Shown in pieces: positions 1-64,000 of a stretch of DNA of 64,000 bases (positions are counted from its first letter, which is position 1; each line of letters begins with the position of its first letter). This DNA is from Variovorax sp. KK3 (lineage in GTDB: Bacteria > Pseudomonadota > Gammaproteobacteria > Burkholderiales > Burkholderiaceae_C), in the NCBI RefSeq assembly GCF_001984055.1, contig NZ_LYVO01000022.1, forward strand, positions 1-64,000. The letters are read 5' to 3'. Both the position numbers and the translations under genes were made by a program. The notes beneath the pieces were generated by a model that saw nothing but the letters and a program-made list of their open reading frames with translations, searched no databases and had not been told where the DNA came from.

Positions 1-111
1 CGGCAGGATCAGCCGCACGGGACGCAGAGGGTAATCCGCAGCGAGCGCGGTGCCGCCGCCCGCCAGTAAGAAAGTGGTGGCCAGCGCGAACGCGGCCAGG
101 GTCTTGATCAT
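1..111 (-). CDS. Bug-family (TctC-like) solute-binding protein, N-terminal end only
   Basis: Only the first 37 codons lie in the window; the gene runs off the left edge. The start is MIKTLAAFALATTFLLAGG, a signal peptide with a lysine followed by a hydrophobic core and a likely cleavage after ALA-A. It is followed by DYPLRPVRLILP, the typical start of mature Bug (Bordetella uptake gene) periplasmic binding proteins, which bind carboxylates and related small molecules. It lies 16 bp downstream of the molybdenum hydroxylase gene on the same strand, so it is probably the last or next-to-last gene of that operon. The family call rests on the N-terminus alone but is specific. The ligand is unknown. 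Confidence 0.75.
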   Translation of the reverse strand, partial: MIKTLAAFALATTFLLAGGGTALAADYPLRPVRLILP

Positions 112-127
112 GCTTGTTTCCTTGGAA

Positions 128-2293
128 TCAATCGCTGGCAAGCGCGCTCAGCACGCGCTCGAATGTGATGGGCAATTCGCGGATGCGCACGCCCAACGCG
201 TGCGCCACGGCGTTTCCGATGGCCGCTGCGGTGGGGCCCTGGGCGGCCTCACCCGCACCGACAGAAGGTTCGGACGGTCTTTCCACCAGGGCCACTTCGA
301 CGCGCGGTGCATCGGAGAAGCCAAGAATGGAGTAGTCCCCCCAGCTGCGGGTGGTCACCTCGGTGCGCGAGAAACGGACGGCCTCCTTGAGCGTCCAGCT
401 GCAGCTTTGGACCACGCCGCCCTCGATCTGGTTGCGTACGCCGTCAGGGTTGACGACGAGGCCCACATCCACGGCCGCAGACACATCGAGCACCTGGATG
501 GTCTCCGCCGCCCGGATGCGCAGCGCGACCGCGCACCACGCCCCGGTGTTTTTGTATCGGGCGTAGGCAAAGCCGTGCCCCACGCCCTCCTCGCGCTCGC
601 CGCTCCACCAGGGCGCCGCACCGACGGCACGTCGGATCACCTCGTGGGCACGCGGATCGTTCAGGTGGTTCAAGCGCAGCGCGATCGGATCCTGGCCGGT
701 GTCCGCTGCAATTTCGTCCAGGAAAGATTCGAGCGCGAAGATGTTGGTGTAGCCACCCAGCGCGCGGATGGCCGAGGTGCGCAGAGGCATCTCCAATAGC
801 CGGTGCGCCGTGACGTTCACACGTCCGATGTCGTACAGCGGCACGGCGTTTCGGTCTGCACCGCCGCCGACGGATGCGGGCGGGTCCAGCGACACGGGCG
901 CTGCGAAGCCATCTTCGAGCGCCGAGGCGGCCAGGAAGGACAGCGTGCCTGGTGCGGCACGGCCTGGACGCGCGGTGTAGCCGTTGGACCATATCGTTTG
1001 ATCGAGCGCGAGCAGCGCGCCAGCGGGCGACACCACGGCTCGCAGTTCCACCAGGTGGGCCGGACCGAAGGGGCCGCAGCCGAGTTCATCGGCACGCGTC
1101 CAGAGGACGCGAACGGGTCGACCGCGCGCGGCGCGGGCGAGCAGGACGGCATCGAAGGCCACGTCGTCCGCGGGATTGTGGCCGTAGCAACCTGAGCCCT
1201 CTGCGTGGTGCACGACGATCCTTGGCAGCGCACGGCCGGCGAACTCGCGCTGCACGAACACCGCGAGTTCGGCCCTGACGTTGAAGATGCCCTGGCTGTG
1301 GGTCCACACCTCCAGGCAGTCATCGGTCCAGTGGGCGAGTGCGCAAGACGGGCCGATGGACGCGTGCGCGAGGAAGGGTCGGAGGTAGCCCGCTTCGAAG
1401 ACCCGGGCGCCAGCGCGTCCGTCCAGGGCGTCATGGACGGGACCCAACTTCGCGACCGTGCGCGCCTCCGAAGGCGTTTGGCGAAGAAAGCCCGGCAGTG
1501 CGGCAGCATCGGGAAGCGATGCTGGCAGTTCCCACTGCGCGAGCACAGCGAGCCTGGCTGCCGCCCGGACCGCCGTCTCCTCGCGTTCGGCCAGAACTGC
1601 CAGGAAAGAGCCGTCGCGCACGAGCATCACGCCGGGCCAAGCGGAACGAAAAGATTCCTCGTCGACCGAGCGCAGGCGGGCGGCGGGATTGGGCACGCGC
1701 ACCACGCGTCCGTGCAGCATCTGCGGGAGGACAAGGTCATGGATGAAGGCTGGCTGTCCGAACACCTTGCGCGCGAGGTCTGTGCGCGGCACCGAGCGGC
1801 CCACCAGCGTGAGCTGTGCGTGTTGCTTAGGAGTGGCGTCGGCAGACACGGCCTGTTCCAGCAGCGGGTGCATATCGAGCTCCCAGTAGCTGCTGTGATG
1901 GACGGAGGCGGTGCTGTGCACGCGCCCTTCCTGGACACGCACGGACTGTGCCTCCTCTCCGAAGCGCTCGCAAAACGCTGCCACCGCCAACGCGCGCAAG
2001 GTCGCGCAGGCTTGGCGGACCGCAGCGCCCGAATGCTGGACCGAGTAACTGCCGGAAGTCACGCCCTCGTCCGGGCTGTCGTCGGTGCTGACGGAAGCCA
2101 TGTGCACTTGATCGATGCGCAGGTCCAATTCGTCTGCGGCGATCTGCTGAAGCGCTGTGGTGATGCCTTGGCCGATCTCGACCTTCCCGACCTTCAGCGT
2201 GACCAAGCCCTCCCGGTCGAAGGACAGCCACTGCTTCAGCTGCGGGTTGGCAGGAAGGCTGCCCGACGAGAAGCCTCTCGCCAGCGCGTTCAT
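128..2293 (-). CDS. Molybdenum hydroxylase large (Mo-cofactor) subunit, IorB/NicB-like
   Basis: A 721-residue protein of the xanthine dehydrogenase/aldehyde oxidase molybdopterin-binding family. Near the N-terminus it has GKVEIGQGITTALQQIAADEL, the first glutamine-rich cofactor-contact segment. Near residue 690 it has GAGEAAQGPTAAA, whose glutamate is the expected catalytic base. It is of the shorter type that pairs with a single small 2Fe-2S subunit, as in isoquinoline 1-oxidoreductase and nicotinate dehydrogenase; no FAD subunit is encoded next to it. Its ATG overlaps the stop of the 2Fe-2S gene (ATGA at 2290-2293), so the two subunits are translationally coupled. It would hydroxylate an N-heterocycle or aldehyde with water as oxygen source. 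The substrate cannot be read from the sequence. No Tat signal is seen. Confidence 0.88.
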   Translation of the reverse strand: MNALARGFSSGSLPANPQLKQWLSFDREGLVTLKVGKVEIGQGITTALQQIAADELDLRIDQVHMASVSTDDSPDEGVTSGSYSVQHSGAAVRQACATLRALAVAAFCERFGEEAQSVRVQEGRVHSTASVHHSSYWELDMHPLLEQAVSADATPKQHAQLTLVGRSVPRTDLARKVFGQPAFIHDLVLPQMLHGRVVRVPNPAARLRSVDEESFRSAWPGVMLVRDGSFLAVLAEREETAVRAAARLAVLAQWELPASLPDAAALPGFLRQTPSEARTVAKLGPVHDALDGRAGARVFEAGYLRPFLAHASIGPSCALAHWTDDCLEVWTHSQGIFNVRAELAVFVQREFAGRALPRIVVHHAEGSGCYGHNPADDVAFDAVLLARAARGRPVRVLWTRADELGCGPFGPAHLVELRAVVSPAGALLALDQTIWSNGYTARPGRAAPGTLSFLAASALEDGFAAPVSLDPPASVGGGADRNAVPLYDIGRVNVTAHRLLEMPLRTSAIRALGGYTNIFALESFLDEIAADTGQDPIALRLNHLNDPRAHEVIRRAVGAAPWWSGEREEGVGHGFAYARYKNTGAWCAVALRIRAAETIQVLDVSAAVDVGLVVNPDGVRNQIEGGVVQSCSWTLKEAVRFSRTEVTTRSWGDYSILGFSDAPRVEVALVERPSEPSVGAGEAAQGPTAAAIGNAVAHALGVRIRELPITFERVLSALASD

Positions 2294-2766
2294 GCAACCG
2301 CCTCGCGCTGCGCCTGCAAGTCATCCTGCGCACGCATCACGGCCTGGACGATGCGCCCATGCGTGCCGCATCGGCACAGATGGCGGTCCAGCGCTGCGCG
2401 CACCTGCACCTCGGATGAGGGCCGTGGCTGCGCAATGAGCGCCGCCGCCGTCATGAGAATGCCGCTCAAGCAGTAGCCGCACTGTCCCGCTTGCAGCTCG
2501 AGGAAGGCTCGCTGAAGCACGTGGGGACGATCCGGCGATCCAAGACCTTGCAGCGTGGTCACGCGGGTCCCGTCCAAGGCCACTAGCGGTAGGTCGCAGG
2601 TCGTCGTCGGCTTGCCGTCGACCAGAACCGTACAGGCACCGCAGTGTCCCTCTGCACAGCCCAGGCGCACGTCGTGTAGCCTCAGATCGTTGCGAAGTGC
2701 ATAGACCGCCTTAGCGCCCGGCTCGTCTGGCAGCTCATGTGCCTGCCCGTTCACGTGCAACTGCAT
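2290..2766 (-). CDS. 2Fe-2S small subunit of molybdenum hydroxylase (IorA-like)
   Basis: A 158-residue protein with both 2Fe-2S clusters of the molybdenum hydroxylase family. The plant-ferredoxin type cluster is coordinated by C37, C42, C45 and C57 (CAEGHCGAC plus a downstream Cys). The second, C-terminal cluster uses CGYC and LCRCG. It carries electrons from the Mo subunit encoded just downstream, with which it overlaps by 4 bp. It follows the BKACE gene by 10 bp and is most likely cotranscribed with it. The absence of a separate FAD subunit suggests that electrons go on to a cytochrome or another membrane acceptor, as known for IorAB; this is an inference. Confidence 0.92.
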   Translation of the reverse strand: MQLHVNGQAHELPDEPGAKAVYALRNDLRLHDVRLGCAEGHCGACTVLVDGKPTTTCDLPLVALDGTRVTTLQGLGSPDRPHVLQRAFLELQAGQCGYCLSGILMTAAALIAQPRPSSEVQVRAALDRHLCRCGTHGRIVQAVMRAQDDLQAQREAVA

Positions 2767-2776
2767 GGCGCCGCGC

Positions 2777-3712
2777 TCAGAACGCCACGAGGTCGGCGCC
2801 CTTGAGCGCCAGCATGCTGCGAGCTTCCTCCGGCGTGGCGATGCTCAGCGACAAGCCTTCCAAGATGCCTCGGATGCGCCGTACATGGTCCGCGTTGCTT
2901 CGCGCCAGTTGCCCCGGGCCGTCCCAAAGGGAGTCTTCCAGGCCCACGCGCACGTTGCCGCCCATGGACAAGGCCATTGTGGCGACGGGCATCTGGGCGC
3001 GCCCGGCACCGAGTACGGACCACACGTAGTCGTCGCCGAAGAGCCGGTCCGCCGTGCGCTTCATGTGTGAGACGTCCTCCGAATGGGCGCCGATTCCCCC
3101 CAGCAGCCCGAACACCGACTGGATCAGCAGCGGACCCTTGAGGAGGCCTCGATCCTGGAAATGCGCGGCGGTATAGAGGTGGCCGATGTCGTAGCACTCG
3201 ATCTCGAATCGAGTGCCGTGGTCGGCGCAGGACTCCAGGATGTACTGGATGTCGCGGAACGTGTTCTTGAACACCGTGCCGGCGGAGTTCTCGAGGTAAG
3301 GCCGTTCCCAGTCGTGCCGAAATTCCTTGAAGCGCCCCAGCATCGGGTATAGGCCGAAGTTCATCGAGCCCATGTTGAGCGACGCGAGTTCGGGCTTGAG
3401 CTGAAGGGCCGGTTGAAGCCGTTCTTCGACCGTCATGCTGGTCGACCCGCCGGTGGTCAGGTTGACGACGACGTCGCAGGCGCTTCGGATGGAGGGCAGA
3501 AACTCCCGGAACAGCGTGGGATCTTGAGCCGGCAGGCCCGATTCGGGATGGCGGGCGTGCAAATGCACGATGCTTGCTCCGGCTTGCGCGGCAGCGATGG
3601 ATTCCTTGGCGATCTGCCCGGGAGTCACAGGCAAGTGCGGCGACATGCTGGGCGTGTGGATCGAGCCCGTCACGGCACAGGTGACGATGACTTTGCGAGC
3701 GTTGGCAATCAT
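2777..3712 (-). CDS. BKACE family 3-keto-5-aminohexanoate cleavage-like enzyme
   Basis: A 311-residue TIM-barrel protein of the beta-keto acid cleavage enzyme family (PF05853). These Zn-dependent enzymes split a beta-keto acid with acetyl-CoA to give acetoacetate and a new acyl-CoA. The metal-binding HLHARHP motif is seen at residues 50-56, with a second conserved region FEIECYDIGHLY further on. The start chosen is the ATG at 3712; an upstream in-frame extension is low in coding character. The family is substrate-diverse, so the acid cleaved here is unknown. Its position ahead of the hydroxylase subunits suggests that a hydroxylated or ring-opened keto acid is the intermediate. Confidence 0.9.
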   Translation of the reverse strand: MIANARKVIVTCAVTGSIHTPSMSPHLPVTPGQIAKESIAAAQAGASIVHLHARHPESGLPAQDPTLFREFLPSIRSACDVVVNLTTGGSTSMTVEERLQPALQLKPELASLNMGSMNFGLYPMLGRFKEFRHDWERPYLENSAGTVFKNTFRDIQYILESCADHGTRFEIECYDIGHLYTAAHFQDRGLLKGPLLIQSVFGLLGGIGAHSEDVSHMKRTADRLFGDDYVWSVLGAGRAQMPVATMALSMGGNVRVGLEDSLWDGPGQLARSNADHVRRIRGILEGLSLSIATPEEARSMLALKGADLVAF

Positions 3713-4082
3713 GGATTGTTCCGAAGATCTGGGAATGAAGATGGCTGAAAGCGGTTGCCGCGCGGACACGACGGCAGCCGATGGCGGCCGATAGCCGCCG
3801 CGACCGGCCCGTATGTTCAGTGGGTGATGGCGAGCGGCTGGGGGCGCGTCAAGCGCCAAGCCAGGCCGTGTCGCAAAGGCCTGATGCCGGGCGCCGACCA
3901 CCTGCAACGGCGCCATGCCCGGTGGCGAGGCGTCGATCAGGGTCTCGCGGCCGCGGTTTTAGGCCGAGCCAGTCTGCAGGCACTTTGCCAACGCGCGCAG
4001 CACGGTTGCATTCCGGCGTGAGTTCCATGGCATCTGTCTCCTTTGCCAGCAATTATTCAAGCGCTGGGTTTCAAAGACAATG
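3713..4082. other. Intergenic region upstream of the BKACE operon
   Basis: There is no intact gene here. Reading the minus strand, a promoter-like pair TTGTCT, 17 bases, AATAAT lies around 4050-4080 and could drive the BKACE operon. Below it, AAAGGAGAC precedes an ATG at 4033 that opens only a 24-codon reading frame (MPWNSRRNATVLRALAKCLQ...), which looks like a decayed or leader start. Nothing else is recognised. Confidence 0.3.
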
Positions 4083-4108
4083 CGACAGAATCAAAATTCA
4101 TTCTGTCG
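4083..4108. repeat. 9-bp inverted repeat at the 3' end of the LysR gene
   Basis: CGACAGAAT at 4083-4091 is repeated in perfect inverted form as ATTCTGTCG at 4100-4108, with an 8-nt spacer. It straddles the stop codon of the LysR gene. On the minus-strand transcript it would form a hairpin, but no clear U-tract follows, so it may be a weak terminator or an operator for the downstream operon. Confidence 0.4.
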
Positions 4109-5003
4109 ATTTCTCTACAGATTTCGCAAAGTCGACGAAGCTCCGCACCGTCGCGGGCGTATGGCGCTGTTTGTGGTAGTAGATGTTCCAGCGCGACCGA
4201 GGGGGAGACCACTCATCCAACAGAATGACGAGCGAGCCAGCGGTGATGAAAGGCGCGGCCAGCTGCTCGGCGACCAGCGCTATGCCAACACCTTGTAGCG
4301 AAGCAGACAGCGCGAGATTGCGCTCCGACACGACCAGCGGACCCTCGACGGCGACCGAGTGGCTGCGGCGGCCTTTGCGGAACTCCCATCGGCTCGCGCC
4401 ACCGCTGCCATGCGGGCGCCAGTTGATACACCGGTGCATCAGCAGGTCCGTGGGTTTGTCGGGTGCGCCGCATGCCGCGACATAACCCGGCGTAGCGACG
4501 GCAACGTAGCGCATGGGCAGACCGACGGGGATCGCGACGACGTCGTTGTCCAACTCTTCCGTGAGTCGCATGCCTAGGTCGAAGCCCCGCTCCACGATGT
4601 TCACGGGCGCATCGTCCACGGTGATGTCGAGCACGATGTCCGGGTACGTCTGTTGAAACCTGCCGAACATTGGCTCTAGAAAGACCCGCGCGGCCAGCCG
4701 CGGCGCGTGAAGACGCAGCGTACCTTTAGGCGAGCCGCCCATGCTGCCGGCATTGGCCATGGCTGTGTCGATCTCGACGAAGGCCGGCTTAATGCGTGCC
4801 AGCAATCGCGCACCCGCGTCGGTGGCGGACAGGCTGCGCGTGGTGCGGTTGAGCAGGCGCGCGTTCACACGCTTCTCGAGCATTCGTATGACTTGGCTGA
4901 GCGCAGAAGGACTCAGGCGCAACTGCTGGGCGGCGCGGTGAAAGCTGCCCTGCTCGAGGACGGCGACAAATGCGCACAGTTCGAAGTATTCGTTTCCACG
5001 CAT
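4098..5003 (-). CDS. LysR-family transcriptional regulator
   Basis: A 301-residue LysR protein with the N-terminal winged helix-turn-helix at about residues 5-60 (GSFHRAAQQLRLSPSALSQV, then the wing with LLNRTTRSLSATDAG) and a periplasmic-binding-like effector domain. The ATG at 5003 puts the helix-turn-helix at the normal distance from the N-terminus; a TTG at 5024 would add seven residues. It is co-oriented with, and just upstream of, the BKACE/molybdenum hydroxylase operon and is its most likely regulator. The type resembles the CrgA/DmlR group, with a conserved WEF/R segment in the effector domain. Confidence 0.9.
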   Translation of the reverse strand: MRGNEYFELCAFVAVLEQGSFHRAAQQLRLSPSALSQVIRMLEKRVNARLLNRTTRSLSATDAGARLLARIKPAFVEIDTAMANAGSMGGSPKGTLRLHAPRLAARVFLEPMFGRFQQTYPDIVLDITVDDAPVNIVERGFDLGMRLTEELDNDVVAIPVGLPMRYVAVATPGYVAACGAPDKPTDLLMHRCINWRPHGSGGASRWEFRKGRRSHSVAVEGPLVVSERNLALSASLQGVGIALVAEQLAAPFITAGSLVILLDEWSPPRSRWNIYYHKQRHTPATVRSFVDFAKSVEKSTE

Positions 5004-5434
5004 GCGATGGGTGCGATATGGCAATCAACCAACTCTACACATCGTGGACTGCGGCTGGTCAAGCCGGCGCTCGACACCGTGCACATCAGCTGGCCAAACG
5101 CATCTCGGCCGATCTGGATGATCTTGCCGTCACCGTGGCGTTGCAGCGCCTCCGCCAGCAGCGTATTGAGGCGATCGGATGCCCATGGCGCTGGCTCCAA
5201 CGCCGCACCCATACCGCTGCATCGCGCCGCAGTTTGCACGCAACGTAACGCGGTACGCCAAGTAACGCGATGCGTCGCTCGCCTTCGATCATGCCCCGCC
5301 TTCAGCGAGCGGCTCATGAGGGGCACAGCCAATTCGAACGCAAGAATCGGAGTTGCGTCCAGAAGGGTCATGGGCAAAGTGTTGACCCAGCGCAAGCCGA
5401 TCCGGGCACGCAACAGAACGACATTGAGGAAAAC
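5004..5434. other. Intergenic region between the LysR and ChaC-like genes
   Basis: No intact gene is supported. Several frames are open on the minus strand but show no recognisable family. An 8-bp direct repeat GTAACGCG occurs twice near 5246 and 5263. The region may contain a decayed gene, but I cannot identify it. The bases just before 5435 (GAGGA) form the ribosome-binding site of the next gene. Confidence 0.3.
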
Positions 5435-6181
5435 ATGAGCATGAGCTTTGCTTCGCCACAACGCGCCGTACGCAGTGAAAGACACAGGACATCGCCAGTT
5501 CTGACTCGGCGATTGTTGGAGAAGGCCAACATAGAGGCATTGGTTGCGATAGATTCCCCGGACCTGAAGCTTCTTTCGGAAGCCGATCGGATGGCATCGC
5601 TCCGGGAGACGATGTCGGTTCGACCACCGGGTGATGTGTGGGTTTTTGGCTATGGATCGCTGATCTGGAATTCAGCAATCGCTTCGGCTGAGCGGCGGGT
5701 CGCCAGGGTCGACGGTTGGCACAGATCCTTTTGCCTTTCGATCACCGCGCTGCGGGCTACGGTTGATCGTCCTGGCCTGATGTTGGCTTTAGACCGCGGC
5801 GGCGCATGTCACGGCGCAGCCTATCGGCTCGCGGAAGAGGATGTTCAAGAAGAGCTGCGTTTGCTATGGCAAAGAGAAATGGTGTGCGGCGCATATGTGC
5901 CGCGTTGGGTCGAACTGAAGGATGAAGAAGGCGACGCCTTCGGTTGGGCGATCGCGTTCACCATTGATTCCGATCATCCGCACTACGTAGGCGATATCGA
6001 CGAACCCACTACGGTGTTCAGACTGGCGACGGCTGCTGGCGGCCTGGGAAGCTCGGCTGACTACCTTTTCCGAACATGCGAAAGTTTGCATGTCAACGGT
6101 ATCTACGACTCCAAGGTTGAGCGTCTCACGTCCCTGGTGATGGCTTCACGTGAAGTTGAACGCCTTGCGGCTCCGGCTTAG
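5435..6181 (+). CDS. Gamma-glutamylcyclotransferase, ChaC-like
   Basis: A 248-residue protein with the signature VFGYGSLIWN at about residues 69-78, the substrate-binding loop of the ChaC/GGCT family. In well-studied members these enzymes cleave glutathione into 5-oxoproline and Cys-Gly. Other matching features are the conserved region around the expected catalytic glutamate, GGACHGAAYRL and YVPRWVEL. The start is set by GAGGA five bases before the ATG at 5435 (MSMSFASP); the frame is open further upstream but without coding character. It is a single gene facing away from the catabolic operons. It is probably cytoplasmic and unrelated in function to its neighbours. Confidence 0.88.
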   Translation: MSMSFASPQRAVRSERHRTSPVLTRRLLEKANIEALVAIDSPDLKLLSEADRMASLRETMSVRPPGDVWVFGYGSLIWNSAIASAERRVARVDGWHRSFCLSITALRATVDRPGLMLALDRGGACHGAAYRLAEEDVQEELRLLWQREMVCGAYVPRWVELKDEEGDAFGWAIAFTIDSDHPHYVGDIDEPTTVFRLATAAGGLGSSADYLFRTCESLHVNGIYDSKVERLTSLVMASREVERLAAPA

Positions 6182-6496
6182 TGGCATGGCTACGCAGCGC
6201 GCTCATCCGCCGATCTGCTCTCCAGGTACTACGCAAAGGGCTCCAGCACTGATCTTGCTCAAGTTTTTTAGTTCCACCGACGCTGCAAACCCACCTGCGC
6301 ACAAAGGCAAGATCGGGCCAGGCCGTTCCTCGCTCGTCATCGCTCGGAGTACTACCGCCGCTTCGAATTGCGGAAAAGTCTTCGATCGATGGGTTTTCGC
6401 ATATTCATCACTGCAGGATTACGACGAGTTGCAGGCTCCTAGCCACGGCGCGCGTTCGAAAGCCGCGACGTGCTCCACGGTAAGCATGTACAGCTT
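6182..6496. other. Intergenic region with no recognised feature
   Basis: These 315 bases separate the ChaC-like gene (plus) from the last gene of the next minus-strand operon, so transcription converges here. I see no gene and no strong terminator hairpin. Confidence 0.4.
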
Positions 6497-7483
6497 TCAA
6501 GGATCCAGTTCAATTCTTGCGTCCTGAATTACCTTGCCCCAGCGCTCGCTTTCGGAGCGCATGAAGGCTTCCATCTCGGGTCCGGTCGACTGCAGCGGCT
6601 CGATGCCCGCCTCCTCGATCTTCTTGCGAACCGAAGCATCGGACACGGCCGCGAAGTAGGCCTCCCGCAGTCGAGCCACGGTGGCGGCCGGCGTCGCGCG
6701 TGGTGCGACCAGGCCTTGCCAGTAGAAGACCTCGAAGCCAGGGTACGTGTTCGCGATCGGCGCCACGGTCGGCAATGCCGCAATGGGCTTCAGTGAGGTG
6801 ACGCCCAACGCCCTCAGTTTTCCGGATGCCAGATGACCCCGCGCGCTCGCATAGTCCATGAAAGCCATGCCGATCTGTCCACCCAGGAGATCGGGCAGCG
6901 CCGCGCCCGTGCCCTTGTACGGAACGTGCACGAGTTGGACGCCGGCCGTCCTCTCGAACATCGCGGCAGTGAGGTGCAAGGCATTGCCGTTGCCCGAACT
7001 CGCATAGCTGATGGTGCCGGGCGCCTTCTTTGCCGCGGCCACGAGTTCGCCCACCGTGGCGTACGGCAGCACGTTGGGATTGACGACGAGCAGGAACGGA
7101 AAGCGACCCGTGAGCGAGACCGGCGCAAAGTCGCGAGACGCGTCGTAGCTCAGCTTCTTGTAAAGGCTCGCGTTGGTCGCGAAGGTCGACAGGTCGCCCA
7201 TCAGAAGCCGGCTGCCGTCCGGCTTGGCGCGCGCGACATCGAGCGCGGCAATCGACGTGGTGGCGCCAGGCTTGTTCTCTGCGATCACCGGTTGCCCGAG
7301 TTTCTCGCCCATCTTCTCGGTGATGGTCCGCGTGAAGAAGTCCACCGCCCCGCCGACCTGATAGGGGATCACGATGGTCACCGCACCCGTGGGTGCCGCC
7401 GGCTGCGCCAGCAACGCGGGCGACAAGCCGATCGAAAGCAGGCCGGCGCCCCATTTGATGGCGCTCCGTCGTTGGATAGTCAT
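6497..7483 (-). CDS. Bug-family (TctC-like) solute-binding protein
   Basis: A 328-residue Bug protein. The N-terminus MTIQRRSAIKWGAGLLSIGL carries a twin-arginine-like motif and a hydrophobic core ending in ALLA, so Tat export is possible. Typical Bug blocks follow: VTIVIPYQVGGAVDFFTR, IAENKPGA, YASSGNGNALHL, VPYKGTGAALPDLLGGQI. The start at ATG 7483 is fixed by AGGAGA six to eight bases upstream. It is the last gene of a seven-gene operon that already holds another Bug protein (9538-10509), so the operon encodes two different binding proteins. No TctA/TctB membrane partners are nearby. The ligand is unknown. Confidence 0.92.
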   Translation of the reverse strand: MTIQRRSAIKWGAGLLSIGLSPALLAQPAAPTGAVTIVIPYQVGGAVDFFTRTITEKMGEKLGQPVIAENKPGATTSIAALDVARAKPDGSRLLMGDLSTFATNASLYKKLSYDASRDFAPVSLTGRFPFLLVVNPNVLPYATVGELVAAAKKAPGTISYASSGNGNALHLTAAMFERTAGVQLVHVPYKGTGAALPDLLGGQIGMAFMDYASARGHLASGKLRALGVTSLKPIAALPTVAPIANTYPGFEVFYWQGLVAPRATPAATVARLREAYFAAVSDASVRKKIEEAGIEPLQSTGPEMEAFMRSESERWGKVIQDARIELDP

Positions 7484-7532
7484 GCTGTTGTCTCCTGTTG
7501 AATCGAAAGAAAATCTAACCGCGCCTGCGGCC

Positions 7533-8354
7533 TCAAAGCATCGCGAGAACGCCGCCATCGATGACCAGATTGGCGCCGTTCACGAAAGCGCCCGCGTCGG
7601 ACGCCAGGTAGACGGCCGCCGGGGCGATGTCGGCCGGCGTGCCCCAGCGCTGCAAGGGCACGCGTTCACGGATGAATTTCTCGTACGCAGGGTCGTCCTG
7701 GAGGGCGCGCGTCAATTCGGTCTGCGTCATCCCCGGGGAGATGGTGTTGCACGTCACGCCGCTCGGACCCAGTTCGAAGGCGAGCGCGCGCGTCAGGGCC
7801 GTGAGGGCTCCCTTGGCCGCGACGTAGGGTGTCGAAGGCACCTTGACGCTCTGCGTGGCGATCGACCCGATCATGATGATCCGCCCGTGCTTGCGTGCCA
7901 CCATGTGTGGCGCAACGGCGCGCGTGAGGTGATACGCGCCGTCGAGATGAACGCTGAGCATTCGCCGCCATTCGGCGTAGCTGAGCTCGAGGAAGCCCTT
8001 GCGATTCTGCAGACCGGCGTTGTTGACCAGCACGTCGACCGCTCCGACCGTCTCCACCGCCTGTTGAACGGCGGCCACCACCGCCTCCTCGCAACTGACG
8101 TCGAAAGCCGCCAACGAGTGCGACAGGCCCCGGGCACTCAGGTCGCGAGATCGTTCCGCCAGGGCGGCCGCGTCGATGTCGTTGAGGATGACGTGGGCGC
8201 CCGCGCGCGCCAGCGCTTCGGCGATTCCCCAGCCGATGCCCCGGGCCGCTCCCGAGATGAGCGCGGTCTTGCCGTCGAGGCGGAACGTGCTGCCCGACGC
8301 CCTCTCATCGGACGGCGCAGCCGGCGTCTCCGGATGCGCGCGATCAAAAGTCAC
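7533..8354 (-). CDS. SDR-family NAD(P)-dependent oxidoreductase
   Basis: A 273-residue classical short-chain dehydrogenase. The cofactor motif GAARGIGWGIAEALARAG lies near residues 36-53, NNAG follows, and the catalytic Ser (MIGSIATQS) and YVAAK motif come later. The reading frame begins with GTG at 8354, 11 bases inside the end of the preceding gene, which implies coupled translation. An extra 25-residue N-terminus before the Rossmann fold is unusual and the true start could be internal. It would oxidise or reduce an alcohol/ketone intermediate in the pathway of this operon; the substrate is unknown. Confidence 0.92.
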   Translation of the reverse strand: MTFDRAHPETPAAPSDERASGSTFRLDGKTALISGAARGIGWGIAEALARAGAHVILNDIDAAALAERSRDLSARGLSHSLAAFDVSCEEAVVAAVQQAVETVGAVDVLVNNAGLQNRKGFLELSYAEWRRMLSVHLDGAYHLTRAVAPHMVARKHGRIIMIGSIATQSVKVPSTPYVAAKGALTALTRALAFELGPSGVTCNTISPGMTQTELTRALQDDPAYEKFIRERVPLQRWGTPADIAPAAVYLASDAGAFVNGANLVIDGGVLAML

Positions 8355-9021
8355 GGCTGCTCCCGTGGTACTTGGTCACGATGTGCTGGTAGATGCCGAT
8401 CTCGACGTGAACCGGTGGCGGAAGCTGTTCAGCCAGTTCCAAAGCAACGCCGCCCAGCGCCGAAGCATCGATCGCTTCCAGGAAGATGACCCAGTCGCAC
8501 CGTTCGTCGCGTGACGCACGGATGTCCTTCTCGGTATTGGGAAGAGACGAGACCGAGGCATCCTCCTCGAAGACGGTCGCGCCGACCAGGTTTGGTCGTA
8601 GCGCGAGTCGCTTTGCAGAGAGGTCTCGGATCGCGCGCCCACATGCTTCGCGCTCCGCTGCGCCCGCATTGATGCGCAGCGTCGCGACGAAGCCGCCATC
8701 GTCGCCATGACGTTCGACGACCGTATGGATGGTTCTGACCGTGTCGGAGAAGCGACCGACGATGGCCTGAGTGCGCGCTAGCGGGTTGTTCACCGAGTGC
8801 AGGTACTCCTCCTGCCCGAAGACGGCGGCGCTTCGCGCTTCGTAGGTCACGAAGTAGCGTCGAGTTCCTTCGAGCATTCGGAAGCGTCGAGCTCTCAGCA
8901 CGCCCTGAATGCAGGAGCGCTCGAAGAGATGCTGCCGGTTGTACCAGTCGTTGAACTCGCCCTCGGCCGAGGGATCGATGTTGTTCCAGATCAGCATCGC
9001 CCCTTCAGTGGCCGCCAGCAT
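8344..9021 (-). CDS. Conserved protein with EthD-like/dimeric alpha-beta barrel character
   Basis: A 225-residue protein. The start ATG 9021 has AGGAGA upstream, whereas the longer open frame lacks one. The N-terminal part (AMLIWNNIDPSAEGEFNDWYNRQHLFER) has the spacing and residues of dimeric alpha-beta barrel proteins that act on small polar or aromatic products. A second barrel-like half follows with a VEIGIYQHIVT end. No catalytic motif can be named. It overlaps the SnoaL-like gene upstream by 17 bp and the SDR gene downstream by 11 bp, so it belongs firmly to the operon. The function is unassigned; a role as an isomerase, monooxygenase-like or product-handling protein is only an inference. 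Confidence 0.7.
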   Translation of the reverse strand: MLAATEGAMLIWNNIDPSAEGEFNDWYNRQHLFERSCIQGVLRARRFRMLEGTRRYFVTYEARSAAVFGQEEYLHSVNNPLARTQAIVGRFSDTVRTIHTVVERHGDDGGFVATLRINAGAAEREACGRAIRDLSAKRLALRPNLVGATVFEEDASVSSLPNTEKDIRASRDERCDWVIFLEAIDASALGGVALELAEQLPPPVHVEIGIYQHIVTKYHGSSRDF

Positions 9022-9535
9022 CGTTTTCTCCTTGGATTCGTTCTTCGCAGCGGGGCATGCGCACGGACGCGTCCGAAGGCGCGTGGCGATCCACCCAATT
9101 CCATTGGGCTTCATCGAAGCCGTCGACACCCATGGCTTGCGAGACCCGGTGCACGATCTGCCAACTGCCGTCGGGCGACCGGACCAGCGAGTCCACGTAT
9201 CTCAGGTAAGCAGTCTGCTTCTGCATGTCCCATGTCTGATGCCACGCCGTCACGTAGGTGAGGGCGCGAGCCACGGAGCCGTCGACGCGAATGCTGCTTT
9301 GCCCCAAGTGGTGCGCCGTGCGACGAAAGCGGGCCTGCCGCTCTTTCATGCCGGCAACGATGCGGGCACGACCCCGGATCGGTCCTCCCCTGCCGGGGCC
9401 TTGGTCCATGACACCGTCCTCGGCGAAGATCTGGCCGACCGCGTCGATGTCGTATTCGTCGAGGCGTTGGCAGTAGGCCGCAAGGACTTCGGCAATCGCC
9501 TGGCGGTCCGTGGTGACTCGAAGTTGTGCGTCCAT
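9005..9535 (-). CDS. SnoaL-like / nuclear transport factor 2 family protein
   Basis: A 176-residue protein with the cone-shaped SnoaL_4 pattern. The N-terminal helices read AIAEVLAAYCQRLDEYDIDAV, then IFAEDGVMD and GRARIVAGM. The core continues with TAHHLGQSSIRVDG and ALTYVTAWHQ, and a C-terminal strand has DGSWQIVHR. Members include ring-hydroxylating dioxygenase beta-like subunits, ketosteroid isomerase-like enzymes and hydratases. The ATG at 9535 is 2 bases after the stop of the Bug gene, and the 3' end overlaps the next gene by 17 bp. Next to an FAD dehydrogenase and an SDR, a ketosteroid-isomerase-like role is plausible but not shown. Confidence 0.8.
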   Translation of the reverse strand: MDAQLRVTTDRQAIAEVLAAYCQRLDEYDIDAVGQIFAEDGVMDQGPGRGGPIRGRARIVAGMKERQARFRRTAHHLGQSSIRVDGSVARALTYVTAWHQTWDMQKQTAYLRYVDSLVRSPDGSWQIVHRVSQAMGVDGFDEAQWNWVDRHAPSDASVRMPRCEERIQGENDAGGH

Positions 9536-9537
9536 GG

Positions 9538-10509
9538 TCAATCCAGCGACACGCCCAGTTGCCGGATGACGCCTGACCACACCTGCGTTTCCGACGCGAT
9601 TCGCTCGCTCATCTGCTTCGGCGTGCTCGTCATGGGTGCGAGGGCCGCGCCCGTGAGCCACGTCAGCATCTGCGGCGTGCGCATTTCCTTGTCGAGCGCG
9701 TCGTTCAGGCGCTCGACGATCGGCTGGGGAATCCCCTTGGGCCCGACCAGGCCGATCCACAGCGGAGGGATGTCGAGCGCGACGCCAGCCTCCCGCAGCG
9801 TCGGCACATCGGGCAGAAGCGGGCTGCGCGCATTGCTGGCCAGCGCCAGCATCCGCATCTTGCCGGTCTTGATGTGCTGCTCGGAAAGTCCGACATCCAT
9901 CATGGCCGAATCCACCTGGCCTCCCAGCATCGCCGCCGCCACCGGCGCCTGCCCCGTGAAGGGAACGTGCAGGGTGTCGATCTCGAGCTTAGCCTTCAAC
10001 AGTTCCATGCTGAGCGTCAACGCCTGCCCCGGGCCCGTGGAGCCGTAGGTCAGGCGGCCGGGGTTCTTCTTGGCGAAGTCGACGTATTCCCGGACGGTGC
10101 CGATCTTCGTCTCGCTGCTGACCGCGAGGCCGTAGATGATCTCCGCTGCAATGCCGATGTGCGTGAAGCCGGTCTTCGGGTCGTAAGGGAGCGGCCGCTT
10201 GTAGAGGGACGGAAGGATCGAGTAAGGCGCGCTCAGCGTCACGTACAAGGTGTAGCCGTCCGGGCTGGCGTTCGCCACGTACTGCGAAGCGATGACCGTG
10301 TTGCCACCGGCCTTGTTCTCCACGAGCACCGACGCGCCGAGTCTCGTGCCCAGGCCCGGCGCGAGCTTGCGCGCCAGCGCATCGACGGAGCCGCCCGGGT
10401 TGAAGGGCACGACGAGCCGGATCGGCTTGCTCGGAAAGCTGTCGCCGTGGGCCGGCGCAGCGAGCGCGCCCAGCAAGGCGCAGAGGGTCAGGAGTATTCG
10501 TCGCTTCAT
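9538..10509 (-). CDS. Bug-family (TctC-like) solute-binding protein
   Basis: A 323-residue Bug protein with a classical Sec signal (MKRRILLTLCALLGALAAPAHG). Standard blocks follow: IRLVVPFNPGGSVDALARKL, VENKAGGNT, TYGSTGPGQALTL and VPFTGQAPVAAAMLGGQV. The start at 10509 has GAGGAGAC just upstream, and the much longer open frame before it is not coding-like. It lies in the middle of the operon between the EthD and SnoaL-like genes. It presumably captures the operon's substrate in the periplasm; the ligand is unknown. Confidence 0.92.
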   Translation of the reverse strand: MKRRILLTLCALLGALAAPAHGDSFPSKPIRLVVPFNPGGSVDALARKLAPGLGTRLGASVLVENKAGGNTVIASQYVANASPDGYTLYVTLSAPYSILPSLYKRPLPYDPKTGFTHIGIAAEIIYGLAVSSETKIGTVREYVDFAKKNPGRLTYGSTGPGQALTLSMELLKAKLEIDTLHVPFTGQAPVAAAMLGGQVDSAMMDVGLSEQHIKTGKMRMLALASNARSPLLPDVPTLREAGVALDIPPLWIGLVGPKGIPQPIVERLNDALDKEMRTPQMLTWLTGAALAPMTSTPKQMSERIASETQVWSGVIRQLGVSLD

Positions 10510-10535
10510 GTTGTCTCCTCGTTGGCGGGCATTTG

Positions 10536-11255
10536 TCAGTAGATGCGTTTTTCGTCGGAGAAGGTCAGGAACGCTGCGTCCCGATCGATGGCCGCGGGCC
10601 AGTCGGCCAGGAGTGCGTCGTGCAGCGTCATGCGATCCCGGGCCAGCGCCGACCTCATCTCCACGACGACATCGAAGTGTTCGGCCGGCCGGTTCACGTC
10701 GTCGAAGGCCGTCGTTGCCAGGCCGCGCGTCGCGCCTTCGAGCACGACGTGGTGCGTGAGCGACGTGAGCGCGCCCGCGGGCCCTTGCGCGAGCAGCCGC
10801 CGCATCCAATCTCGGAGCATTGCCTCGCCGGCCACCGGCCCGAGGTCGGGATGCCACCGGCCGAAGATCATCAGCTTGCACCCGTCGCGGGTCGGACCCA
10901 CGTGATGGGTCGACTTCGTGAACAGGACCACGGACGCGGCGACGTCGAGAAACAATGCCTCGTCGGGCCGCACCTGCTCGAGGTAACGTGAATCCTCCTG
11001 GAAGCCGGCCGTCACCCTGCTGTCCGGGCGCTGGCGCATCTGCGCCGCGCCGTCGAAGTGCCGCCGGTCGGCCGACCCGGCTGGATGCGAAAAATGGTTC
11101 TGCACGTAGTCGGCGTTGTATTCGGCATGACCGGCGCGCTGCAGCACCCGCGCATGCGTGCCGTGCCAGTGCTCGGCAAAGCGCGCCCAGCTCAGGTCGC
11201 TCCGACGCTTGAGCAGGGAGAATTTCGTGATCTCGTCCACGTCGTTCGCCTTCAT
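10536..11255 (-). CDS. EthD domain-containing protein
   Basis: A 239-residue protein. The first third (ITKFSLLKRRSDLSWARFAEHWHGTHA) is the characteristic EthD/dimeric alpha-beta barrel opening with the conserved FxxHWxxxHA pattern, and it is followed by HAEYNADYVQNHF. The EthD family was named from ethyl tert-butyl ether degradation, and members commonly accompany oxidative catabolic operons. It starts one base after the stop of the FAD-dependent dehydrogenase gene, so it is tightly linked to it. Its exact reaction is not known. Confidence 0.82.
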   Translation of the reverse strand: MKANDVDEITKFSLLKRRSDLSWARFAEHWHGTHARVLQRAGHAEYNADYVQNHFSHPAGSADRRHFDGAAQMRQRPDSRVTAGFQEDSRYLEQVRPDEALFLDVAASVVLFTKSTHHVGPTRDGCKLMIFGRWHPDLGPVAGEAMLRDWMRRLLAQGPAGALTSLTHHVVLEGATRGLATTAFDDVNRPAEHFDVVVEMRSALARDRMTLHDALLADWPAAIDRDAAFLTFSDEKRIY

Positions 11256-11256
11256 G

Positions 11257-13068
11257 TCATGCGGCGAGACGCGCCGCTTCGATGGTCGGCAAGCTCATCG
11301 CGGAGGGTGGCTCCGGCACGACAGCCTTGGCTCGCGCGGCCGCATGCATCGCAGCCCTGAAGCCGAACGTGAGCGCCGGCCCGAGCGTCGTGCCCGGTCC
11401 CGGGTAGGTCCCGGCCATCACGGACGCCATGTCGTTTCCCACTGCGTACAGGCCGTCGACAGGCTTTTCCTGCGCGTCGAGCACGCGTGCATCGGCATCC
11501 GTCCTGAGACCGGCCGAGGTGGCGATCTCCGCCGGCCACACCTCCAGCGCGACGAAGGGCCCTTTCTCGATGGGCGCGAGGCACGGGTTGGCCGCCTCCG
11601 GATCGCCGTTGAATCGATTGAGTTCGGTATCGCCCTTTCCGAAGTCGAAGTCCTTGCCCTCGCGCGCCAGCCGGTTGTACCGCTCGACAGTCGCACGAAG
11701 GGCTTGCCCGTCGATGCCCAGCTGGGTCGCGAGCGCCTCGATGCTCGGCGCGACGACGATGTATCCGGAATCACTGAAGCGCTGCAGGCGCCGCGTGCCC
11801 GGGTGGATGTGGCCGAGCCCGTACTTCCGGATGAAGTCTGCCTCGCAGAGCAGGTAGGCCGGGATTGTCTTCGTCCTGGTGTGCGAGGCATACATCCCCT
11901 GCACGAAGTCGTGATACGAACTGGCTTCATTCACGAATCGCTCGCCCTTGCCGTTGACCGCGATCAGCCCCGGCTTCGCCCTGTCGAGCAGCAGGTGGGG
12001 AAAGAGGCCGCTCGTTCCGTCGGCGCGCCGCGTCACGGACACAGGCACCCAGAAGCCTCCCGGCGCATTCGCTCTTGCATCGACCTGACCGCCGTTGCGC
12101 ATGCCGAGTTCGAGGCCGCCACCGGTGTTGCCCGGGCTGGCCATGGTGTGCATCGGTGTCGGGTTCGGCATCAGCGCCTGCCGCAAGCCGGCGTGGTGCC
12201 CGTAGCCGCCCGTGGCCACGACCACACCGTGACGTGCTTCGATTCTTCGCAGCTCTCCGGCCACCCTGACCACCACACCCGCCACCGTGTCGTCGCGCCG
12301 GATGAGATCCTGCACTTCGCCTTCGAACAGCACCGGAACCCCGTTCTGCCGGAGGCTGTGGAACAGCCGTGCGACCAGCGCGTTGCCCATCACCAGACGG
12401 GTCCCACGCGAATACGTCAGCCGGTCTTTGAGGTAGCGCAGCAGCAGCCCCCCGGCATGGAGAAAGTTGCCCATGCTCCGGAACCTGTGGATCAAGCGTG
12501 GCACGTCTTCCTTGCCCGCCATCATCCCGCCGAAGATCAGGAACTCGGGGATGGGCGGCCGCACGCGCCAGAAGTCCGGCCCCAGACGCCGCCCGTCGAA
12601 GCGTTCGGGATAGAGCGTCCGCCCATGGACGGCCGCGCCATCCATGTGGTGGTAGTCGGGGTGCTTTCCGCTGGGGTTGAAGCGGACCTCGCTCTTCTGC
12701 CGCAAGTAGTCGACCATGACAGGGCCCGTGGCGAGATAGGCGGTACGCAGCCCGCCACGGTCCCCGTCGCCAATCAGCTGGTCGAGGTAACGCGCGGCGT
12801 TCTTCGGGTCGTCGTACCAGCCGGCGTCTGCGCTCTGCCGGTTTCCGGGGATCCAGATCGTTCCTGCAGACGTCGCTGCCGTCCCCCCGACCTGGTCCGT
12901 GCGTTCGATGACGAGCGGCTTCAACCCTTCCAGCGCGGCCACCAGCGCCGTCGCCATGCCGCCAGCGCCGGCTCCCAGGATGATCAGGTCGAAGGGCGCG
13001 CCGGAAAGAGCTATTTCCACGGCTGCGCCGTTGTGGCCGGTCTCGGGCTCTGGAGCGATCTTTGGCAT
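11257..13068 (-). CDS. FAD-dependent oxidoreductase, 3-ketosteroid dehydrogenase/fumarate reductase-like
   Basis: A 603-residue flavoprotein of the FAD-binding_2 family. The dinucleotide-binding motif LIILGAGAGGMATAL lies at about residues 28-42, followed by GGTAATSAGTIWIPG. A second FAD-contact region near the C-terminus reads GLYAVGNDMASVMAGTYPGPGTTLG. The layout is that of 3-ketosteroid delta1-dehydrogenase and related dehydrogenases that place a C=C bond next to a carbonyl. The ATG at 13068 is preferred over a TTG two codons upstream. It is the first gene of a seven-gene operon and is divergent from an IclR regulator. The actual substrate may be a steroid-like or other cyclic ketone; this is an inference from the family only. 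Confidence 0.88.
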   Translation of the reverse strand: MPKIAPEPETGHNGAAVEIALSGAPFDLIILGAGAGGMATALVAALEGLKPLVIERTDQVGGTAATSAGTIWIPGNRQSADAGWYDDPKNAARYLDQLIGDGDRGGLRTAYLATGPVMVDYLRQKSEVRFNPSGKHPDYHHMDGAAVHGRTLYPERFDGRRLGPDFWRVRPPIPEFLIFGGMMAGKEDVPRLIHRFRSMGNFLHAGGLLLRYLKDRLTYSRGTRLVMGNALVARLFHSLRQNGVPVLFEGEVQDLIRRDDTVAGVVVRVAGELRRIEARHGVVVATGGYGHHAGLRQALMPNPTPMHTMASPGNTGGGLELGMRNGGQVDARANAPGGFWVPVSVTRRADGTSGLFPHLLLDRAKPGLIAVNGKGERFVNEASSYHDFVQGMYASHTRTKTIPAYLLCEADFIRKYGLGHIHPGTRRLQRFSDSGYIVVAPSIEALATQLGIDGQALRATVERYNRLAREGKDFDFGKGDTELNRFNGDPEAANPCLAPIEKGPFVALEVWPAEIATSAGLRTDADARVLDAQEKPVDGLYAVGNDMASVMAGTYPGPGTTLGPALTFGFRAAMHAAARAKAVVPEPPSAMSLPTIEAARLAA

Positions 13069-13082
13069 CTTCAAATCACATC

Positions 13083-13115
13083 ATGCGATGAATCATGATT
13101 CGCATATTATGCGAA
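13083..13115. promoter_or_regulatory. Palindromic operator between FAD dehydrogenase operon and IclR gene
   Basis: Two overlapping perfect palindromic elements lie in the divergent intergenic region: AATCATGATT at 13091-13100, and TTCGCAT-ATT-ATGCGAA at 13099-13115. An extra half-site-like ATGCGA is at 13083. On the minus strand the second palindrome contains CATAAT, a possible -10 for the operon starting at 13068. The position and symmetry fit the binding site of the adjacent IclR-type regulator. Confidence 0.6.
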
Positions 13116-13214
13116 ATACGTTTTCTCATCGATCGTGGTGGTTACCCTGATGCCCGAAACAGCGATCAGCGCGGCCGCGCGCGCCGCCACGCCTTGAAGT
13201 GGAGCGAACGCGCG

Positions 13215-14105
13215 ATGCGACAATTCCACGCGGCAACAAGAACACGCGACATGTTGGACAGCAGCTTTGCAAAAGGACTGAGCGTCCTGGACGTCTTCAA
13301 GGAAGGGCGCATCAGCGTCCACCTCGATGAGGTGGTCGACATGCTGGGCACCTCCAAGGCCACGGCATACCGATACCTGGCCACGCTGTGCGAGGCCGGA
13401 TTGCTCGCGGCGGCGCGCGGCGGCGTGTACATGCTCGGCCCGCGCATCATCGAGCTCGACCGGGCCATCCGCATCAGCGATCCGCTCCTGCGGGCCGGCA
13501 GCAAGGTCATGCGGGAGCTCAGCGACCGGCTCGAGATCAACATGCTCCTGGCCAGCTACTACCGCGACAGCATCATGTGCGTCGACATCGCATGGCCCGA
13601 CCCCGCCATTCCCTCGCATCACGAGCGAGGCTTGCCCATGTCCCTGTTCCAGGGCGCGATGGCAAAGATCATCCTGGCGCACTTGTCGCAGTACCAGCTG
13701 CGCACGCTCGCGCTCCATCACCTCAACGAAATTCGCGAAGGCGGCATGGGCCAGAACTGGACGGAGTTTCGCGCGCACATGGCTGCGCTCGCGCGGCAGG
13801 GCTACTCGGTCACGTATTCGGAACTCTTTGAAGGGGCAGTCGGTGTCTCGGCGCCGATCCTGGACCCGGACCAGAAGATCCTGGGCAGCATCACGTTCGC
13901 ATTGACCGATGAAAGATGGCGCGCTTCCAAGCAGGAGGACCTCTGCGCCGAGATCATGGAAGCGGCTGCGCGGGTCAACGCGTTGATCGCGATGGAGGCC
14001 GATGACAGCGTCGGCGATGCCGTGCCATCGCCCGCTCCTCCAATGGTCACATCAAGGCAAAGTCCGCCAGCTTCTGCACGCAAGACGCGGCGGACTCGCA
14101 CCTGA
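13215..14105 (+). CDS. IclR-family transcriptional regulator
   Basis: A 296-residue protein with an N-terminal winged helix-turn-helix (SFAKGLSVLDVFKEGRISVHLDEVVDMLGTSKATAYRYLATLCEAG, given here only as its span, residues about 17-63) and a C-terminal effector-binding GAF-like IclR domain with GAVGVSAPIL. The frame is open from 13095, but that start lies inside the palindromic operator. The ATG at 13215, or the one at 13251, is therefore more likely. It is divergent from the FAD-dehydrogenase operon and is its probable regulator. The C-terminal 30 residues are rich in Pro, Ser and Arg and look disordered. Confidence 0.88.
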   Translation: MRQFHAATRTRDMLDSSFAKGLSVLDVFKEGRISVHLDEVVDMLGTSKATAYRYLATLCEAGLLAAARGGVYMLGPRIIELDRAIRISDPLLRAGSKVMRELSDRLEINMLLASYYRDSIMCVDIAWPDPAIPSHHERGLPMSLFQGAMAKIILAHLSQYQLRTLALHHLNEIREGGMGQNWTEFRAHMAALARQGYSVTYSELFEGAVGVSAPILDPDQKILGSITFALTDERWRASKQEDLCAEIMEAAARVNALIAMEADDSVGDAVPSPAPPMVTSRQSPPASARKTRRTRT

Positions 14106-14166
14106 AAGCTTTTTCAGCCATCGCGGTCCGTACGCGAGGCTCCCGGCGTGCCGGGCGCAAACTTCG

Positions 14167-15345
14167 CTATTCCGCGGAGGGGTGCTTCAGCGCGCAGATC
14201 ACCTGGTCGGACAGCCGCTGGGAGCGCTTGCGCGACGTGTACAGCTGCGGGTAGCCAATCACCAGATGAACGAAGGTGATGTCCCGGTCCGGGTCGACCC
14301 AGAAGAGCTGGCCACCGAAGCCCGAGCCGCCGAAGGTGCGCGGTGAACTGAGCGTTCCCATGCTCGCCAGGAAAACGCCCGTGCCGCGGAGATAGAACGA
14401 CAGGCCGATGTTGGCGGGAAACGGCGTTTCCGCCTGCGACTCGACGGCGGCCTTGTAGAGGCCGCTGACCTTGTCGCCGGTCTGGATCGTCATGGCCGCA
14501 TCGACGATGGCCGGCGACAGGACCTGACGGCCTTCGACGACGCCGCCGCAGCGGAACATCTCCGCGAACCTGAAGATGTCATGGGCAGTGGACGACGCAC
14601 CACCGGCCAGAAACTCGGTCGTTGCCGAGATTTCGGAGATCTGCTCGATGTCGCGCTGCGGGATGGTGCCTTCGGAATCCAACAGCATGTTGATGGGCGC
14701 GAGGCGCTTCGCAAGATCGCCGCGTCCCGCGAGCGTCAATGCGGTGTCGGCCATTCCGGTGGGTGCGAAGACCTCGTCGGCCAAGATGCGCGTCAACGAG
14801 CGCTGCCCACCGTCGGCGCGGCGTATGACCTCCCCGAGGATTGCATGCGCCGCGCCGGCATGGTAGTTGACGACGCCTGCCGGCGCGATGTCGGGATGCA
14901 TCGCGCAGATCTTGGCGACGTAGCGTTCGTTGCCGTCTCGCCAGTCTTCCACGGGGTGCTGCATCGGCAGTCCTGCCTGGTGGCTCAGGGCGTCCCGAAT
15001 CGTGACCGCGCCTTTGCCGTGCTGCGCGAACTCGGGGACGACCTCGGCGATCCGCGTGGTGAGGCTCAGCTGTCCCCGGTCGATGAAGCGAAAGACCGCC
15101 GCCGCTGTCAATTGCTTGGTCAGCGACATCACGGGGATGACGTCGTCGGTGCGCAAGGCGCGATCTTCCTTTCGGTTGGCAAAGCCGATGGCACGGTGCA
15201 GGATGATTCTTCCTCGCCGTGCGAGCAGCAGCACGGAGCCATCCGAGATTCCGCCGTCGATCTCGCGCTGCACCGACGCAAGCATCGATTCCAGCTTGTC
15301 GTCGTCGAACCCCATTTCCTTCGGTGTCGCTTCCAGTCTGCTCAT
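14167..15345 (-). CDS. Serine hydrolase of the class C beta-lactamase/esterase family
   Basis: A 392-residue protein of the beta-lactamase fold (PF00144). The catalytic SxxK is SLTK at residues 74-77, within VIPVMSLTKQLTAAAVFRFID. The second motif, YxN-like, is VNYHAGAAH, with Tyr as the expected general base. The C-terminal region has FGGSGFGGQLFWVDPDRDI, the typical glycine-rich strand of EstB-type esterases. There is no signal peptide, so it is probably a cytoplasmic esterase or lactone/amide hydrolase rather than an antibiotic-resistance enzyme. It faces the IclR gene tail-to-tail with 61 bases between them. Confidence 0.88.
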   Translation of the reverse strand: MSRLEATPKEMGFDDDKLESMLASVQREIDGGISDGSVLLLARRGRIILHRAIGFANRKEDRALRTDDVIPVMSLTKQLTAAAVFRFIDRGQLSLTTRIAEVVPEFAQHGKGAVTIRDALSHQAGLPMQHPVEDWRDGNERYVAKICAMHPDIAPAGVVNYHAGAAHAILGEVIRRADGGQRSLTRILADEVFAPTGMADTALTLAGRGDLAKRLAPINMLLDSEGTIPQRDIEQISEISATTEFLAGGASSTAHDIFRFAEMFRCGGVVEGRQVLSPAIVDAAMTIQTGDKVSGLYKAAVESQAETPFPANIGLSFYLRGTGVFLASMGTLSSPRTFGGSGFGGQLFWVDPDRDITFVHLVIGYPQLYTSRKRSQRLSDQVICALKHPSAE

Positions 15346-15484
15346 TCGTCGTCCTTTGGATTAAGCCATGCTCGCCACGATGCTGCATGTCGACTCGACT
15401 CTAGGTGTTCACCACGCTCGCGCCCATGTCGTCTTCGCGATGCTCACATCCGTGATGGGTTATCGCTCGCATGGCGCACGCGCA

Positions 15485-16465
15485 TCACTCCGGTCCCACG
15501 CACCGCGACCGGATCGAGGCGGCGCACTGCCGGAACAATTGACGCAGCCAGATGTGCGTGCGGTCGCGGTGCCAACGCGCATGCCAGATGAGGCGCACGT
15601 CGAACGCAGGTGTGGAGAACGGCAAGGGCAGCACTTGGCAGCGCCTGCTCACGACGCCATCCAGCGCCATGCGCTGGGGCACGATGGCCAGCAGATCCGA
15701 GCTGGCCACGAGCGCAGCGGACGTCGACAGGTTGGCCACGCGCGCGACGACGTTCCTCGACACGCCCCGCAGCGCGAGCGCGTCGTCCACCAGCGCCTCG
15801 ATCGCCGGAAACGGCACTGGATCCGCCCCCCAGACGACGTGGCCCTGCTCGATGAACTGTTCGAACGAGAGGCGGCCCTGGATCTGCGGGTGCGCCCGGC
15901 TGGCCAGGCACACGATGCGCTGCGGATAGAGCAGCATCTGGTGCAGATCGTCGGTCTTGCTTTGCGTGAACCCCATCGAGAACTCGAGCTGGCCGTCACG
16001 CAGGAATTCGGGGGCTCGCCGGATGTCTCCTGACATGACCGTGAAGCGGAGATTCCGGGCGCTTTGCCGCACCGTTGCCAGCAGCTCCGGCATCACGACG
16101 GACGCCACGCCCTCGGTCGCCATGATCCGAAAGTGGCCGCTGGCCAAGGCGGGGTCGAACGAGCCATCCTCGGTTCCGTGATCCAGCAACTCCAGCGCGA
16201 CGCGGGCTTTCTCCGCCAGGTGCAGCGCGCGCGCGGTGGGCCGCATGCCCGACGTCGTGCGGACCAGGATCGGGTCCTTGAACACCTTGCGCAACCTCGC
16301 CAGCGCCGTGCTCATGGCAGGCTGCGAAATGCCCATCCGGTCGGCGGCCCGGGTGACGTGCTCCTCGGACACCAACATCACCAGGTAAGACAGCAGCTGC
16401 AGGTTGATCCGGCTCGCCTCGTTCGCAGTGCCAAGCGGCGGCGCGGCTTGCTGGCTGCCCTTCAT
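15485..16465 (-). CDS. LysR-family transcriptional regulator (NodD/SyrM-like)
   Basis: A 326-residue LysR regulator. The helix-turn-helix lies near residues 36-62 (EEHVTRAADRMGISQPAMST, then LARLRKVFKDPILVR), the arrangement of the NodD/NahR branch. The effector domain follows. Its ATG overlaps the stop of the SDR gene (ATGA, 16462-16465), so the regulator is the third gene of the Bug-SDR-LysR operon and is translated with it. This is unusual, since LysR genes are more often divergent from their targets. It could control its own operon or a distant one. Confidence 0.9.
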   Translation of the reverse strand: MKGSQQAAPPLGTANEASRINLQLLSYLVMLVSEEHVTRAADRMGISQPAMSTALARLRKVFKDPILVRTTSGMRPTARALHLAEKARVALELLDHGTEDGSFDPALASGHFRIMATEGVASVVMPELLATVRQSARNLRFTVMSGDIRRAPEFLRDGQLEFSMGFTQSKTDDLHQMLLYPQRIVCLASRAHPQIQGRLSFEQFIEQGHVVWGADPVPFPAIEALVDDALALRGVSRNVVARVANLSTSAALVASSDLLAIVPQRMALDGVVSRRCQVLPLPFSTPAFDVRLIWHARWHRDRTHIWLRQLFRQCAASIRSRCVGPE

Positions 16466-17196
16466 GTCATGTATCGGCCGCCATCGACGTGGATCGTCTG
16501 GCCCGTCAGGTACTCGGTGTCGAGGATCATGCGCAGCGCAGGCCACAGTTCCGCGGCGCGTCCGAGGCGCCCGAACGGCAGGCTGCCGGTGTCGGCTGGC
16601 GCCATGCCCCGGACCATGTCGCTCTCGACCATCGCCGGTGCGATGGCATTCGCCGTGATCCGATGAGCGCGCAGATATGTCGCGTAGTAGTGCATCAAGC
16701 CCTCCATCCCCGCCTTCGACGCGGCATAGGCTGCCGACAGGCGCCCGCCGGAGCGCGCAGCGCCCGACGAGACGAAGACGAGACGGCCACCGTCGGCCTT
16801 CATGTGCGGCCATGCGGCCTGCGACACGAGGAAGGCGCTGGTCAAGTTCGACCGCAGGACATGTTCGAAGGTCGCTTCGTCCAGCGCATCCAGATCGACG
16901 ACCGAGCCGATGCCTGCGTTGTTGACGACACAGTCCAGCCCGCCGAATTGCGCGACCATGGCGTCGACCATGTCCTGTACCTGGCGCGCGTCCGTCACGT
17001 CGGCCTGGAGCGCGATGACCTTGCCGCCGCCGAGGCTTAGCTGCGCAGCCAGCGCTTCCGCCGCTGCCGTATCGAAGCGGTAATTGATGGCCACATCATG
17101 CCCCTGTCGCGCAGCCTCGATCGCCAGCGCGCGACCGAGCCCACGGCCTGCGCCGGTGATCAAGATCCTCTTCGGTTCGGTCGCCAGCGGACTCAT
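16462..17196 (-). CDS. SDR-family NAD(P)-dependent oxidoreductase
   Basis: A 244-residue classical SDR. It has ILITGAGRGLGRALAIEAA at residues 11-29, DVTD, NNAGIG, the catalytic Ser region VFVSSGAARSG and YAASKAGM with Tyr and Lys. It ends with the family's TGQTIHVDGG. It overlaps the Bug gene upstream by 4 bp (ATGA at 17193-17196) and the LysR gene downstream by 4 bp. This is a three-gene unit in which every junction is coupled. It resembles 3-oxoacyl-ACP reductase-like enzymes in general layout, but its substrate is unknown. Confidence 0.92.
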   Translation of the reverse strand: MSPLATEPKRILITGAGRGLGRALAIEAARQGHDVAINYRFDTAAAEALAAQLSLGGGKVIALQADVTDARQVQDMVDAMVAQFGGLDCVVNNAGIGSVVDLDALDEATFEHVLRSNLTSAFLVSQAAWPHMKADGGRLVFVSSGAARSGGRLSAAYAASKAGMEGLMHYYATYLRAHRITANAIAPAMVESDMVRGMAPADTGSLPFGRLGRAAELWPALRMILDTEYLTGQTIHVDGGRYMT

Positions 17197-18245
17197 TCCA
17201 GTTCGATCCGGCTCTCGGCCGCGATGCGCTTGAAGGTCGCGATGTCGGCCTGGGTCCGCTGCGTGACTTGGTCGGGTGGCAGATATTGCGGGCGCAAGCC
17301 GATGTCGGCGGTGCGCGCAGCAACCGCCGGGTCCTGTGCGACCAGCTTCACCGCACTCTCGAGCTTGCGCCGCACGGCCGGCGGCGTGCCCGCTGGCGCA
17401 TACACGGCATGCCACCAGGTGCTGACATAGCCCGCAATGCCGAGTTCCTCGACCGTCGGGACGTTGGAAAACCGGGGATCGCGCTCCTTGCCCGTGGTCG
17501 CGAAGGCGCGCAACTGCCCGGACTCGACGAATGGCTTGATCTCCGTTTGAAGGGTGCAGTCGACGACACGTCCGAGCACGGCCTGGATGCCGGGCGCGTT
17601 GCCGCGGAAAGGCACATGGTGGATCTTGATGCCGGCCATGGTCGCCAGCAACTCGGTGCTGAAATGGTTTCCGCCTCCGTTGCCGGAGTTGGCGAACGTC
17701 AACTGGCCCGGCTTGCTCTTGGCGTAGGCGACCATGCTCTTGAAATCGTTGAAAGGCACCTGCGCATTGCAGACCACCGCCGTCGCGAACCAGAAGGTCT
17801 GGCCCAGGGCCTCGAAATCCTTGAGGGGGTCGTAGCTCACGTTCTGCCCGATCGCCGGATAAAGCGCCTGGGTGATGGACGTGCCGTAGAGCAAGGTATA
17901 GCCGTCCGGCGTGGCGCGCGCGACCTCGGCGGCTCCGATGCGCCCTCCGGCGCCGACCTTGTTCTCGACGACGACGGGCTTGCCGACCGTTTCCGCCAGC
18001 TTCTGGGCGAAGGCGCGTGCGGCGGTGTCGGCACTGCTGCCGGCCGACGCCGGCACCACCATGCGGATCGGCCGGGCGGGGTAGTCGTCGGTGCCTGCCG
18101 CGCTGGCGCTCCCGCTCCATGAAGCCAATGCAGCCGATGCAGCCAGCGCAGCCAGGCTCAAGAACAGTGAGCCTGCGCGCCGGCGCATGTGGATGGGTGC
18201 GCGGCGCCCCAGGCTTCGTGCAGGGTGTCTCGTGTCGTGATGCAT
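17193..18245 (-). CDS. Bug-family (TctC-like) solute-binding protein
   Basis: A Bug protein whose mature part begins around TDDYPARPIRMVVPASAGSS. Typical blocks follow: VVENKVGAGGRIG, PDGYTLLYGTS, TFANSGNGGGNHFS and VPFRGNAPGIQAVLG. Two starts are possible. The ATG at 18245 gives 350 residues with a long polar leader (MHHDTRHPARSLGRRAP). The ATG at 18188 gives 331 residues and a clean Sec signal, MRRRAGSLFLSLAALAASAA. Neither has a strong ribosome-binding site, and the second gives the more normal protein. It is first in the Bug-SDR-LysR operon. The ligand is unknown. Confidence 0.9.
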   Translation of the reverse strand: MHHDTRHPARSLGRRAPIHMRRRAGSLFLSLAALAASAALASWSGSASAAGTDDYPARPIRMVVPASAGSSADTAARAFAQKLAETVGKPVVVENKVGAGGRIGAAEVARATPDGYTLLYGTSITQALYPAIGQNVSYDPLKDFEALGQTFWFATAVVCNAQVPFNDFKSMVAYAKSKPGQLTFANSGNGGGNHFSTELLATMAGIKIHHVPFRGNAPGIQAVLGRVVDCTLQTEIKPFVESGQLRAFATTGKERDPRFSNVPTVEELGIAGYVSTWWHAVYAPAGTPPAVRRKLESAVKLVAQDPAVAARTADIGLRPQYLPPDQVTQRTQADIATFKRIAAESRIELE

Positions 18246-18417
18246 AAGGAGTTTGAGGTCTGTGGCTCGCACCGTTGCGAGCCTTGTCGATTCTTCCGGC
18301 CGGCTCACCAGACGACCATCCCCCGCGGCTGATGTCCACATGCTGCAACCTTGATGAAGACTTGGAGATGTGGTCAACGACATGCGTTGCGGGACACGCG
18401 GTCTGTGTGCGCGCCCG

Positions 18418-18969
18418 TCAGCGCACGCGCTCGAACTCGATCGCGATGCGTGTGCCATCGGGCCGACGGAACTCCTCGAACATCCGGTTGCCCTCGACCC
18501 GCAGACGAAGCTCGGCCGTGGTCCGCACGTTGCCGATCCAATTCGGGAACGTCGCCCCCTCGACCACGTTGCCCGAGAAGTCGCCTTGCCTGTCCACGGT
18601 GTAGCGCCCGAACATGCCGATGCTGCCGCTCATCGCGCGACGGTTCTCCTCGTCGGTCCCCTGGCCCCGGACGCCGGACGCGAATCGCGGCACGTTGCCG
18701 TCGGTCAGCACTTCAACGTAGTGCATGTCGGTGGTAAACACCAGCATGCCTTGCGGACGGGTGCCATAGGCCGGTTTCGCCGCGCCGTCGGGATCGACGA
18801 CGGCGCGCACCATGCGCCAGGTTCCGGCCACCTTGTTCGGAGCGGCCTGAGGCGACTGCGCCGTCGCGCAGGCTCCGAGCGTCCCCAAGACGAGGCCGGC
18901 GAGCGTCATCTCGGCAAGCAGCCGACCGATGCCGGACGAGAACCCGGCGATGTGCCATTTATGTTTCAT
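18418..18969 (-). CDS. Lipocalin-like domain lipoprotein
   Basis: A 183-residue protein with an N-terminal hydrophobic segment ending in a lipobox-like LGAC, Cys at about residue 34, which suggests anchoring as a lipoprotein. The rest matches the bacterial lipocalin-like family (PF13924): KVAGTWRMVRAVVDPDG, PQGMLVFTTDMHYVEV and YTVDRQGDFSGNVVEGATFPNW. The family is often found near oxidoreductases and may bind small hydrophobic molecules. A longer frame exists upstream, but the start at 18969 places the signal correctly. It is transcribed away from the LysR gene at 19107. Confidence 0.82.
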   Translation of the reverse strand: MKHKWHIAGFSSGIGRLLAEMTLAGLVLGTLGACATAQSPQAAPNKVAGTWRMVRAVVDPDGAAKPAYGTRPQGMLVFTTDMHYVEVLTDGNVPRFASGVRGQGTDEENRRAMSGSIGMFGRYTVDRQGDFSGNVVEGATFPNWIGNVRTTAELRLRVEGNRMFEEFRRPDGTRIAIEFERVR

Positions 18970-19106
18970 GCGATTGCTGAAGTGGAGTGTTGGATAGCCG
19001 CCAGCGTAGGCCGCATGCCGCCGTTCATTGACGAGGCCGCATCGAACGTTCTGGTGAAAATGCCCCATCAATCCGAACCCGTCCGCCGCTGCAGAGAGAC
19101 ATGCAC

Positions 19107-20000
19107 ATGCCCCGTCCATCCTTCAACGACTTGAATGCCTTCGTGCTGGTGGCGACCCGCCGCAGCTTTCGGCGGGCCGCCGACGAACTCGGCATGGCGC
19201 CGTCGTCCCTGAGCCACGCCATGAGGTCGCTGGAGAGCAACCTCGGCGTGCGCCTGTTGAACCGCACGACGCGCAGCGTCGCCCTCACCGAGGCCGGCGA
19301 TCGCCTTCTCGCGCGCCTGTCGCCGATGCTGGAGGACGTCGAGGCCGCGCTGGCGGAGGCCTCCGCGACGCGGGATGTGCCGGCCGGAACGGTGCGCATC
19401 AACGCGCCCGAGACGGCGGCCCTGATGCTGACGCGCCATGTGATTCCCTGTGTGCTGGATCGCTTTCCGGAAGTCAACGTGGACCTCGTCACCGAGGGCC
19501 GGTTCGTGGACATCGTCGAAGCCGGCTTCGATGCCGGCGTGCGGCTGGGCGAGACGGTGCCGCAAGACATGGTTGCGGTGCGGTTCGGAGAGGGCATGCA
19601 ATTCCTCACGGTCGCGTCCCCGACTTACCTGAAGCGGGTGCGACGTCCGAAGGCACCGGAAGACTTGCTGAGCCAGGCCTGCATCCGCCATCGCATGCCG
19701 AGCGGCAAGCTGTACCGCTGGGAGTTCGAGCGCAGCGGTGAGAAGACCGCGCTCGACGTTCCTGGCCGGCTCACCTTCAACAGCATCGCCTTGATGGTGG
19801 AAGCAGCCCTCGAGCACCGTGGGATCGCCTACGTGCCAAAAGCCGCCGTCGCGCCGTTCCTGCAAAGTGGGCGCCTGGTGCCCGTCCTGGAGGATTGGTG
19901 CCCGCCCGGGCCGGGGTTGTTTCTCTACTACCCGGGACATCGGCAGATTCCGTCGGCGCTGCAGGCATTCATCCAGGTCTTGCGCGCGCGGCTTCCTTGA
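19107..20000 (+). CDS. LysR-family transcriptional regulator
   Basis: A 297-residue LysR protein of the DmlR/CrgA type. The helix-turn-helix is RSFRRAADELGMAPSSLSHA near residues 20-39, with LLNRTTRSVALTEAGDRLL after it. The C-terminal effector domain carries YRWEFERSGE and ends in a helix. Two ATGs are close together; the one at 19107 has GAGAG at the better distance, while the one at 19101 adds two residues. It is divergent from the lipocalin-like lipoprotein gene and may regulate it. Confidence 0.9.
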   Translation: MPRPSFNDLNAFVLVATRRSFRRAADELGMAPSSLSHAMRSLESNLGVRLLNRTTRSVALTEAGDRLLARLSPMLEDVEAALAEASATRDVPAGTVRINAPETAALMLTRHVIPCVLDRFPEVNVDLVTEGRFVDIVEAGFDAGVRLGETVPQDMVAVRFGEGMQFLTVASPTYLKRVRRPKAPEDLLSQACIRHRMPSGKLYRWEFERSGEKTALDVPGRLTFNSIALMVEAALEHRGIAYVPKAAVAPFLQSGRLVPVLEDWCPPGPGLFLYYPGHRQIPSALQAFIQVLRARLP

Positions 20001-20010
20001 GGCCGGGCAG

Positions 20011-20898
20011 TCAGGCGGCCGTCGACACCGGTGCAGTCCGATGCTCACGCGGCGATGCGCCGAAGCGGCGCGAGTACTCGCGCGAGAACTGGGTCGAACT
20101 CTCATAACCCACCGAGAACGCAACCGACGAGACACTGTGCTGCGGGTCCAACAGCAGCTCGCGCGCACGCATGAGCCTCAGCTCTTTCTGGTATCCAAGG
20201 GGCGTCATGCCGGTGACGGCCTTGAAGTGTGCGTGAAACGACGATGCGCCGAGCCCGGCGATGTCGGCAAGCGAAGCGATGGAACAGTCGCGCTCCCCAC
20301 CCTGCCGCATGAAGGCGATGGCTCTTCCGATGCGGCTGGCCCGGCTGTCGCCCGACAGAAGCGTGCGCAAGACCGCACCTTGCGGTGAGATCAGAAACCT
20401 CAGATGGATCTCTTTCGAGACGAGCGGCGCCAGGATGCCGGACTCGACCGGCGTCTGCGCGAGCCCGAGCAGTCTCTTGAATGCATCGCACAACGCGGGG
20501 CCGGCCACCAGCGACTCGATGGCGCTCTCGCCATGCGCACCATCGGCGCGATAGTCGAGCTGCGTGGCCAGCTGGGCGAGCAACTCCAGGTCGAAAGGCA
20601 GTATCGCCGCCAGGTAGGGCCGCGTCGCCGAGGCCTCGATGATCCGGGTCACTGCAGGAAGGTGATGGCTGACCAGCATGGCATCGCCAGGGCGCAGCAG
20701 CAGGCGGCGCCTGCCCACGACGACCTCCTTGGCGCCCTGCACCACCAGCCCGCACAGGGGCCCATGAAACACGCAGTCGAAGGGACCGCGGTGGGTCACG
20801 CGACGCAGTCGCAGGCCGGCGAGGTTCGTTTCCATCCACGCCGCGCCGGGCGGGGCGCCGCGAAGAATGCCGTCGACGGCTTTGGCCAGGGACTCCAT
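20011..20898 (-). CDS. AraC-family transcriptional regulator
   Basis: A 295-residue protein. The N-terminal half matches the AraC_N domain (PF06719): GLVVQGAKEVVVGRRRLLLRPGDAMLVSHHLP, given here as a span near residues 48-80. The C-terminal 100 residues hold two helix-turn-helix motifs, SIASLADIAGLGASSFHAHF and SVAFSVGYESSTQFSREYSR. It begins 7 bases after the Mo-subunit stop and is therefore probably the last gene of the aldehyde oxidoreductase operon. In many Proteobacteria this regulator type sits next to oxidoreductases; control of the operon by its own product is an inference. Confidence 0.9.
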   Translation of the reverse strand: MESLAKAVDGILRGAPPGAAWMETNLAGLRLRRVTHRGPFDCVFHGPLCGLVVQGAKEVVVGRRRLLLRPGDAMLVSHHLPAVTRIIEASATRPYLAAILPFDLELLAQLATQLDYRADGAHGESAIESLVAGPALCDAFKRLLGLAQTPVESGILAPLVSKEIHLRFLISPQGAVLRTLLSGDSRASRIGRAIAFMRQGGERDCSIASLADIAGLGASSFHAHFKAVTGMTPLGYQKELRLMRARELLLDPQHSVSSVAFSVGYESSTQFSREYSRRFGASPREHRTAPVSTAA

Positions 20899-20905
20899 CA
20901 CGTGC

Positions 20906-23062
20906 TCACAACAATTGCTCGAGCCGCATCGGCAGGGTGCGAAGGCGCCGCCCCGTGGCGTGGAAGATGGCATTCGCGATTGCTGCCGCAGCGCCGACCA
21001 TCGAGATCTCGCCGATGCCCTTGACGCCCGCGGCATTGGCCTCGAAATCCGGCTCGTCGATGAAGCTCACGTCGATCTCGCCGATGTCGGCGTTCACCGG
21101 CACGAGGTATTCGGCCAGATCTGCATTGAGCCAACCGCCGTACCGCGCATCGACCTCGCTGGTCTCGCGCAACGCCGCCCCCAGTGCCCAGACCACCCCA
21201 CCCTGGACTTGACTCCTGGCGGTTCGCGGACTCACGACGCGACCGCAATCCGCCACCGACACGATGCGTGGCACCCGGATTCGACCCGTGAACGTCTCGA
21301 TGCGGACCTCGACGAAATGCGCGATGTGGCTGAGCGCGGTGAACTCGGGATAGGTGCCATGAAGCCCCGCGACGGCGAATCCCCCGGTCTTGAGCCTTTC
21401 GACGTGCTCGGGCCCCTGGCCTGGCGCCGCCATCGTCACCTGGACTTCGAGGAAGGGTCGTCGGATGCGTGCCAGCTGCGCGTGCATGTTGCCCGGAACG
21501 TCACGCCCCGCCAGGAGCTCGTCGAACGCAGCCACCATTCGCTGTGCCGCGGCCGCGGCGACGGGCACTGAGCTGGCCGTTCCCCATTGGCCTGCAGTTC
21601 CATGCTGGGGTGCCGCTCGCGTGTCTCCAACGACGATCGTCAAACGGCTGGGATCGATCCGAAGACCTGCGATCAGCACCTGCGCGATGGCCGTGCGCAT
21701 GCCCTGCCCCATCTCGTGCCCCGCGCTCGCGTAGTGGGTGCTGCCGTTGGCCCCGATGCGAAGTGTCGCAATGGCCGGGTGCATGGCGGCCTGGTAGACG
21801 CCCGCGGCGACGCCCCATCCGACGGCATTGCCATCGGCGTCCTTCATCGATCCGGGCGCCGGCTGGCGCCTCGACCAGCCGAACCTTTGCGCGCCCCGCG
21901 TGAGGCATTCGTTCAGAAGACGTTTCGTGAATCGCTTTCCCGTCGAGTGATCGATGCGGGTGTCGTTGGCCAGGCGCAACGCAACCGGGTCGCGACCGAG
22001 CGCATGGGCCAGTTCATCGATGGCGCTTTCGAACGCGAAGGCCGCAGGATGCTCGAAAGGAGCGCGCATCTGCGAGGGACCCTGCGTGTCGAGGCGCAGG
22101 TCGCCCGACGTTCCGCGGTAGTTGGCGATGCCGTAGACCTTGGAAGACCCGGCGTGGTACCAATCGGCCGGGTAACGTCCCCGCCGCGAGTTCTGCTGAA
22201 GGGTGTCGTAGTGCGCCGACACCAGCCGCCCGGATGCGTCGGCACCCAATCGGACGTGATGCTTCACGTGCGGCCGGAATCGCGTGTTGTGGAAGACCTG
22301 GTTGCGCGGCATCACCAGTTTGACCGGCCGACCCGTCAGCCGTGCGGCCTGGGCGACGATGGCGGTCTGACGCTGCACTTCGCCCTTCTGGCCAAAGCCG
22401 CCACCCACCTGCGGACTCACGACGTCGACGTTCGCCGGATCGATCTGCATCAGGTGGGCCACGTCGAACTTGATGCGAGCCGCGTTCTGCGTGCCTTCGT
22501 AGATCGTGAGCCGGCCGCCCGACCAGACCGCCGTCGTCGACAGCAACTCCATCGGGTTGTGATGGTTGGCCGTCGTCACGTAGGTCTGATCGATGGTCGT
22601 CGCCGCTGCCGAGAATGCAGCATCCGCGTCGCCGAAGGTCGGCGCCTTGGCATCCTCCCGCGGGCTGCCGGGGCGATCGAAGGACACCGTGAAAGCCTCG
22701 GCGGCGAACACGGCCCTGACGGCCTCGGCGCCTTCGATGGCCGCCTCCAGCGTCTCGGCGACGACGAGTGCGACGGGCTGCCCGCGGTACGCGATCGCGT
22801 TCTGCAACATCGGAGGCGCTGCACTGTTCGCCCCTCCCTGGGGCATCGGCGTGTCTTGCGGCGTCAGCACCCTTACCACGCCCGGCACCGCCAGGGCGGT
22901 GCGAACGTCGATGGACGTCAGCGTGCCCTTCGCGATCGTGGCCGGGACGGTCATCGCATGCAGGAGTCCGGGCAACGGCACATCGCCGGCGTACTCGGTT
23001 CGGCCGCAGACCTTGTCCAGGGCATCGAAGCGCGCGATGTCGGGGAACGGTGCCGCGCTCAT
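20906..23062 (-). CDS. paoC: PaoC-like aldehyde oxidoreductase Mo-cofactor subunit
   Basis: A 718-residue molybdopterin-binding subunit of the xanthine dehydrogenase family. It begins with a short domain (ARFDALDKVCGRTEYAGDV) typical of this family's hammerhead. Further on it has SPQVGGGFGQKGEVQ, HEMGQGMRTAIAQVL, and near the C-terminus VKGIGEISMVGAAAAIANA with the expected catalytic glutamate. Its ATG overlaps the FAD-subunit stop by 4 bp (23059-23062). Gene order and partner features resemble E. coli PaoABC, a periplasmic enzyme that oxidises aromatic aldehydes to acids. No signal peptide is seen here, in line with export as a folded complex on the Tat signal of the small subunit. Confidence 0.85.
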   Translation of the reverse strand: MSAAPFPDIARFDALDKVCGRTEYAGDVPLPGLLHAMTVPATIAKGTLTSIDVRTALAVPGVVRVLTPQDTPMPQGGANSAAPPMLQNAIAYRGQPVALVVAETLEAAIEGAEAVRAVFAAEAFTVSFDRPGSPREDAKAPTFGDADAAFSAAATTIDQTYVTTANHHNPMELLSTTAVWSGGRLTIYEGTQNAARIKFDVAHLMQIDPANVDVVSPQVGGGFGQKGEVQRQTAIVAQAARLTGRPVKLVMPRNQVFHNTRFRPHVKHHVRLGADASGRLVSAHYDTLQQNSRRGRYPADWYHAGSSKVYGIANYRGTSGDLRLDTQGPSQMRAPFEHPAAFAFESAIDELAHALGRDPVALRLANDTRIDHSTGKRFTKRLLNECLTRGAQRFGWSRRQPAPGSMKDADGNAVGWGVAAGVYQAAMHPAIATLRIGANGSTHYASAGHEMGQGMRTAIAQVLIAGLRIDPSRLTIVVGDTRAAPQHGTAGQWGTASSVPVAAAAAQRMVAAFDELLAGRDVPGNMHAQLARIRRPFLEVQVTMAAPGQGPEHVERLKTGGFAVAGLHGTYPEFTALSHIAHFVEVRIETFTGRIRVPRIVSVADCGRVVSPRTARSQVQGGVVWALGAALRETSEVDARYGGWLNADLAEYLVPVNADIGEIDVSFIDEPDFEANAAGVKGIGEISMVGAAAAIANAIFHATGRRLRTLPMRLEQLL

Positions 23063-24060
23063 GCCCGGCTCCTTGCGGCAGCGATCATCAGCGCTTCCGC
23101 GACGACCCGCGCGCCCAGATCGGGTTTGAACGCGTTGTGGTGCCCGACCCTGGCATCCTGGAAGGCTGCGCGGCTCGCTTCCCGGACTCGCTCCGGCGAA
23201 AGGGTCTCTCCGCGCAAGAGGGCCTCGGACTGTCGCGCTCGCCAGGGCACAGTGCCGACGCCGCCCAACGCGACGCGCGCTTCCCGCACCGTCGGCCCTT
23301 CCATGTCGAGGGCCACCGCGGCGGATGCCAGGGCAAAGGCATAGGACTCTCTGTCGCGGATCTTGTGGTACGTCGACGCCTGTCCCATCCTCGTCTTCGG
23401 GACGATCACCGCCGTGATCACCTCGCCTGCGTCCAGCGTGAACTCACGCTCCGGCGTGCTGCCCGGCAGCCGGTAGAGTGCCGCCACCTGCATCGTGCGA
23501 ACGCCGTTCGGCCCGCGCACTTCGACCAGCGCGTCGAGCGCGATCAGGGCGACCGGCCAATCGCCTGCCGCCGCCGCCGTGCACGCACCACTGGTGCCAA
23601 GCACTGCCTGCCCGCGGTCCATGCCTTCGATGGCGGCGCAACCGGCTCCCGGCTGCCGCTTGTTGCATGGATAGACGCCCGGGCCCGCGCGAAAGTAGAG
23701 GCATCGGGTTCTTTGCAAGAGGTTTCCGCCCACGGTCGCCATGTTTCGCAGTTGCTGCGAAGCGGCTTTCAGCAGGCTCTCGGCCAACACCGGGTAGTCG
23801 CGCCGTACTTCGCGCACACGCGCAACGTCCGCCATCGACACCATGGCACCGAAGCGGAGCGCATTGCCGTCCGTGGTGATCGTGTCGAGTCCGCGAACGG
23901 CCGTGAGGTCGATCAGTCGAGTCGGCTTCTCGACGCCGAGCTTCATGAGGTCGTAGAGCGTCGTGCCGCCCGCCACGTAGCGAGCATTGCCACCGGATGC
24001 GGAGAACGCGCTCACCGCCATGTCGACGCTGGTGGCCCGCATGTACCGAAAGGCTTGCAT
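23059..24060 (-). CDS. paoB: PaoB-like FAD-binding subunit with probable 4Fe-4S site
   Basis: A 333-residue protein of the CoxM/XdhB FAD family. The FAD-contact motifs are RYVAGGTTLYDLMK (about 28-40) and NMATVGGNLLQ (about 106-116). The interesting part is the insertion with C120, C132, C141 and C160 (RTRC-YF, YPCNKRQPG-GC and SGAC). This is the cysteine pattern that holds an additional 4Fe-4S cluster in E. coli PaoB and related subunits, and most CoxM-type proteins lack it. The gene starts 2 bases after the 2Fe-2S subunit stop and overlaps the Mo subunit. It would pass electrons between the clusters and an external acceptor. Confidence 0.87.
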   Translation of the reverse strand: MQAFRYMRATSVDMAVSAFSASGGNARYVAGGTTLYDLMKLGVEKPTRLIDLTAVRGLDTITTDGNALRFGAMVSMADVARVREVRRDYPVLAESLLKAASQQLRNMATVGGNLLQRTRCLYFRAGPGVYPCNKRQPGAGCAAIEGMDRGQAVLGTSGACTAAAAGDWPVALIALDALVEVRGPNGVRTMQVAALYRLPGSTPEREFTLDAGEVITAVIVPKTRMGQASTYHKIRDRESYAFALASAAVALDMEGPTVREARVALGGVGTVPWRARQSEALLRGETLSPERVREASRAAFQDARVGHHNAFKPDLGARVVAEALMIAAARSRA

Positions 24061-24062
24061 CT

Positions 24063-24647
24063 TCAGTCCCTCCGCCGGTCGGTGGCCACCGCTTCGATGG
24101 CTGCGACGATCCCGAGGTACGCCCCGCACCGGCACAAGTTTCCACTCATGAATTCGCGAATGGATGCACGGTCCAACGCCTGTCCATCCTGCATGCAGGC
24201 GATCGCGGACATGATCTGACCCGGCGTGCAGTAGCCGCACTGCAGTGCGTCGTGGTCGATGAAGGCACGCTGCATCGGGTGGAGGCTGTTGCCGGACCCG
24301 ACGCCCTCGATGGTCCTGACGTTCGCGCCGTCCGCCTTGGCGGCTATCGTCAAGCAGGAGACGACTGCGCGGCCGTTCAGATGCACCGTGCATGCGCCGC
24401 ACTGCCCGTGGTCGCAGCCCTTCTTGGTCCCGCTGAGCTTCAGTCGCTCGCGCAGCAGATCCAGCAAGGAGGCACGCGAGTCGATGGTCACGGAGACGGC
24501 TTCTCCGTTCACGCGCAACGCCAGTCGCACGGCGTCGCCGGTCTCCCGCACGGGCGCGGGTAGGACAGGCCGGGCTCCGATGCCGACAGGGAACATCGTC
24601 GTGGCGGCACCGGTTCCCAGCACCGTTCGGCGCGTGATCTTGGCCAT
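24063..24647 (-). CDS. paoA: PaoA-like 2Fe-2S subunit with Tat signal
   Basis: A 194-residue protein. The N-terminus MAKITRRTVLGTGAATTM has the twin-arginine motif TRRTVLG, which points to export of the assembled complex. Two 2Fe-2S clusters follow: GCDHGQCGACTVHLNG with a further Cys, and CGYCTPGQIM plus LCRCGAY. An ATG nine codons upstream (24674) is also possible. It is first in a three-subunit operon with PaoB- and PaoC-like genes. The electrons would run from the Mo site through these clusters to the FAD subunit. Known family behaviour and the signal argue for a periplasmic location. Confidence 0.88.
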   Translation of the reverse strand: MAKITRRTVLGTGAATTMFPVGIGARPVLPAPVRETGDAVRLALRVNGEAVSVTIDSRASLLDLLRERLKLSGTKKGCDHGQCGACTVHLNGRAVVSCLTIAAKADGANVRTIEGVGSGNSLHPMQRAFIDHDALQCGYCTPGQIMSAIACMQDGQALDRASIREFMSGNLCRCGAYLGIVAAIEAVATDRRRD

Positions 24648-24797
24648 GTCTTCAGGGTGTCCAGGGGTTTTCATATCCGTCCGTTCGAGACGTCCAATCT
24701 AGCCAAAAGCACCCCGGAGAGCCTGCCCAACACTCCAAGACATCTGCCTGATCCTCCAAGCGTAGGCAAAGCGGCGCCGACGAAGGTGCGGCATGCG

Positions 24798-25802
24798 TCA
24801 GGGCGGCCTGCCGTCGGCGACAACGACGCCCGGCGGCAACACGTGGCCACGCAGAATTCCGACAGCGCACTGCGCGGCCACCCAGTTCGTGCGCTTCAGG
24901 CTCTCGACGGTGGAACCTGCCGCGTGCGACGTCGCCACCACATTGGGCAAGGCCAGGAGTTCGCGGGTCGTTTGCGCGAGTCGCGGGTCTGCTTCGCTCA
25001 TGAATACGTCCAGACCTGCACCGGCGAGCCTCCCGGCCCTCAAAGCGGTCAAGAGCGCCTCGTCGTCCACCAGGCCACCTCGCGCCGTGTTGATCAGGAT
25101 CGCTCCGGGTTTCATCGCCTCCAATGCATCCTTGTCGACGATGAAACGTGTCCGCTCGGTCAACGGCAGGTGCAGGCTCACGAAGTCGCACTCTGCCAGC
25201 AGGCGTTCCAGTGGCACCAGTTCGACCCCGCGTGCGGCCCAGGAAGAAGCGCCCGCGCTCGGGCTGACGGCGAGCAGCCTGCTTTCGAAGCCCGACAAGC
25301 GCGCGACGACGCCACTGCCGATGCGACCCAGCCCGACGATGCCCACGGTCTTGCGAAAGAGGTCGGAGCCTACCGGGATGGACCAGTCAGCCCTTTCCAA
25401 CCGAAGCCGGCATTCGCGATGCCGACGCGATACCGCCAGCATCAGGCCGATCACGTGATCGGCCACCGCCGCGTCGTTGCCCCCTGCCGCGATCGTGGCC
25501 ACCTTGCCCAGCGAGCGAACGGCGGCCAGGTCCACCCGATCATGGCCCACACCTCGGCGACACACCGCGCGCAGCCGCGGAAGCCGTACCAGCAGCGACC
25601 TCGTGACGCGCGCATGTCCGACGATCCATGCGTCACAGTCCTTCAGGGCGTCAGCGAGTTCGTCCTCGCCGAGCGCGTCGTCGCCTTGGCCCTGCGGCAG
25701 GTCGAGTACGTGAACGCGACATCCGTTCCGCGTGATGTACCCGATGGCCTCGTCATCGACGTTGCGCTGGCTGATGGCGACGGTGAAGTCGGCGTCGATC
25801 AT
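24798..25802 (-). CDS. D-2-hydroxyacid dehydrogenase (phosphoglycerate dehydrogenase-like)
   Basis: A 334-residue NAD-dependent D-isomer-specific 2-hydroxyacid dehydrogenase. The Rossmann motif is VGIVGLGRIGSGVV, near residue 150. Active-site elements are INTARGGLVDD with the Arg, the VFMSEADP region where the Glu is expected, and ATSHAAGST with the His. It differs from canonical PdxB/SerA at the end and is a short type without an ACT domain. Its start overlaps the stop of the DUF4387 gene by 4 bp. It would reduce a 2-keto acid or oxidise a D-2-hydroxy acid in the pathway of the AtuA-like gene. Confidence 0.9.
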   Translation of the reverse strand: MIDADFTVAISQRNVDDEAIGYITRNGCRVHVLDLPQGQGDDALGEDELADALKDCDAWIVGHARVTRSLLVRLPRLRAVCRRGVGHDRVDLAAVRSLGKVATIAAGGNDAAVADHVIGLMLAVSRRHRECRLRLERADWSIPVGSDLFRKTVGIVGLGRIGSGVVARLSGFESRLLAVSPSAGASSWAARGVELVPLERLLAECDFVSLHLPLTERTRFIVDKDALEAMKPGAILINTARGGLVDDEALLTALRAGRLAGAGLDVFMSEADPRLAQTTRELLALPNVVATSHAAGSTVESLKRTNWVAAQCAVGILRGHVLPPGVVVADGRPP

Positions 25803-26161
25803 GCCGCCAACGGGCCGGGGTCTCCCTGTCGGCCGCCTGCGCGGTCCGCCGAGGCGCTCATCTCCAGATCGAGAAGACGCACGTACTGCTGGCCGCCGTG
25901 CATGTCCCGCTCCACCATGCCCCCCTGGGGTTTGGAGCGCGCATAGGACACTTTCACCACGCGCAAATTCGGCACGCTGAACACCTTGACCAGCGCTGCG
26001 TCGACCCCCAGTCTTTCGCCGATCAGCACAGGGTCGAAGACGGACGCGCCCGCATAGCGGTCGAACGATTCCTGGTCCCCGAAGGAGAAATCCATGGTGA
26101 TCCAGAACGGCCCGGCATTCTTGGACCTCACGCTGTGGCAGACCTCGCCGAGCTTAGGCAT
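25799..26161 (-). CDS. DUF4387 family protein
   Basis: A 120-residue protein of the DUF4387 family: LGEVCHSVRSKNAGPFWITMDFSF, then DPVLIGERLGV, NLRVVKVSYARSKPQGG and RDMHGGQQYVRLLDLEM. The family has no established reaction. It is found immediately after AtuA (DUF1446) proteins, and here the two genes overlap by 8 bp, which suggests that the two products form one complex. The C-terminal 20 residues are rich in Gly, Ala and Asp and probably flexible. Confidence 0.85.
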   Translation of the reverse strand: MPKLGEVCHSVRSKNAGPFWITMDFSFGDQESFDRYAGASVFDPVLIGERLGVDAALVKVFSVPNLRVVKVSYARSKPQGGMVERDMHGGQQYVRLLDLEMSASADRAGGRQGDPGPLAA

Positions 26162-27545
26162 GGCATGCCTCCTTTGTGCTGACGTATTCCATGCGAACTA
26201 GTTCCAGGGCATCGCCGACATGGACCACATGGTTGAGCTTGAAGTCGTAGACCGGACCGCGCTCGGTTTCCGAGGGGGAGAACGGAAACCCATAGCTCGG
26301 CAGTTCGACTTCGGGCCGGATCGGCATGTGGAAGAACCAAGGGTTGCAGGTCTTCGCGATCTGCGTGGCAAGTTCCTGGGTCTGGGCAGTGGCCACGAAC
26401 ATGAGCCCGATTTCTCTCGGCGGCGGTCCGCCGTCATCGACGGGCAGGCCGGTCACCGCATTCCATCCATAGGGCCGCAGCGAAATGTCGAAATCGGACA
26501 GCTGCAGCTCCAAGGCCGTCACGACTCTCTCGCACAGCGCCTTGTGCATACGTTCGATGAACGCTTCCACCTCGGTGCAGACAGCCCGGTCCTGGATTCC
26601 GACGAGCATGATGGTCTGGAAGCCGCCACGGCCGGCCCCCTCGAGCTTCATGGTGTACGGCCTCTCGTGAAACTGCGACCCCGTCACACGCACGATCCGC
26701 TCGTCGACCGCCTCGTACAGGGCTTGCGTCACGTCGAGCACGCCTCCGGGCTCGGTCAGCAGGAATGGATCGCTGTTCTCGTAGAGCATGTGCGCAGACA
26801 CCGTGAACGGCGTACACCGGCTGACGCTCCCGAGCGGCTCCACCTCGAACGCTTCCTTGCCGACACGGACCAGCACGCCGCCCTCGCGTGAGTGGGTCGT
26901 GCACAGGCCGCCGCATTCGGAAATCTTCCCTGCATGCCACGAGGCCGCCTTACCGGCGCCGCGCAGGAGCGGCAGCGCTGCGATAACCGCGGTATCTGTC
27001 GTTCTGCCGCCCAGCACGATGTCGGCCCCAGCCTCCAGGGCCTTCATGTAGGGCTCCGGCCCCATGAGTGCAACGATGTGGTCGCATTGCTCGAACAGGT
27101 CGGCGCCCGTGCCTTGCAACGGCGCCAGGGGCGTGACATTTCCGCCGCTGGCCAATGTCGCCATCAGGTCGGCGCGCTGCTCCGAATACAGGACCGCGAT
27201 CTTGAGGGCGAGACCGTGCTCGTGCGCCAGCTCGATCACGATGTCGCGCGTCCAGTCCAAGGCCATGTCGCAGCCGGACGTGCCGCAGGAGCCGATCAGC
27301 AACGGGATGTGCGCTTTCGCCTGGGCCAGCATCAGCACGCGCAGGTCTGCCTTGATCGCACCCTTGGAGTACTTGCACCTGCCGCTCGACAGGTACGCCG
27401 GCCCGCTGTCGGTCGAGCCCGCGTCGCAGGCAATCCCGTGCGCGCCGGCCGCGATGCCGGCTTCGAGATGTTCGCTGCGGATGCCGGCGCCGAGCGAGCC
27501 GGTCGGCACGATGATGTTGACGGTGTCTTGGAGTCGTTGTGTCAT
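26154..27545 (-). CDS. AtuA family (DUF1446) acyclic terpene utilization-like protein
   Basis: A 463-residue protein of the AtuA family: IIVPTGSLGAGIRSEHL, GIACDAGSTDSGPAYLSSG, LLIGSCGTSGCDMAL and GADIVLGGRTTDTAVIAA. AtuA is required for citronellol/geraniol breakdown in Pseudomonas, but most members are in other contexts and their reaction is not established. A lyase or hydratase-type role on a CoA or free acid is usually guessed. The gene is followed by DUF4387 and a D-2-hydroxyacid dehydrogenase and preceded by an ABC importer, with no other atu genes. Terpene metabolism is therefore not supported here. Confidence 0.88.
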   Translation of the reverse strand: MTQRLQDTVNIIVPTGSLGAGIRSEHLEAGIAAGAHGIACDAGSTDSGPAYLSSGRCKYSKGAIKADLRVLMLAQAKAHIPLLIGSCGTSGCDMALDWTRDIVIELAHEHGLALKIAVLYSEQRADLMATLASGGNVTPLAPLQGTGADLFEQCDHIVALMGPEPYMKALEAGADIVLGGRTTDTAVIAALPLLRGAGKAASWHAGKISECGGLCTTHSREGGVLVRVGKEAFEVEPLGSVSRCTPFTVSAHMLYENSDPFLLTEPGGVLDVTQALYEAVDERIVRVTGSQFHERPYTMKLEGAGRGGFQTIMLVGIQDRAVCTEVEAFIERMHKALCERVVTALELQLSDFDISLRPYGWNAVTGLPVDDGGPPPREIGLMFVATAQTQELATQIAKTCNPWFFHMPIRPEVELPSYGFPFSPSETERGPVYDFKLNHVVHVGDALELVRMEYVSTKEACHA

Positions 27546-27589
27546 GGCTCTTCCGATCGTGTGGTGTTGTCGACAAGCGGGCTACCGGG

Positions 27590-28696
27590 TTACCGGGTTG
27601 ATGGGTGCGAGGGCTGTGAAGGCTGCGACGGATCCGGGAAGAACCACACCGCGTCGCGCGGGATGTGCAGCGCGTGACATCCCTCCTGAGGGCGTTGCGC
27701 GCTAAAGGCACGCAAGCGTTGGCCGCCGCAGACGTACACCGCCTCCCACTTTCCCCCCAGGTAAACGGCCGTCTCGAGGCTGGCTTGGACGACGTTGTCA
27801 TCGCTGGCGGGCGGGCCACTTCCCACGGCTTCCACGCGGATCACCGCAACGCCGGTGCTTGCAGACGGTTCCTCGGCTCGCGCGCCCCGCGCCTTGAGCG
27901 ACTGGTCGCCGAATGCCAGCACGATTTCCCCAAGCCCCGAGTCCGCGATGATCGTGCGAAGGTGGTTGTTCGCGCCCATGAATTCCGCTGCGAACAGGCT
28001 GGCCGGTTGCCCGTACAGCTCTTCGGGCGAGCCGCTCTGGGCGATTTGTCCGGCGTCCATCAGGACGATGCGGTCTGCGATCGCCATCGCTTCCACCTGG
28101 TCGTGCGTCACGAAGATGGCGCTGAGGCCGCGCGACTTGATCAGCGAGCGAATCCAGATGCGCGCGTCCTCTCGCAGCTTGGCATCGAGGTTCGACAAGG
28201 GCTCATCGAGCAGCAAGACCGGAGGGCTGTAGGCCATCGAGCGTGCCAACGCCACCCGCTGCTGCTGGCCGCCGGACAACTGGTGCGGGTAGCGGCCCGC
28301 CATGCCGTCCAGGCCGATGCCTGCGAGGACCTCGTCGACCCCGGTGCGAATCTGCGCCTCGCTCATCCTGCGCAAGCGCAGCGCATACGCCACGTTCTCG
28401 AACACGGTCTTGTGCGGCCACAGCGCGTAGGACTGGAAGACCAGCCCCAGGTTGCGCCGTTCGCTGGGCAGATCGATCCCGCGCGGACTGTCGTAGACCG
28501 TGACGCCGTCGATCACGATGCGGCCACTGGTGGGATGCTCCAGCCCCGCGATGGAGCGCAGCAAGGTGGTCTTGCCGCAGCCCGACGGACCCAGCAGCAC
28601 GACGATCTCGCCCTCCTCGAAAGAAGTGGAGACACCCTGGAGGATCGGCGTCTTGCCGAGCGTGACCCTCAGGCCCTCGATTTCAAGCTTTGGCAT
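27590..28696 (-). CDS. ABC transporter ATP-binding protein, Fe3+/polyamine type
   Basis: A 368-residue ATPase of the FbpC/PotA class. The Walker A motif GPSGCGKTT lies at residues 36-44, the ABC signature LSGGQQQRVALARS near 136, and Walker B VLLLDEPLSNLD near 158, with the H-loop in FVTHDQVEA. A C-terminal TOBE-like regulatory domain follows (residues about 240-355). The start overlaps the permease stop by 14 bp. It powers the importer made with the two upstream gene products. Confidence 0.93.
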   Translation of the reverse strand: MPKLEIEGLRVTLGKTPILQGVSTSFEEGEIVVLLGPSGCGKTTLLRSIAGLEHPTSGRIVIDGVTVYDSPRGIDLPSERRNLGLVFQSYALWPHKTVFENVAYALRLRRMSEAQIRTGVDEVLAGIGLDGMAGRYPHQLSGGQQQRVALARSMAYSPPVLLLDEPLSNLDAKLREDARIWIRSLIKSRGLSAIFVTHDQVEAMAIADRIVLMDAGQIAQSGSPEELYGQPASLFAAEFMGANNHLRTIIADSGLGEIVLAFGDQSLKARGARAEEPSASTGVAVIRVEAVGSGPPASDDNVVQASLETAVYLGGKWEAVYVCGGQRLRAFSAQRPQEGCHALHIPRDAVWFFPDPSQPSQPSHPSTR

Positions 28697-30356
28697 GGGA
28701 GGCCTTTTCGAAGCGCTGGAGCAGCAACACGCCGAGTCCGATCATGACGATGTTGACCGTGGACAAGGCTGCGATCGTGTCGATGGCACCCGTGTCCCAG
28801 AGAGAGACCATCAGGGAGCCGAGCACCTCGGTCCCGGGCGCGAGCAGGTACACGGCTGTCGAGTACTCCTTGACGTAGGTGATGAAGATCAGAGCCCAGG
28901 CACTGAACAGGCCCGCCCGCACCAATGGAACCGTGACGTGCAGGCTGACGCGGCCCGCGGACGCGCCGGCCACCCGTGCAGCCTCTTCCAGCTCGGGGGA
29001 TATCTGCAGCAGCGAGCCGCTGATCAGCCGGATGCCGTAGCCGAGCCAGACGAGGGTGTAGGCGATCCAGATCGACAGCAGCGTCGAGCGCAGCGGACTG
29101 ATCAGCGGAACGAAGAGGAACAGCCAGAAGATCGCGAGTCCGGCGACCAGCCCCGGCAACGCCCGAGGCAGCAGAACGAGGTAGTCGATCACTGCAGCCC
29201 AGCGGGAACGCCAGCGGTGCACCGCCAAGTTGAGCACGGTGTACACGGCGACCGACAAGGCTGCACCGAGCGTGGCGATCAAGGCGGTGTTGACGATGCC
29301 GCGCCTGAGATTCGGAAACTCGAAGATCGCCGCGAAATGCTGCGCGGTGAAGTTTCCGGCGAGCGGCACGCCTTCGCCCCAGGTCCTGAGCACGCTCCGA
29401 AGAATGACGGCACCGACCGGCAGCACGACGCTGACGGCGAGCCACGCCACGATCGCGCCGAAAGCCACCCAGCGCCACGGCCCCAGCGACAGCGGCTTGC
29501 GGGCAGCCGCCTTTCCCTTGACGGACACGAAGCGATCCGCGTCGTTCATCATCTTGCGTTGGAGGTAGACCATGGGCAAGGTCAGCGCGACGATCAGCAT
29601 CGCGACCGCGGCGAGCAGGTGGTAGGCCGGCGTACCGAACAGGTTGGTCAGCTTGAAGAGGTAGGTGGCCAGCACCGAGATGCCCTCCGGCTCTCCCAGC
29701 ACGAGCGGCAGGCCGAACAGCTCGATGCCCAGGAAGAGCAGCAGCAGCGTGCAGAAGAGCATGGTCGGCAGGACCATCGGCAGGCTGACGTCGAGGGCCA
29801 CGCGCCAAGGATTCGAGCCCGACACGCGGGCGGCCTCTTCGATGTCGGAGCCCACGCCCTTCAAGGCCGTCGAGACGTACAGGTACACGTGCGGCACGTG
29901 GGTCAGCCCGGCGATGACGATGATCGCGGGCTTGGAATACAAGGTCCACGGCACCACCCCGAACACGGACTTCGCGAGCAGGCTCACGAATCCGACGGGG
30001 CCGGCGCCGACCACGTAGCCGAACGCGAGCACCAGCGACGAGATGAACATGGGTGCGAGCACCAGCGGTTCGATCCAACGCCCCCCGGGCACGTCCGTCC
30101 GGGTCAGGAGGAATGCGAGCGCGCTGCCCAATGGCACGGCGATGAGCGTCATTCCCACGGAGATCTGGACCGAGTTCCACAACGATGCATAGAAGTCGTC
30201 GTCCGTGAGGACGAACTTGAAGGCATCGAGCGACAGCCTCGCGTTCGGCTTGAAGAACGCATCGCTCTGCACGCTTTGCCACGCGATCAGGAAGATCGGG
30301 GCCAGGACGAAGAGCGCCGTCGCCAGGACGAGCGCCACACGCATGCGGGTGGGCAT
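28683..30356 (-). CDS. ABC transporter permease, fused two-domain FbpB type
   Basis: A 557-residue membrane protein with about 12 hydrophobic segments and two binding-protein-dependent transport domains. Each has its EAA loop: EEAARVSGSNPWRVALDVSL in the first half and EEAARVAGASAGRVSLHVTV in the second, which dock onto the ATPase. Fe3+-type importers usually have this fused permease. It starts 3 bases after the stop of the binding-protein gene and overlaps the ATPase gene. The transported substrate is unlikely to be iron here, since the operon is catabolic; 2-aminoethylphosphonate, polyamine or an organic acid are alternatives for this class. Confidence 0.92.
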   Translation of the reverse strand: MPTRMRVALVLATALFVLAPIFLIAWQSVQSDAFFKPNARLSLDAFKFVLTDDDFYASLWNSVQISVGMTLIAVPLGSALAFLLTRTDVPGGRWIEPLVLAPMFISSLVLAFGYVVGAGPVGFVSLLAKSVFGVVPWTLYSKPAIIVIAGLTHVPHVYLYVSTALKGVGSDIEEAARVSGSNPWRVALDVSLPMVLPTMLFCTLLLLFLGIELFGLPLVLGEPEGISVLATYLFKLTNLFGTPAYHLLAAVAMLIVALTLPMVYLQRKMMNDADRFVSVKGKAAARKPLSLGPWRWVAFGAIVAWLAVSVVLPVGAVILRSVLRTWGEGVPLAGNFTAQHFAAIFEFPNLRRGIVNTALIATLGAALSVAVYTVLNLAVHRWRSRWAAVIDYLVLLPRALPGLVAGLAIFWLFLFVPLISPLRSTLLSIWIAYTLVWLGYGIRLISGSLLQISPELEEAARVAGASAGRVSLHVTVPLVRAGLFSAWALIFITYVKEYSTAVYLLAPGTEVLGSLMVSLWDTGAIDTIAALSTVNIVMIGLGVLLLQRFEKASHAKA

Positions 30357-30359
30357 CCG

Positions 30360-31445
30360 CTATTTCGCCTGCAAGGCGGCTTTCCACTGGCGCAGGAAAT
30401 CGATGCGCCAGGCCGGATCGAAGACGATCAGCCGCTCCGGGCCCGGCGTCAGGGCCTTCGCGTTCTTGCACTCGGGCGCCCGTCGCAGCGCAGGGTTGTT
30501 TTGCACGTCGGCGCGGATGCTCCCGATGGACTTGTCCGCCATCTGCTGCTGGCCTTCCTTGCTCAGAACGAAGTCCAGGAACACCTTGGCCGCGTTGGGG
30601 TGCTTGCCGCGCTTCGACAGCACCACGGTCCGCGTCAAATACAGCGTGTAGTCGCAGGGGAGGATCATGCCGATCGACGGATCGGTCTTCATCCGCTCCG
30701 CCACGTTGGCGGCGGCCAGGTTGTAAGCCAGCGCGATCTCGCCCGAAGCGACCCGCTCCACCATCGTGCCGTTGGAGTTGAACAGCTTGACGCCGCTCTG
30801 TCCCAGCGCCTTGAAGAGCGGCCACGCCGTTTCGGGGTACGAACGCGAGTCTTCGCCGAGGAAGCCGATGCCGGCAGCGTTGCGCTCGGCGTCGTAGGTG
30901 CCGACCTTGCCTCGGTAGGTCTCGCGCTTGTCGATCAGCAAGCGCGTGAGATCCTGACGAGTCGCCGGCACGTCGCCGGCCGGCACCATCCGCTTGTTGT
31001 AGATGGTCACGATGGGCTCGTAGGTGACGGCGAAGGCTGCGTTCTTCCAGATCGCGAAGTCGGGCACGTTGCGCGCCTCGGGCGAGACATACTCGGCCGC
31101 GATTCCATCGTGGAACAGCTTCACCGCCGTGTCCGAACCGGCCCAGCCGATGTCGCCGGTGCCCTGCCCCGCGGCGGCCTCGCTCGTGAAGCGCGTGTAG
31201 ATCTCGTTGCTGCTCTGGTCCACGAAGTCGACCTTGATCTTGGGATACCGCGCCTGGAAGGCCTGCAGCAGGCCGGCCACGGACTTGGAGTCCGTGGACG
31301 AGTAGACGGTGACGACGCCCTCGCGTTCGGCGGCCTCCACCAGCTTGGCATATTCCTTGGGGTAGCCGGTGGGCACGGTTTGCGCGCTTGCAAAGTGGGC
31401 CAGCACGGGCGCAAGCAGCGCGATGACAAAGATGCGAAAGGCCAT
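30360..31445 (-). CDS. ABC transporter extracellular solute-binding protein
   Basis: A 361-residue protein of the family 1/FbpA-like periplasmic binding class. The signal peptide is MAFRIFVIALLAPVLAHFAS, cleaved around FASA-Q. Mature motifs include EREGVVTVYSSTDSKSV, YPKIKVDFVDQSSNEIYTR and GDIGWAGSD. The start at 31445 follows GAGGAGAC. The iron-ligand tyrosine pair of true FbpA (YY) is not evident, which supports an organic substrate. It is upstream of its permease by 3 bases. Confidence 0.9.
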   Translation of the reverse strand: MAFRIFVIALLAPVLAHFASAQTVPTGYPKEYAKLVEAAEREGVVTVYSSTDSKSVAGLLQAFQARYPKIKVDFVDQSSNEIYTRFTSEAAAGQGTGDIGWAGSDTAVKLFHDGIAAEYVSPEARNVPDFAIWKNAAFAVTYEPIVTIYNKRMVPAGDVPATRQDLTRLLIDKRETYRGKVGTYDAERNAAGIGFLGEDSRSYPETAWPLFKALGQSGVKLFNSNGTMVERVASGEIALAYNLAAANVAERMKTDPSIGMILPCDYTLYLTRTVVLSKRGKHPNAAKVFLDFVLSKEGQQQMADKSIGSIRADVQNNPALRRAPECKNAKALTPGPERLIVFDPAWRIDFLRQWKAALQAK

Positions 31446-31506
31446 GGTTCGTCTCCTCATGGTTCCAGGGTTAGAGGCGAAGCGCGCAGTGTTGCCGCGC
31501 CACTCG

Positions 31507-32622
31507 TCAAACATCCGGCTCTCCGGCCGGCTCGGGAATGCGATAGAAGCGCGTGGCCGTCCGGCTGAACAGTTCTGCCTGCTCATCGTCGGAGCAGCCA
31601 GCCGCCATCCGTTTGAACGCATTCCATAGCGCGTGAAACGAAATGCCCATCTTCTCGACCGGGAAGTTGCTCTCGAACATGCAGCGGCGTGGGCCGAAGA
31701 GTTCGATGCAGGTCTCGACGTACGGACGCCACAGGCGGGCCAGCTCCGCGGACGTGGGCGGCCTTTGCGCCGTTCGAAAGTCGAAGGCTCCCAGGCGATT
31801 CATGATGCCGCCCAGCTTGACGTGGACGTTGTCGCACGCAGCAACGTCCCGCATGTTGCTGCGCCAAGCCTGGAAGACTTCTCGCTGGTGTACTTCTGCC
31901 GTGTCGAATCCAAGGGGGCCTCCGCAGTGGCACAGCGCGATCGGCAACTCGGGCACGGCCCGCGCGAGCGCCACCAGGTCACCGAGCTGGTGGTGAAAGA
32001 GGAACGCGTCGAGCGACAGGCCCATGGCTCCCAGGCAGCGCGCGCCTGCTTGGAACGGGCTGCTCGTGTAGATGCCCGGTCCCGTCGATGTGGCGTTGTT
32101 GCGCACGCCGGGCCTGTCGCTCCACCCGGCGCTGTGACGCACGCCCCGGAAGCGGCCGGAGCCCGCGATCGTGCAGGCCTCCAGGACTTCGTACACCCCG
32201 GCCCCCAGCGTCAGGTCCGCCTGCCCCACGACGACTGCGCAGACCCGCGTCGATCCGTAGCTCCCGCTGTCGGCCATGGCGCCCATGCCAGCGGCGAACT
32301 CGACCTCGCCGACCGGCCGAAGCTGTGCCGGCCCGGATGCCCGGTACATGGTGCGGCACTCGACGAACACCGAGGCCGTGACGTGATGACCGCTCGACGC
32401 GTCGGCCATGTAGTCGTCGACCAGGTAGCGGTGACTCTTCCCGCCGAGCCTGGGATCGGCCGCGCCCCTCACGTCCCACAGGTGGTGATGTGCGTCCACG
32501 ATGGGCAGTGCGGGCAGCATCGCGACTTCGTGCGGCTGGCGCGCCAGGTAGTCGGGGCGGTCGGCCTCGATGCCGCCGAAGCGGTAGGTCCTGGGTCCGT
32601 CGGATGTCACGGCGGTCGTCAT
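31507..32622 (-). CDS. Amidohydrolase-2 family protein (lactone/dicarboxylate hydrolase-like)
   Basis: A 371-residue TIM-barrel hydrolase of the amidohydrolase-2 family (PF04909). The metal-binding HxH motif is IVDAHHHLWD near residues 41-50. Further ligands are expected in ALCHCGGPLGFD and, at the C-terminal barrel end, MFESNFPVEKM. Related enzymes include 2-pyrone-4,6-dicarboxylate hydrolase and sugar-lactone hydrolases. It overlaps the stop of the Bug gene by 4 bp (32619-32622), so it is coupled to it. A ring-opening lactone hydrolysis followed by keto-acid reduction fits the neighbouring dehydrogenase, but this is an inference. Confidence 0.88.
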   Translation of the reverse strand: MTTAVTSDGPRTYRFGGIEADRPDYLARQPHEVAMLPALPIVDAHHHLWDVRGAADPRLGGKSHRYLVDDYMADASSGHHVTASVFVECRTMYRASGPAQLRPVGEVEFAAGMGAMADSGSYGSTRVCAVVVGQADLTLGAGVYEVLEACTIAGSGRFRGVRHSAGWSDRPGVRNNATSTGPGIYTSSPFQAGARCLGAMGLSLDAFLFHHQLGDLVALARAVPELPIALCHCGGPLGFDTAEVHQREVFQAWRSNMRDVAACDNVHVKLGGIMNRLGAFDFRTAQRPPTSAELARLWRPYVETCIELFGPRRCMFESNFPVEKMGISFHALWNAFKRMAAGCSDDEQAELFSRTATRFYRIPEPAGEPDV

Positions 32623-33638
32623 TCGGACACCTTGATGTTCCGTTCGACGATGATCGAGCGGTACCTGCGCAGGTCCGACAGGTAGGTCGCCTGGGCCTGC
32701 GCTGCGTCGTTTCCGACGAGCTGGTAGCCCGCCAATTCGAGCGTCTTCTTCACTTCGGGTGCGTTCAACGCGCGGACCGCTTCCTTGTGGATGCGATTCA
32801 TCACGATCGGATCGACGCCGCCGGGCGCGAACATGGCGATCCAGGAGGTGTTGTCGACACCGTCGACACCCTGCTCTTTCAGGGTGGCCGCGGCAGGCAG
32901 GCCGGTAAGCCGCTGATCTCCCATGACTCCGATGACCTTGATGCGTCCTGTCTTTTCAAGGGTCATGGCCGCCGACGCGGCGAGAAACGCCACGTCGATC
33001 TCTCCTGCGCTGAGTGCCGTGTAAAGCTGGTCCGACCCCTTGTAGGGCACGTGCAGAAAGGAAGTCGTGGTCGTGGCCTTGAAGAGTTCGAATTCGAGAT
33101 GCGCGATGGAACCGACACCCTGCGAGCCGTAGGTCAGGCTGCTGCCGGCCGGCCTCGACGCGGCCAGTTGGAGCAGCTCCTTGACGCCCTTGACGGGCAG
33201 CTTGGCATTCACGGCCAGCACCATGCGACCGGCCGCGATGACCGTGACGGCGGCGATGTCCGCCCGCGGGTCATACGAGAGCTTGTACAGAGAGGGCGCG
33301 ATCACGATGTTCGAGGACGCGATGCCCACGGTATAGCCGTCCTTCGCAGCACGCGCGAGCCTCGTGGCGCCCAGCACGCCGCCGGCGCCAGGCACGTTCT
33401 GGATCACCACGGGCTGCTTCAACGACATCGCCATGGCGGGTGCGATCGCACGTGCGACGGTATCGATGGGCGCCCCCGGCGAAGACGGGACGATGAGCTC
33501 GATCGCCTTGTGCGGAAAGGGATCTGCCTTGCTGTTCGTGACGAGGAAGGAGATCGCCGACGCGACGAGCAGCGTCGACAGAAACTTGCGGATTCCGTCT
33601 CCGCGAACTGCCTCGAGCCTGGATGAATGGGAGCGCAT
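32619..33638 (-). CDS. Bug-family (TctC-like) solute-binding protein
   Basis: A 339-residue Bug protein. The N-terminus (KFLSTLLVASAISFLVTNSKA) is a Sec signal with a longer basic leader; the ATG at 33638 is preferred to a GTG two codons upstream. Typical blocks are AIELIVPSSPGAPIDTVAR, VIQNVPGAGGVLGATRLAR, SLTYGSQGVGSIAHLE and VPYKGSDQLYTALSAGEI. Together with the ABC importer downstream it gives this operon two different uptake systems. The LysR gene at 33709-34641 lies just upstream. Confidence 0.92.
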   Translation of the reverse strand: MRSHSSRLEAVRGDGIRKFLSTLLVASAISFLVTNSKADPFPHKAIELIVPSSPGAPIDTVARAIAPAMAMSLKQPVVIQNVPGAGGVLGATRLARAAKDGYTVGIASSNIVIAPSLYKLSYDPRADIAAVTVIAAGRMVLAVNAKLPVKGVKELLQLAASRPAGSSLTYGSQGVGSIAHLEFELFKATTTTSFLHVPYKGSDQLYTALSAGEIDVAFLAASAAMTLEKTGRIKVIGVMGDQRLTGLPAAATLKEQGVDGVDNTSWIAMFAPGGVDPIVMNRIHKEAVRALNAPEVKKTLELAGYQLVGNDAAQAQATYLSDLRRYRSIIVERNIKVSE

Positions 33639-33708
33639 GGGCACGCACTGTATGGACTTGCGTGCGACCGCGGTTCAACTTCGAACAGCCACAGCTTCAA
33701 TCACCGGT

Positions 33709-34641
33709 TCAAGCGGCACGCGCGTCGGCACCGGCCAATTCGTCGGCCAGCGCAACGGATGCGGCGGCCCGGCAATGCGCAAGGAAGACACGCGCGGCAC
33801 CGGAGAGTCCATCCTCGTCGGGCCGCACGCCGATCAGCAGTTGCCTGACCGCCCATGGCTCGTCGAGCGCCAGCACGTCGATGGGCACGACGCGCCGGTT
33901 GCTGCGGGCAGCCTTGAGCGGGCAGATCCCGATGCCCAGACCCGCACCCACCATGCGGCACAGCGCATCGCTGGTGTGGACGTGCAGACGAATCCGCAAG
34001 GCGCCCTCGCTCGCGGCGATCATCGTTTGAACGATCGTGCTGCGCCGCGCCAGCGCGATGAATTCATGCTCCAGCAGATCGGCAAAGTGCACGTGGCCAC
34101 GGCCCGCAAGGGGATGCGTGATCGGCACGACCAGCGCCAATGCATCGCGGTAGTAGTCGTAAATCTTGAGCAGCGCATGGTTCGCCGAGGCCAGGAAGAT
34201 TCCGACGTCGGCACGGCCTTCGAGGACCGCCTCGACCACGTCCGCCGAGGTCGCGTCGCTCAGTTCGATCGCAACCCCGGGATGCAGGTTGAAGAACTCC
34301 TTGAGATCGGACGGGAGGAAGTGCGCTATCGCCGAGCCCATCGATGCGATTCTCACCACGCCGGCGACCCCTTGTGCGAGTTGTCGCTGCTCGCTCTGCA
34401 TCTTGTCGACTGCGAAGATGATCTCCCGGGCATGCTGGAGCATCGATCGGCCGGCCGCCGTCAGCGTCATGCCTCTCGCATGCCGCTGGAACAGGTGATT
34501 GCCCGTCGACAATTCGAGGTCGCGCACGCGCTTGCTGACCGCTGCAACGGTGAGATGGCACTTCTCGGCGGCGGCGGACATGCTGCCCCCCTCGGCCACG
34601 CCGACGAAGATGCGCATCGTCGACAGTTCGAGCTGTTTCAA
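33709..34641 (-). CDS. LysR-family transcriptional regulator with TTG start
   Basis: A 310-residue LysR protein. The helix-turn-helix is GSMSAAAEKCHLTVAAVSKR near residues 18-37, with LFQRHARGMTLTAAGRSML after it. No ATG is well placed, because the only one near the domain (ninth codon) is internal. The TTG at 34641 has a perfect AGGAGG seven bases upstream (34649-34654) and is the chosen start. The gene is co-oriented with the Bug/ABC/AtuA operon, whose first gene begins 71 bases beyond its end. It is divergent from the GntR gene. It is the likely regulator of the operon. Confidence 0.88.
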   Translation of the reverse strand: MKQLELSTMRIFVGVAEGGSMSAAAEKCHLTVAAVSKRVRDLELSTGNHLFQRHARGMTLTAAGRSMLQHAREIIFAVDKMQSEQRQLAQGVAGVVRIASMGSAIAHFLPSDLKEFFNLHPGVAIELSDATSADVVEAVLEGRADVGIFLASANHALLKIYDYYRDALALVVPITHPLAGRGHVHFADLLEHEFIALARRSTIVQTMIAASEGALRIRLHVHTSDALCRMVGAGLGIGICPLKAARSNRRVVPIDVLALDEPWAVRQLLIGVRPDEDGLSGAARVFLAHCRAAASVALADELAGADARAA

Positions 34642-34804
34642 GGCCCGCCCTCCTGCGCCTGCGCGCGGATCGTCGCCACGCGTCGCCCGTGCCCGTTCTC
34701 GGCGGCTAGGGAAAACCGGAGCGCCGAACATGGCGCAACAACAGCTTGTTTCAAGTTATGTCTCCGCGGTGGCAACGGCGCCAGCCGAGCTGTCCGCAGA
34801 CGCC

Positions 34805-34820
34805 ATTATGTGATTATGAT
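34805..34820 (+). promoter_or_regulatory. Direct repeat and -10-like element before the GntR gene
   Basis: ATTATG occurs twice in tandem, 8 bases apart (34805-34810 and 34813-34818), and a TATGAT hexamer (34815-34820) overlaps the second copy. The coding ATG is 45 bases downstream. The repeat may be an operator for the GntR protein; no matching -35 is seen. Confidence 0.3.
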
Positions 34821-34864
34821 GTCATGCCCGCAACGGGGCAACGCGTGGCTCCTCGATCCAGACC

Positions 34865-35653
34865 ATGAGCATTCCTCTCAGCCGCCACCAGGGCGAACTG
34901 TTGCATCGCCAGCTGTTCTTGGCGCTGCGCGAGCAGATCCGGCGCGGCGTCTACCCGCCCGATTCGACGATCCCGCCGGAAGACCAGCTCTGCAATCTGT
35001 TCGGCGTCTCGCGCATCACGGTGCGCAGGGCCGTCAGCGACCTGGTCGACGCCGGCCTGCTCGAAAAACGCCTCGGCAAAGGGACCTTCGTGCTTGCGCA
35101 GGCGGGTCGCGCTTCGAAACGCACATCGCTCAATTTCGTCGAATCGCTTCTTCAGCGTTCCCGGCAAACCAAGGTGAAGGTGCTGGAATTCGCGCCCCGA
35201 GTCCCGCCTTCGGACATCAGCGGTCTGCTGGCTCTGGATGGAAGAACGGAGGCGCTCTTCATCAGCCGTGTGCGTTCCGTGCGAACGGTACCGTTGATGG
35301 TGATCGAGGCCTGGTTGACCGCCAGGCATGCCGTGCACGTGACGCCGGAGCGGCTGCGCCGGCAAGGCCTTTCAGAGACCTTGATCGCCCACGGCGTCAA
35401 CTACGCCAGGGTGTCGCAGACCATCACGGCGGTGTCCGCCGATCCGCAGATCGCCTCGATTCTTGACGTCGACGTCGGCTCGCCGCTGTTGCGACTGGTC
35501 CGCGTCATCGAGGAAGGGCCGAACGCACCCGTCATGCATCTGGCGGCCTACATGACCTCCGAGCGCACCTCCATCGTCGCGGAATTCAAAGGGACCGTGC
35601 TGGAGTCCCGGGAAGGCGGCCGGCTCATGCACCACGTGCCTACGACGCCCTAG
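34865..35653 (+). CDS. GntR-family regulator with UTRA effector domain
   Basis: A 262-residue protein. The N-terminal winged helix-turn-helix reads ALREQIRRGVYPPDSTIPPE and VSRITVRRAVSDLVDAGLLE (residues about 20-65), followed by a linker. The C-terminal UTRA/chorismate-lyase-like domain includes RSVRTVPLMVIEAWL and GSPLLRLVRVIEE. HutC-type members bind a pathway intermediate and release DNA. It stands between the LysR gene and the 3' end of the large MaoC/ADP-CoA-ligase operon, with both neighbours on the minus strand. Its target is not obvious. Confidence 0.9.
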   Translation: MSIPLSRHQGELLHRQLFLALREQIRRGVYPPDSTIPPEDQLCNLFGVSRITVRRAVSDLVDAGLLEKRLGKGTFVLAQAGRASKRTSLNFVESLLQRSRQTKVKVLEFAPRVPPSDISGLLALDGRTEALFISRVRSVRTVPLMVIEAWLTARHAVHVTPERLRRQGLSETLIAHGVNYARVSQTITAVSADPQIASILDVDVGSPLLRLVRVIEEGPNAPVMHLAAYMTSERTSIVAEFKGTVLESREGGRLMHHVPTTP

Positions 35654-35694
35654 AAGACCGCTGAGGTCCACGCCGCCAGATCCGCATATCGTGG

Positions 35695-36318
35695 TCAAGC
35701 GTCACGCAGCGGCTTCACCTGTTGCTTGAGCATGAACCGATCACGTGTCCGCACGTACCAGCCCGGGCTTTCCATGCGTCCCACCAGATCGAGCCGCGAG
35801 GCATCGATCCGGCAGCGATCCACGTCGGTGATCGCCTCGTCGATGATGTGCGCCGCCAGCACGTTCACCAGGATGAGGTGGTTGGCCGTGCCGAGGGGGA
35901 TGATCTCGCGCACGCGGCACTCGAAGGACGCGGGGCTGGCCGCAATGCGCGGCGGCGCGACGTGTGTCGACGCGACCGTGGCTAGGCCGGCCTCCTCCAG
36001 CTCGTCGATCTCCGACTCGAAGGCGGTCGCGGTGATGTTCATGGACACCACGTTCGATTCGGAGACCAGGTTGATCACGAGCTCGCCGTTGGCGCGGAGG
36101 TTGTTCACCGTGTCCTTCGGGCCATGGATGCCCTCGCCGATCCCGAGGCATGCGACAGGCGGCTCGCCGGAAAAGACGTTGAAGAACGAGAAGGGAGCCG
36201 CGTTGAGGTGGCCGTGGTCGCTGCGCGTGGTGACCCAGGCGATGGGGCGCGGTACCACGGTGGACGACAGCAGCTTGTAGCTCAGCTTGCCGCCGAGGTT
36301 GGCTAAATCGAAGTACAT
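35695..36318 (-). CDS. Flavin reductase family protein
   Basis: A 207-residue protein of the FMN-binding flavin reductase-like split-barrel family (PF01613): STVVPRPIAWVTTRSDHG, NAAPFSFFNVFSGEPPVACLG and KDTVNNLRANGELVINLVSE are its standard blocks. It would bind FMN/FAD and NAD(P)H, or act as a flavin-dependent reductase for a partner monooxygenase; no such partner is in the operon. The ATG at 36318 lies 5 bases after the aldehyde dehydrogenase stop. It is the last gene of the eight-gene operon. Confidence 0.9.
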   Translation of the reverse strand: MYFDLANLGGKLSYKLLSSTVVPRPIAWVTTRSDHGHLNAAPFSFFNVFSGEPPVACLGIGEGIHGPKDTVNNLRANGELVINLVSESNVVSMNITATAFESEIDELEEAGLATVASTHVAPPRIAASPASFECRVREIIPLGTANHLILVNVLAAHIIDEAITDVDRCRIDASRLDLVGRMESPGWYVRTRDRFMLKQQVKPLRDA

Positions 36319-36322
36319 GGTG

Positions 36323-37756
36323 TCAGCCCTGCAGGTACACCACGTGGCTGTGCGTGTACTCGTAGAGTCCATGCTTGCCATCGGCCCCGCCAATGCCTGA
36401 CCTGCGCACCCCGGCGTGGAAGCCTTGCATGGCCTCGAAGTTCTCGCGGTTCACGTAGGTTTCGCCGAACTGCAGCTCCCTCGTGGCTTGCAAGGCCTTG
36501 CCGAGGCTGCCCGTGTAGATCGACGAGGTCAATCCGTACTCGCTGGCGTTGGCCAGGGCGATGGCTTCGTCGAGGCCGTCGACCACCTGGATCGGCAGCA
36601 CGGGACCGAAGATCTCGTCGCGCATCACGTCCATGTCGGAGCGACAGTCGGCCAGGACGGTGGGCAGGTAATGAAAGCCATGCTCGACGTCGGCGATCGC
36701 GCCGCCGGTGACCACACGTGCGCCCTGCTGGCGCGCTCGATCGACCATGTGGGCGACCTTGTCAAGTCCGCCGCGGTTGATCAAGGGGCCCATGTCGAGG
36801 TCGCGTTGTGCCAGCGGGTCGCCGAAGCGGACCTCCCGCATGAGGCCGGCGACCTTGTCGACGAAGCGCTCAGCGACAGCATGCTCCACGTACACGCGCT
36901 CGGCACAGTTGCAGACCTGGCCGCTGTTGATCACGCGCGAGTCGCGGATCGCTCGCGCCGCCAGGTCCAGGTCTGCGTCGGCCAGCACGATGGCAGGCGC
37001 CTTGCCACCGAGCTCCAGGTTGACCTTCGTGATGTGGTCCGCCGCAGCCGACATGATGGCGCTGCCCGTGCGCACGCTGCCGGTGAAGCTCACCATGTCG
37101 ACACCGCCATGGCCCGACAGCCGGGCGCCGACGCTGCCAGCACCATTCACCACGTTGAACACGCCGGCGGGCAGTTCGGCGGCAGCGACGATGCGGGCGA
37201 ACTCATGGCAGTTGTTCGGCGTTTCTTCGCTGGGCTTGATGACGATGGCGTTGCCGGTCACCAGGGCCGGTGCCATCTTGCGCGCGATCAGGAAGAACGG
37301 AAAGTTCCAGGGCAGGATGCCAGCCACCACGCCCAGCGGCTTGCGCAGCATGAGGATGGTTTCATCCGGCCGGTCGCTCGTGATCACCTCGCCTTCGATG
37401 CGGCGCGCCCACTCGGCCATGTAGTCGAGGTAGTCGGCGGTGAAGGACACCTCGACCTCGGCCAGCTTGCCCTGCTCTTTGGAAATGACGCGCGCCAGCA
37501 GCGAAGTGTAATTTCGAATCCCCTGCGCGATGCGGCGCAGGAAGCCCGCGCGTTCGACCGCCGGGCGCCGGGCCCACGCGCGTTGCGCCCGGCGGGCCGC
37601 GTCGATGGCCTGGTCGATGTGTCCGTCTTCCGCCACGGCCACGCGCGAGACGGCTGCGTTCGTGGCCGGGTTGAAGACCTCCAGATGGGTCTGTGAAGCG
37701 ACGAAGCGGCCGTCGATGAAGTTGTCGCTGACACGCAAGGGTTTGGTTGTGCTCAT
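36323..37756 (-). CDS. Aldehyde dehydrogenase family protein
   Basis: A 477-residue NAD(P)-dependent aldehyde dehydrogenase. It has GVVAGILPWNFPFFLIARKMAPAL (substrate and cofactor region), ELGGKAPAIV with the general-base Glu, and NSGQVCNCAERVYV with the nucleophilic Cys. It resembles succinate-semialdehyde, lactaldehyde and phenylacetaldehyde dehydrogenases. The start ATG 37756 lies 37 bases after the end of the aldo/keto reductase gene. It presumably oxidises an aldehyde intermediate released by the CoA-dependent part of the pathway. Confidence 0.93.
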   Translation of the reverse strand: MSTTKPLRVSDNFIDGRFVASQTHLEVFNPATNAAVSRVAVAEDGHIDQAIDAARRAQRAWARRPAVERAGFLRRIAQGIRNYTSLLARVISKEQGKLAEVEVSFTADYLDYMAEWARRIEGEVITSDRPDETILMLRKPLGVVAGILPWNFPFFLIARKMAPALVTGNAIVIKPSEETPNNCHEFARIVAAAELPAGVFNVVNGAGSVGARLSGHGGVDMVSFTGSVRTGSAIMSAAADHITKVNLELGGKAPAIVLADADLDLAARAIRDSRVINSGQVCNCAERVYVEHAVAERFVDKVAGLMREVRFGDPLAQRDLDMGPLINRGGLDKVAHMVDRARQQGARVVTGGAIADVEHGFHYLPTVLADCRSDMDVMRDEIFGPVLPIQVVDGLDEAIALANASEYGLTSSIYTGSLGKALQATRELQFGETYVNRENFEAMQGFHAGVRRSGIGGADGKHGLYEYTHSHVVYLQG

Positions 37757-37793
37757 GGCTCGTGGAGTGAGGGACGGAAGAAATCGGAAGGCG

Positions 37794-38822
37794 TCAGCAC
37801 AGGCGCGGGTTGCGCTCCTTGTAGACGCTGCGCTGGTGCCAGTACGGGTATGCCGCATCGCGCGCGCTGGCCTCGTCGAGCCGCGCGACGTCTTCGGCAC
37901 TCAGCACGAAGTCCGATGCCGAGAGGTTCTCGCGTAGCTGCGCCTCGTTGCGCGCGCCGATGACGAGGCTGCACACCGTGGGCCGGCGCAGCAGCCAGTT
38001 CAGCGCGATCTGCGACACGGGCCGCGCATGTGCATGGGCCAGCGAGTGCAGCAGGTCGATCAGGTCGAAGAACTGCTCCTGCGGCATCACGATGGCACGC
38101 GAGCCCAGCGACGCGATGCGGCTGCCTGCGGGCGCCGGCTGGTTGCGGCCGATCTTGCCGCTCAGCATGCCGGCCGAGAGCGGGCTCCACACGATGGTGC
38201 CCACGCCCTGGTCCAGGCCCAGCGGCAGCAGCTCCCACTCCACGTCGCGTGCGAGCAGCGAGTAGTAGACCTGGTGGGCAACGTACTTCGGCCAGCCATG
38301 TACGCCGGCCAAGGCCATGGCTTTCATGAGTTGCCAACCGGAGTAGTTGGAACAGCCCACGTAGCGGACCTTGCCGGCGCGCACCAGCTCGTCGACGGCG
38401 TTCAGCGTTTCCTCCAGGGGCGTCAGCATGTCGAAGCCATGCAGCTGCCACAGGTCGATGGTCTCCACGCCCAAGCGACGCAGGCTGTCGTCGCAGGCCT
38501 GCACGAGGTGCTTGCGCGTCGCGCCGACGTCGTCGGGGGCGTCGGTCATGCGAAACCCTGCCTTGGTCGCGATCAGCATGCGGTCGCGCCGGCCCTGGAC
38601 GGTCTGCCCGAGGATCTCCTCGGACAGCCCCTTGGAGTACACGTCCGCGGTGTCGAAGAGCGTGACGCCCGCATCGAGCGCGATGTCGACCAGGCGCCGT
38701 GCCTGCTCGACATCGGTCTCGCCCCATGCCTTGTAGAAGTCGCCCCCGCCGCCGAAGGTGGCGGTGCCGAGGCTGATGGCGGACACCTTGAGGTCCGAGG
38801 TGCCCACGAAACGGTAATCCAT
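37794..38822 (-). CDS. Aldo/keto reductase
   Basis: A 342-residue aldo/keto reductase with the complete catalytic tetrad: D57 and Y62 (FDTADVYSKG), K87 (IATKAGF) and H128 (WQLHGFD). The NADP-binding C-terminal region includes LVIGARNEAQLRENL. The layout matches the YajO/Tas-type bacterial AKRs of about 340 residues. It lies between the Bug and aldehyde dehydrogenase genes, and together these could handle both ends of a carbonyl/alcohol/acid series. Substrate unknown. Confidence 0.92.
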   Translation of the reverse strand: MDYRFVGTSDLKVSAISLGTATFGGGGDFYKAWGETDVEQARRLVDIALDAGVTLFDTADVYSKGLSEEILGQTVQGRRDRMLIATKAGFRMTDAPDDVGATRKHLVQACDDSLRRLGVETIDLWQLHGFDMLTPLEETLNAVDELVRAGKVRYVGCSNYSGWQLMKAMALAGVHGWPKYVAHQVYYSLLARDVEWELLPLGLDQGVGTIVWSPLSAGMLSGKIGRNQPAPAGSRIASLGSRAIVMPQEQFFDLIDLLHSLAHAHARPVSQIALNWLLRRPTVCSLVIGARNEAQLRENLSASDFVLSAEDVARLDEASARDAAYPYWHQRSVYKERNPRLC

Positions 38823-38853
38823 GCGATCGCCTTGACTCTGGTTGGGGGTCCGC

Positions 38854-39843
38854 TCAGTTGGGCTTGATGTCGAGCTTCTCGATGATGGGCTTCCATCGCT
38901 GATGCTCGCTCTCGATGAAGCTCTTGAACTCGGCGGGCTTCAATGGGAACACGGTGCCGCCCGCGTCCACGATGGCGTCCGCCACCTCCTTGTTCGCCAT
39001 GACACGCGTCATCGCGGCACTCAGCGTGTCCACCGTCGCGCGGGGCGTGGCGGCGGGTGCGAAGAGGCCGATCCAGGAGCTGACCTGCGCACCGGCGAAG
39101 CCGGATTCGGCGAGCGTGGGCACCCCCGGCAGAGCGGCAAGACGCGTCGGCCCCGTCACGGCCAGGGCGGTGAGCTTGCCGGCCTTGACATGCGTCGCGG
39201 TCGACGATGCGTAATCGAAGGCGAGGTCGATGTTGCCGCCCAGCAGGTCGGTGATCGCCGGGGCACTGCCCTTGTAGGGCACGTGGACAAGCGCCGATCT
39301 GCTTTGCGCCTGCAACAACTCGGCCGCCAAGTGCGCCACCGAGCCGGCGCCCGCCGACCCGTAGGTCAACTTGCCGGGCTGCGCGCGGGCACTTTGGATC
39401 ATCCCCGCGAAGGTCTTGAACGGCGAACCGCCCTTGGCCACGACCACCAACGGCAGGGCCATGGTCCCATGCACCGGCGTGAACGCCTCGAGCGGCTTGT
39501 AGGGGAGCGTGTCCTTGTAGACGTAGCTGTTGACCACGATGTTGGCCAGCGTGCCGACGAGCAGGGTGTAGCCGTCGGGCGCAGCCTTGGCCACGAGCCC
39601 CGCGCCGATCGACGCGCCCGCACCGGGGCGGTTGTCGACCACCACCGGTTGTTTGAGCTCTTCACCGAGCTTTTTCGCCACGAGGCGCGCGCTGACGTCG
39701 GTGACGCCACCGGCCGGAAACGGAACGATCAGCGTCACCGGCCGATTGGGATAGCCCTGCGCAAACGCGGCACCGGCACCGAAGGCGAGCAGCGCGATGG
39801 CCGAGCGGCAGGCCCGATGGCCCGGGTTGTCCTTCATCTTCAT
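38854..39843 (-). CDS. Bug-family (TctC-like) solute-binding protein
   Basis: A 329-residue Bug protein with a Sec signal (CRSAIALLAFGAGAAFA, cleaved before QGYPNRPV). Standard blocks are VTLIVPFPAGGVTDVSAR, VVDNRPGAGASIGAGLV, TYGSAGAGSVAHLAAELL and VPYKGSAPAITDLLGG. The start at 39843 follows CAGGAGAC; the long upstream extension in the same frame is not coding. It is within the eight-gene operon and is presumably its uptake component. It is the sixth and last Bug protein of the window. Confidence 0.92.
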   Translation of the reverse strand: MKMKDNPGHRACRSAIALLAFGAGAAFAQGYPNRPVTLIVPFPAGGVTDVSARLVAKKLGEELKQPVVVDNRPGAGASIGAGLVAKAAPDGYTLLVGTLANIVVNSYVYKDTLPYKPLEAFTPVHGTMALPLVVVAKGGSPFKTFAGMIQSARAQPGKLTYGSAGAGSVAHLAAELLQAQSRSALVHVPYKGSAPAITDLLGGNIDLAFDYASSTATHVKAGKLTALAVTGPTRLAALPGVPTLAESGFAGAQVSSWIGLFAPAATPRATVDTLSAAMTRVMANKEVADAIVDAGGTVFPLKPAEFKSFIESEHQRWKPIIEKLDIKPN

Positions 39844-39899
39844 TCTGTCTCCTGGGTTTGGTTCAACTACCGGCAAAGAGGCTCTGCAGCGATGCCGCT

Positions 39900-40682
39900 T
39901 CATGCCGCGACATGACCGGCTTGCGCGTGTGCCTCGTGCTCCAGCACGAGATCCCACACGGCCTGTCCGATCGGCCGGTCGCGCTCTTCGAGGATGTGGG
40001 CCACCAGGCTGGCGCAGCGGCCCGTGAGCATCAGGCCGCGCCCCAGCAACGGGTCGAGCTGCATGTCGGCGATGGCTGCGCCCATGGCGCCTGCGCCGTT
40101 GGCGACGAAGCGGCGACCCTTGTTCTCGCTGAGCACGTCCGCGACAGCATCCATCAAGCGCCAGTGCAGGCCGTAGAAGCCGTTGTCGCGCGACAGCTGC
40201 CGGATGACGCTCGTGCGCGGGTCGCCGTCGACGTGGGTGCCGCTGCCGATGCCGAGCACCGGCTTCTTCGCCGCCTTCGCAGCTTCGATGTAGCCCGCGG
40301 CCAACTGGCGGACCTCCGCATCGCTGGCCGTGGCGTCGAGCTGCCTGCAGGCGTCGATCAGCGACTGCGCGATGTTCTGGGTCGGCCCCAGGTACACGCT
40401 GCCGCCACCCAGCATGCCCGCTGCCACCGCACCCTGCAGTGCCTCCGGTGCGCCCAGGTAGGTCAGTCGCGCCGAGAGCACGCTGGGCGTGACCCCATGG
40501 CCGGCCGCCATCACGAGAATCATGTTGATCATGACCTTCTCCTGTGCCGTCGGCCGTCGCCCCACGGCCGTCAGCAGGATCATGTCGACGAAGTCGCACT
40601 TGCCCAGGATCTCGGTGCTGAAGTCCTGGCCTCTGATGACGACGGCGTCCGCCGTGGCATACCCGATGTCGGTGGTGTGCAT
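39900..40682 (-). CDS. Citryl-CoA lyase-like protein (citrate synthase superfamily)
   Basis: A 260-residue protein of the short citrate-synthase-like family. The blocks are ILGKCDFVDMILLTAVGRRPT, MINMILVMAAGHGVTPSVLSARLTY (given as a span near residues 52-76), AAGMLGGGSVYLGPTQNIAQS and GSGTHVDGDPRTSVI. It is much shorter than true citrate synthase (about 430 residues). Related proteins are called citryl-CoA lyases and split or form a C-C bond between acetyl-CoA and a keto acid. It starts 5 bases after the stop of the ADP-forming CoA ligase gene. The two enzymes plausibly activate a polycarboxylic acid and cleave it; the real substrate is unknown. Confidence 0.85.
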   Translation of the reverse strand: MHTTDIGYATADAVVIRGQDFSTEILGKCDFVDMILLTAVGRRPTAQEKVMINMILVMAAGHGVTPSVLSARLTYLGAPEALQGAVAAGMLGGGSVYLGPTQNIAQSLIDACRQLDATASDAEVRQLAAGYIEAAKAAKKPVLGIGSGTHVDGDPRTSVIRQLSRDNGFYGLHWRLMDAVADVLSENKGRRFVANGAGAMGAAIADMQLDPLLGRGLMLTGRCASLVAHILEERDRPIGQAVWDLVLEHEAHAQAGHVAA

Positions 40683-40687
40683 GGTGA

Positions 40688-42835
40688 TCAAGTTTTCGGG
40701 GAAATATTGAGAACGGCATCCAGCGCCATGACGCCGCGGCCCTGCGGCATCACCGCCATCGGGTTGATCTCGACCTCTTCGATGCGGGGTGAGCGCATGA
40801 CCATGTCGCTCACGGCGACCAACGCATCCACCAAGGCATCCACGTCCATCGCCGGCCTGCCGCGGAAGCCGGCGAGCAGGCGCATGCAACGCGTTTCTTC
40901 GAGCATTTCGCGGGCGCGACGGCGGTCGAGCGGCAGCAGCCGACGGCTGACGTCCTTGAACAGCTCGATGGCGATCCCACCCAGGCCCACGGTGCAGACG
41001 TGGCCGAACGCCGGGTCCCTGTGCACGCCGACCACGACTTCGACGAAAGGGCCGGTCGACATCTGTTCGACCAACACGCCATCGAGCACATGACCAGGTG
41101 CTGCGGCGCGCACGGCGGCCAGCATCTCCGTGTGCGCCCGCCGGGCCGCGTCAGCCGAATCGATGCCGAGACGAACGCCTCCCACATCGGATTTGTGCGT
41201 GATCGTCGGGCTGACGATCTTCATGGCGACCGCCGGCGCACTTATTTCGGCGAAGGCGCGCGCCGCATCGTCCGCGCTGGCGGCGAACCGGGACTGCGGC
41301 ACGGGCACACCCCAGGTGCGGAGCACGGCCTTGGCCTCGTGCTCGCGCACCGGCCCCGCGACGTCGGGCAGGCCGCGCGCGTCGTCGCCGCCGGCCGCTG
41401 CAGGCCCAGACAGCGCCTGGGGGATCCAGCCGGCATCGCGGCGCGCCTTCCATGCCCCGTATTCGACATAGCGGCGCACCGCATCGACCGCACCGGCGAC
41501 GGAGCGCGCAGGCACCATGCCGTTGTCGACCAGCGTCGGGTAGCCTTGGCCGAGCTTGTCGCTCATCCAGACCATCACGATCGGCTTGTCGGTCTCCCGT
41601 TGCACCCGGGCAGCGCTTTCGGCGGCCGTGGTGGTGACCTCGCCATAGTCGAAGGGAATGGGATAGATGACCGCGCCGACCTGCGCGTCGTCCACGACCG
41701 CCTTGAGCGATGCGTATCCGATCTCGGCGTTCGTCAGCACCACGGCCGTGGTGTCCACCGGATTGGAGATGGCCGCGTAGTCGGGCAACTGCGTTCGCAG
41801 CGTTGCGAGCGTCGTCTCCTCGAATTCGGCCAGCGTCAAGCCCGCCGTGCCGACCTTGTCGGCGGCCAGCGCTGCCGTGCCACCGGAGTAGCAGAAGACG
41901 GCGACCTTCTCCTTGCCGGTCGGCTGGCCGCGCGCCAGCAGGGCCGCGGTATCGATCAACTCGCCGACCTCGTCCACCTCGATCACGCCCAGTTCACGGA
42001 ACACCGCGCTGTTCACCTCGGCCGAGCCGCTGATCGCGGCGGTGTGCGACTGCGCCGCCTTGACGCCATAGTCGGACTTGCCGATCTTCATCGCCACCAC
42101 GGGCTTGCCGTGCCGCGCCGCGTGCTGGCACGCGGCCAGGAAGCGCGGGCCGTTGCGCACGCCTTCGAGCGTCGTGACGATCACCTTGATGTCGTCCGCG
42201 GTGGCCATGTAGTGGATGAAGTCGCTCACCTCCAGGTCTACTTCGTTGCCGCCCGAGAACCACAGGCCGGTGCCGATGCCGCGCGCCATCGCCTGGATCA
42301 CGGTGCGGCCCATGCCACCACCCTGGGTGGCGAGCCCGATCGGGCCGGGCTTCTGGTCAAACCGGTACGCCGGCGAGAAGGTCATGCCCAGGCGGGCGTT
42401 GATGTTGTTCAAGCCGGGGCAATTCGGGCCGTAGATGCGCATGCCGCTGGATCGGGCGATCTCCAGCATCCGGGCCTCGGCGCGGCGGCCTTCTTCGCCG
42501 ACCTCGCCGAAGCCGGAGGTCAGGACCATCGCGAACTTCACGCGCTGGTCCGCGCATTGCTGCAGCACCGGCAACACGTGGTCGGCCTTGACCGCGACCA
42601 GGGCGAGGTCCAGGTCCTCCCGGATATCGCTGATCGTCCGGACGCAGGCGCGGCCATTGATCTCGGGACGCACCGGGTTCACGAGATGCAGGCGGCCACG
42701 GAAGCTCGAATGCGTGACGAGGTTTTCCAGCGTGTTGCCGCCCACGCTCTGTGCCCGTTCCGAGGCGCCCACCAGCGCGATCGAGCGCGGCAGGACCAGG
42801 TGCGACAGATCGCTGAAATCAGTGGACGAATTCAT
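40688..42835 (-). CDS. Acyl-CoA synthetase (ADP-forming), fused alpha-beta type
   Basis: A 715-residue protein of the acetate/acyl-CoA ligase (ADP-forming) superfamily. The N-terminal CoA-binding domain (ALVGASERAQSVGGNTLENL, about 20-140) is followed by the ligase domain with the phosphohistidine region SHTAAISGSAEVN. The ATP-grasp domain is at the C-terminus (EHEAKAVLRTWGVPVPQSRF, VAMKIVSPTITHKSDVGGVR and VEINPMAVMPQG). It forms an acyl-CoA from a free acid with ATP to ADP, or the reverse. It overlaps the MaoC gene by 4 bp (42832-42835). The substrate is open: acetate, citrate, succinate-like and pimeloyl-type acids are used by homologues. Confidence 0.92.
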   Translation of the reverse strand: MNSSTDFSDLSHLVLPRSIALVGASERAQSVGGNTLENLVTHSSFRGRLHLVNPVRPEINGRACVRTISDIREDLDLALVAVKADHVLPVLQQCADQRVKFAMVLTSGFGEVGEEGRRAEARMLEIARSSGMRIYGPNCPGLNNINARLGMTFSPAYRFDQKPGPIGLATQGGGMGRTVIQAMARGIGTGLWFSGGNEVDLEVSDFIHYMATADDIKVIVTTLEGVRNGPRFLAACQHAARHGKPVVAMKIGKSDYGVKAAQSHTAAISGSAEVNSAVFRELGVIEVDEVGELIDTAALLARGQPTGKEKVAVFCYSGGTAALAADKVGTAGLTLAEFEETTLATLRTQLPDYAAISNPVDTTAVVLTNAEIGYASLKAVVDDAQVGAVIYPIPFDYGEVTTTAAESAARVQRETDKPIVMVWMSDKLGQGYPTLVDNGMVPARSVAGAVDAVRRYVEYGAWKARRDAGWIPQALSGPAAAGGDDARGLPDVAGPVREHEAKAVLRTWGVPVPQSRFAASADDAARAFAEISAPAVAMKIVSPTITHKSDVGGVRLGIDSADAARRAHTEMLAAVRAAAPGHVLDGVLVEQMSTGPFVEVVVGVHRDPAFGHVCTVGLGGIAIELFKDVSRRLLPLDRRRAREMLEETRCMRLLAGFRGRPAMDVDALVDALVAVSDMVMRSPRIEEVEINPMAVMPQGRGVMALDAVLNISPKT

Positions 42836-43353
42836 GCGGTGCCTCCGTGGCCGTCGGGACGGCGGTTCATGAGATAGGTCACGGTCGACTCGATCACGGT
42901 TTCGTTCCTCTGGTTGATGATCGAGCGGCGAAAGATGGTCATGCCGCGCTCCGGCTTGCGCGTGGGGCGCGCTTCGATGACTTCGATGCGCAGATGGATG
43001 GTGTCGCCGATGAAAGTCGGCTTGAGGAACTGAAGCCTGTTCTCCACCACCGAGACGGCGGTGTTCTCGATCAATTGATGCACGAGCGTGCGCGTCGCCA
43101 GACCGATGCCGACCGACGCCACCAGCATGCCGTGCGCGAGCCGCTGGCCGAAGACGCTGTTGCGGGCGAACTCGCAATCCACGTGCAGGCGGTTGAAGTC
43201 GCCGGTCAGGCTCGCGAAGCCGACGACGTCGGCTTCGGTGATGCTGCGTGCGGGCGTGTCGAAGCACGTGCCGACCGGGAGGTCGTCCCAGTACAGGCGC
43301 GCATTCGAAAGCGCTTCGATGTCCCGCAAAGCCGGAGCCGCGCCGGCGCTCAC
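42832..43353 (-). CDS. MaoC-family (R)-specific enoyl-CoA hydratase-like protein
   Basis: A 173-residue hotdog-fold protein. The MaoC signature is GDFNRLHVDCEFARNSVFGQRLAHGMLVAS near residues 46-75; its Asp and His are the catalytic pair. The start is a GTG at 43353 that overlaps the SDR stop (GTGA at 43350-43353). It would hydrate an enoyl-CoA to a (R)-3-hydroxyacyl-CoA, which the adjacent SDR could then oxidise. With the ADP-forming CoA ligase this makes a short CoA-dependent module. Confidence 0.9.
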   Translation of the reverse strand: MSAGAAPALRDIEALSNARLYWDDLPVGTCFDTPARSITEADVVGFASLTGDFNRLHVDCEFARNSVFGQRLAHGMLVASVGIGLATRTLVHQLIENTAVSVVENRLQFLKPTFIGDTIHLRIEVIEARPTRKPERGMTIFRRSIINQRNETVIESTVTYLMNRRPDGHGGTA

Positions 43354-44102
43354 GAGGAGAACCTTCCACCGGTGGCGAACACCGTCGTGCCGGTGATGTA
43401 CCGGGCTTGCTCGGAAGCGAGGAACACGATCGTGCTCGCGATGTCCTCCGGCTGCCCGAGAAAGCCCACGGGGATCCTGGCGACGGCGGCCTCCTTGAGC
43501 TGCGCGTAGCTCCTGTGGCTCTTGATGCCCTCGGTCTCGACGAAGCCGGGCGCGAGCGCGTTCACCGTGATGCCGTTGCGCGCCTGCTCGAGCGAGAGCG
43601 ACCGGGTGAATCCCACGATGGCCAGCTTGGAGGCGCTGTAGCTGGTCTGCCCCGGGTTGCCGAAGATGGAACGCGAACTCAGGTTGATGACGCGTCCCCA
43701 CCTGCGCGCCTTCATGTGCGGGAGCACGGCGCGGCAGCAATGGAACGTGCCCTTCATATTCACGTCCATCACCCGATCCCAATCGCTCTCTTGCATCTTG
43801 AGCAAGGTCACGTCGCGCGAGATGCCCGCGTTGTTCACCAGCACGTCGACGCCGCCGAGCGTGGACTGGACGGAAGTCACCATGGCCTCCACGTGCGCGC
43901 TCTGGGTGATGTCGCACGCGAAGGCCGCGCTGCGCCCGCCCGTGGCGCGGATCTCACCGGCGACGCCGTCGGCCGCATCGCCGTCCATGTCGACCACAGC
44001 GACGGCTGCGCCCTCCGCCGCGAAGGTGAGAGCCGTGACGCGGCCGATGCCTCGGCCCGCGCCAGAGATCAAGACCACGCGGTCCTTCAATCCAAAGTCC
44101 AT
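43350..44102 (-). CDS. SDR-family oxidoreductase (3-hydroxyacyl-CoA dehydrogenase-like)
   Basis: A 250-residue FabG-like SDR: VVLISGAGRGIGRVTAL at residues 9-25, VDMDGDAADGV, NNAGISRDVTLLKM, VINLSSRSIFGNPGQ and YSASKLAIV with the catalytic Tyr and Lys. The start at 44102 is preceded by GGAGC; an earlier in-frame ATG lies in the promoter region. It is the first gene of the eight-gene operon, coupled to MaoC by a GTGA overlap. The promoter and operator candidates lie in the 160 bp shared with the divergent IclR gene. Confidence 0.92.
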   Translation of the reverse strand: MDFGLKDRVVLISGAGRGIGRVTALTFAAEGAAVAVVDMDGDAADGVAGEIRATGGRSAAFACDITQSAHVEAMVTSVQSTLGGVDVLVNNAGISRDVTLLKMQESDWDRVMDVNMKGTFHCCRAVLPHMKARRWGRVINLSSRSIFGNPGQTSYSASKLAIVGFTRSLSLEQARNGITVNALAPGFVETEGIKSHRSYAQLKEAAVARIPVGFLGQPEDIASTIVFLASEQARYITGTTVFATGGRFSS

Positions 44103-44126
44103 TCGAATGCTCCAAACAAAATCGTT

Positions 44127-44260
44127 AATCCGACTGATCGTAATTGTCATACGGTATATCGGATTCAGTCAAACGCTTTTCGCAGTTCCGCGAAGGGGCT
44201 TTGCCCGGAGGCGCCGTGCATACTGCCTGTTACCATCCGCCACGTACGAAATTTCGGATT
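44127..44260. promoter_or_regulatory. Candidate IclR operator half-sites
   Basis: The 7-mer TCGGATT and its complement occur three times in this divergent region: AATCCGA at 44127-44133, TCGGATT at 44159-44165 and TCGGATT at 44254-44260. The first two form an inverted pair 32 bp apart around the -10 of the operon promoter. The third overlaps a perfect palindrome CGAAATTTCG (44247-44256) just before the IclR start. This fits binding by the adjacent IclR protein, including autoregulation. Confidence 0.45.
44143..44172 (-). promoter_or_regulatory. Promoter of the SDR-MaoC-CoA ligase operon
   Basis: On the minus strand, TTGACT (44172-44167) and GACAAT (44148-44143) are separated by 18 bases, a reasonable sigma70 pair with transcription starting near 44136 and a leader of about 35 bases to the ATG at 44102. 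Confidence 0.45.
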
Positions 44261-44264
44261 TCAT

Positions 44265-45026
44265 ATGCCCTCACATGTCCCTGCAGCCGCTCGAGCGCTC
44301 GCGCTGTTCGAAGTCTTCGCACGCGAGAAGCGCGAGATGACCAATGTCGAACTGGCCCAGCAACTCGAGCTCCCCGTCAGCAGTTGCTCGGACCTGGTGA
44401 GCACGCTGATCGACATCGGCTATCTCGCGCGATCGGTGAAGAATCGGCGGCTCTATCCCACGGGCCGACTGTTCGCGATGGCCACGGAGATCGATGAAAA
44501 CGTCGGCGTGACGGCGCGCCTGGCCCAGGCGTGTGAAGAGTTGCGGAACAAGACCAGCGAAAGTGCGTTGTGCGGATCGCTGCACAAGGGTGTCGTCACG
44601 GTGCGCGCCTTCGCCGCCGGGCACGAGGCCCTGCGCTACTCCTCGGCGCGCGGCGACAGGCTCAGCCTGCACGTGTCGGCCATGGGGAAGGCCATCCTCG
44701 CGCACATGACGGTGGACGACGTCGAGCGCGAACTCACGCGCATGCCGTGGCCGCAGATGGCCTCGAACACTTTGACGCACCCTGCCGACCTGATCGCGCA
44801 GGTCGCTTCATTCCGCGCTCAGGGGTGGGCACTCGTCGAGAACGAAGGCAGCGAGGGATTGGCGTCGATGTCTGTCGCTGGGCGCGTCAATGGCGAGTTG
44901 TTTGCGATCGCTGTCGCTGGAGCCCAATCCCGACTGAAGATGTACCAGGCCAGCTACTTGAACGCATTGATCAAGGTGGCCGAAAAGTTGTTCGATGAAA
45001 CCACGCCTTCTGTGGATGTGACCTAG
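44265..45026 (+). CDS. IclR-family transcriptional regulator
   Basis: A 253-residue protein with an N-terminal winged helix-turn-helix (ALALFEVFAREKREMTNVEL, then QLELPVSSCSDLVSTLIDIG) and a C-terminal IclR effector domain (LHVSAMGKAILAHMTVDDV, GWALVENEGSEGLASMSVAG). The start at ATG 44265 is chosen because the long upstream frame is antisense to the SDR and MaoC genes. It is divergent from the eight-gene operon and is its most probable regulator. Confidence 0.9.
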   Translation: MPSHVPAAARALALFEVFAREKREMTNVELAQQLELPVSSCSDLVSTLIDIGYLARSVKNRRLYPTGRLFAMATEIDENVGVTARLAQACEELRNKTSESALCGSLHKGVVTVRAFAAGHEALRYSSARGDRLSLHVSAMGKAILAHMTVDDVERELTRMPWPQMASNTLTHPADLIAQVASFRAQGWALVENEGSEGLASMSVAGRVNGELFAIAVAGAQSRLKMYQASYLNALIKVAEKLFDETTPSVDVT

Positions 45027-45368
45027 AAATCTCGCATTTCGAGCTTCGACCCTCCTGACGCTGTCCGGTGTGGACGGCCTGAGCAACCGCGTACCTTCGC
45101 GCCGGCAACGCACATGACGCCCGAGGCTTTGTAAAGACGTGCCGCGACATCCACGTCACACCGCGCTTGGCGCAGAAGGCCAAACGCGCAGGAGGCTGCT
45201 CGCCGGACCATCCGGCGGGTAGCAAATTACGTGAGGCAACGGGTCAGCGCAAGTAGCAAATCCGATGAGTCAATGCGTGTTGGAGTTCTTAGTCATCGCT
45301 AGTTTGATCAAAGTACGGCGTGGGAGCGAGCAAAACTAGGGGCAAGACTTGGCCGTATTAGGACCGCG
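45027..45368. other. Junction between catabolic block and mobile/decayed region
   Basis: There is no intact gene. Several short frames are open on both strands, but none can be matched to a family. The region ends at the stop codon of the decayed ISKra4-type transposase. It marks the change from tightly packed operons to accessory DNA and may include part of the insertion sequence end. Confidence 0.3.
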
Positions 45369-46491
45369 CTAGGCTGATTCAAGCGTCGATGTCGACGATG
45401 GATTCCATCGCTTGAAGTTGCGTACGTCCTGACCGTTCAGAAACGCACAGCGCACCTGCAAGAGATTGTTCGCTCCCCGGCGTGTCCAGCGCATGTGACC
45501 ATTGCGCTTCATCCGTTGCCCGACGACATGGTCCACAGCCGATTCGGCCCAGCTGATGAAATCGGCAAGCCTCGACTGCGTCGTAATCCATAGTTCGCCG
45601 ACAAGGTTTGATTGCGCCGCAGGTAGGCGATGAGTCTCCCAAGGGCGTTATTGCGCTTGCCCACCCAGCCCTTGTTTCTGCGCAACCCTTCCAGCCGCTG
45701 TAAGCATCTGTCCGCTTGACCGTGCCACAGCAGCCACATTACTCCAGACGCTCACCGCTGGAGGCGCTCGCGCTCATCCAGGTCTACGCCGCGCAGTCCT
45801 TGCAGAGCCAAGTGCACATGCTCAAATCGCATACCGATGTGGAACCAGTCCAGAATGCGTTCGCTTCGCTCACCCAATCGACCGGCAGCATAGACGTCTT
45901 CGCCGCCGTCGCACAATACCGTCGCAGGTGCCTCTCGACCAATACCGACCGATACGAGGAACGCTTCCTGCCGCAGACCCTTCAGCACAGGTTCAAAGCC
46001 GATCGAGTACGCATGCGCGTGCGTGCGCCGGCTCGCTGGACGAACCACTTTCGAGGCAATCACCGAGATCCAACTCCTGCCTTCCACGCGGGGAAGGCCA
46101 CGCACGTAGCCGGCGTCTACCTGCAGGGCATGCACTGCATCTTTTGCATCGGCAATGACTTCGCCGTCGTGAAAGTTCTCTTCCAAGATCCTATCGATCC
46201 GGCGCTCCATCTCAGACTCGAGCTTAGCCCCGATGCGCTGCACGTTCGAGCGAATGCTGGAGCCCGGGAGCTCTGTCGCACCGGTAAAGCTATGAGCAAG
46301 GACTGGCGCGCGAGCCGATACGACATCACGCTGGCATAGCGCTTCTGAAGCCAGACCCATTGAGGACTTGGATCTGAGAACGCCAACAGAGGCTGCCGGA
46401 CATGCCCGTCGATCGAAGCCCGGCGCCGATTTCGCCAGGCGGGCCGCGCGCATTCGCGCGCGAGCCTCCCACGAGGCCGGCGGCGCGGCAA
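45369..46491 (-). pseudogene. ISKra4-family transposase, disrupted
   Basis: Pieces of one transposase are spread over different minus-strand frames. The N-terminal side reads WLQKRYASVMSYRLARQSLL (about 46380). The central part reads VQRIGAKLESEMERRID, VDAGYVRG, VLCDGGEDVYAAG and LDWFHIGMRFEHVHLALQGL. The C-terminal part reads WHGQADRCLQRLEGLRRNKG and GLPISSAG. The true C-terminus (GQRMKRNGHMRWTRRGANNL, ending in DVRNFKRWNP) is in a third frame, with TAG at 45369-45371. At least two frameshifts (near 46290 and 45548) and an in-frame TGA (45752-45754) separate them, so the element is dead. The 5' end seems truncated next to the toxin gene. Confidence 0.85.
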
Positions 46492-46552
46492 GGAACGGTC
46501 GAATGCGCTCGTGTCCTCGGCAGCGAGCGAGGTCAGGGCCAGCGCGTGGCCC

Positions 46553-46948
46553 TCACAACAGTCGTGCTGGTTCCCCTCGCTCGGTCAGCAGTGCGACGGC
46601 TTTCTTGTCGAACGACACAAAGACTTCGCCGCCGAGCCAATTGCCCTCATAGGCAATGACTCCATCTGCGAAGTCCCCGCCCGCTTCCAGTGATGCCAGG
46701 CCCGACTCAACCGCGGGCCTGTTCATTTGCACGTTAGCCGTTTCCAGCAGCGCGCGAATCGCAGCAGCCACATCCGCGGGCTGGAAGCCGTAGACCCTGC
46801 GAAGTACCCATACGAACTCACACAAGGACGGCAGTGCGATCGCTATGAGTTTCGCATCGATCAAGAGCTTGGCGGCGATGCTCGCTTGCGCAGCGTCGTC
46901 GCGCACCACGGCTCGAACAAGAACGTTGGTATCGACTGTGACCTTCAC
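46553..46948 (-). CDS. VapC-like PIN-domain toxin
   Basis: A 131-residue PIN-domain protein. The acidic residues expected at the Mg2+/RNase site are D6 (VTVDTNVLVRAVV), E44 (PSLCEFVWVLR), D92 and D95 (GGDFADGVIA) and D114 (SFDKKAV). VapC toxins cut tRNA or rRNA and stop translation. The start overlaps the antitoxin stop by 4 bp (ATGA at 46945-46948), the classic antitoxin-first arrangement. It is intact even though the neighbouring transposase is not, in line with the self-maintaining nature of such pairs. Confidence 0.9.
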   Translation of the reverse strand: MKVTVDTNVLVRAVVRDDAAQASIAAKLLIDAKLIAIALPSLCEFVWVLRRVYGFQPADVAAAIRALLETANVQMNRPAVESGLASLEAGGDFADGVIAYEGNWLGGEVFVSFDKKAVALLTERGEPARLL

Positions 46949-47196
46949 TCCTTGCCCGCCCAGCCTCGCGCAGTCGCTTCGTTGATTTCGTCAATCGTGG
47001 CGACTTTGTTTGTCCGACCGGCGAGCAGTCCAAGGAAGCCCTCGATCGTTCCAGTCGGCCGCGCTGCCTTAAGGATGCCCCGGCCATCCGGGAGCAGATC
47101 CAACTCGATCTTTTCGCCTGGCTTGATGCCCAAGTGGTGCAGCACTTCCTTGCGGAACGTGACCTGGCCCCGGGCGGTGACGGTCAATGTGGTCAT
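46945..47196 (-). CDS. AbrB/MazE-type antitoxin
   Basis: An 83-residue protein. The N-terminal 45 residues form an AbrB/MazE swapped-hairpin DNA-binding domain (VTARGQVTFRKEVLHHLGIKPGEKIELDL). The C-terminal part (EGFLGLLAGRTNKVATIDEIN) is the region that normally wraps the PIN toxin. The ATG at 47196 is preceded by CTGGAG at a distance of about 10 bases. It would neutralise the toxin and, with it, bind the operator at 47229-47250. Confidence 0.9.
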   Translation of the reverse strand: MTTLTVTARGQVTFRKEVLHHLGIKPGEKIELDLLPDGRGILKAARPTGTIEGFLGLLAGRTNKVATIDEINEATARGWAGKE

Positions 47197-47226
47197 GACG
47201 ATGGACTCCAGCGTGACATGCTGGGG

Positions 47227-47255
47227 ATGGTAATGGATAAATGCATTACCGTCAA
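47227..47255 (-). promoter_or_regulatory. Promoter and operator of the toxin-antitoxin operon
   Basis: On the minus strand, TTGACG (47255-47250) and TACCAT (47232-47227) are exactly 17 bases apart. The perfect inverted repeat GGTAATG-N8-CATTACC (47229-47250) covers the spacer and most of the -10. This geometry blocks RNA polymerase when the antitoxin complex is bound, and transcription would start about 25 bases before the antitoxin ATG. Confidence 0.7.
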
Positions 47256-47365
47256 AACATCCCCCTCCCATATCGTCGACAGCCGCGCCCCGTGCAATCG
47301 ACGCAGCAAACCACGCCAGATTCTCGAGCACCGATATGCTTGCTAAAGCGATGCGCGGCCGTGAG

Positions 47366-47408
47366 GGAGAGCGGGCCAAAGTGGAGCCCCCACTTTGGCC
47401 CGCTCTCC
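47366..47408. repeat. Perfect 18-bp inverted repeat with 7-nt loop
   Basis: GGAGAGCGGGCCAAAGTG (47366-47383) and its exact complement (47391-47408) flank the loop GAGCCCC. No U-tract follows on either strand, so it is not a typical rho-independent terminator. It may be a pair of terminal inverted repeats brought together, or a structured element at the edge of an old insertion. Confidence 0.7.
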
Positions 47409-47439
47409 TGTCCACGTTCCTGTAAGCGCAGTTCGGCCG

Positions 47440-47850
47440 GCGGGGCGCATGCTTCGGTTGGGCGGCGCTGCACCTGTTCATTGGGCTGCCGCTGAACTGG
47501 TGTTGCCCGAAACGACCAGGGCGTCGGACGCTCGAGGAGCATCCCAGGTCGAATCCGACACCGATGCGCACGCGACCAGCCCGCTCAAGGCATCGTGCTG
47601 CTGGCCGTGGTTTTCGCAATACCTAGTTCATCAGCACCGCGATGGCTGCCCACCTGCTGCAACTACTGATGGCCGCAGGCGCCAGCCTTACAGCGGCGGT
47701 CGCCTTCGGCGCTTTGGTTGGACCGGCGCAGGTCGGCGCGCGAATCCTGGAGTTCAGTGTGCTTCGCAAGATTCATCCGCTGCTCTCGGCCCGACTCGCG
47801 GGTTTCTGGACGCTGTGCATCCCCGGCGCGAGCATGGCGGCCGCACGCAC
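47440..47850 (+). pseudogene. MFS transporter fragment, frameshifted
   Basis: Two frames together show the middle of an MFS permease: GWAALHLFIGLPLNW, then LLAVVFA, and after a frameshift near 47620 FISTAMAAHLLQLLMAAGAS and AVAFGALVGPAQVGARILEF. The ends are missing on both sides. It is a remnant lying between an inverted repeat and another gene fragment. Boundaries are approximate. Confidence 0.6.
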
Positions 47851-47956
47851 AACAGGAGACACCTATGCAACACGGTTGCAGCGCCGGATCGCGGCGGCTT
47901 TTTTTAATGCCTTCGATGGGTTCAGAGACTGGCGCTTCTGGGCGCGGCGCTCGCGA

Positions 47957-48076
47957 TCGGGCGTGAGCGTGGCGGTGGCCAATGCCATCTACAACGCGAC
48001 TGGCGTCCGCGTGCGCGATTACCCGGTGACGCTCGACAAACTGATCGAGCGCATACCTTCGCTGGCTGACAATTGA
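47957..48076 (+). pseudogene. C-terminal remnant of a molybdenum hydroxylase large subunit
   Basis: The last 39 codons read SGVSVAVANAIYNATGVRVR and end in DYPVTLDKLIERIP before the stop. This matches the C-terminus of xanthine dehydrogenase-type Mo subunits (compare IANAIFHATGRRLRTLP in the intact gene at 20906). The rest of the gene is absent, and the upstream frame belongs to other DNA. Confidence 0.65.
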
Positions 48077-48534
48077 GCCGACAAACCAGCCCCGTCAATT
48101 CATTCGTCCATGACGGTGACACCAGCAAGCCCTTGCCCAATACCGGCGGTCGCGAAGGTGACTTTGTCTTAGCTACGCCATCCACTCGGTAAACAACAAG
48201 CGTGGAGATCAAGACTCCAGCTGTTGAAGTTGCTCGTTGTCGCCAGTTTGGTCGGCGCTTACGCTAGTACCGGTGAGTTCGCGTGTACCAAATGCTGCGG
48301 CTTTCTAGAACGCTGCAGCTTAGCGGGCCGGTTGAACTTGACGAGCCGTTAAGGTTCTCGCACCGGCGTAGGATGCTTGACGCAACGGGCTCCCAGGAGG
48401 TGCCGCGAACTTCGTAGACGCTGACTCAGCGATCGAGCCAGATGCGCGCGGTAGACGTAAGCGGCCAGCCGTCCCATCTTGATTTCGTTGAGCACGCAAG
48501 GCTCCACTACTCCACTTAACTTCTTGGTGGAGAA
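48077..48534. other. Non-coding stretch upstream of the IS66 genes
   Basis: No gene is supported in these 458 bases. The sequence before tnpA contains an ACTCCACTTAACTTC segment that may belong to the left end of the IS66 element, but I could not define its terminal inverted repeat. Confidence 0.3.
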
Positions 48535-48921
48535 ATGGACACTTCAGTTGCTCTTAGCGGCGAGCGTCGGCGTCGACGCAAGCACAGCGCCGAGTTCAAG
48601 GCGCACGTCGTGGCGGCGTGTAGCAAGCCGGGCGTGTCGTCGGCGTCGGTGGCGATGGCCAATGGCATCAACGCGAATCTGGTGCGCCGTTGGGTTAAGG
48701 ACGCAGAGGCCGAGCGGGAAGATGTGAAGGAGATCGGCGCAACGAACCCGGTCAAGCGGCCGGTAACCAAATTCGTGCCGCTGCCGCTGCCACTGCCGTC
48801 GCCTGCGCCGGTGAGCGACATCCGAGTCGAGCTGCAGCGAGGCACAACCAAGATCGTCGTGATCTGGCCGGCGACTGCGGCGGCGCAGTGCGCGGCATGG
48901 ATGCGAGAGCTGCTGCAATGA
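48535..48921 (+). mobile_element. tnpA: IS66 family accessory protein TnpA
   Basis: A 128-residue protein. The first 65 residues are a helix-turn-helix domain (HSAEFKAHVVAACSKPGVSS, VAMANGINANLVRRWVKD), the mark of IS66 TnpA. A proline-rich linker (PLPLPLPSPAP) is followed by a strand-rich end (IRVELQRGTTKIVVIWP). It is required for IS66 transposition together with TnpB and TnpC. It overlaps tnpB by 4 bp (ATGA). It appears intact. Confidence 0.88.
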
Positions 48922-49253
48922 TCCGGATCGACGCGATGTGGCTGGCGGTCGAGCCGATCGACATGCGAGCCGGAGCGGAGCGACTGTTGACGAGCGTCGT
49001 GCAGGTCTTCGGCGCCGCGCAGGCTCACCACGGCTACGTGTTCGCCAATGCTCGTGCCACTCGCATCAAGCTGCTCGTGCACGATGGCTTTGGGCTGTGG
49101 TGTGCAGCGCGGCGTCTTAACGAGTGCCGGTTCGCGTGGCCAGCCTCTGGCTCAAAGGCAGTGCCTGCGTTGACACAGGCCCAGTTCGACGCGCTCGTCG
49201 TGGGCCTGCCTTGGCAGCGGCTGCAGCAGATGCAACTCATCATGCGCACGTAG
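48918..49253 (+). mobile_element. tnpB: IS66 family accessory protein TnpB
   Basis: A 111-residue protein with the IS66 Orf2 signature: DAMWLAVEPIDMRAGAERLL, VFANARATRIKLLVHDGFGLW and LNECRFAWP. The start ATG 48918 overlaps the tnpA stop. The large DDE transposase gene tnpC, expected straight after it, is not present; the sequence that follows belongs to an unrelated reading frame. The element therefore cannot move on its own. Confidence 0.88.
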
Positions 49254-49298
49254 ACGAGCGCGCCGGGTCATACCGACGCGATCAATTGGCGCTTCGTC

Positions 49299-49658
49299 GT
49301 GTTCAGGTACGGCGAAGCGCTGGTTTCGCTCAGGATTGAAGGCGCAGTTGGCGAACTGCGCCCGGTCGACACCGTCGCAGGCATCTGGTTTGGCGCACCC
49401 AACTGCGCGGGCAATCCGATCCTTCCAGGTGTTTCCGTGACCGTGGCGGGCACGGTCCCGGTCGTGGGCTACAAGGATGGCAACGGCCGCTACATTGCCT
49501 ACATGCCAAAGACCAAGAGCATCGGAACGTACCCGATCTACTCGCAGCGCACGTCGGCCGGCAACTGCGAGCCCGTTCAACCGGCGTCCCACCCTGGCTA
49601 CCCAGCCGAGGCCATCCCGATGGATTCGTACTACGTGGCACCGTTTCGGGTCGAATAG
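49299..49658 (+). CDS. Hypothetical protein, probably 5'-truncated
   Basis: An open frame of 119 codons without a convincing start, right after the IS66 remnant. The sequence (VSLRIEGAVGELRPVDTVAG, GVSVTVAGTVPVVGYKDGNG, YIAYMPKTKSIGTYPIYSQR) looks like a genuine beta-rich exported or surface protein with no family I recognise. It is likely the C-terminal part of a gene cut by the IS66 insertion. Confidence 0.5.
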   Translation: MFRYGEALVSLRIEGAVGELRPVDTVAGIWFGAPNCAGNPILPGVSVTVAGTVPVVGYKDGNGRYIAYMPKTKSIGTYPIYSQRTSAGNCEPVQPASHPGYPAEAIPMDSYYVAPFRVE

Positions 49659-50020
49659 GGCATCGTCAAGCATGCCTGACGTTCGCCGCGGCGGGACGTT
49701 TTAGAGAGCCTTCCACGCCCGCTGTGAGAAGGATTCCCTACGGAACCGCGGCGTCGACGCGTGCCCCAGGGAATCCCGGGACGCGGAACAGCGACTCGAC
49801 GGAGCGAGTGGACTGCATTCGGGGGCCCGTCGAGTGGGCGCTCGAGTCGGCCCAACCATTGCCGACACGTTCTCCAGCGCGGTTATCCAGCGCGGTGCAA
49901 TCCCGCTGAGGCCAGACGGCTTCGGGCCAAGAGCCGCCATCACCCTCGGCTCCAGCAGGCTCTTTCTCCTGGCAGGCCATTCCCAGCCGGCGCACGTCGT
50001 TTCAGCCTCGGAGCACAGCG
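49659..50020. other. Non-coding stretch
   Basis: No gene is recognised here. Immediately after the previous stop there is a GC-rich palindrome (CGCCGCGGCG) within ACGTT...ACGTTTT, which might act as a weak terminator. Confidence 0.3.
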
Positions 50021-50227
50021 TCAAGCCGTGTTCCGAGAAGCCGCGCCCGTCGCTGCTGTTTCGTTCAGCGACTGCGCAAACAGGATTTGCGCGGCCGCGC
50101 GCGCTTCAACAAGTTCAACGTGCCGTTGCTGAACGAGTTGGACCTCGACATCACTCGAGTAGACAGCCGTGAGCCATGAATGCTCTGCTTCCTCGACGGT
50201 ACGCTCTGCTGCTCTCCACAGATCCAT
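50021..50227 (-). CDS. Small hypothetical helical protein
   Basis: A 68-residue frame with strong amphipathic helix character: MDLWRAAERTVEEAEHSWLT, SDVEVQLVQQRHVELVEARA and AQILFAQSLNETA. The amino-acid composition is that of a real protein rather than a random frame. There is no membrane segment and no known motif. The ATG at 50227 has no strong ribosome-binding site; a TTG upstream is possible. Function unknown. Confidence 0.5.
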   Translation of the reverse strand: MDLWRAAERTVEEAEHSWLTAVYSSDVEVQLVQQRHVELVEARAAAQILFAQSLNETAATGAASRNTA

Positions 50228-50941
50228 GGTGGAACTCAAAACTGACAAGGCGCGCTCCTCAAAAGCGTGAGAAGGCCCGCGTGAGCAAGGCCGTCCGAAC
50301 AGGACACGGACGCGGCCGAGGCGCAGGTGTGCAGATCAGCGTGCGCCCAACCGCCAGCGATGTCAACCGATCGTCGACAGGCGAACATCGTCGTTGACGG
50401 CTCGGGCGCGAGCGGCTCGTCTGGCAGGGCGTTGCACGATTGCACGGTCCAATGGTCCGCTCCGCCCCGTTGCCCTTGCACAGCCATCAGCACGGGGCAG
50501 CGAGATGGAACCGACGCCGCAGGTGAGCGTGTCAGCCGCTGCCCACTCGGTGAGCGGTCGCACGGCCAGGCGCGCAGACGTCCTGGCAGGACCCCTCGCG
50601 CGCGGCGTGCTGCGTCCCGAGCGCGACCTGCGCGCTGCCACCGATCGGGCTGCGCGCTACCGGTTGCCAACGCCTTCTCGGACGCGGCCATGCCGTCATG
50701 GCCAGCAAAGCCCGGGCTGGACTATGCAGGGTTTCCCGCCCGGCGACGGGTCACTTCGCCGCTCAGCGCCGCGCCGCATCGGCCGCGTTTTCACGCAATC
50801 CACGCGTGGAGCGCGCGAAGCCCCGCACGTGCTGCAGCAAGGCACTGGCAGGCTACGATGGGAACTACGATGTCGCCTGGTCGACGTCTTGACGCGGCAC
50901 ACGTGTCGTTCCCCGCACTGTCAGTCAAAGGAGTCAGCGAC
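50228..50941. other. Long stretch without a recognised gene
   Basis: In these 714 bases upstream of the GST gene all open frames are of the high-GC chance type, and none matches a family. It probably contains decayed sequence. Confidence 0.3.
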
Positions 50942-51739
50942 ATGATCACGCTGTATGGGTTTGGGCGGATCTTTGCAGAGGGTCGCGGACACACGAAAGA
51001 CCTACGTGTGCAATGGGCGCTGGAAGAACTCGGCCTCGAGTACCAGGTCCACGCCCTGGACCACACGGCCGGCGAGCTCAGCGGCGAAGCCTACAGCCGG
51101 ATCAGCCCGTTCCATCAGGCCCCTCTGATCGACGACAACGGGTTCATCGTCGCCGAGTCCGCCCAGATTGTTTTGTATCTGGCCGAGAAGGCGGGCAAGT
51201 TGGCGCCCGGCGACCTCCACACTCGCACGCGCCTGGGCCAATGGTGCTTTGCGGCGGTGTCCACGGTCGCAACACCGCTCATGGCCCTGGACCTCATACA
51301 GATGTTCGACCCTGACCATGCGGCCGCACACCTCGACGCAGAAACACGCAAGATCGCGCAGCGATTTCTAGCCGACGTAGAGCGGCAACTGGACCGCAGC
51401 CCGTGGATCGCCACGGACGAATTCACGGTCGCGGACGTCATGATGGCGGGCGTGCTCCGCGACGTTCGAGGAACCGAACCGACGCATGGCCGAGCCCGGG
51501 ACCGCCGAGAACGCCACATCGACCGCGCCGGCCCCGTGGCATTCCGAACCCTGTCGACCCCAACCGCGTGGCGTGCGCCACACGCGACATGCACGCACGC
51601 CATGTTTGCCAAGGGGTCGGCCGGCGTCGCCCAGGGCTCGTTTCGCGTCTTCGGCGTCCTTCGCTTCGCGACCTCGTGCGCAACGACGAGCAGGCGGTCG
51701 CGTGGCTGCCGCGCGTCGGCGCAGCAGATGACGCCGTGA
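50942..51739 (+). CDS. Glutathione S-transferase family protein
   Basis: A 265-residue protein. The N-terminal thioredoxin-like domain has ITLYGFGRIFAEGRGHTKDL, WALEELGLEYQVHALDH, SPFHQAPLIDDNGFIVAESA (with the ES glutathione-contact pair) and ILYLAEK-like VLYLAEKAG. The C-terminal helical domain ends in the FTVADVMMAGVLRDVR motif. After this the usual 25-30 residue end is altered and the frame runs on for about 85 unrelated residues, so the last quarter may be a frameshifted or degraded tail. It would conjugate glutathione to electrophiles. Confidence 0.85.
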   Translation: MITLYGFGRIFAEGRGHTKDLRVQWALEELGLEYQVHALDHTAGELSGEAYSRISPFHQAPLIDDNGFIVAESAQIVLYLAEKAGKLAPGDLHTRTRLGQWCFAAVSTVATPLMALDLIQMFDPDHAAAHLDAETRKIAQRFLADVERQLDRSPWIATDEFTVADVMMAGVLRDVRGTEPTHGRARDRRERHIDRAGPVAFRTLSTPTAWRAPHATCTHAMFAKGSAGVAQGSFRVFGVLRFATSCATTSRRSRGCRASAQQMTP

Positions 51740-51955
51740 GTTGCTTGAGCGTCGGCTTGGGACATACCCCGACCTTGGGCCGTCCAATGACGAGATGGGG
51801 CTCACTGGCTGCCCCACTCCAAACAAGGCGCAGGCGCGCACGGCGATCACGTGGTCCCCGAAGACCAGGTTTCCCAGGCTGTCGTTCGCGCTCGGGCCAC
51901 AATGCATGAAAGCGAAGGGATCGAGCGCCCACCGCGACCACAGCGCGTGCCATCC

Positions 51956-52789
51956 ATGAGTCTCAAAGAACAACCCGCGACCGTCGCGACCTCGACGGGC
52001 TTTTCAGGGAGAAGTGCCTGGCAGCCCTTGGGCGCGCTGGTCGGCATCTACGTCAGGTCTGCAAACGATTCGACGCCACGACCGGTGCCTTCTGCGCGAG
52101 CCGTGGCCGAATTCGGTCTCGCGGACGACCGTCACGCGTCTTTTCAGTCGCCGCGGCAGCTGCTGCTGGCCAGCGTTGCCGCCTATCGAGAGTGGGCCCT
52201 GCCCCCGATGTCGCTGCGCGAGAACCTGCTCGTCGATCTATCGGTCGGGCGACTCGATCCGGGCGACCTGCTGCGCGTCGGCGATGACATGGTTCTGTGG
52301 CTGACATTCCCTTGCGAACCTTGCGGCCTGCTCGAGCGTCGATGCCCGGGAACAGTCAAGACCATCGGCGAGAACCGCGGCATGCTGGCTCGGGTCGTGC
52401 GCGGGGGCGTCATGCATCAAGACGACGCCATCGCCGCCCGCCAGGCCAACGCGCCAGCGCTCAGCGCAGATTGGCAGGACCGGGTGCGCCATGTCGCGCA
52501 GGCGGTTCCCGAGGGGTTGTTCATCAGCCATCGTCAACTCGGGCAGATGGCAGGCGTTCCCACGGCGTACTGCAGGGCGTTTCCTCGGGTCTTGTCGCGT
52601 CTGCCTGCGTCGGTAGTCAGCAGGGTGCGAAGCGAAGCCAGCATGAAGGGAGTTCCACGGTGGTCCGGCGCCGGCCTCTTCGACATCAGCGAACCAGTGA
52701 CGAGTCAAGGCAGCGACAGGTTTGATCACCAAGCGCGGTGTCTGCGGCCGTGCGCACCCGGCCCCGGTGACGATGCCTCTGATCAGTAA
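51956..52789 (+). CDS. MOSC domain protein with C-terminal alkyltransferase-like domain
   Basis: A 277-residue protein. Residues about 25-165 are a MOSC domain, a molybdenum-cofactor-sulfurase-related fold that handles sulfur (RQLLLASVAAYREWALPPMS, LRENLLVD, GDLLRVGDDMVLWLTFPCEP and CGLLERRCPG). Residues about 175-235 (WQDRVRHVAQAVPEGLFISH, RQLGQMAGVPTAYCRAFPRV) resemble the DNA-binding winged helix of methylguanine methyltransferase-like proteins, without the PCHR active-site motif. The start at 51956 is uncertain because the frame is open 35 codons upstream. The combination is discussed under findings. Confidence 0.75.
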   Translation: MSLKEQPATVATSTGFSGRSAWQPLGALVGIYVRSANDSTPRPVPSARAVAEFGLADDRHASFQSPRQLLLASVAAYREWALPPMSLRENLLVDLSVGRLDPGDLLRVGDDMVLWLTFPCEPCGLLERRCPGTVKTIGENRGMLARVVRGGVMHQDDAIAARQANAPALSADWQDRVRHVAQAVPEGLFISHRQLGQMAGVPTAYCRAFPRVLSRLPASVVSRVRSEASMKGVPRWSGAGLFDISEPVTSQGSDRFDHQARCLRPCAPGPGDDASDQ

Positions 52790-52832
52790 AAATCCTACGT
52801 CAGAGGTGCGAGGGAATGCGAATGCTTCTTGC

Positions 52833-53171
52833 ATGCCGCCGGAACATGTTCATGTCCTTCAACTCGCCTGTGACCACGCCCATGAACGGTTCATTGCCCT
52901 CGCGGCGGCGCTACTGGTCAAGGTCGAGGCCGCGCTGGCGGGCCGCGGTTCTTGGCCTGATCCGCAGGAATACGAGATCGCCGAGGCGCAGGGGCGAAAG
53001 CCCGGCGTTGCGATCCGCAGCTACCTGCAGGCCGTCGGCGTGCCAGCGAGACCGACGATGTCACGTGAGATCGCGTGGACCGTATTCAGCGCCTCTCGGC
53101 AGACGAGCGGAAATGGCAACCCACGCCTGAAGACTGGCTCAAATCGCAGGATGGAACGAGCTGAGGCATAG
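52833..53171 (+). CDS. Small hypothetical protein, copy 1 of a diverged pair
   Basis: An open frame of 112 codons. The core HAHERFIALAAALLVKVEAA and LAGRGSWPDP is repeated, in decayed form, at 58687-58854. The C-terminal part seems shifted in frame compared with copy 2 (the nucleotides near 53100 align, but the readings differ). No family is known. The start is tentative. Confidence 0.4.
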   Translation: MPPEHVHVLQLACDHAHERFIALAAALLVKVEAALAGRGSWPDPQEYEIAEAQGRKPGVAIRSYLQAVGVPARPTMSREIAWTVFSASRQTSGNGNPRLKTGSNRRMERAEA

Positions 53172-53415
53172 AGACAAGCGAGCAGGATGCTCGAACAAGA
53201 CTCGGCGCCGTGGCTCCAACCGTGACCAGATTCTTTCGCAAGCAATGCGGCGGCGAGTCGGTGTTCGGCGCACACCAGCGATCGATGGACTCGTCGATAC
53301 CGGAGAGGGTGCGCGGCGGCCCTCCCCGAGTGCGCCATCGCCTGCTCCTCAACGTGGCCTCAGGATTGAACGTTGAAGCCCTCGACAGGGTCGGGGTGCA
53401 GCAACGCTTCCTGCA

Positions 53416-53889
53416 TCAAGAGCGCCCCTGGTTCACGGCGAGCGCCACGATCGCGGCCCCGGCAGCGACGATCAGGACGTCCTCGATCAGGCCACTGCGC
53501 GTCTGACCCATCGTTGCCATGGCGCGCTTGCGGCCACTCAACGTGGCATACGCCATGGGCACGGCGACCGCAATCGCCGCCGCGGCGCCGGCATCCTCGC
53601 GACCGCGAGGGGCCAGCGCGGCGCCAGCGATGCCGGCGCTCATCACACGCGCCAGCAAGCCCAGAAACACGGTCCGGTCCGGTGCACTCTTCATCTTGTC
53701 GCCCAGCAGTTCGCCCACGCCCATGGCCAACGCCCCGTACTTCAACGGGGATCGGTCGAGGAGGACAAGTTCGCCCGGCGTCCGGCGGCCAGCCAATCGA
53801 GCCACCGCGATGGCGGCCATGGGTGTCATAGACCTCGCGCTTGCGACCGCACCGATCAAGACAGAGGACAGCAATCCGGAAAGCTTCAT
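53416..53889 (-). CDS. DUF4126 family membrane protein
   Basis: A 157-residue protein with several hydrophobic stretches (about four membrane segments) and the family opening GLLSSVLIGAVASARSMTP, then PLKYGALAMGVGELLGDKM. DUF4126 proteins are small integral membrane proteins of unknown role. It lies alone, facing away from the ArsR gene at 54054. Confidence 0.82.
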   Translation of the reverse strand: MKLSGLLSSVLIGAVASARSMTPMAAIAVARLAGRRTPGELVLLDRSPLKYGALAMGVGELLGDKMKSAPDRTVFLGLLARVMSAGIAGAALAPRGREDAGAAAAIAVAVPMAYATLSGRKRAMATMGQTRSGLIEDVLIVAAGAAIVALAVNQGRS

Positions 53890-53995
53890 TGAGGCGTTCT
53901 CGCAACAATCGTTGGAACAGATTTCCCCAATCTACGGGCACCTGCCCGCGGCCAACCCCCCGACCCTCCGTAGGACAGTCTCTGGCGCTCGAGCG

Positions 53996-54038
53996 TTGAC
54001 GCGCACAATCAGCGGCCTATACTTTACCTTTGAGTAAA
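53996..54038 (+). promoter_or_regulatory. Promoter and operator of the ArsR-SRPBCC operon
   Basis: TTGACG (53996-54001) and TATACT (54018-54023) are 16 bases apart, each matching five of six consensus bases. The inverted repeat TTTAC-N6-GTAAA (54023-54038) starts at the last base of the -10 and covers the expected transcription start, the normal site for ArsR-type self-repression. Confidence 0.75.
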
Positions 54039-54053
54039 ATAAATTCGTTCTCG

Positions 54054-54539
54054 ATGCCGCCCGCCGTCAAGCGCTCCTCTCGACCCCATGTGCCTGCACA
54101 GGTCGCGCTCGACGCCGTTTTCGGGGCACTGTCGCACCGTGTGCGTCGCGAAACCCTCGATGCGCTGGGCGCCGGTGCGCAGTCGCTCACAACGCTCGCC
54201 GCGCCCCATGCCATGACCCTCGCGGCCTTCATGAAGCATGTCCGCATGCTCGAGGACGCCGGACTGATCGCCTGCACAAAGCAAGGCCGCAGCAGGATAT
54301 GCGCGCTGGTCGAGCAGCCGCTGGACCCGGCCGCAGCCTGGATCGACGAGCGACGGCGCATGTGGAACGACCGGCTGGACGCGCTCGGGCGGCATCTCTA
54401 TCACCAGGCACAGATCGGCGACAGCCGCCCACGACCCTCGCCTGCATCACCTGCTCGCAAAGCGCCGGTAGCCCGTCGCGCTCCTGCCCGCGCAGACCGT
54501 GTCGTCACGAAGAGAACGACGAAAGGAAAGAAGCCATGA
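54054..54539 (+). CDS. ArsR-family winged helix regulator
   Basis: A 161-residue protein. The winged helix reads DAVFGALSHRVRRETLDALG, SLTTLAAPHAMTLAAFMKHV and EDAGLIACTKQGRSRICAL. There are no metal-binding cysteines, so it is of the type that pairs with SRPBCC proteins. The basic Ala/Pro-rich C-terminus (about 40 residues) is likely disordered. The TTG at 54030 would start at the predicted transcript start, so the ATG at 54054 is chosen. It overlaps the SRPBCC gene by 4 bp. Confidence 0.85.
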   Translation: MPPAVKRSSRPHVPAQVALDAVFGALSHRVRRETLDALGAGAQSLTTLAAPHAMTLAAFMKHVRMLEDAGLIACTKQGRSRICALVEQPLDPAAAWIDERRRMWNDRLDALGRHLYHQAQIGDSRPRPSPASPARKAPVARRAPARADRVVTKRTTKGKKP

Positions 54540-55045
54540 ACGCCTCATCCACTGCATCCGACGACGACGGCGCCGTCGTTCATGCCACGCAGGTCTTCGA
54601 GCGCCGCTTCGATGCCGCGCCGGCGCTCGTGTTCGCGGCCTGGGCCGATGCCAAACAGCGCGCCAAATGGCATTTTCCCGGCAAAGACCAATTCCAGCGC
54701 CTGGGCTTCGAGCAGGATTTCCGGGTTGGCGGCCAGCTGCGATCGAGTTTCGGCGCTGCACAGGGGCCCGTGCTGCGCGAGGAAGGCTGGTTCCTCGACA
54801 TCGTGGACGCGCGCCGCATCGTGAGCGCCGGAACCATGCATGCAGACGAGGCGCGCATCTCGTCGACGCTGTGCACCGTGGAACTGTGGCCGAATGGTCG
54901 CGGTACGCGCGTGAAGCTCACCGACCAATCGGCGTTCCTCGCTGGCCGCGAGACGCCGAGCGACCGCAAGGCCGGTTGGGGCGAGGTCATGGAGCGGCTC
55001 GAGCAGTTTCTGCGCGCACGGCACGGTGCATCGAAGGGTGCCTGA
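54536..55045 (+). CDS. SRPBCC (AHSA1-like) domain protein
   Basis: A 169-residue START-like protein: TQVFERRFDAAPALVFAAWA, AKWHFPGKDQ and WGEVMERLEQFL are the family blocks. It has a hydrophobic ligand pocket; the role is unknown but the ArsR-SRPBCC pair is common. Its ATG overlaps the ArsR stop (ATGA, 54536-54539), and its own stop overlaps the epoxide hydrolase start (TGATG at 55043-55047). Confidence 0.88.
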   Translation: MNASSTASDDDGAVVHATQVFERRFDAAPALVFAAWADAKQRAKWHFPGKDQFQRLGFEQDFRVGGQLRSSFGAAQGPVLREEGWFLDIVDARRIVSAGTMHADEARISSTLCTVELWPNGRGTRVKLTDQSAFLAGRETPSDRKAGWGEVMERLEQFLRARHGASKGA

Positions 55046-56375
55046 TGCCACTGATGCCACTGATGCCACCTCCGGCCCGGCCCGATGCGGCATGCACCCG
55101 GCGCCGCCTGTTGTTGGGTGCCTCGGCGTTGCTCGCCACGCTCGGCGACCGTACGCACGCGCAGGCGCAGGCGCCGTCGGGCGTCGCGGCACCCGCACTG
55201 GTACTGCGCGACGACGATGCCGCGCTCGTGCCGTTCAACCATCGCGCGGGCGACGACGAACTGGCCGACCTGAAGCGCCGCCTCGCACAGACCCGCTGGC
55301 CGGAGGCAGAGACGCTGCCAGGTTGGGCGCAGGGCGTCCCGCTCGCCAGCATGCAGGCGCTCGTGCGCCACTGGCAGGGCGATGCATCATCCGGTGGCTA
55401 TGACTGGCGCCGTTGCGAGGCCGCGATGGCGGCCTGGCCGCAGTTCAAGACACGCATCGATGGCCTTGGCGTCCACTTCATGCACGTGCGCTCGCGCCAT
55501 CCGAACGCCTTGCCCATCATGCTCACGCATGGGTGGCCCAGCACCTTCCTGCTGTTCCAGGACGTGATCGGTCCGCTCACCGACCCCGTGGCCCACGGCG
55601 GCGACGCGGCCGATGCTTTCGATGTCGTGATCCCGTCGCTGCCGGGCTTCGGCTTTTCGGACCGGCCCGGGGCCGCGGGCTGGAACGCGGCTCGCACCGC
55701 CCGGGCCTGGGCGGTGCTCATGGCGCGACTCGGCTACGGACGCTACGTCGCGCAGGGCGGCGACTGGGGCGCCTTCGTCACCACCGCCATGGCGCAGCAG
55801 CAGGCGACGGGGCTCGCGGCCATCCATCTCAATTTCGCGCAGACCATCCCCGATCGCATCCCGCCAAAGTCGCGGCTCACGCCCGATCAGACCAAGGCCG
55901 TGGCGGCATGGAAAGCCTTTCGCGAAACCGGCTCGGCGTACTTGCAGGTGCAGGCCACGCGGCCGCAGACGATCGGCTATGCGCTGCTCGATTCACCCGT
56001 CGCGCTGGCGGCTTGGATCTACGACATCTACGACAGCGGCAGCGGGCGCACGGGCAAGCCCGAGCAGCGCATCCCGCTCGATCGCATGCTCGACGAGATC
56101 ACGCTCTATTGGCTCAGCGCCACAGGTGCCTCGTCGGCGCGGCTCTACCAGGAGCAAGCCAAGGCAGGCGCAACAACCCCGGCCGCGTGCCGCTGCCGGT
56201 GGGCGTGAGCGTGTTTCCCGACGACCTGCCACCGGCACGCAGTTGGGCCGGCGCGGTGTACCCGCGGCTTTTCTAATGGAACGAGCTGAAGCGCGGCGGT
56301 CACTTCGCGCAATTGGAAGTGCCGCAACTCTTCGTCGAGGACTTGCGGCGCTGCTTTCGCGGCTGGCGCCGCTGA
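55045..56375 (+). pseudogene. Epoxide hydrolase family protein, frameshifted and with internal stop
   Basis: The first 375 codons encode an EphA/EHN-type epoxide hydrolase. It has a Tat-like signal with RRRLLLGASALLATLG, the N-terminal EHN domain (DDDAALVPFNHRAGDDELAD), an HGWP oxyanion region and the nucleophile motif GGDWGAF. Near 56169 the frame shifts, and the true end (NNPGRVPLPVGVSVFPDDLP, then VYPRLF) continues in another frame. That frame meets a TAA at 56274-56276 before the remaining WNELKRGGHFAQLEVPQLF and the stop at 56373-56375. Homologues have Tyr or a similar residue at the TAA. Two lesions make an active enzyme unlikely. Confidence 0.8.
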
Positions 56376-56407
56376 GCGGCCATCCATCGAGCACAGGAGA
56401 ACCTTCG

Positions 56408-56806
56408 ATGACTTCCACCCACTCGACGCCCACGGCCGCCGTGCGCGCGGCGCTTCAGGCCTACCAGGACAAGGATCGCGAAGCGATCGAACGACTGCTG
56501 CATCCCGACTACCGTTTCACGAGCCCGCTCGACAACCAGCTCGACCGGAAGAGCTACTTCGACATCTGCTGGCCCAACGCAGGGATGATGGTCCGCTTCG
56601 ACATCGTGCACGCCGCGGACATCGAGGATCGGGCTGTCGTGATCTACGAGGGGCGCACCCGCGCAGGCCAGGCCTTTCGCAACTGCGAGATGCATCGCGT
56701 GCAGGACGGTCGCATCCTCGAGACCGAGGTGTATTTCGGCTGGAATCTGCCCCACGCCGTGCCACTGGGAGAGCATCGCGCAAACGACGGCGCCGGGCAC
56801 GCCTGA
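56408..56806 (+). CDS. SnoaL-like / nuclear transport factor 2 family protein
   Basis: A 132-residue SnoaL-like protein: AVRAALQAYQDKDREAIERL, HPDYRFTSPLDNQLDRKSYF, and VYEGRTRAG-like IYEGRTRAGQAFRNCEMHRV. The start at 56408 has AGGAG seven bases upstream. It is the last gene of the ArsR cluster and is intact, unlike the epoxide hydrolase before it. Function unknown; the fold often binds small hydrophobic molecules. Confidence 0.82.
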   Translation: MTSTHSTPTAAVRAALQAYQDKDREAIERLLHPDYRFTSPLDNQLDRKSYFDICWPNAGMMVRFDIVHAADIEDRAVVIYEGRTRAGQAFRNCEMHRVQDGRILETEVYFGWNLPHAVPLGEHRANDGAGHA

Positions 56807-56815
56807 GCGGCCGCG

Positions 56816-57184
56816 TCACCAAAGGTGCTTGCCGTCGAGCACCTCCACCGGCAAGTCTGCCGCCTCGATGCCCTCCAGGATCCGCGCGTTCACCCCGATG
56901 CGACGCGTCTGGCCGTCCCAACTGCCGTCGCGCGCGAACGCCGGACTGTCGGAGTAGAGGCTGCAGCCGCAGGCGCTGCAGAAATGATGGGCCACCTGCT
57001 TCGAGTTCCAACGATAGACCGCATCACTGGTCGCCTCGATGACTGCAAGTTGGTGCGGCTCGAAATAGGCATGAAGCAGTCCCCGCTTCGAGCAGAAAGA
57101 ACACGTGCAACGGGTCAACGTCTCCGGCAGTTCGCCGTCGATCTCGATCACGTTGCGGCCACAGTGGTAGCGTCCGTTGAGCAT
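56816..57184 (-). CDS. GFA family protein (glutathione-dependent formaldehyde-activating-like)
   Basis: A 122-residue zinc protein with the cysteine pattern of the GFA/CENP-V family: YHCGR, CTCSFCSKRG and HFCSACGCSLYSDSPAF. True GFA enzymes speed the addition of formaldehyde to glutathione, but most family members have unknown substrates. It meets the SnoaL-like gene tail-to-tail, 9 bases apart. Confidence 0.88.
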   Translation of the reverse strand: MLNGRYHCGRNVIEIDGELPETLTRCTCSFCSKRGLLHAYFEPHQLAVIEATSDAVYRWNSKQVAHHFCSACGCSLYSDSPAFARDGSWDGQTRRIGVNARILEGIEAADLPVEVLDGKHLW

Positions 57185-57217
57185 GATGCCTCCTTATGCT
57201 TCGCCTCGTTCACGCAT

Positions 57218-57655
57218 CACTTTCCCCGAGGGATGTCTGCGTGGCGATGAACGAGTTTCCATCCGTCGCCTTCCAGTCTGAAAATCTCGGTGAGCCGCAG
57301 CGTCATCTCGACAAGCTGATCCTGGCCCTCCATGACCACCGCGGCATGCTGCAGACCGGCCCAGAATGCCAGCGTTGCGCTGGCGTCGGATTGCATCCCC
57401 TCGAACCGACCCGTGCTGCACCTGCCGAACGACGTCGCCCCCTTTGATGTCGGCCTCGTTCACCTCCGCTGCCCCGCAAACCATTTGCCCGTTCGGTGGG
57501 AACAAGGTCGCCGGGTCATGTTCCGTGGACAGCGCGCACACGGCTTCCGGCCTGCCATCAACGTCGTCCGATGATGCTGTCTCCCGCTGCTCGAGGAAGC
57601 GCTGAAAGCCCCGCGACGCGTCGAGCCTCTGCGCGCTGGAAGCCTGATCTTGCAT
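57218..57655 (-). pseudogene. SnoaL/DUF4440-like protein with single-base frameshift
   Basis: The first part (FLEQRETASSDDVDGRPEAV, STEHDPATLFPPNGQMVCGA and EVNEADIKG) continues, one base out of frame, as ATSFGRCSTGRFEGM, SDASATLAFWAGLQHAAVVM, EGQDQLVEMTL and LTEIFRLEGDGWKLVHRHAD to a TGA at 57218-57220. The shift sits in a run of five Cs (57438-57442, Gs on the coding strand); four would restore the frame. Everything else looks functional. Confidence 0.75.
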
Positions 57656-57847
57656 CTTGGAAGTTCGTTCCTTCAATGAGCGCGTCCTGGCTCCTGGTTG
57701 AACGTGTCACACCATCTTCCTGGACGACCCGCCCCCGTGGCTCAGCGGCAATCCAGTTTCAAGGTAGGTCGCCGCTGATCAGACCGCACAGCGGACGCAT
57801 CAGCGAGCGCTGGCGTGACGCTGCGACAACGGCTGACAAACGACGAG

Positions 57848-57863
57848 CTGTATGTAAATACAG
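57848..57863 (+). promoter_or_regulatory. LexA-type SOS box
   Basis: CTGTATGTAAATACAG is a perfect CTGT-N8-ACAG palindromic half-site pair, the LexA-binding consensus of gamma- and betaproteobacteria. It lies 23 bases before the ATG of the DUF3072 gene. Confidence 0.75.
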
Positions 57864-57885
57864 TGGTAGCCTTTAGGAGCATCCC

Positions 57886-58116
57886 ATGACCGACAAAGCC
57901 ACGCAGCAGCACGCACAGGAAAGCAATATGGAGAAGGACCCAAAGAGCTGGGTCACGGGCGACGAGCCGATGACCGGTGCCCAGCTTTCCTACCTCAAGA
58001 CGCTGTCCGAAGAGGCCAAGGAGCCGTTCGATGCGAACCTCACCAAGGCCCAGGCGTCTAAACGCATCGACGAACTGCAGGCGGTCACCGGCCGAGGCGA
58101 GCACCCGGCCACTTGA
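57886..58116 (+). CDS. DUF3072 family small protein
   Basis: A 76-residue protein: WVTGDEPMTGAQLSYLKTLS, EEAKEPFDANLTKAQASKRI and DELQAVTGRG. This is the DUF3072 family, whose second part resembles short helix-extended-loop-helix domains seen in nucleic-acid-related proteins. The ATG is preceded by AGGAG. The gene has its own LexA box, which suggests induction by DNA damage. Function unknown. Confidence 0.88.
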   Translation: MTDKATQQHAQESNMEKDPKSWVTGDEPMTGAQLSYLKTLSEEAKEPFDANLTKAQASKRIDELQAVTGRGEHPAT

Positions 58117-58686
58117 TCCTGAGACGCCAGGCCCTTCTCGTCGATGGCCCGAGCAGGATCGCCGGCGACCCTTCCGCGCGCGATGCGAGTCCGGCCATGT
58201 CGCCACGAAACCTGGCGTGCGGGGCCGCATCGGCCTCGCCGAGAGGGCACACGCCGTCCATCGAAGCCGCGTGCAGGCCTTCAGTTGGCGTTGACCCAAG
58301 CCGATCACTTCGCACTCGAGCGGGTTGGCCCCGCGCAATCGACCGCGTGCGATAAAGCCGCTCTGCAAGAGCCACGTGTACTTCGGAAATCCCGATTCGA
58401 CGGCATTGCTTGAAGCGCGAAGTCGCCTGGACATGCAGTCCATCAGCAATAGCGGACCGTCGTCGGTACGAACAGGCCGTCGAATGCGCCGGCGGCCAAA
58501 ACTGCTCCGCATCGGGCCGGACCAGTCAAGCCCGGCATGATCGTCGCGACTGGCGCGCCGACTGCCGTGTTGCCTGCTGCATCTCGCGCCATCTCTTGCG
58601 CGCTTTCGGACTGCTGCCATGCGCTGCGCTTCCAGCACCATCGATCTCCAACCGATCGATGAGTTCAGGTGGCCACCGCATCGCCG
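58117..58686. other. Stretch without a recognised gene
   Basis: These 570 bases after the DUF3072 gene have open frames on both strands, but none shows a family or convincing coding signal. It may contain a decayed gene. Confidence 0.3.
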
Positions 58687-58854
58687 CGCCCATGAGCGGT
58701 TCAATGCCGTCGAGGCGACAGTACTGTCACGGTGGAGGCCGCCTTGGCGCGCCGCGGTCCGTGGCTCGGCCCCGCCGAAACGGCGCCGTTGCGACGAGAT
58801 CGCGTGGTCCATTCCGCTGCTTCTCCGCCAGCGCACGGAAATGGCAAGCCACGC
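58687..58854 (+). pseudogene. Decayed copy 2 of the small gene at 52833
   Basis: The nucleotides align with 52877-53126 after one internal deletion of about 80 bases: both start CGCCCATGA-CGGTTCA, share GAGGCCGC-TTGGCG-GCCGCGGT and GAGATCGCGTGG, and end GGAAATGGCAA-CCACGC. After frameshift correction the reading is RAHERFNAVEATVLSRVEAA, LARRGPWLGPAETA and DEIAWSIPLLLRQRTEMASH. At least two frame changes are needed. Confidence 0.55.
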
Positions 58855-59012
58855 GCGCGGACTGACTCACATCGCCGCAACGAGCGAAAGGCCCGGTCAC
58901 ATGCGCAACGCGGCTTCGACTGGCCGATTGCGCGACTCGCTCTGCAAGAATCGGTGTGATGGGCGACGTCGCCTCATAACACGACATCCAGGTTGCGTCG
59001 GATCGCCGCACC

Positions 59013-59231
59013 GTGTGGGTCAACGCCGGTGACGGATCGTGCATCGGGCGCTTCAGCAAGCGCTTTGGAGTCGATGTGCACACCACTGCGGCAGATCAAT
59101 TGGCAGGCACGTCTCAGTGCCTCCTGTGCACGCACGGTCCTGCTGACCAAACAGCCTGGTTGCAATTCGTCGAAGCGATGCGCGTCCACCATGGCGTGCA
59201 GATCGACAAGAATCTGCTGACGTGGGCCTAG
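59013..59231 (+). CDS. Small hypothetical protein
   Basis: A 72-residue frame with protein-like composition: WVNAGDGSCIGRFSKRFGVD, VHTTAADQLAGTSQCLLCTH and LQFVEAMRVHHGVQIDKNLL. A CLLC pair and His residues might bind a metal. I recall similar small proteins of unknown function in Comamonadaceae, but I cannot name a family. The start is a GTG at 59013; an ATG upstream in the same frame is followed by a TAA before the conserved part. Confidence 0.55.
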   Translation: MWVNAGDGSCIGRFSKRFGVDVHTTAADQLAGTSQCLLCTHGPADQTAWLQFVEAMRVHHGVQIDKNLLTWA

Positions 59232-59419
59232 CCGTCGATTTCCTGCCGCTCGAGTCCCGCGCGCCATGCCGGCGCGGTCTGTTGGTGCAGGTCTGCACGA
59301 CTTTTGAAACGTCTGCGTATGTTTTGCGCATGCGAAAATTCCAAGCACAACAACGACGCGTTCGAACAGGACAGGCGTGATGCTCTCGATCGAGGCACGC
59401 GCTTTGTGATGCAACGGTG

Positions 59420-59614
59420 ATGAAGAAGATCAAGCTCAACGAGGAGCAGTGGAGAACGCTCGAGGCCCTGCGCAAGGCCATGGCGATGCGGCGATCCGCT
59501 GAGGACATCAAGGTGCCGCGCCGGCTTCTGTCCAACGGCCTCGCCGTCGAGGACCGACACGGTATTTGTGCGCTGACCGAACTGGGGCTGACCCGGCTCA
59601 ATCAAGGGCGGTAG
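59420..59614 (+). CDS. Small hypothetical protein
   Basis: A 64-residue frame, KKIKLNEEQWRTLEALRKAM, RRSAEDIKVPRRLLSNGLAV and HGICALTELGLTRLNQG. The pattern of a short helix-turn-helix followed by a strand pair resembles a winged-helix fragment. There is no clear ribosome-binding site. A palindrome CGCATGCG flanked by TTTTG and AAAA (59322-59338) lies 80 bases upstream. Function unknown. Confidence 0.5.
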   Translation: MKKIKLNEEQWRTLEALRKAMAMRRSAEDIKVPRRLLSNGLAVEDRHGICALTELGLTRLNQGR

Positions 59615-59828
59615 TTGCCCCCGCCTGCACGCCCAACACGCCAACAGAGATCGTCGACAGCGCAGGTACCGCGCGGTACCGACCGCGCAGCGCGCGTACG
59701 CCCGTGGGGTCTCGACGGAGCGATGCTCGTGATCGATCTCAAGACAACGGGGTCACGAGGGAACCTGCTTTCAACGTGGCGAAACCTTGGCATCGCCCAG
59801 CAACCCAGCACACATTCGAGCGTCGAAC

Positions 59829-60095
59829 CTACGATTGGCCCACCAACGACCAACCCGCACGTTGATTTGCCTTGTCGTTTTCATACTCCCAACGTGCACC
59901 GCAGGCGTCGCAACGGTAGCCTGTGATGGTCACGGTGTGACTGCCGCTTTCGCCGTCGCTACGCTCTGCTTTTCGGCTGGCGCCTTGGACGAGCTCGGCA
60001 TGCCCAGGTGCGCGGCGCCAATGGCGCTGGATCGCGGTGCACGAGTGACAAAGCGCGAGCGTCGCCTCGTCGGGTTGGTTCAATGCTTTCGTCAT
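59829..60095 (-). CDS. Small zinc-ribbon-like hypothetical protein
   Basis: An 88-residue frame with two CxxC knuckles, CHSC at about 15-18 and YRCDACGARWEYENDK near residue 64-79, separated by a charged linker. This looks like a zinc ribbon and the composition is protein-like. The start at 60095 gives the shortest consistent reading. Function unknown. Confidence 0.55.
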   Translation of the reverse strand: MTKALNQPDEATLALCHSCTAIQRHWRRAPGHAELVQGASRKAERSDGESGSHTVTITGYRCDACGARWEYENDKANQRAGWSLVGQS

Positions 60096-60833
60096 ACGGC
60101 TCCGACTCTGTTTCTCGAGATGGCGCCATCCATGCAGCGTCGGCTGGCGTGGAGCGCCCGTGGGGCAGTATCGGCCACGCACCGTGTTCGGTGCGTTGCC
60201 CAACGACAAATACCTGCGCGACCTCACACCGCTTCACGGTGGCCAATGGCGTCCGGCGACCTGGGCTGCGCCCGGCGCCTTCGCGTGTTTGCTGTTCATC
60301 TTCTGACGGGCCCGCGGCGCGCATGCGCTGCAGGGGATGTGTCTTCCTCGTGAGACTACGCGACGCGGCCCGCTTTGCACGGGCGCCAAGCGCCCCAACA
60401 CGAAGATCTCGAAGCCAGCAGCCCCGAGGCCTGTCCATCGGCACGCCGGAAGCGCCACCACTTGCAGCGAGAACAGGGCTGCTTTCACGCACTCCAGCGG
60501 GTTTTGTCGACGCTCGGCGCTGGGACGATGCAACGCTCGCCGCGCCTGCAAGGATTCTGCGGCTGGCCCTTCTCCGACGACTCCTCGCCGCGCGCAGCGT
60601 TGGTCAGGCACTTCGGCGTCGGCTCCTGGGCGGATCGAAAGACCCAGAACACCTCGAACCACCACGAGTTTCCCGCACGCTGCCGCGTCGCGCCGGCCAC
60701 GAACCAAGAAACCTGCCGCTCGAAGTTGGCGCTCGAGCTGCCACGGCGACTGACTACGCACACCGGTGGCCCTACGTTCGATCTGCGCGGCCTTCGGCCA
60801 GAACACCTGTTGCACCCGCCCGCACAGTCGCGA
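60096..60833. other. Stretch without a recognised gene
   Basis: In 738 bases there are several long open frames on both strands, as expected in high-GC DNA, but none has recognisable motifs. I see no repeat or terminator. Confidence 0.3.
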
Positions 60834-61028
60834 TCAGGACGGCAGTTCCATCACGGGCCCGAGCCACGCCTCGGCTGCAGCACGCGGCGGCAACGCGCGC
60901 AAGCGCGCGTCGCGCCAAAGTTCGGTGGCCATCTCCTCAAGTTCCCGAGGATTCACAGTGCGCCACCGGAGCTGCAGGGCGTGCGCGCAGGCGGCGATCC
61001 AGATGTCAGGTGAAATGGCGTCGGCCAT
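60834..61028 (-). CDS. Small hypothetical protein, divergent from a LexA box
   Basis: A 64-residue frame: MADAISPDIWIAACAHALQL, RWRTVNPRELEEMATELWRD and RLRALPPRAAAEAWLGPVME. It is helix-rich with a tryptophan-containing start and end, and looks like a true small gene. The ATG at 61028 is 14 bases from the LexA box (61043-61058). Unknown function. Confidence 0.6.
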   Translation of the reverse strand: MADAISPDIWIAACAHALQLRWRTVNPRELEEMATELWRDARLRALPPRAAAEAWLGPVMELPS

Positions 61029-61042
61029 GGCGTTTCCACAAG

Positions 61043-61058
61043 CTGTACAAACATACAG
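61043..61058. promoter_or_regulatory. LexA-type SOS box between two small genes
   Basis: CTGTACAAACATACAG is a perfect CTGT-N8-ACAG box. It lies between the divergent small genes ending at 60834 and 61296 and so could control both. On the plus strand the -10-like TACAGT (61054-61059) overlaps the box; on the minus strand TATGTT does. Confidence 0.75.
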
Positions 61059-61062
61059 TATC

Positions 61063-61296
61063 ATGGCATCCATGCGCCAGCAAGACCTTCTCTCGAACGA
61101 CGCCCCGACGCTCATGCGCATGCCCTCCTGGCTCGGCGCCGACGTCCGCGAAGAGCGCGAACTGCCTCTCTTGCCAGGCGACTACGAGGTCACGCCTGGC
61201 GAGGATCGATGGACCGTCAGGTGCCGGAAGACCGGCCAGATCGTCTACAACGGCATCGGTCCTGTCGAAGTCGTGCGATCGCCGGCACCGTCCTGA
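61063..61296 (+). CDS. Small hypothetical protein downstream of a LexA box
   Basis: A 77-residue frame with protein-like sequence: MRMPSWLGADVREERELPLL, PGDYEVTPGEDRWTVRCRKT and GQIVYNGIGPVEVV. It probably forms a small beta-rich fold. Two ATGs (61063 and 61072) are only 4 and 13 bases from the LexA box, so translation may use a very short leader. Unknown function. Confidence 0.55.
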   Translation: MASMRQQDLLSNDAPTLMRMPSWLGADVREERELPLLPGDYEVTPGEDRWTVRCRKTGQIVYNGIGPVEVVRSPAPS

Positions 61297-61377
61297 CGAT
61301 TCGACATCGCGACGCGACCCCACGGCTGCGGATCACCAGCCTTCAGCGCCCTGGGCAAGCGCGGGACACTCAAAGAT

Positions 61378-61791
61378 CTACTGCGTCGCGCAGCGGTTGG
61401 TCGACAATTCCGCGCGCAGCCCCCGCATCCGTTGCTGGTCAGGATTGATCACCTCGGGCGGTTGCCATTGCCAATTGGTGTACCGGCTCTCGATCCTGTT
61501 GCGTTCGGCGACGAGTTGCGCGCACCGCGTCTCCCGATCCATATCACCGCCGGCTTGCACTGGCCGAGCACGCATCGCTTTTGCCTGTTCTGCCTGCCGG
61601 ACCTGCTGCTCCCATGGCACTTCGGCGACGTGTTCGATGCGCTCGATCAGCGCGTTGTACTGGTTGCAATGCGCCTGCGCTCAAAACGTCGAACCGTTGT
61701 AGGCCTTGCACAGGTAGATGGTCGCGCCTTGCGCCGCGCTCGCAGTGAGCGCCAGGACGCCGATGGCCACCACTCTGTTGTTCATCCTCAT
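61378..61791 (-). pseudogene. Exported hypothetical protein with in-frame TGA
   Basis: Starting at ATG 61791, a signal peptide (MNNRVVAIGVLALTASAAQG) is followed by ATIYLCKAYNGSTF, then TGA at 61681-61683. The same frame goes on with AQAHCNQYNALIERIEHVAE, VPWEQQVRQAEQAKAMRARP and so on to a TAG at 61378-61380. The expected residue at the TGA is Trp (TGG), which needs one base change. The reading frame is otherwise intact for about 100 residues. Related to DUF4124-like exported proteins in layout. Confidence 0.7.
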
Positions 61792-61977
61792 GTCTCGGAG
61801 CCTGGCCGCGGCCCCACCCGCATCGACGTTGTGCGCTCGCGACCGCCAAGTCGTCGACGAATCACCGACTGCGGTGCGCTCGATGGGGCCAAGGACCTAC
61901 CTTGATCTGACGAAGGGTCCGACACGGGTCTAGCGCACCACGGCGCAGCGTCCAGGCCTCACCACTCGGAGAACATC

Positions 61978-62376
61978 ATGGGCATCCTCAGCAACATCCT
62001 CGGCAAGATCTTCCCCTCCTCGCATGCGGCCCCCGCGCCTGCGGCGCCGGCGGGGACTGCCCCCGCTGGCGCAGGAACAAGCGCGACGCCCGCACAGCCG
62101 GCACCGGTTGCCATGAGCGAGGTGGATGTCGAAAAGCTTCTCGACGACAAGGCGAAGAACGCCGGCGAAAAGCTGAACTGGAAAACGTCGATCGTGGACC
62201 TCATGAAGTTGCTGGCGCTCGACAGTTCGCTGGCTTCCCGCAAGGAGCTCGCGAAGGAACTCCACTACAGCGGCGATCCGAACGATTCGGCGTCCATGAA
62301 TGTCTGGCTTCATCGCCAGGTCATGAACAAAGTAGCGGCCAACGGCGGAAAGGTGCCAGCTGACCTCAAGGATTGA
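61978..62376 (+). CDS. DUF3597 family protein
   Basis: A 132-residue protein of the DUF3597 family: MGILSNILGKIFPSSHA, an Ala/Pro linker (residues 18-45) and the conserved C-terminal domain (DVEKLLDDKAKNAGEKLNWK, TSIVDLMKLLALDSSLASRK and LAKELHYSGDPNDSASMNVW). The domain looks like a peptidoglycan-hydrolase-associated or KOW-free small fold of unknown role. It stands alone on the plus strand. Confidence 0.88.
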   Translation: MGILSNILGKIFPSSHAAPAPAAPAGTAPAGAGTSATPAQPAPVAMSEVDVEKLLDDKAKNAGEKLNWKTSIVDLMKLLALDSSLASRKELAKELHYSGDPNDSASMNVWLHRQVMNKVAANGGKVPADLKD

Positions 62377-62588
62377 TGGTTCCCGCGCGCGCCTGCGACG
62401 CGACCATTTGTCGCGCCCGACAGGTGCCCCAGGATCGAACGAACTCCGCGAGTGCATTGGACGCGCGGTGATCCTGGTCATGCCCGCCCGCGGCACGCGC
62501 GTTGCCCCAAAGCGACGGCATCCGAAACACAGCTCCGCCGTGCGAGATTTCCCTTCAGGCGCCGAAGGTCGCCGGGCACAATTCCAAG

Positions 62589-62912
62589 ATGCCAGCCCCT
62601 CGACTCCCCGCTCGATACCGTCACATCTGGTGGTTCCCGGGCGCGTGCTCGACGCTGGCCCTTGCGCTGGCCGTGACAGCACTGCGACCGACCGAGCAGA
62701 ACGTGCTGCTGGCTATGGCAATCCTGTGCGCCCTCCCGTGGTCCCTGGCGCTGCTGCTGCTGGACTTCGGCCACGGCTTTGCCAACCAAGCGGGGGCCGT
62801 CGTCTGCGTCGGACTGGTCGTCAATGCGGCCCTGCTTTGGTGGTGCACGGCAGCGCTGCGCACGAGGATGCTGCAACGCGAGGCACCCGAACGACGGCGC
62901 CACGACCCCTGA
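62589..62912 (+). CDS. Small hypothetical membrane protein
   Basis: A 107-residue protein with about three hydrophobic helices: WWFPGACSTLALALAVTAL, VLLAMAILCALPWSLALLLL and AGAVVCVGLVVNAALLWWCT, and a charged C-terminus. No family is recognised. The ATG at 62589 gives a positively charged start (PAPRLPARYRH). The upstream frame is not coding-like. Confidence 0.6.
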   Translation: MPAPRLPARYRHIWWFPGACSTLALALAVTALRPTEQNVLLAMAILCALPWSLALLLLDFGHGFANQAGAVVCVGLVVNAALLWWCTAALRTRMLQREAPERRRHDP

Positions 62913-63001
62913 ATCGGCGCGGCCGCGGAATGCGGTGCTGCGGTGCGCGCCCGCTCGGCCTATTGGGGTTCACACGGGGCCAGTTGTTCAAGGCCTGACC
63001 G

Positions 63002-63139
63002 ATGTCGGTGCCCCGCCCGTTTCTTCGCCAGGTCCATTCCCTCCGGGCGACATTCGACGCCCTCTTTCGCGTTGGCTTCAGGGCCGAGCAATTCGGGCTC
63101 CGCGACGGCTTCTGCTGGGCGCTCAATAAGGGGCCTTGA
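63002..63139 (+). CDS. Possible very small protein
   Basis: A 45-codon frame, MSVPRPFLRQVHSLRATFDA, LFRVGFRAEQFGLRDGFCWA. Its composition is protein-like but there is no ribosome-binding site or family, so it could be chance. Confidence 0.25.
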   Translation: MSVPRPFLRQVHSLRATFDALFRVGFRAEQFGLRDGFCWALNKGP

Positions 63140-63363
63140 ACGACGACGGCCCTGCCTTCGCTGGCTGCTCGGCTGCACGCGTCCGCCATAGCACTTCGAG
63201 TCGAAGCGTCAGCCGCCACACACTTCCTTGATGCGCGAGGCCACGGTACCGGCACCGGCCTCATCGACGCCCCCCACTCGCGTTGTCGGCCGCCGCCGAA
63301 GGTGCGGCCACCCCCGTGCCACAATCGCGAGGGCTGCGCGCTGCAGCAGTCCACGGAGAGTCC

Positions 63364-64000
63364 ATGAGCGTTCGACAACGCAACCACGTCCGCGTCGGAG
63401 GCAACGGCACTGACACCCTGTTCTTCGCCCATGGCTTCGGCTGCGATCAGAACATGTGGCGGCTGCTCGAACCCGTCTATGCCACGCGCTATCGGACAGT
63501 CTGCTTCGACCATGTCGGCGCGGGCGGGTCGGACGTCACAGCCTACGACAAGAACAGGTATGCCAGCCTCGCCGGCTACGCGGACGATGTCGTCCAGATC
63601 GTCCGGGAATTCGGTCAGGGCCGCTCCCTCTTCGTCGGGCACTCGGTCAGCGCAATGATCGGCATGCTGGCCGAATTGGCCTCGCCAGGCCTTCTTGCCG
63701 CGCACATCATGATCGGCCCCTCGCCGTGCTACGTCGACGACGACGGCTATGTCGGCGGTTTCTCTCGCGCGGACGTCGACTCGCTTCTCAGAACGCTCGA
63801 AGGCAACTACCTCGGCTGGTCCAGCAACATGGCGCCTGCGATCATGGGCGCGCCCGGACAGCCCGAACTCGGCGCGGAACTCGTCAACAGCTTCTGCCGC
63901 ACGGACCCCGACATCGCGGCACGCTTCGCACGCGCGACCTTTCTCTCCGACCACCGCGCCGATCTGCCCCGGCTCACCACGCCCACACTGATCCTCCAAT
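63364..64000 (+). CDS. RsbQ-like alpha/beta hydrolase, 3' end cut by the window
   Basis: About 212 residues are present. The start ATG has GGAGAG six bases upstream. The fold motifs are TLFFAHGFGCDQNMW (oxyanion region), TVCFDHVGAGGSD, and the nucleophile elbow LFVGHSVSAMIGM. It is the RsbQ/D14-like family, whose members include the Bacillus RsbQ stress protein and strigolactone-receptor relatives. The C-terminal His region lies beyond the edge. A PAS/GGDEF or RsbP-like partner often follows, but that would be outside the window. Confidence 0.88.
   Translation, partial: MSVRQRNHVRVGGNGTDTLFFAHGFGCDQNMWRLLEPVYATRYRTVCFDHVGAGGSDVTAYDKNRYASLAGYADDVVQIVREFGQGRSLFVGHSVSAMIGMLAELASPGLLAAHIMIGPSPCYVDDDGYVGGFSRADVDSLLRTLEGNYLGWSSNMAPAIMGAPGQPELGAELVNSFCRTDPDIAARFARATFLSDHRADLPRLTTPTLILQ

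Follow-up and report, generated by a model that had tools for sequence, protein, structure and literature searches.

Two divergent small genes flanking a LexA-type box in Variovorax sp. KK3 are members of a probably damage-induced gene set that is widespread and in part carried by phages

The window analyzed here is the whole stretch of 64,000 nucleotides taken from Variovorax sp. KK3 (contig NZ_LYVO01000022.1, positions 1 to 64,000). Near its end, two small genes, hereafter named A and B, diverge from a single LexA-type operator, and the remains of a gene of the SRAP family (YedK/HMCES, PF02586) are found downstream of A. The features of the locus are the following:

60305-60797, minus strand: broken SRAP remnant, two pieces in different frames, downstream of A; its start and C-terminal part were not found
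60834-61028, minus strand: gene A, 64 aa, start codon 14 nt from the box; predicted helical bundle, from a family without a name
61035-61064, plus strand: sigma-70-like promoter TCCACA-18-TATCAT, a consensus match only, overlapping the operator (shuffle mean 0.0)
61043-61058, no strand assigned: LexA-type operator CTGTACAAACATACAG, common to A and B
61072-61296, plus strand: gene B, 74 aa from its likely start at 61072 (77 aa from 61063); small protein with six predicted strands, from a family without a name

The operator sits inside the 34 bp that separate the minus-strand ATG (61028) from the plus-strand ATG at 61063, exactly where an earlier inspection of the letters (hereafter the sequence-only reading) had placed it. 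The loose pattern CTGT-N8-ACAG occurs twice in the window for 0.54 occurrences expected, and as two or more were obtained in 15 of 100 shuffles, this is not significant within the window alone. The more stringent LexA-type form, CTGTAY-N4-RTACAG, was found twice, against none in 100 shuffles. Over the 7,190,799 bases of the genome, this strict form gave 9 distinct sites, and 0 in the reversed control. Other strict boxes of the genome adjoin imuA (L003) and uvrD (L006), these neighbours being named by eye from their translations. A parE-like gene (L119) and two radical-SAM genes (L122, L123) of the same genome (C2, C80, C106), again named by eye, each have a strict box immediately upstream; the boxes of L004 and L120 have neighbours without a clear identity by eye. 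For LexA itself, one PF01726 match above cut-off was found in the genome. A chance box is ruled out by the genome count of 9 versus 0, by its absence from 100 shuffles and by its conservation before A, described below. An operator of the host motif lies in the promoter region, it is conserved before orthologues, and LexA is present in the genome; purely by comparison, we infer that LexA controls A and B.

The second strict box of the window, CTGTATGTAAATACAG (57848-57863), lies 22 bp before a plus-strand gene (57886-58116) whose product matches DUF3072 (PF11272, 1.2e-31). This suggests that the DUF3072 gene, 3 kb from A and B, is another SOS-controlled gene of unknown function.

The two frames that had been pointed out by the sequence-only reading, of 64 codons (60834-61028) and 77 codons (61063-61296), are both real, the second being likely to have 74 codons. 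Median dN/dS is 0.14 over 110 pairs for the A family and 0.31 over 140 pairs for the B family, so that A and B are protein-coding genes under selection; together with the conservation of both families, these values rule out spurious frames. The family alignment of the 64-residue A protein has conserved W, L, A and W positions. Structure prediction gave a helical bundle for A (mean pLDDT 85.9, 14 sequences) and six strands for B (pLDDT 80.8, 20 sequences).

A known family was sought for both proteins, and none was convincing, Pfam and NCBIfam matches being weak throughout. For the A family, the best Pfam match was 0.0018, to DUF3459, in one of 29 members (P0001 itself being at 0.043, below the cut-off), and the best NCBIfam match was a weak 0.021, to a three-helix bundle dimerization domain, in 3 of the 29. 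The best values of the B family were 0.074 and 0.081, in one of 20 members. The 29 A members were also scanned against PHROGs, with a best value of 0.021 for one member. Foldseek returned nothing at E ≤ 0.001 for A or B in the PDB, nor for B in BFVD, and the best VIA fold comparisons were weak (Z 4.4, rmsd 4.7, 60 aligned residues for A; Z 2.9, rmsd 3.4, 55 aligned residues for B).

One sigma-70-like promoter was found on the plus strand, and its -10, TATCAT, ends at 61064. This hexamer contains the ATG at 61063, which is thus unlikely to be present in the message. Relatives align from the next ATG, at 61072, as seen with L213 (MSQLDLLAKPRPTLLRMPSWLG, compared to MRQQDLLSNDAPTLMRMPSWLG in the window), and this ATG stands 7 nt past the -10. 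On these two grounds, B probably starts at 61072, with 74 codons and a leaderless message, and its transcription is predicted to begin at or next to this ATG. On the minus strand, no -10 hexamer of the kind present in relatives was found before the A gene of the window. The proposal that the box overlaps the -10 of both genes is therefore borne out for B only.

Among A genes at large, the ATG comes 5-7 nt after the end of a -10 hexamer in 50 of 66 upstream regions, compared with 1.6% of 17,396 background ATGs; in this count, rows without a box or without a following ATG were dropped, the end of the box itself partly supplies the hexamer where the spacer is 7-9 nt, and the 66 regions include close relatives, viral-collection loci above all. 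The distance from box to start is 7-9, 12-13 or 20-22 nt in most rows. From these distances and the position of the -10, transcription is expected to start at the initiation codon itself and LexA to cover the promoter, and by their layout most A messages look leaderless. Several more distant relatives (L028, L031, L032) have a Shine-Dalgarno-like stretch instead. A nearly leaderless message, as had been suggested, is thus a conserved layout in A (50 of the 66 starts), and would hold for B from 61072, the ATG at 61063 being within the -10.

We then turn to distribution. A is present in 28 of 399 genomes of the family (35 places) and in 72 of 101 genomes of the genus, B in 21 of the 399 and 44 of the 101. 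Both occur in 31 of the 101 genus genomes, and as neighbours in 14 of those 31. From the 130 A places and 68 B places listed for the genus, 17 pairs emerge in which at most 5 kb separates the two genes, all 17 divergent and 16 within 1.4 kb; the same 17 pairs had been obtained in a first pairing that used part of the A places. Copies of A and B are found on large plasmids, in contigs of 4-6.5 Mb and in the viral collection. Outside the family, among 399 genomes of the order, only the genome under study and one weak match were recovered for A, in a search that scored up to 15 candidates per genome and may therefore overlook distant copies.

Of the 46 distinct A upstream regions from all sources, 42 contain a box with 0-1 mismatch (27 exact, 15 with one mismatch), in a set that also includes close relatives, viral-collection loci above all; at 6946 background ATGs, an exact box was found for 0.33% and a box with at most one mismatch for 1.7%. 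The four regions without a box are L002, L017, L020 and L034. Such a box was found at 26 of the 30 A loci retrieved from the family genomes, and, of the 15 divergent loci that were read, 14 have one between A and B, on the side of A (8 exact). A strict box lies within 1 kb upstream of B at 13 of 29 loci and is absent from the other 16, L064 having been dropped as the same place as L059, compared with 63 of 5750 background windows. Conservation of the pair with its box, a test set beforehand, was thus obtained for both families, for their divergence and for the box. The idea of an SOS pair not yet described is supported but needs amending: the two genes do diverge around a conserved LexA-type box, but an exclusive A/B pair is ruled out, A and B being often found apart, and they are members of a larger cassette.

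Two orders were seen for this cassette, SRAP<-A<-box->X->B and box-umuD-umuC-B. Gene X (about 115-150 residues), or a gene named Q (77-159 residues), often lies between the box and B, and X forms and similar neighbours had no Pfam match at 0.1. Of 12 viral-collection loci, 9 have SRAP immediately following A, as do 7 of the 18 loci read in the genus. B closes the box-umuD-umuC arrangement at three loci (L094, L100, L135). At the L031/L108 A locus, an A-like domain was observed within a 172-residue frame ending KTSAPF, after a box-A-X-like arrangement.

We propose, with a probability of about 0.8, that A and B form the core of small genes in a DNA-damage cassette under LexA control, as this comparative evidence suggests. 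By extension of established SOS biology, LexA bound to the box would block both promoters; RecA filaments forming on damaged DNA would lead LexA to cleave itself, and both small proteins would then be made at once.

A further feature is the C-terminal Pro-Phe (PF) tip, which was noticed first in B. Scanning for frames ending in [A/V/I]PF around the loci returned B proteins, one A protein, Q, the A-like protein of L108, and SSB. The SSB of the Variovorax sp. KK3 genome ends EEDDIPF. PF terminates 28 of 81 distinct B proteins and is absent from the other 53. It terminates 3 of 74 A proteins counted, plus L222 and L223, which are missing from the count because it drops proteins whose match stopped more than 12 residues before the query end; most A proteins are without PF. 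The four closest relatives of the window A protein in other genomes, read after the frame counts given below, end PTPF, PLPF, PLPF and PTPF, and its nearest copy, the N-terminally cut C17 of the same genome, continues beyond this position and has no PF. Among the nearest B relatives, two (L220 and L217) have no terminal PF.

The association with the box was quantified on mechanically defined frames, B being excluded by a sequence pattern, and a frame being counted as near a box if it ends 120-1500 nt downstream of it on the same strand. Ends in [AVIL]PF, a class widened after an earlier look, were found for 7 of 712 frames near a box, which are not independent (three are Q relatives and two SRAP relatives), and for 1 of 5811 elsewhere, namely SSB (Fisher p 1.3e-6). 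With plain PF ends, B still set aside, the figures were 7 of 712 and 7 of 5811 (p 3e-4), at least two of the far ones being SSB-like by their tails. Two SRAPs (L091, L128) end SSB-like, with the acidic tails EEEELPF and EEEEDLPF, and most of the 31 distinct SRAP tails read have no SSB-like end. SRAP tails of L019, L087, L125 and L085 end QGDLF, RQLF, DQLLL or VGLF, which we take to resemble beta-clamp binding motifs.

It is tempting to see in PF-ended cassette proteins mimics of the SSB tip, which might dock into SSB-tip pockets, an interpretation that we hold as tentative and rather less likely than not. The terminal Pro-Phe of many B proteins, some A proteins, three Q and two SRAPs, as well as the acidic run of those SRAPs, are like the SSB-Ct (PMC10164576, available part). 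Unlike SSB, A and B lack the acidic run, no SSB domain was detected in them, and the window copies of both end Pro-Ser rather than Pro-Phe. For RecG, loss of the terminal Phe of the SSB tip, or a change of its Pro to Ser, weakens binding, and other partners are similarly specific, according to the same part of that paper (PMC10164576).

The copy in the window is probably partly decayed, since both tips are Pro-Ser, SRAP is broken and X is missing. In tblastn with the SRAP that is intact elsewhere in the genome (L002; PF02586 match, 3.4e-28), one window piece aligned with its residues 8-60 (44% identity) and the other with its residues 46-166 (38% identity). An intact SRAP is adjacent to A or B in many relatives and not in the window, and neither X nor Q was found between the window box and B. 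The locus could therefore be a relic, in which recent descent accounts for the persistence of box and frames while both genes are idle, and we consider this quite conceivable, if somewhat doubtful. Besides these losses, both C-terminal tips are unlike those of most nearest relatives read, the window A gene is without the -10 of its family, and the C17 locus offers a parallel, where the second A copy of the genome has neither N-terminus nor box, though its SRAP is intact. However, both frames and the box of the window are intact, B has a good promoter match, and comparison of the window A gene with the C17 copy gives a dN of 0.09 for a dS of 0.68. The window copy has probably kept its regulation but lost part of its function.

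Two observations were made on the surroundings. On the far side of the SRAP copy lies a 65-codon gene (MKKIxLNEEQW...), at 59417-59614 (plus strand) in the window and at 300-494 (plus strand) in L002, with 62% identity. IS66-like transposase accessory frames were recognized by eye at 48535-49253, and clear genes are scarce in the window between about 48 and 64 kb.

The cassette was encountered on chromosomes, on plasmids, in prophages and in one isolated phage, which indicates that it is at least partly mobile. It might then be the cargo of prophages or other elements that time their own excision or recombination by the LexA of the host, rather than a help to host repair. Consistent with this, the Acidovorax phage AP1, an isolated phage (OM049504.1, 32057-32681), carries a box-X-B arrangement, where the genes are annotated as hypothetical proteins and B ends SPAPF; in the prophage-like contig L134, box-X-B lies between a CI-like repressor gene and genes for an Erf-like annealing protein, an exonuclease and SSB; and integrase or lysis genes are close by in L138, L139 and L145. 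Judging by replicon and neighbours, however, large plasmids and the contigs of 4-6.5 Mb also hold copies, of which some adjoin SRAP or umuDC, and A had no match in 50,697 phage records, all of which makes the cargo explanation unlikely. A LexA-controlled toxin-antitoxin or other obligate partner pair, co-made after damage, is what two small divergent genes with a single box and a mobile distribution (plasmids, viral collection) could evoke, several SOS-controlled toxins being known in other bacteria, but it is most improbable, as the partners are not kept together (of 101 genomes, 72 have A and 44 have B; 31 have both, as neighbours in 14), each has other partners (SRAP for A; X or umuC, which B follows), and the weak Pfam and NCBIfam matches include no toxin or antitoxin family.

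We return to A and B as core of a probable damage cassette that is widespread and partly phage-carried. DinI, SulA and TisB are small SOS proteins, and A and B are like them as small genes with LexA-type control, here deduced by comparison; unlike them, A and B matched no sequence family convincingly and have other genomic partners. As to what the two proteins might do, they may be small adaptors that work alongside SRAP and Pol V when abasic sites are protected and lesions bypassed, many B proteins and the closest relatives of the window A protein from other genomes entering SSB-tip pockets via their Pro-Phe tip; the balance is against this rather than for it. A broader version, which we put forward as the more speculative of the two, would apply to Comamonadaceae and their phages: LexA-switched small proteins that are otherwise unrelated (helical A, strand-rich B, Q), and some SRAPs, would share only an SSB-like Pro-Phe tip, by which they would, after damage, compete with SSB or extend it in docking pockets, so that repair enzymes would be diverted to SRAP and Pol V. 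The tip is carried by different members from one cassette to another, and the Pro-Ser ends of the window would mean that the function was lost or re-targeted in both proteins.

SOS neighbourhoods have been described for SRAP, with umuDC, imuAB-dnaE2, dinB and Ku (PMC3765255, in the part available). The present loci recall them in that, in many relatives, SRAP either follows A or diverges from the box, in an SOS context, and in that umuD-umuC operons carry B as their last gene at three loci. They differ from what that part of PMC3765255 describes, which is operons without A, B, X, Q or a box common to divergent small genes, and the SRAP of the window is broken. Two unnamed LexA-regulated genes of beta-proteobacteria, hypA and hypB, have also been predicted, hypB exclusive to Burkholderia and hypA limited to beta-Proteobacteria with multiple chromosomes (PMC3323433, available part). 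That work shares with ours the CTGT-N8-ACAG motif, the comparative method and the bacterial class; it predicts splB too, and Variovorax paradoxus figures in its Figure 5 legend. A and B were set beside hypA and hypB by their description in that part of the paper (PMC3323433). In the literature consulted on LexA regulons, Variovorax SOS, SSB-tip mimicry and phage AP1, mostly outside subscription papers, nothing on A or B was found, and nothing was found on SRAP/YedK with SSB and the C-terminal tip.

These results bear on SOS regulons outside E. coli, where many unnamed small genes remain. Here, a cassette common in the genus is carried by phages and plasmids and adjoins SRAP and Pol V genes. 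Its conserved leaderless layout is such that the stretch occupied by LexA would lie immediately upstream of the start codon. Finally, the tips suggest a principle that can be tested, namely that proteins made during the SOS response may imitate the tail of SSB to redirect repair.
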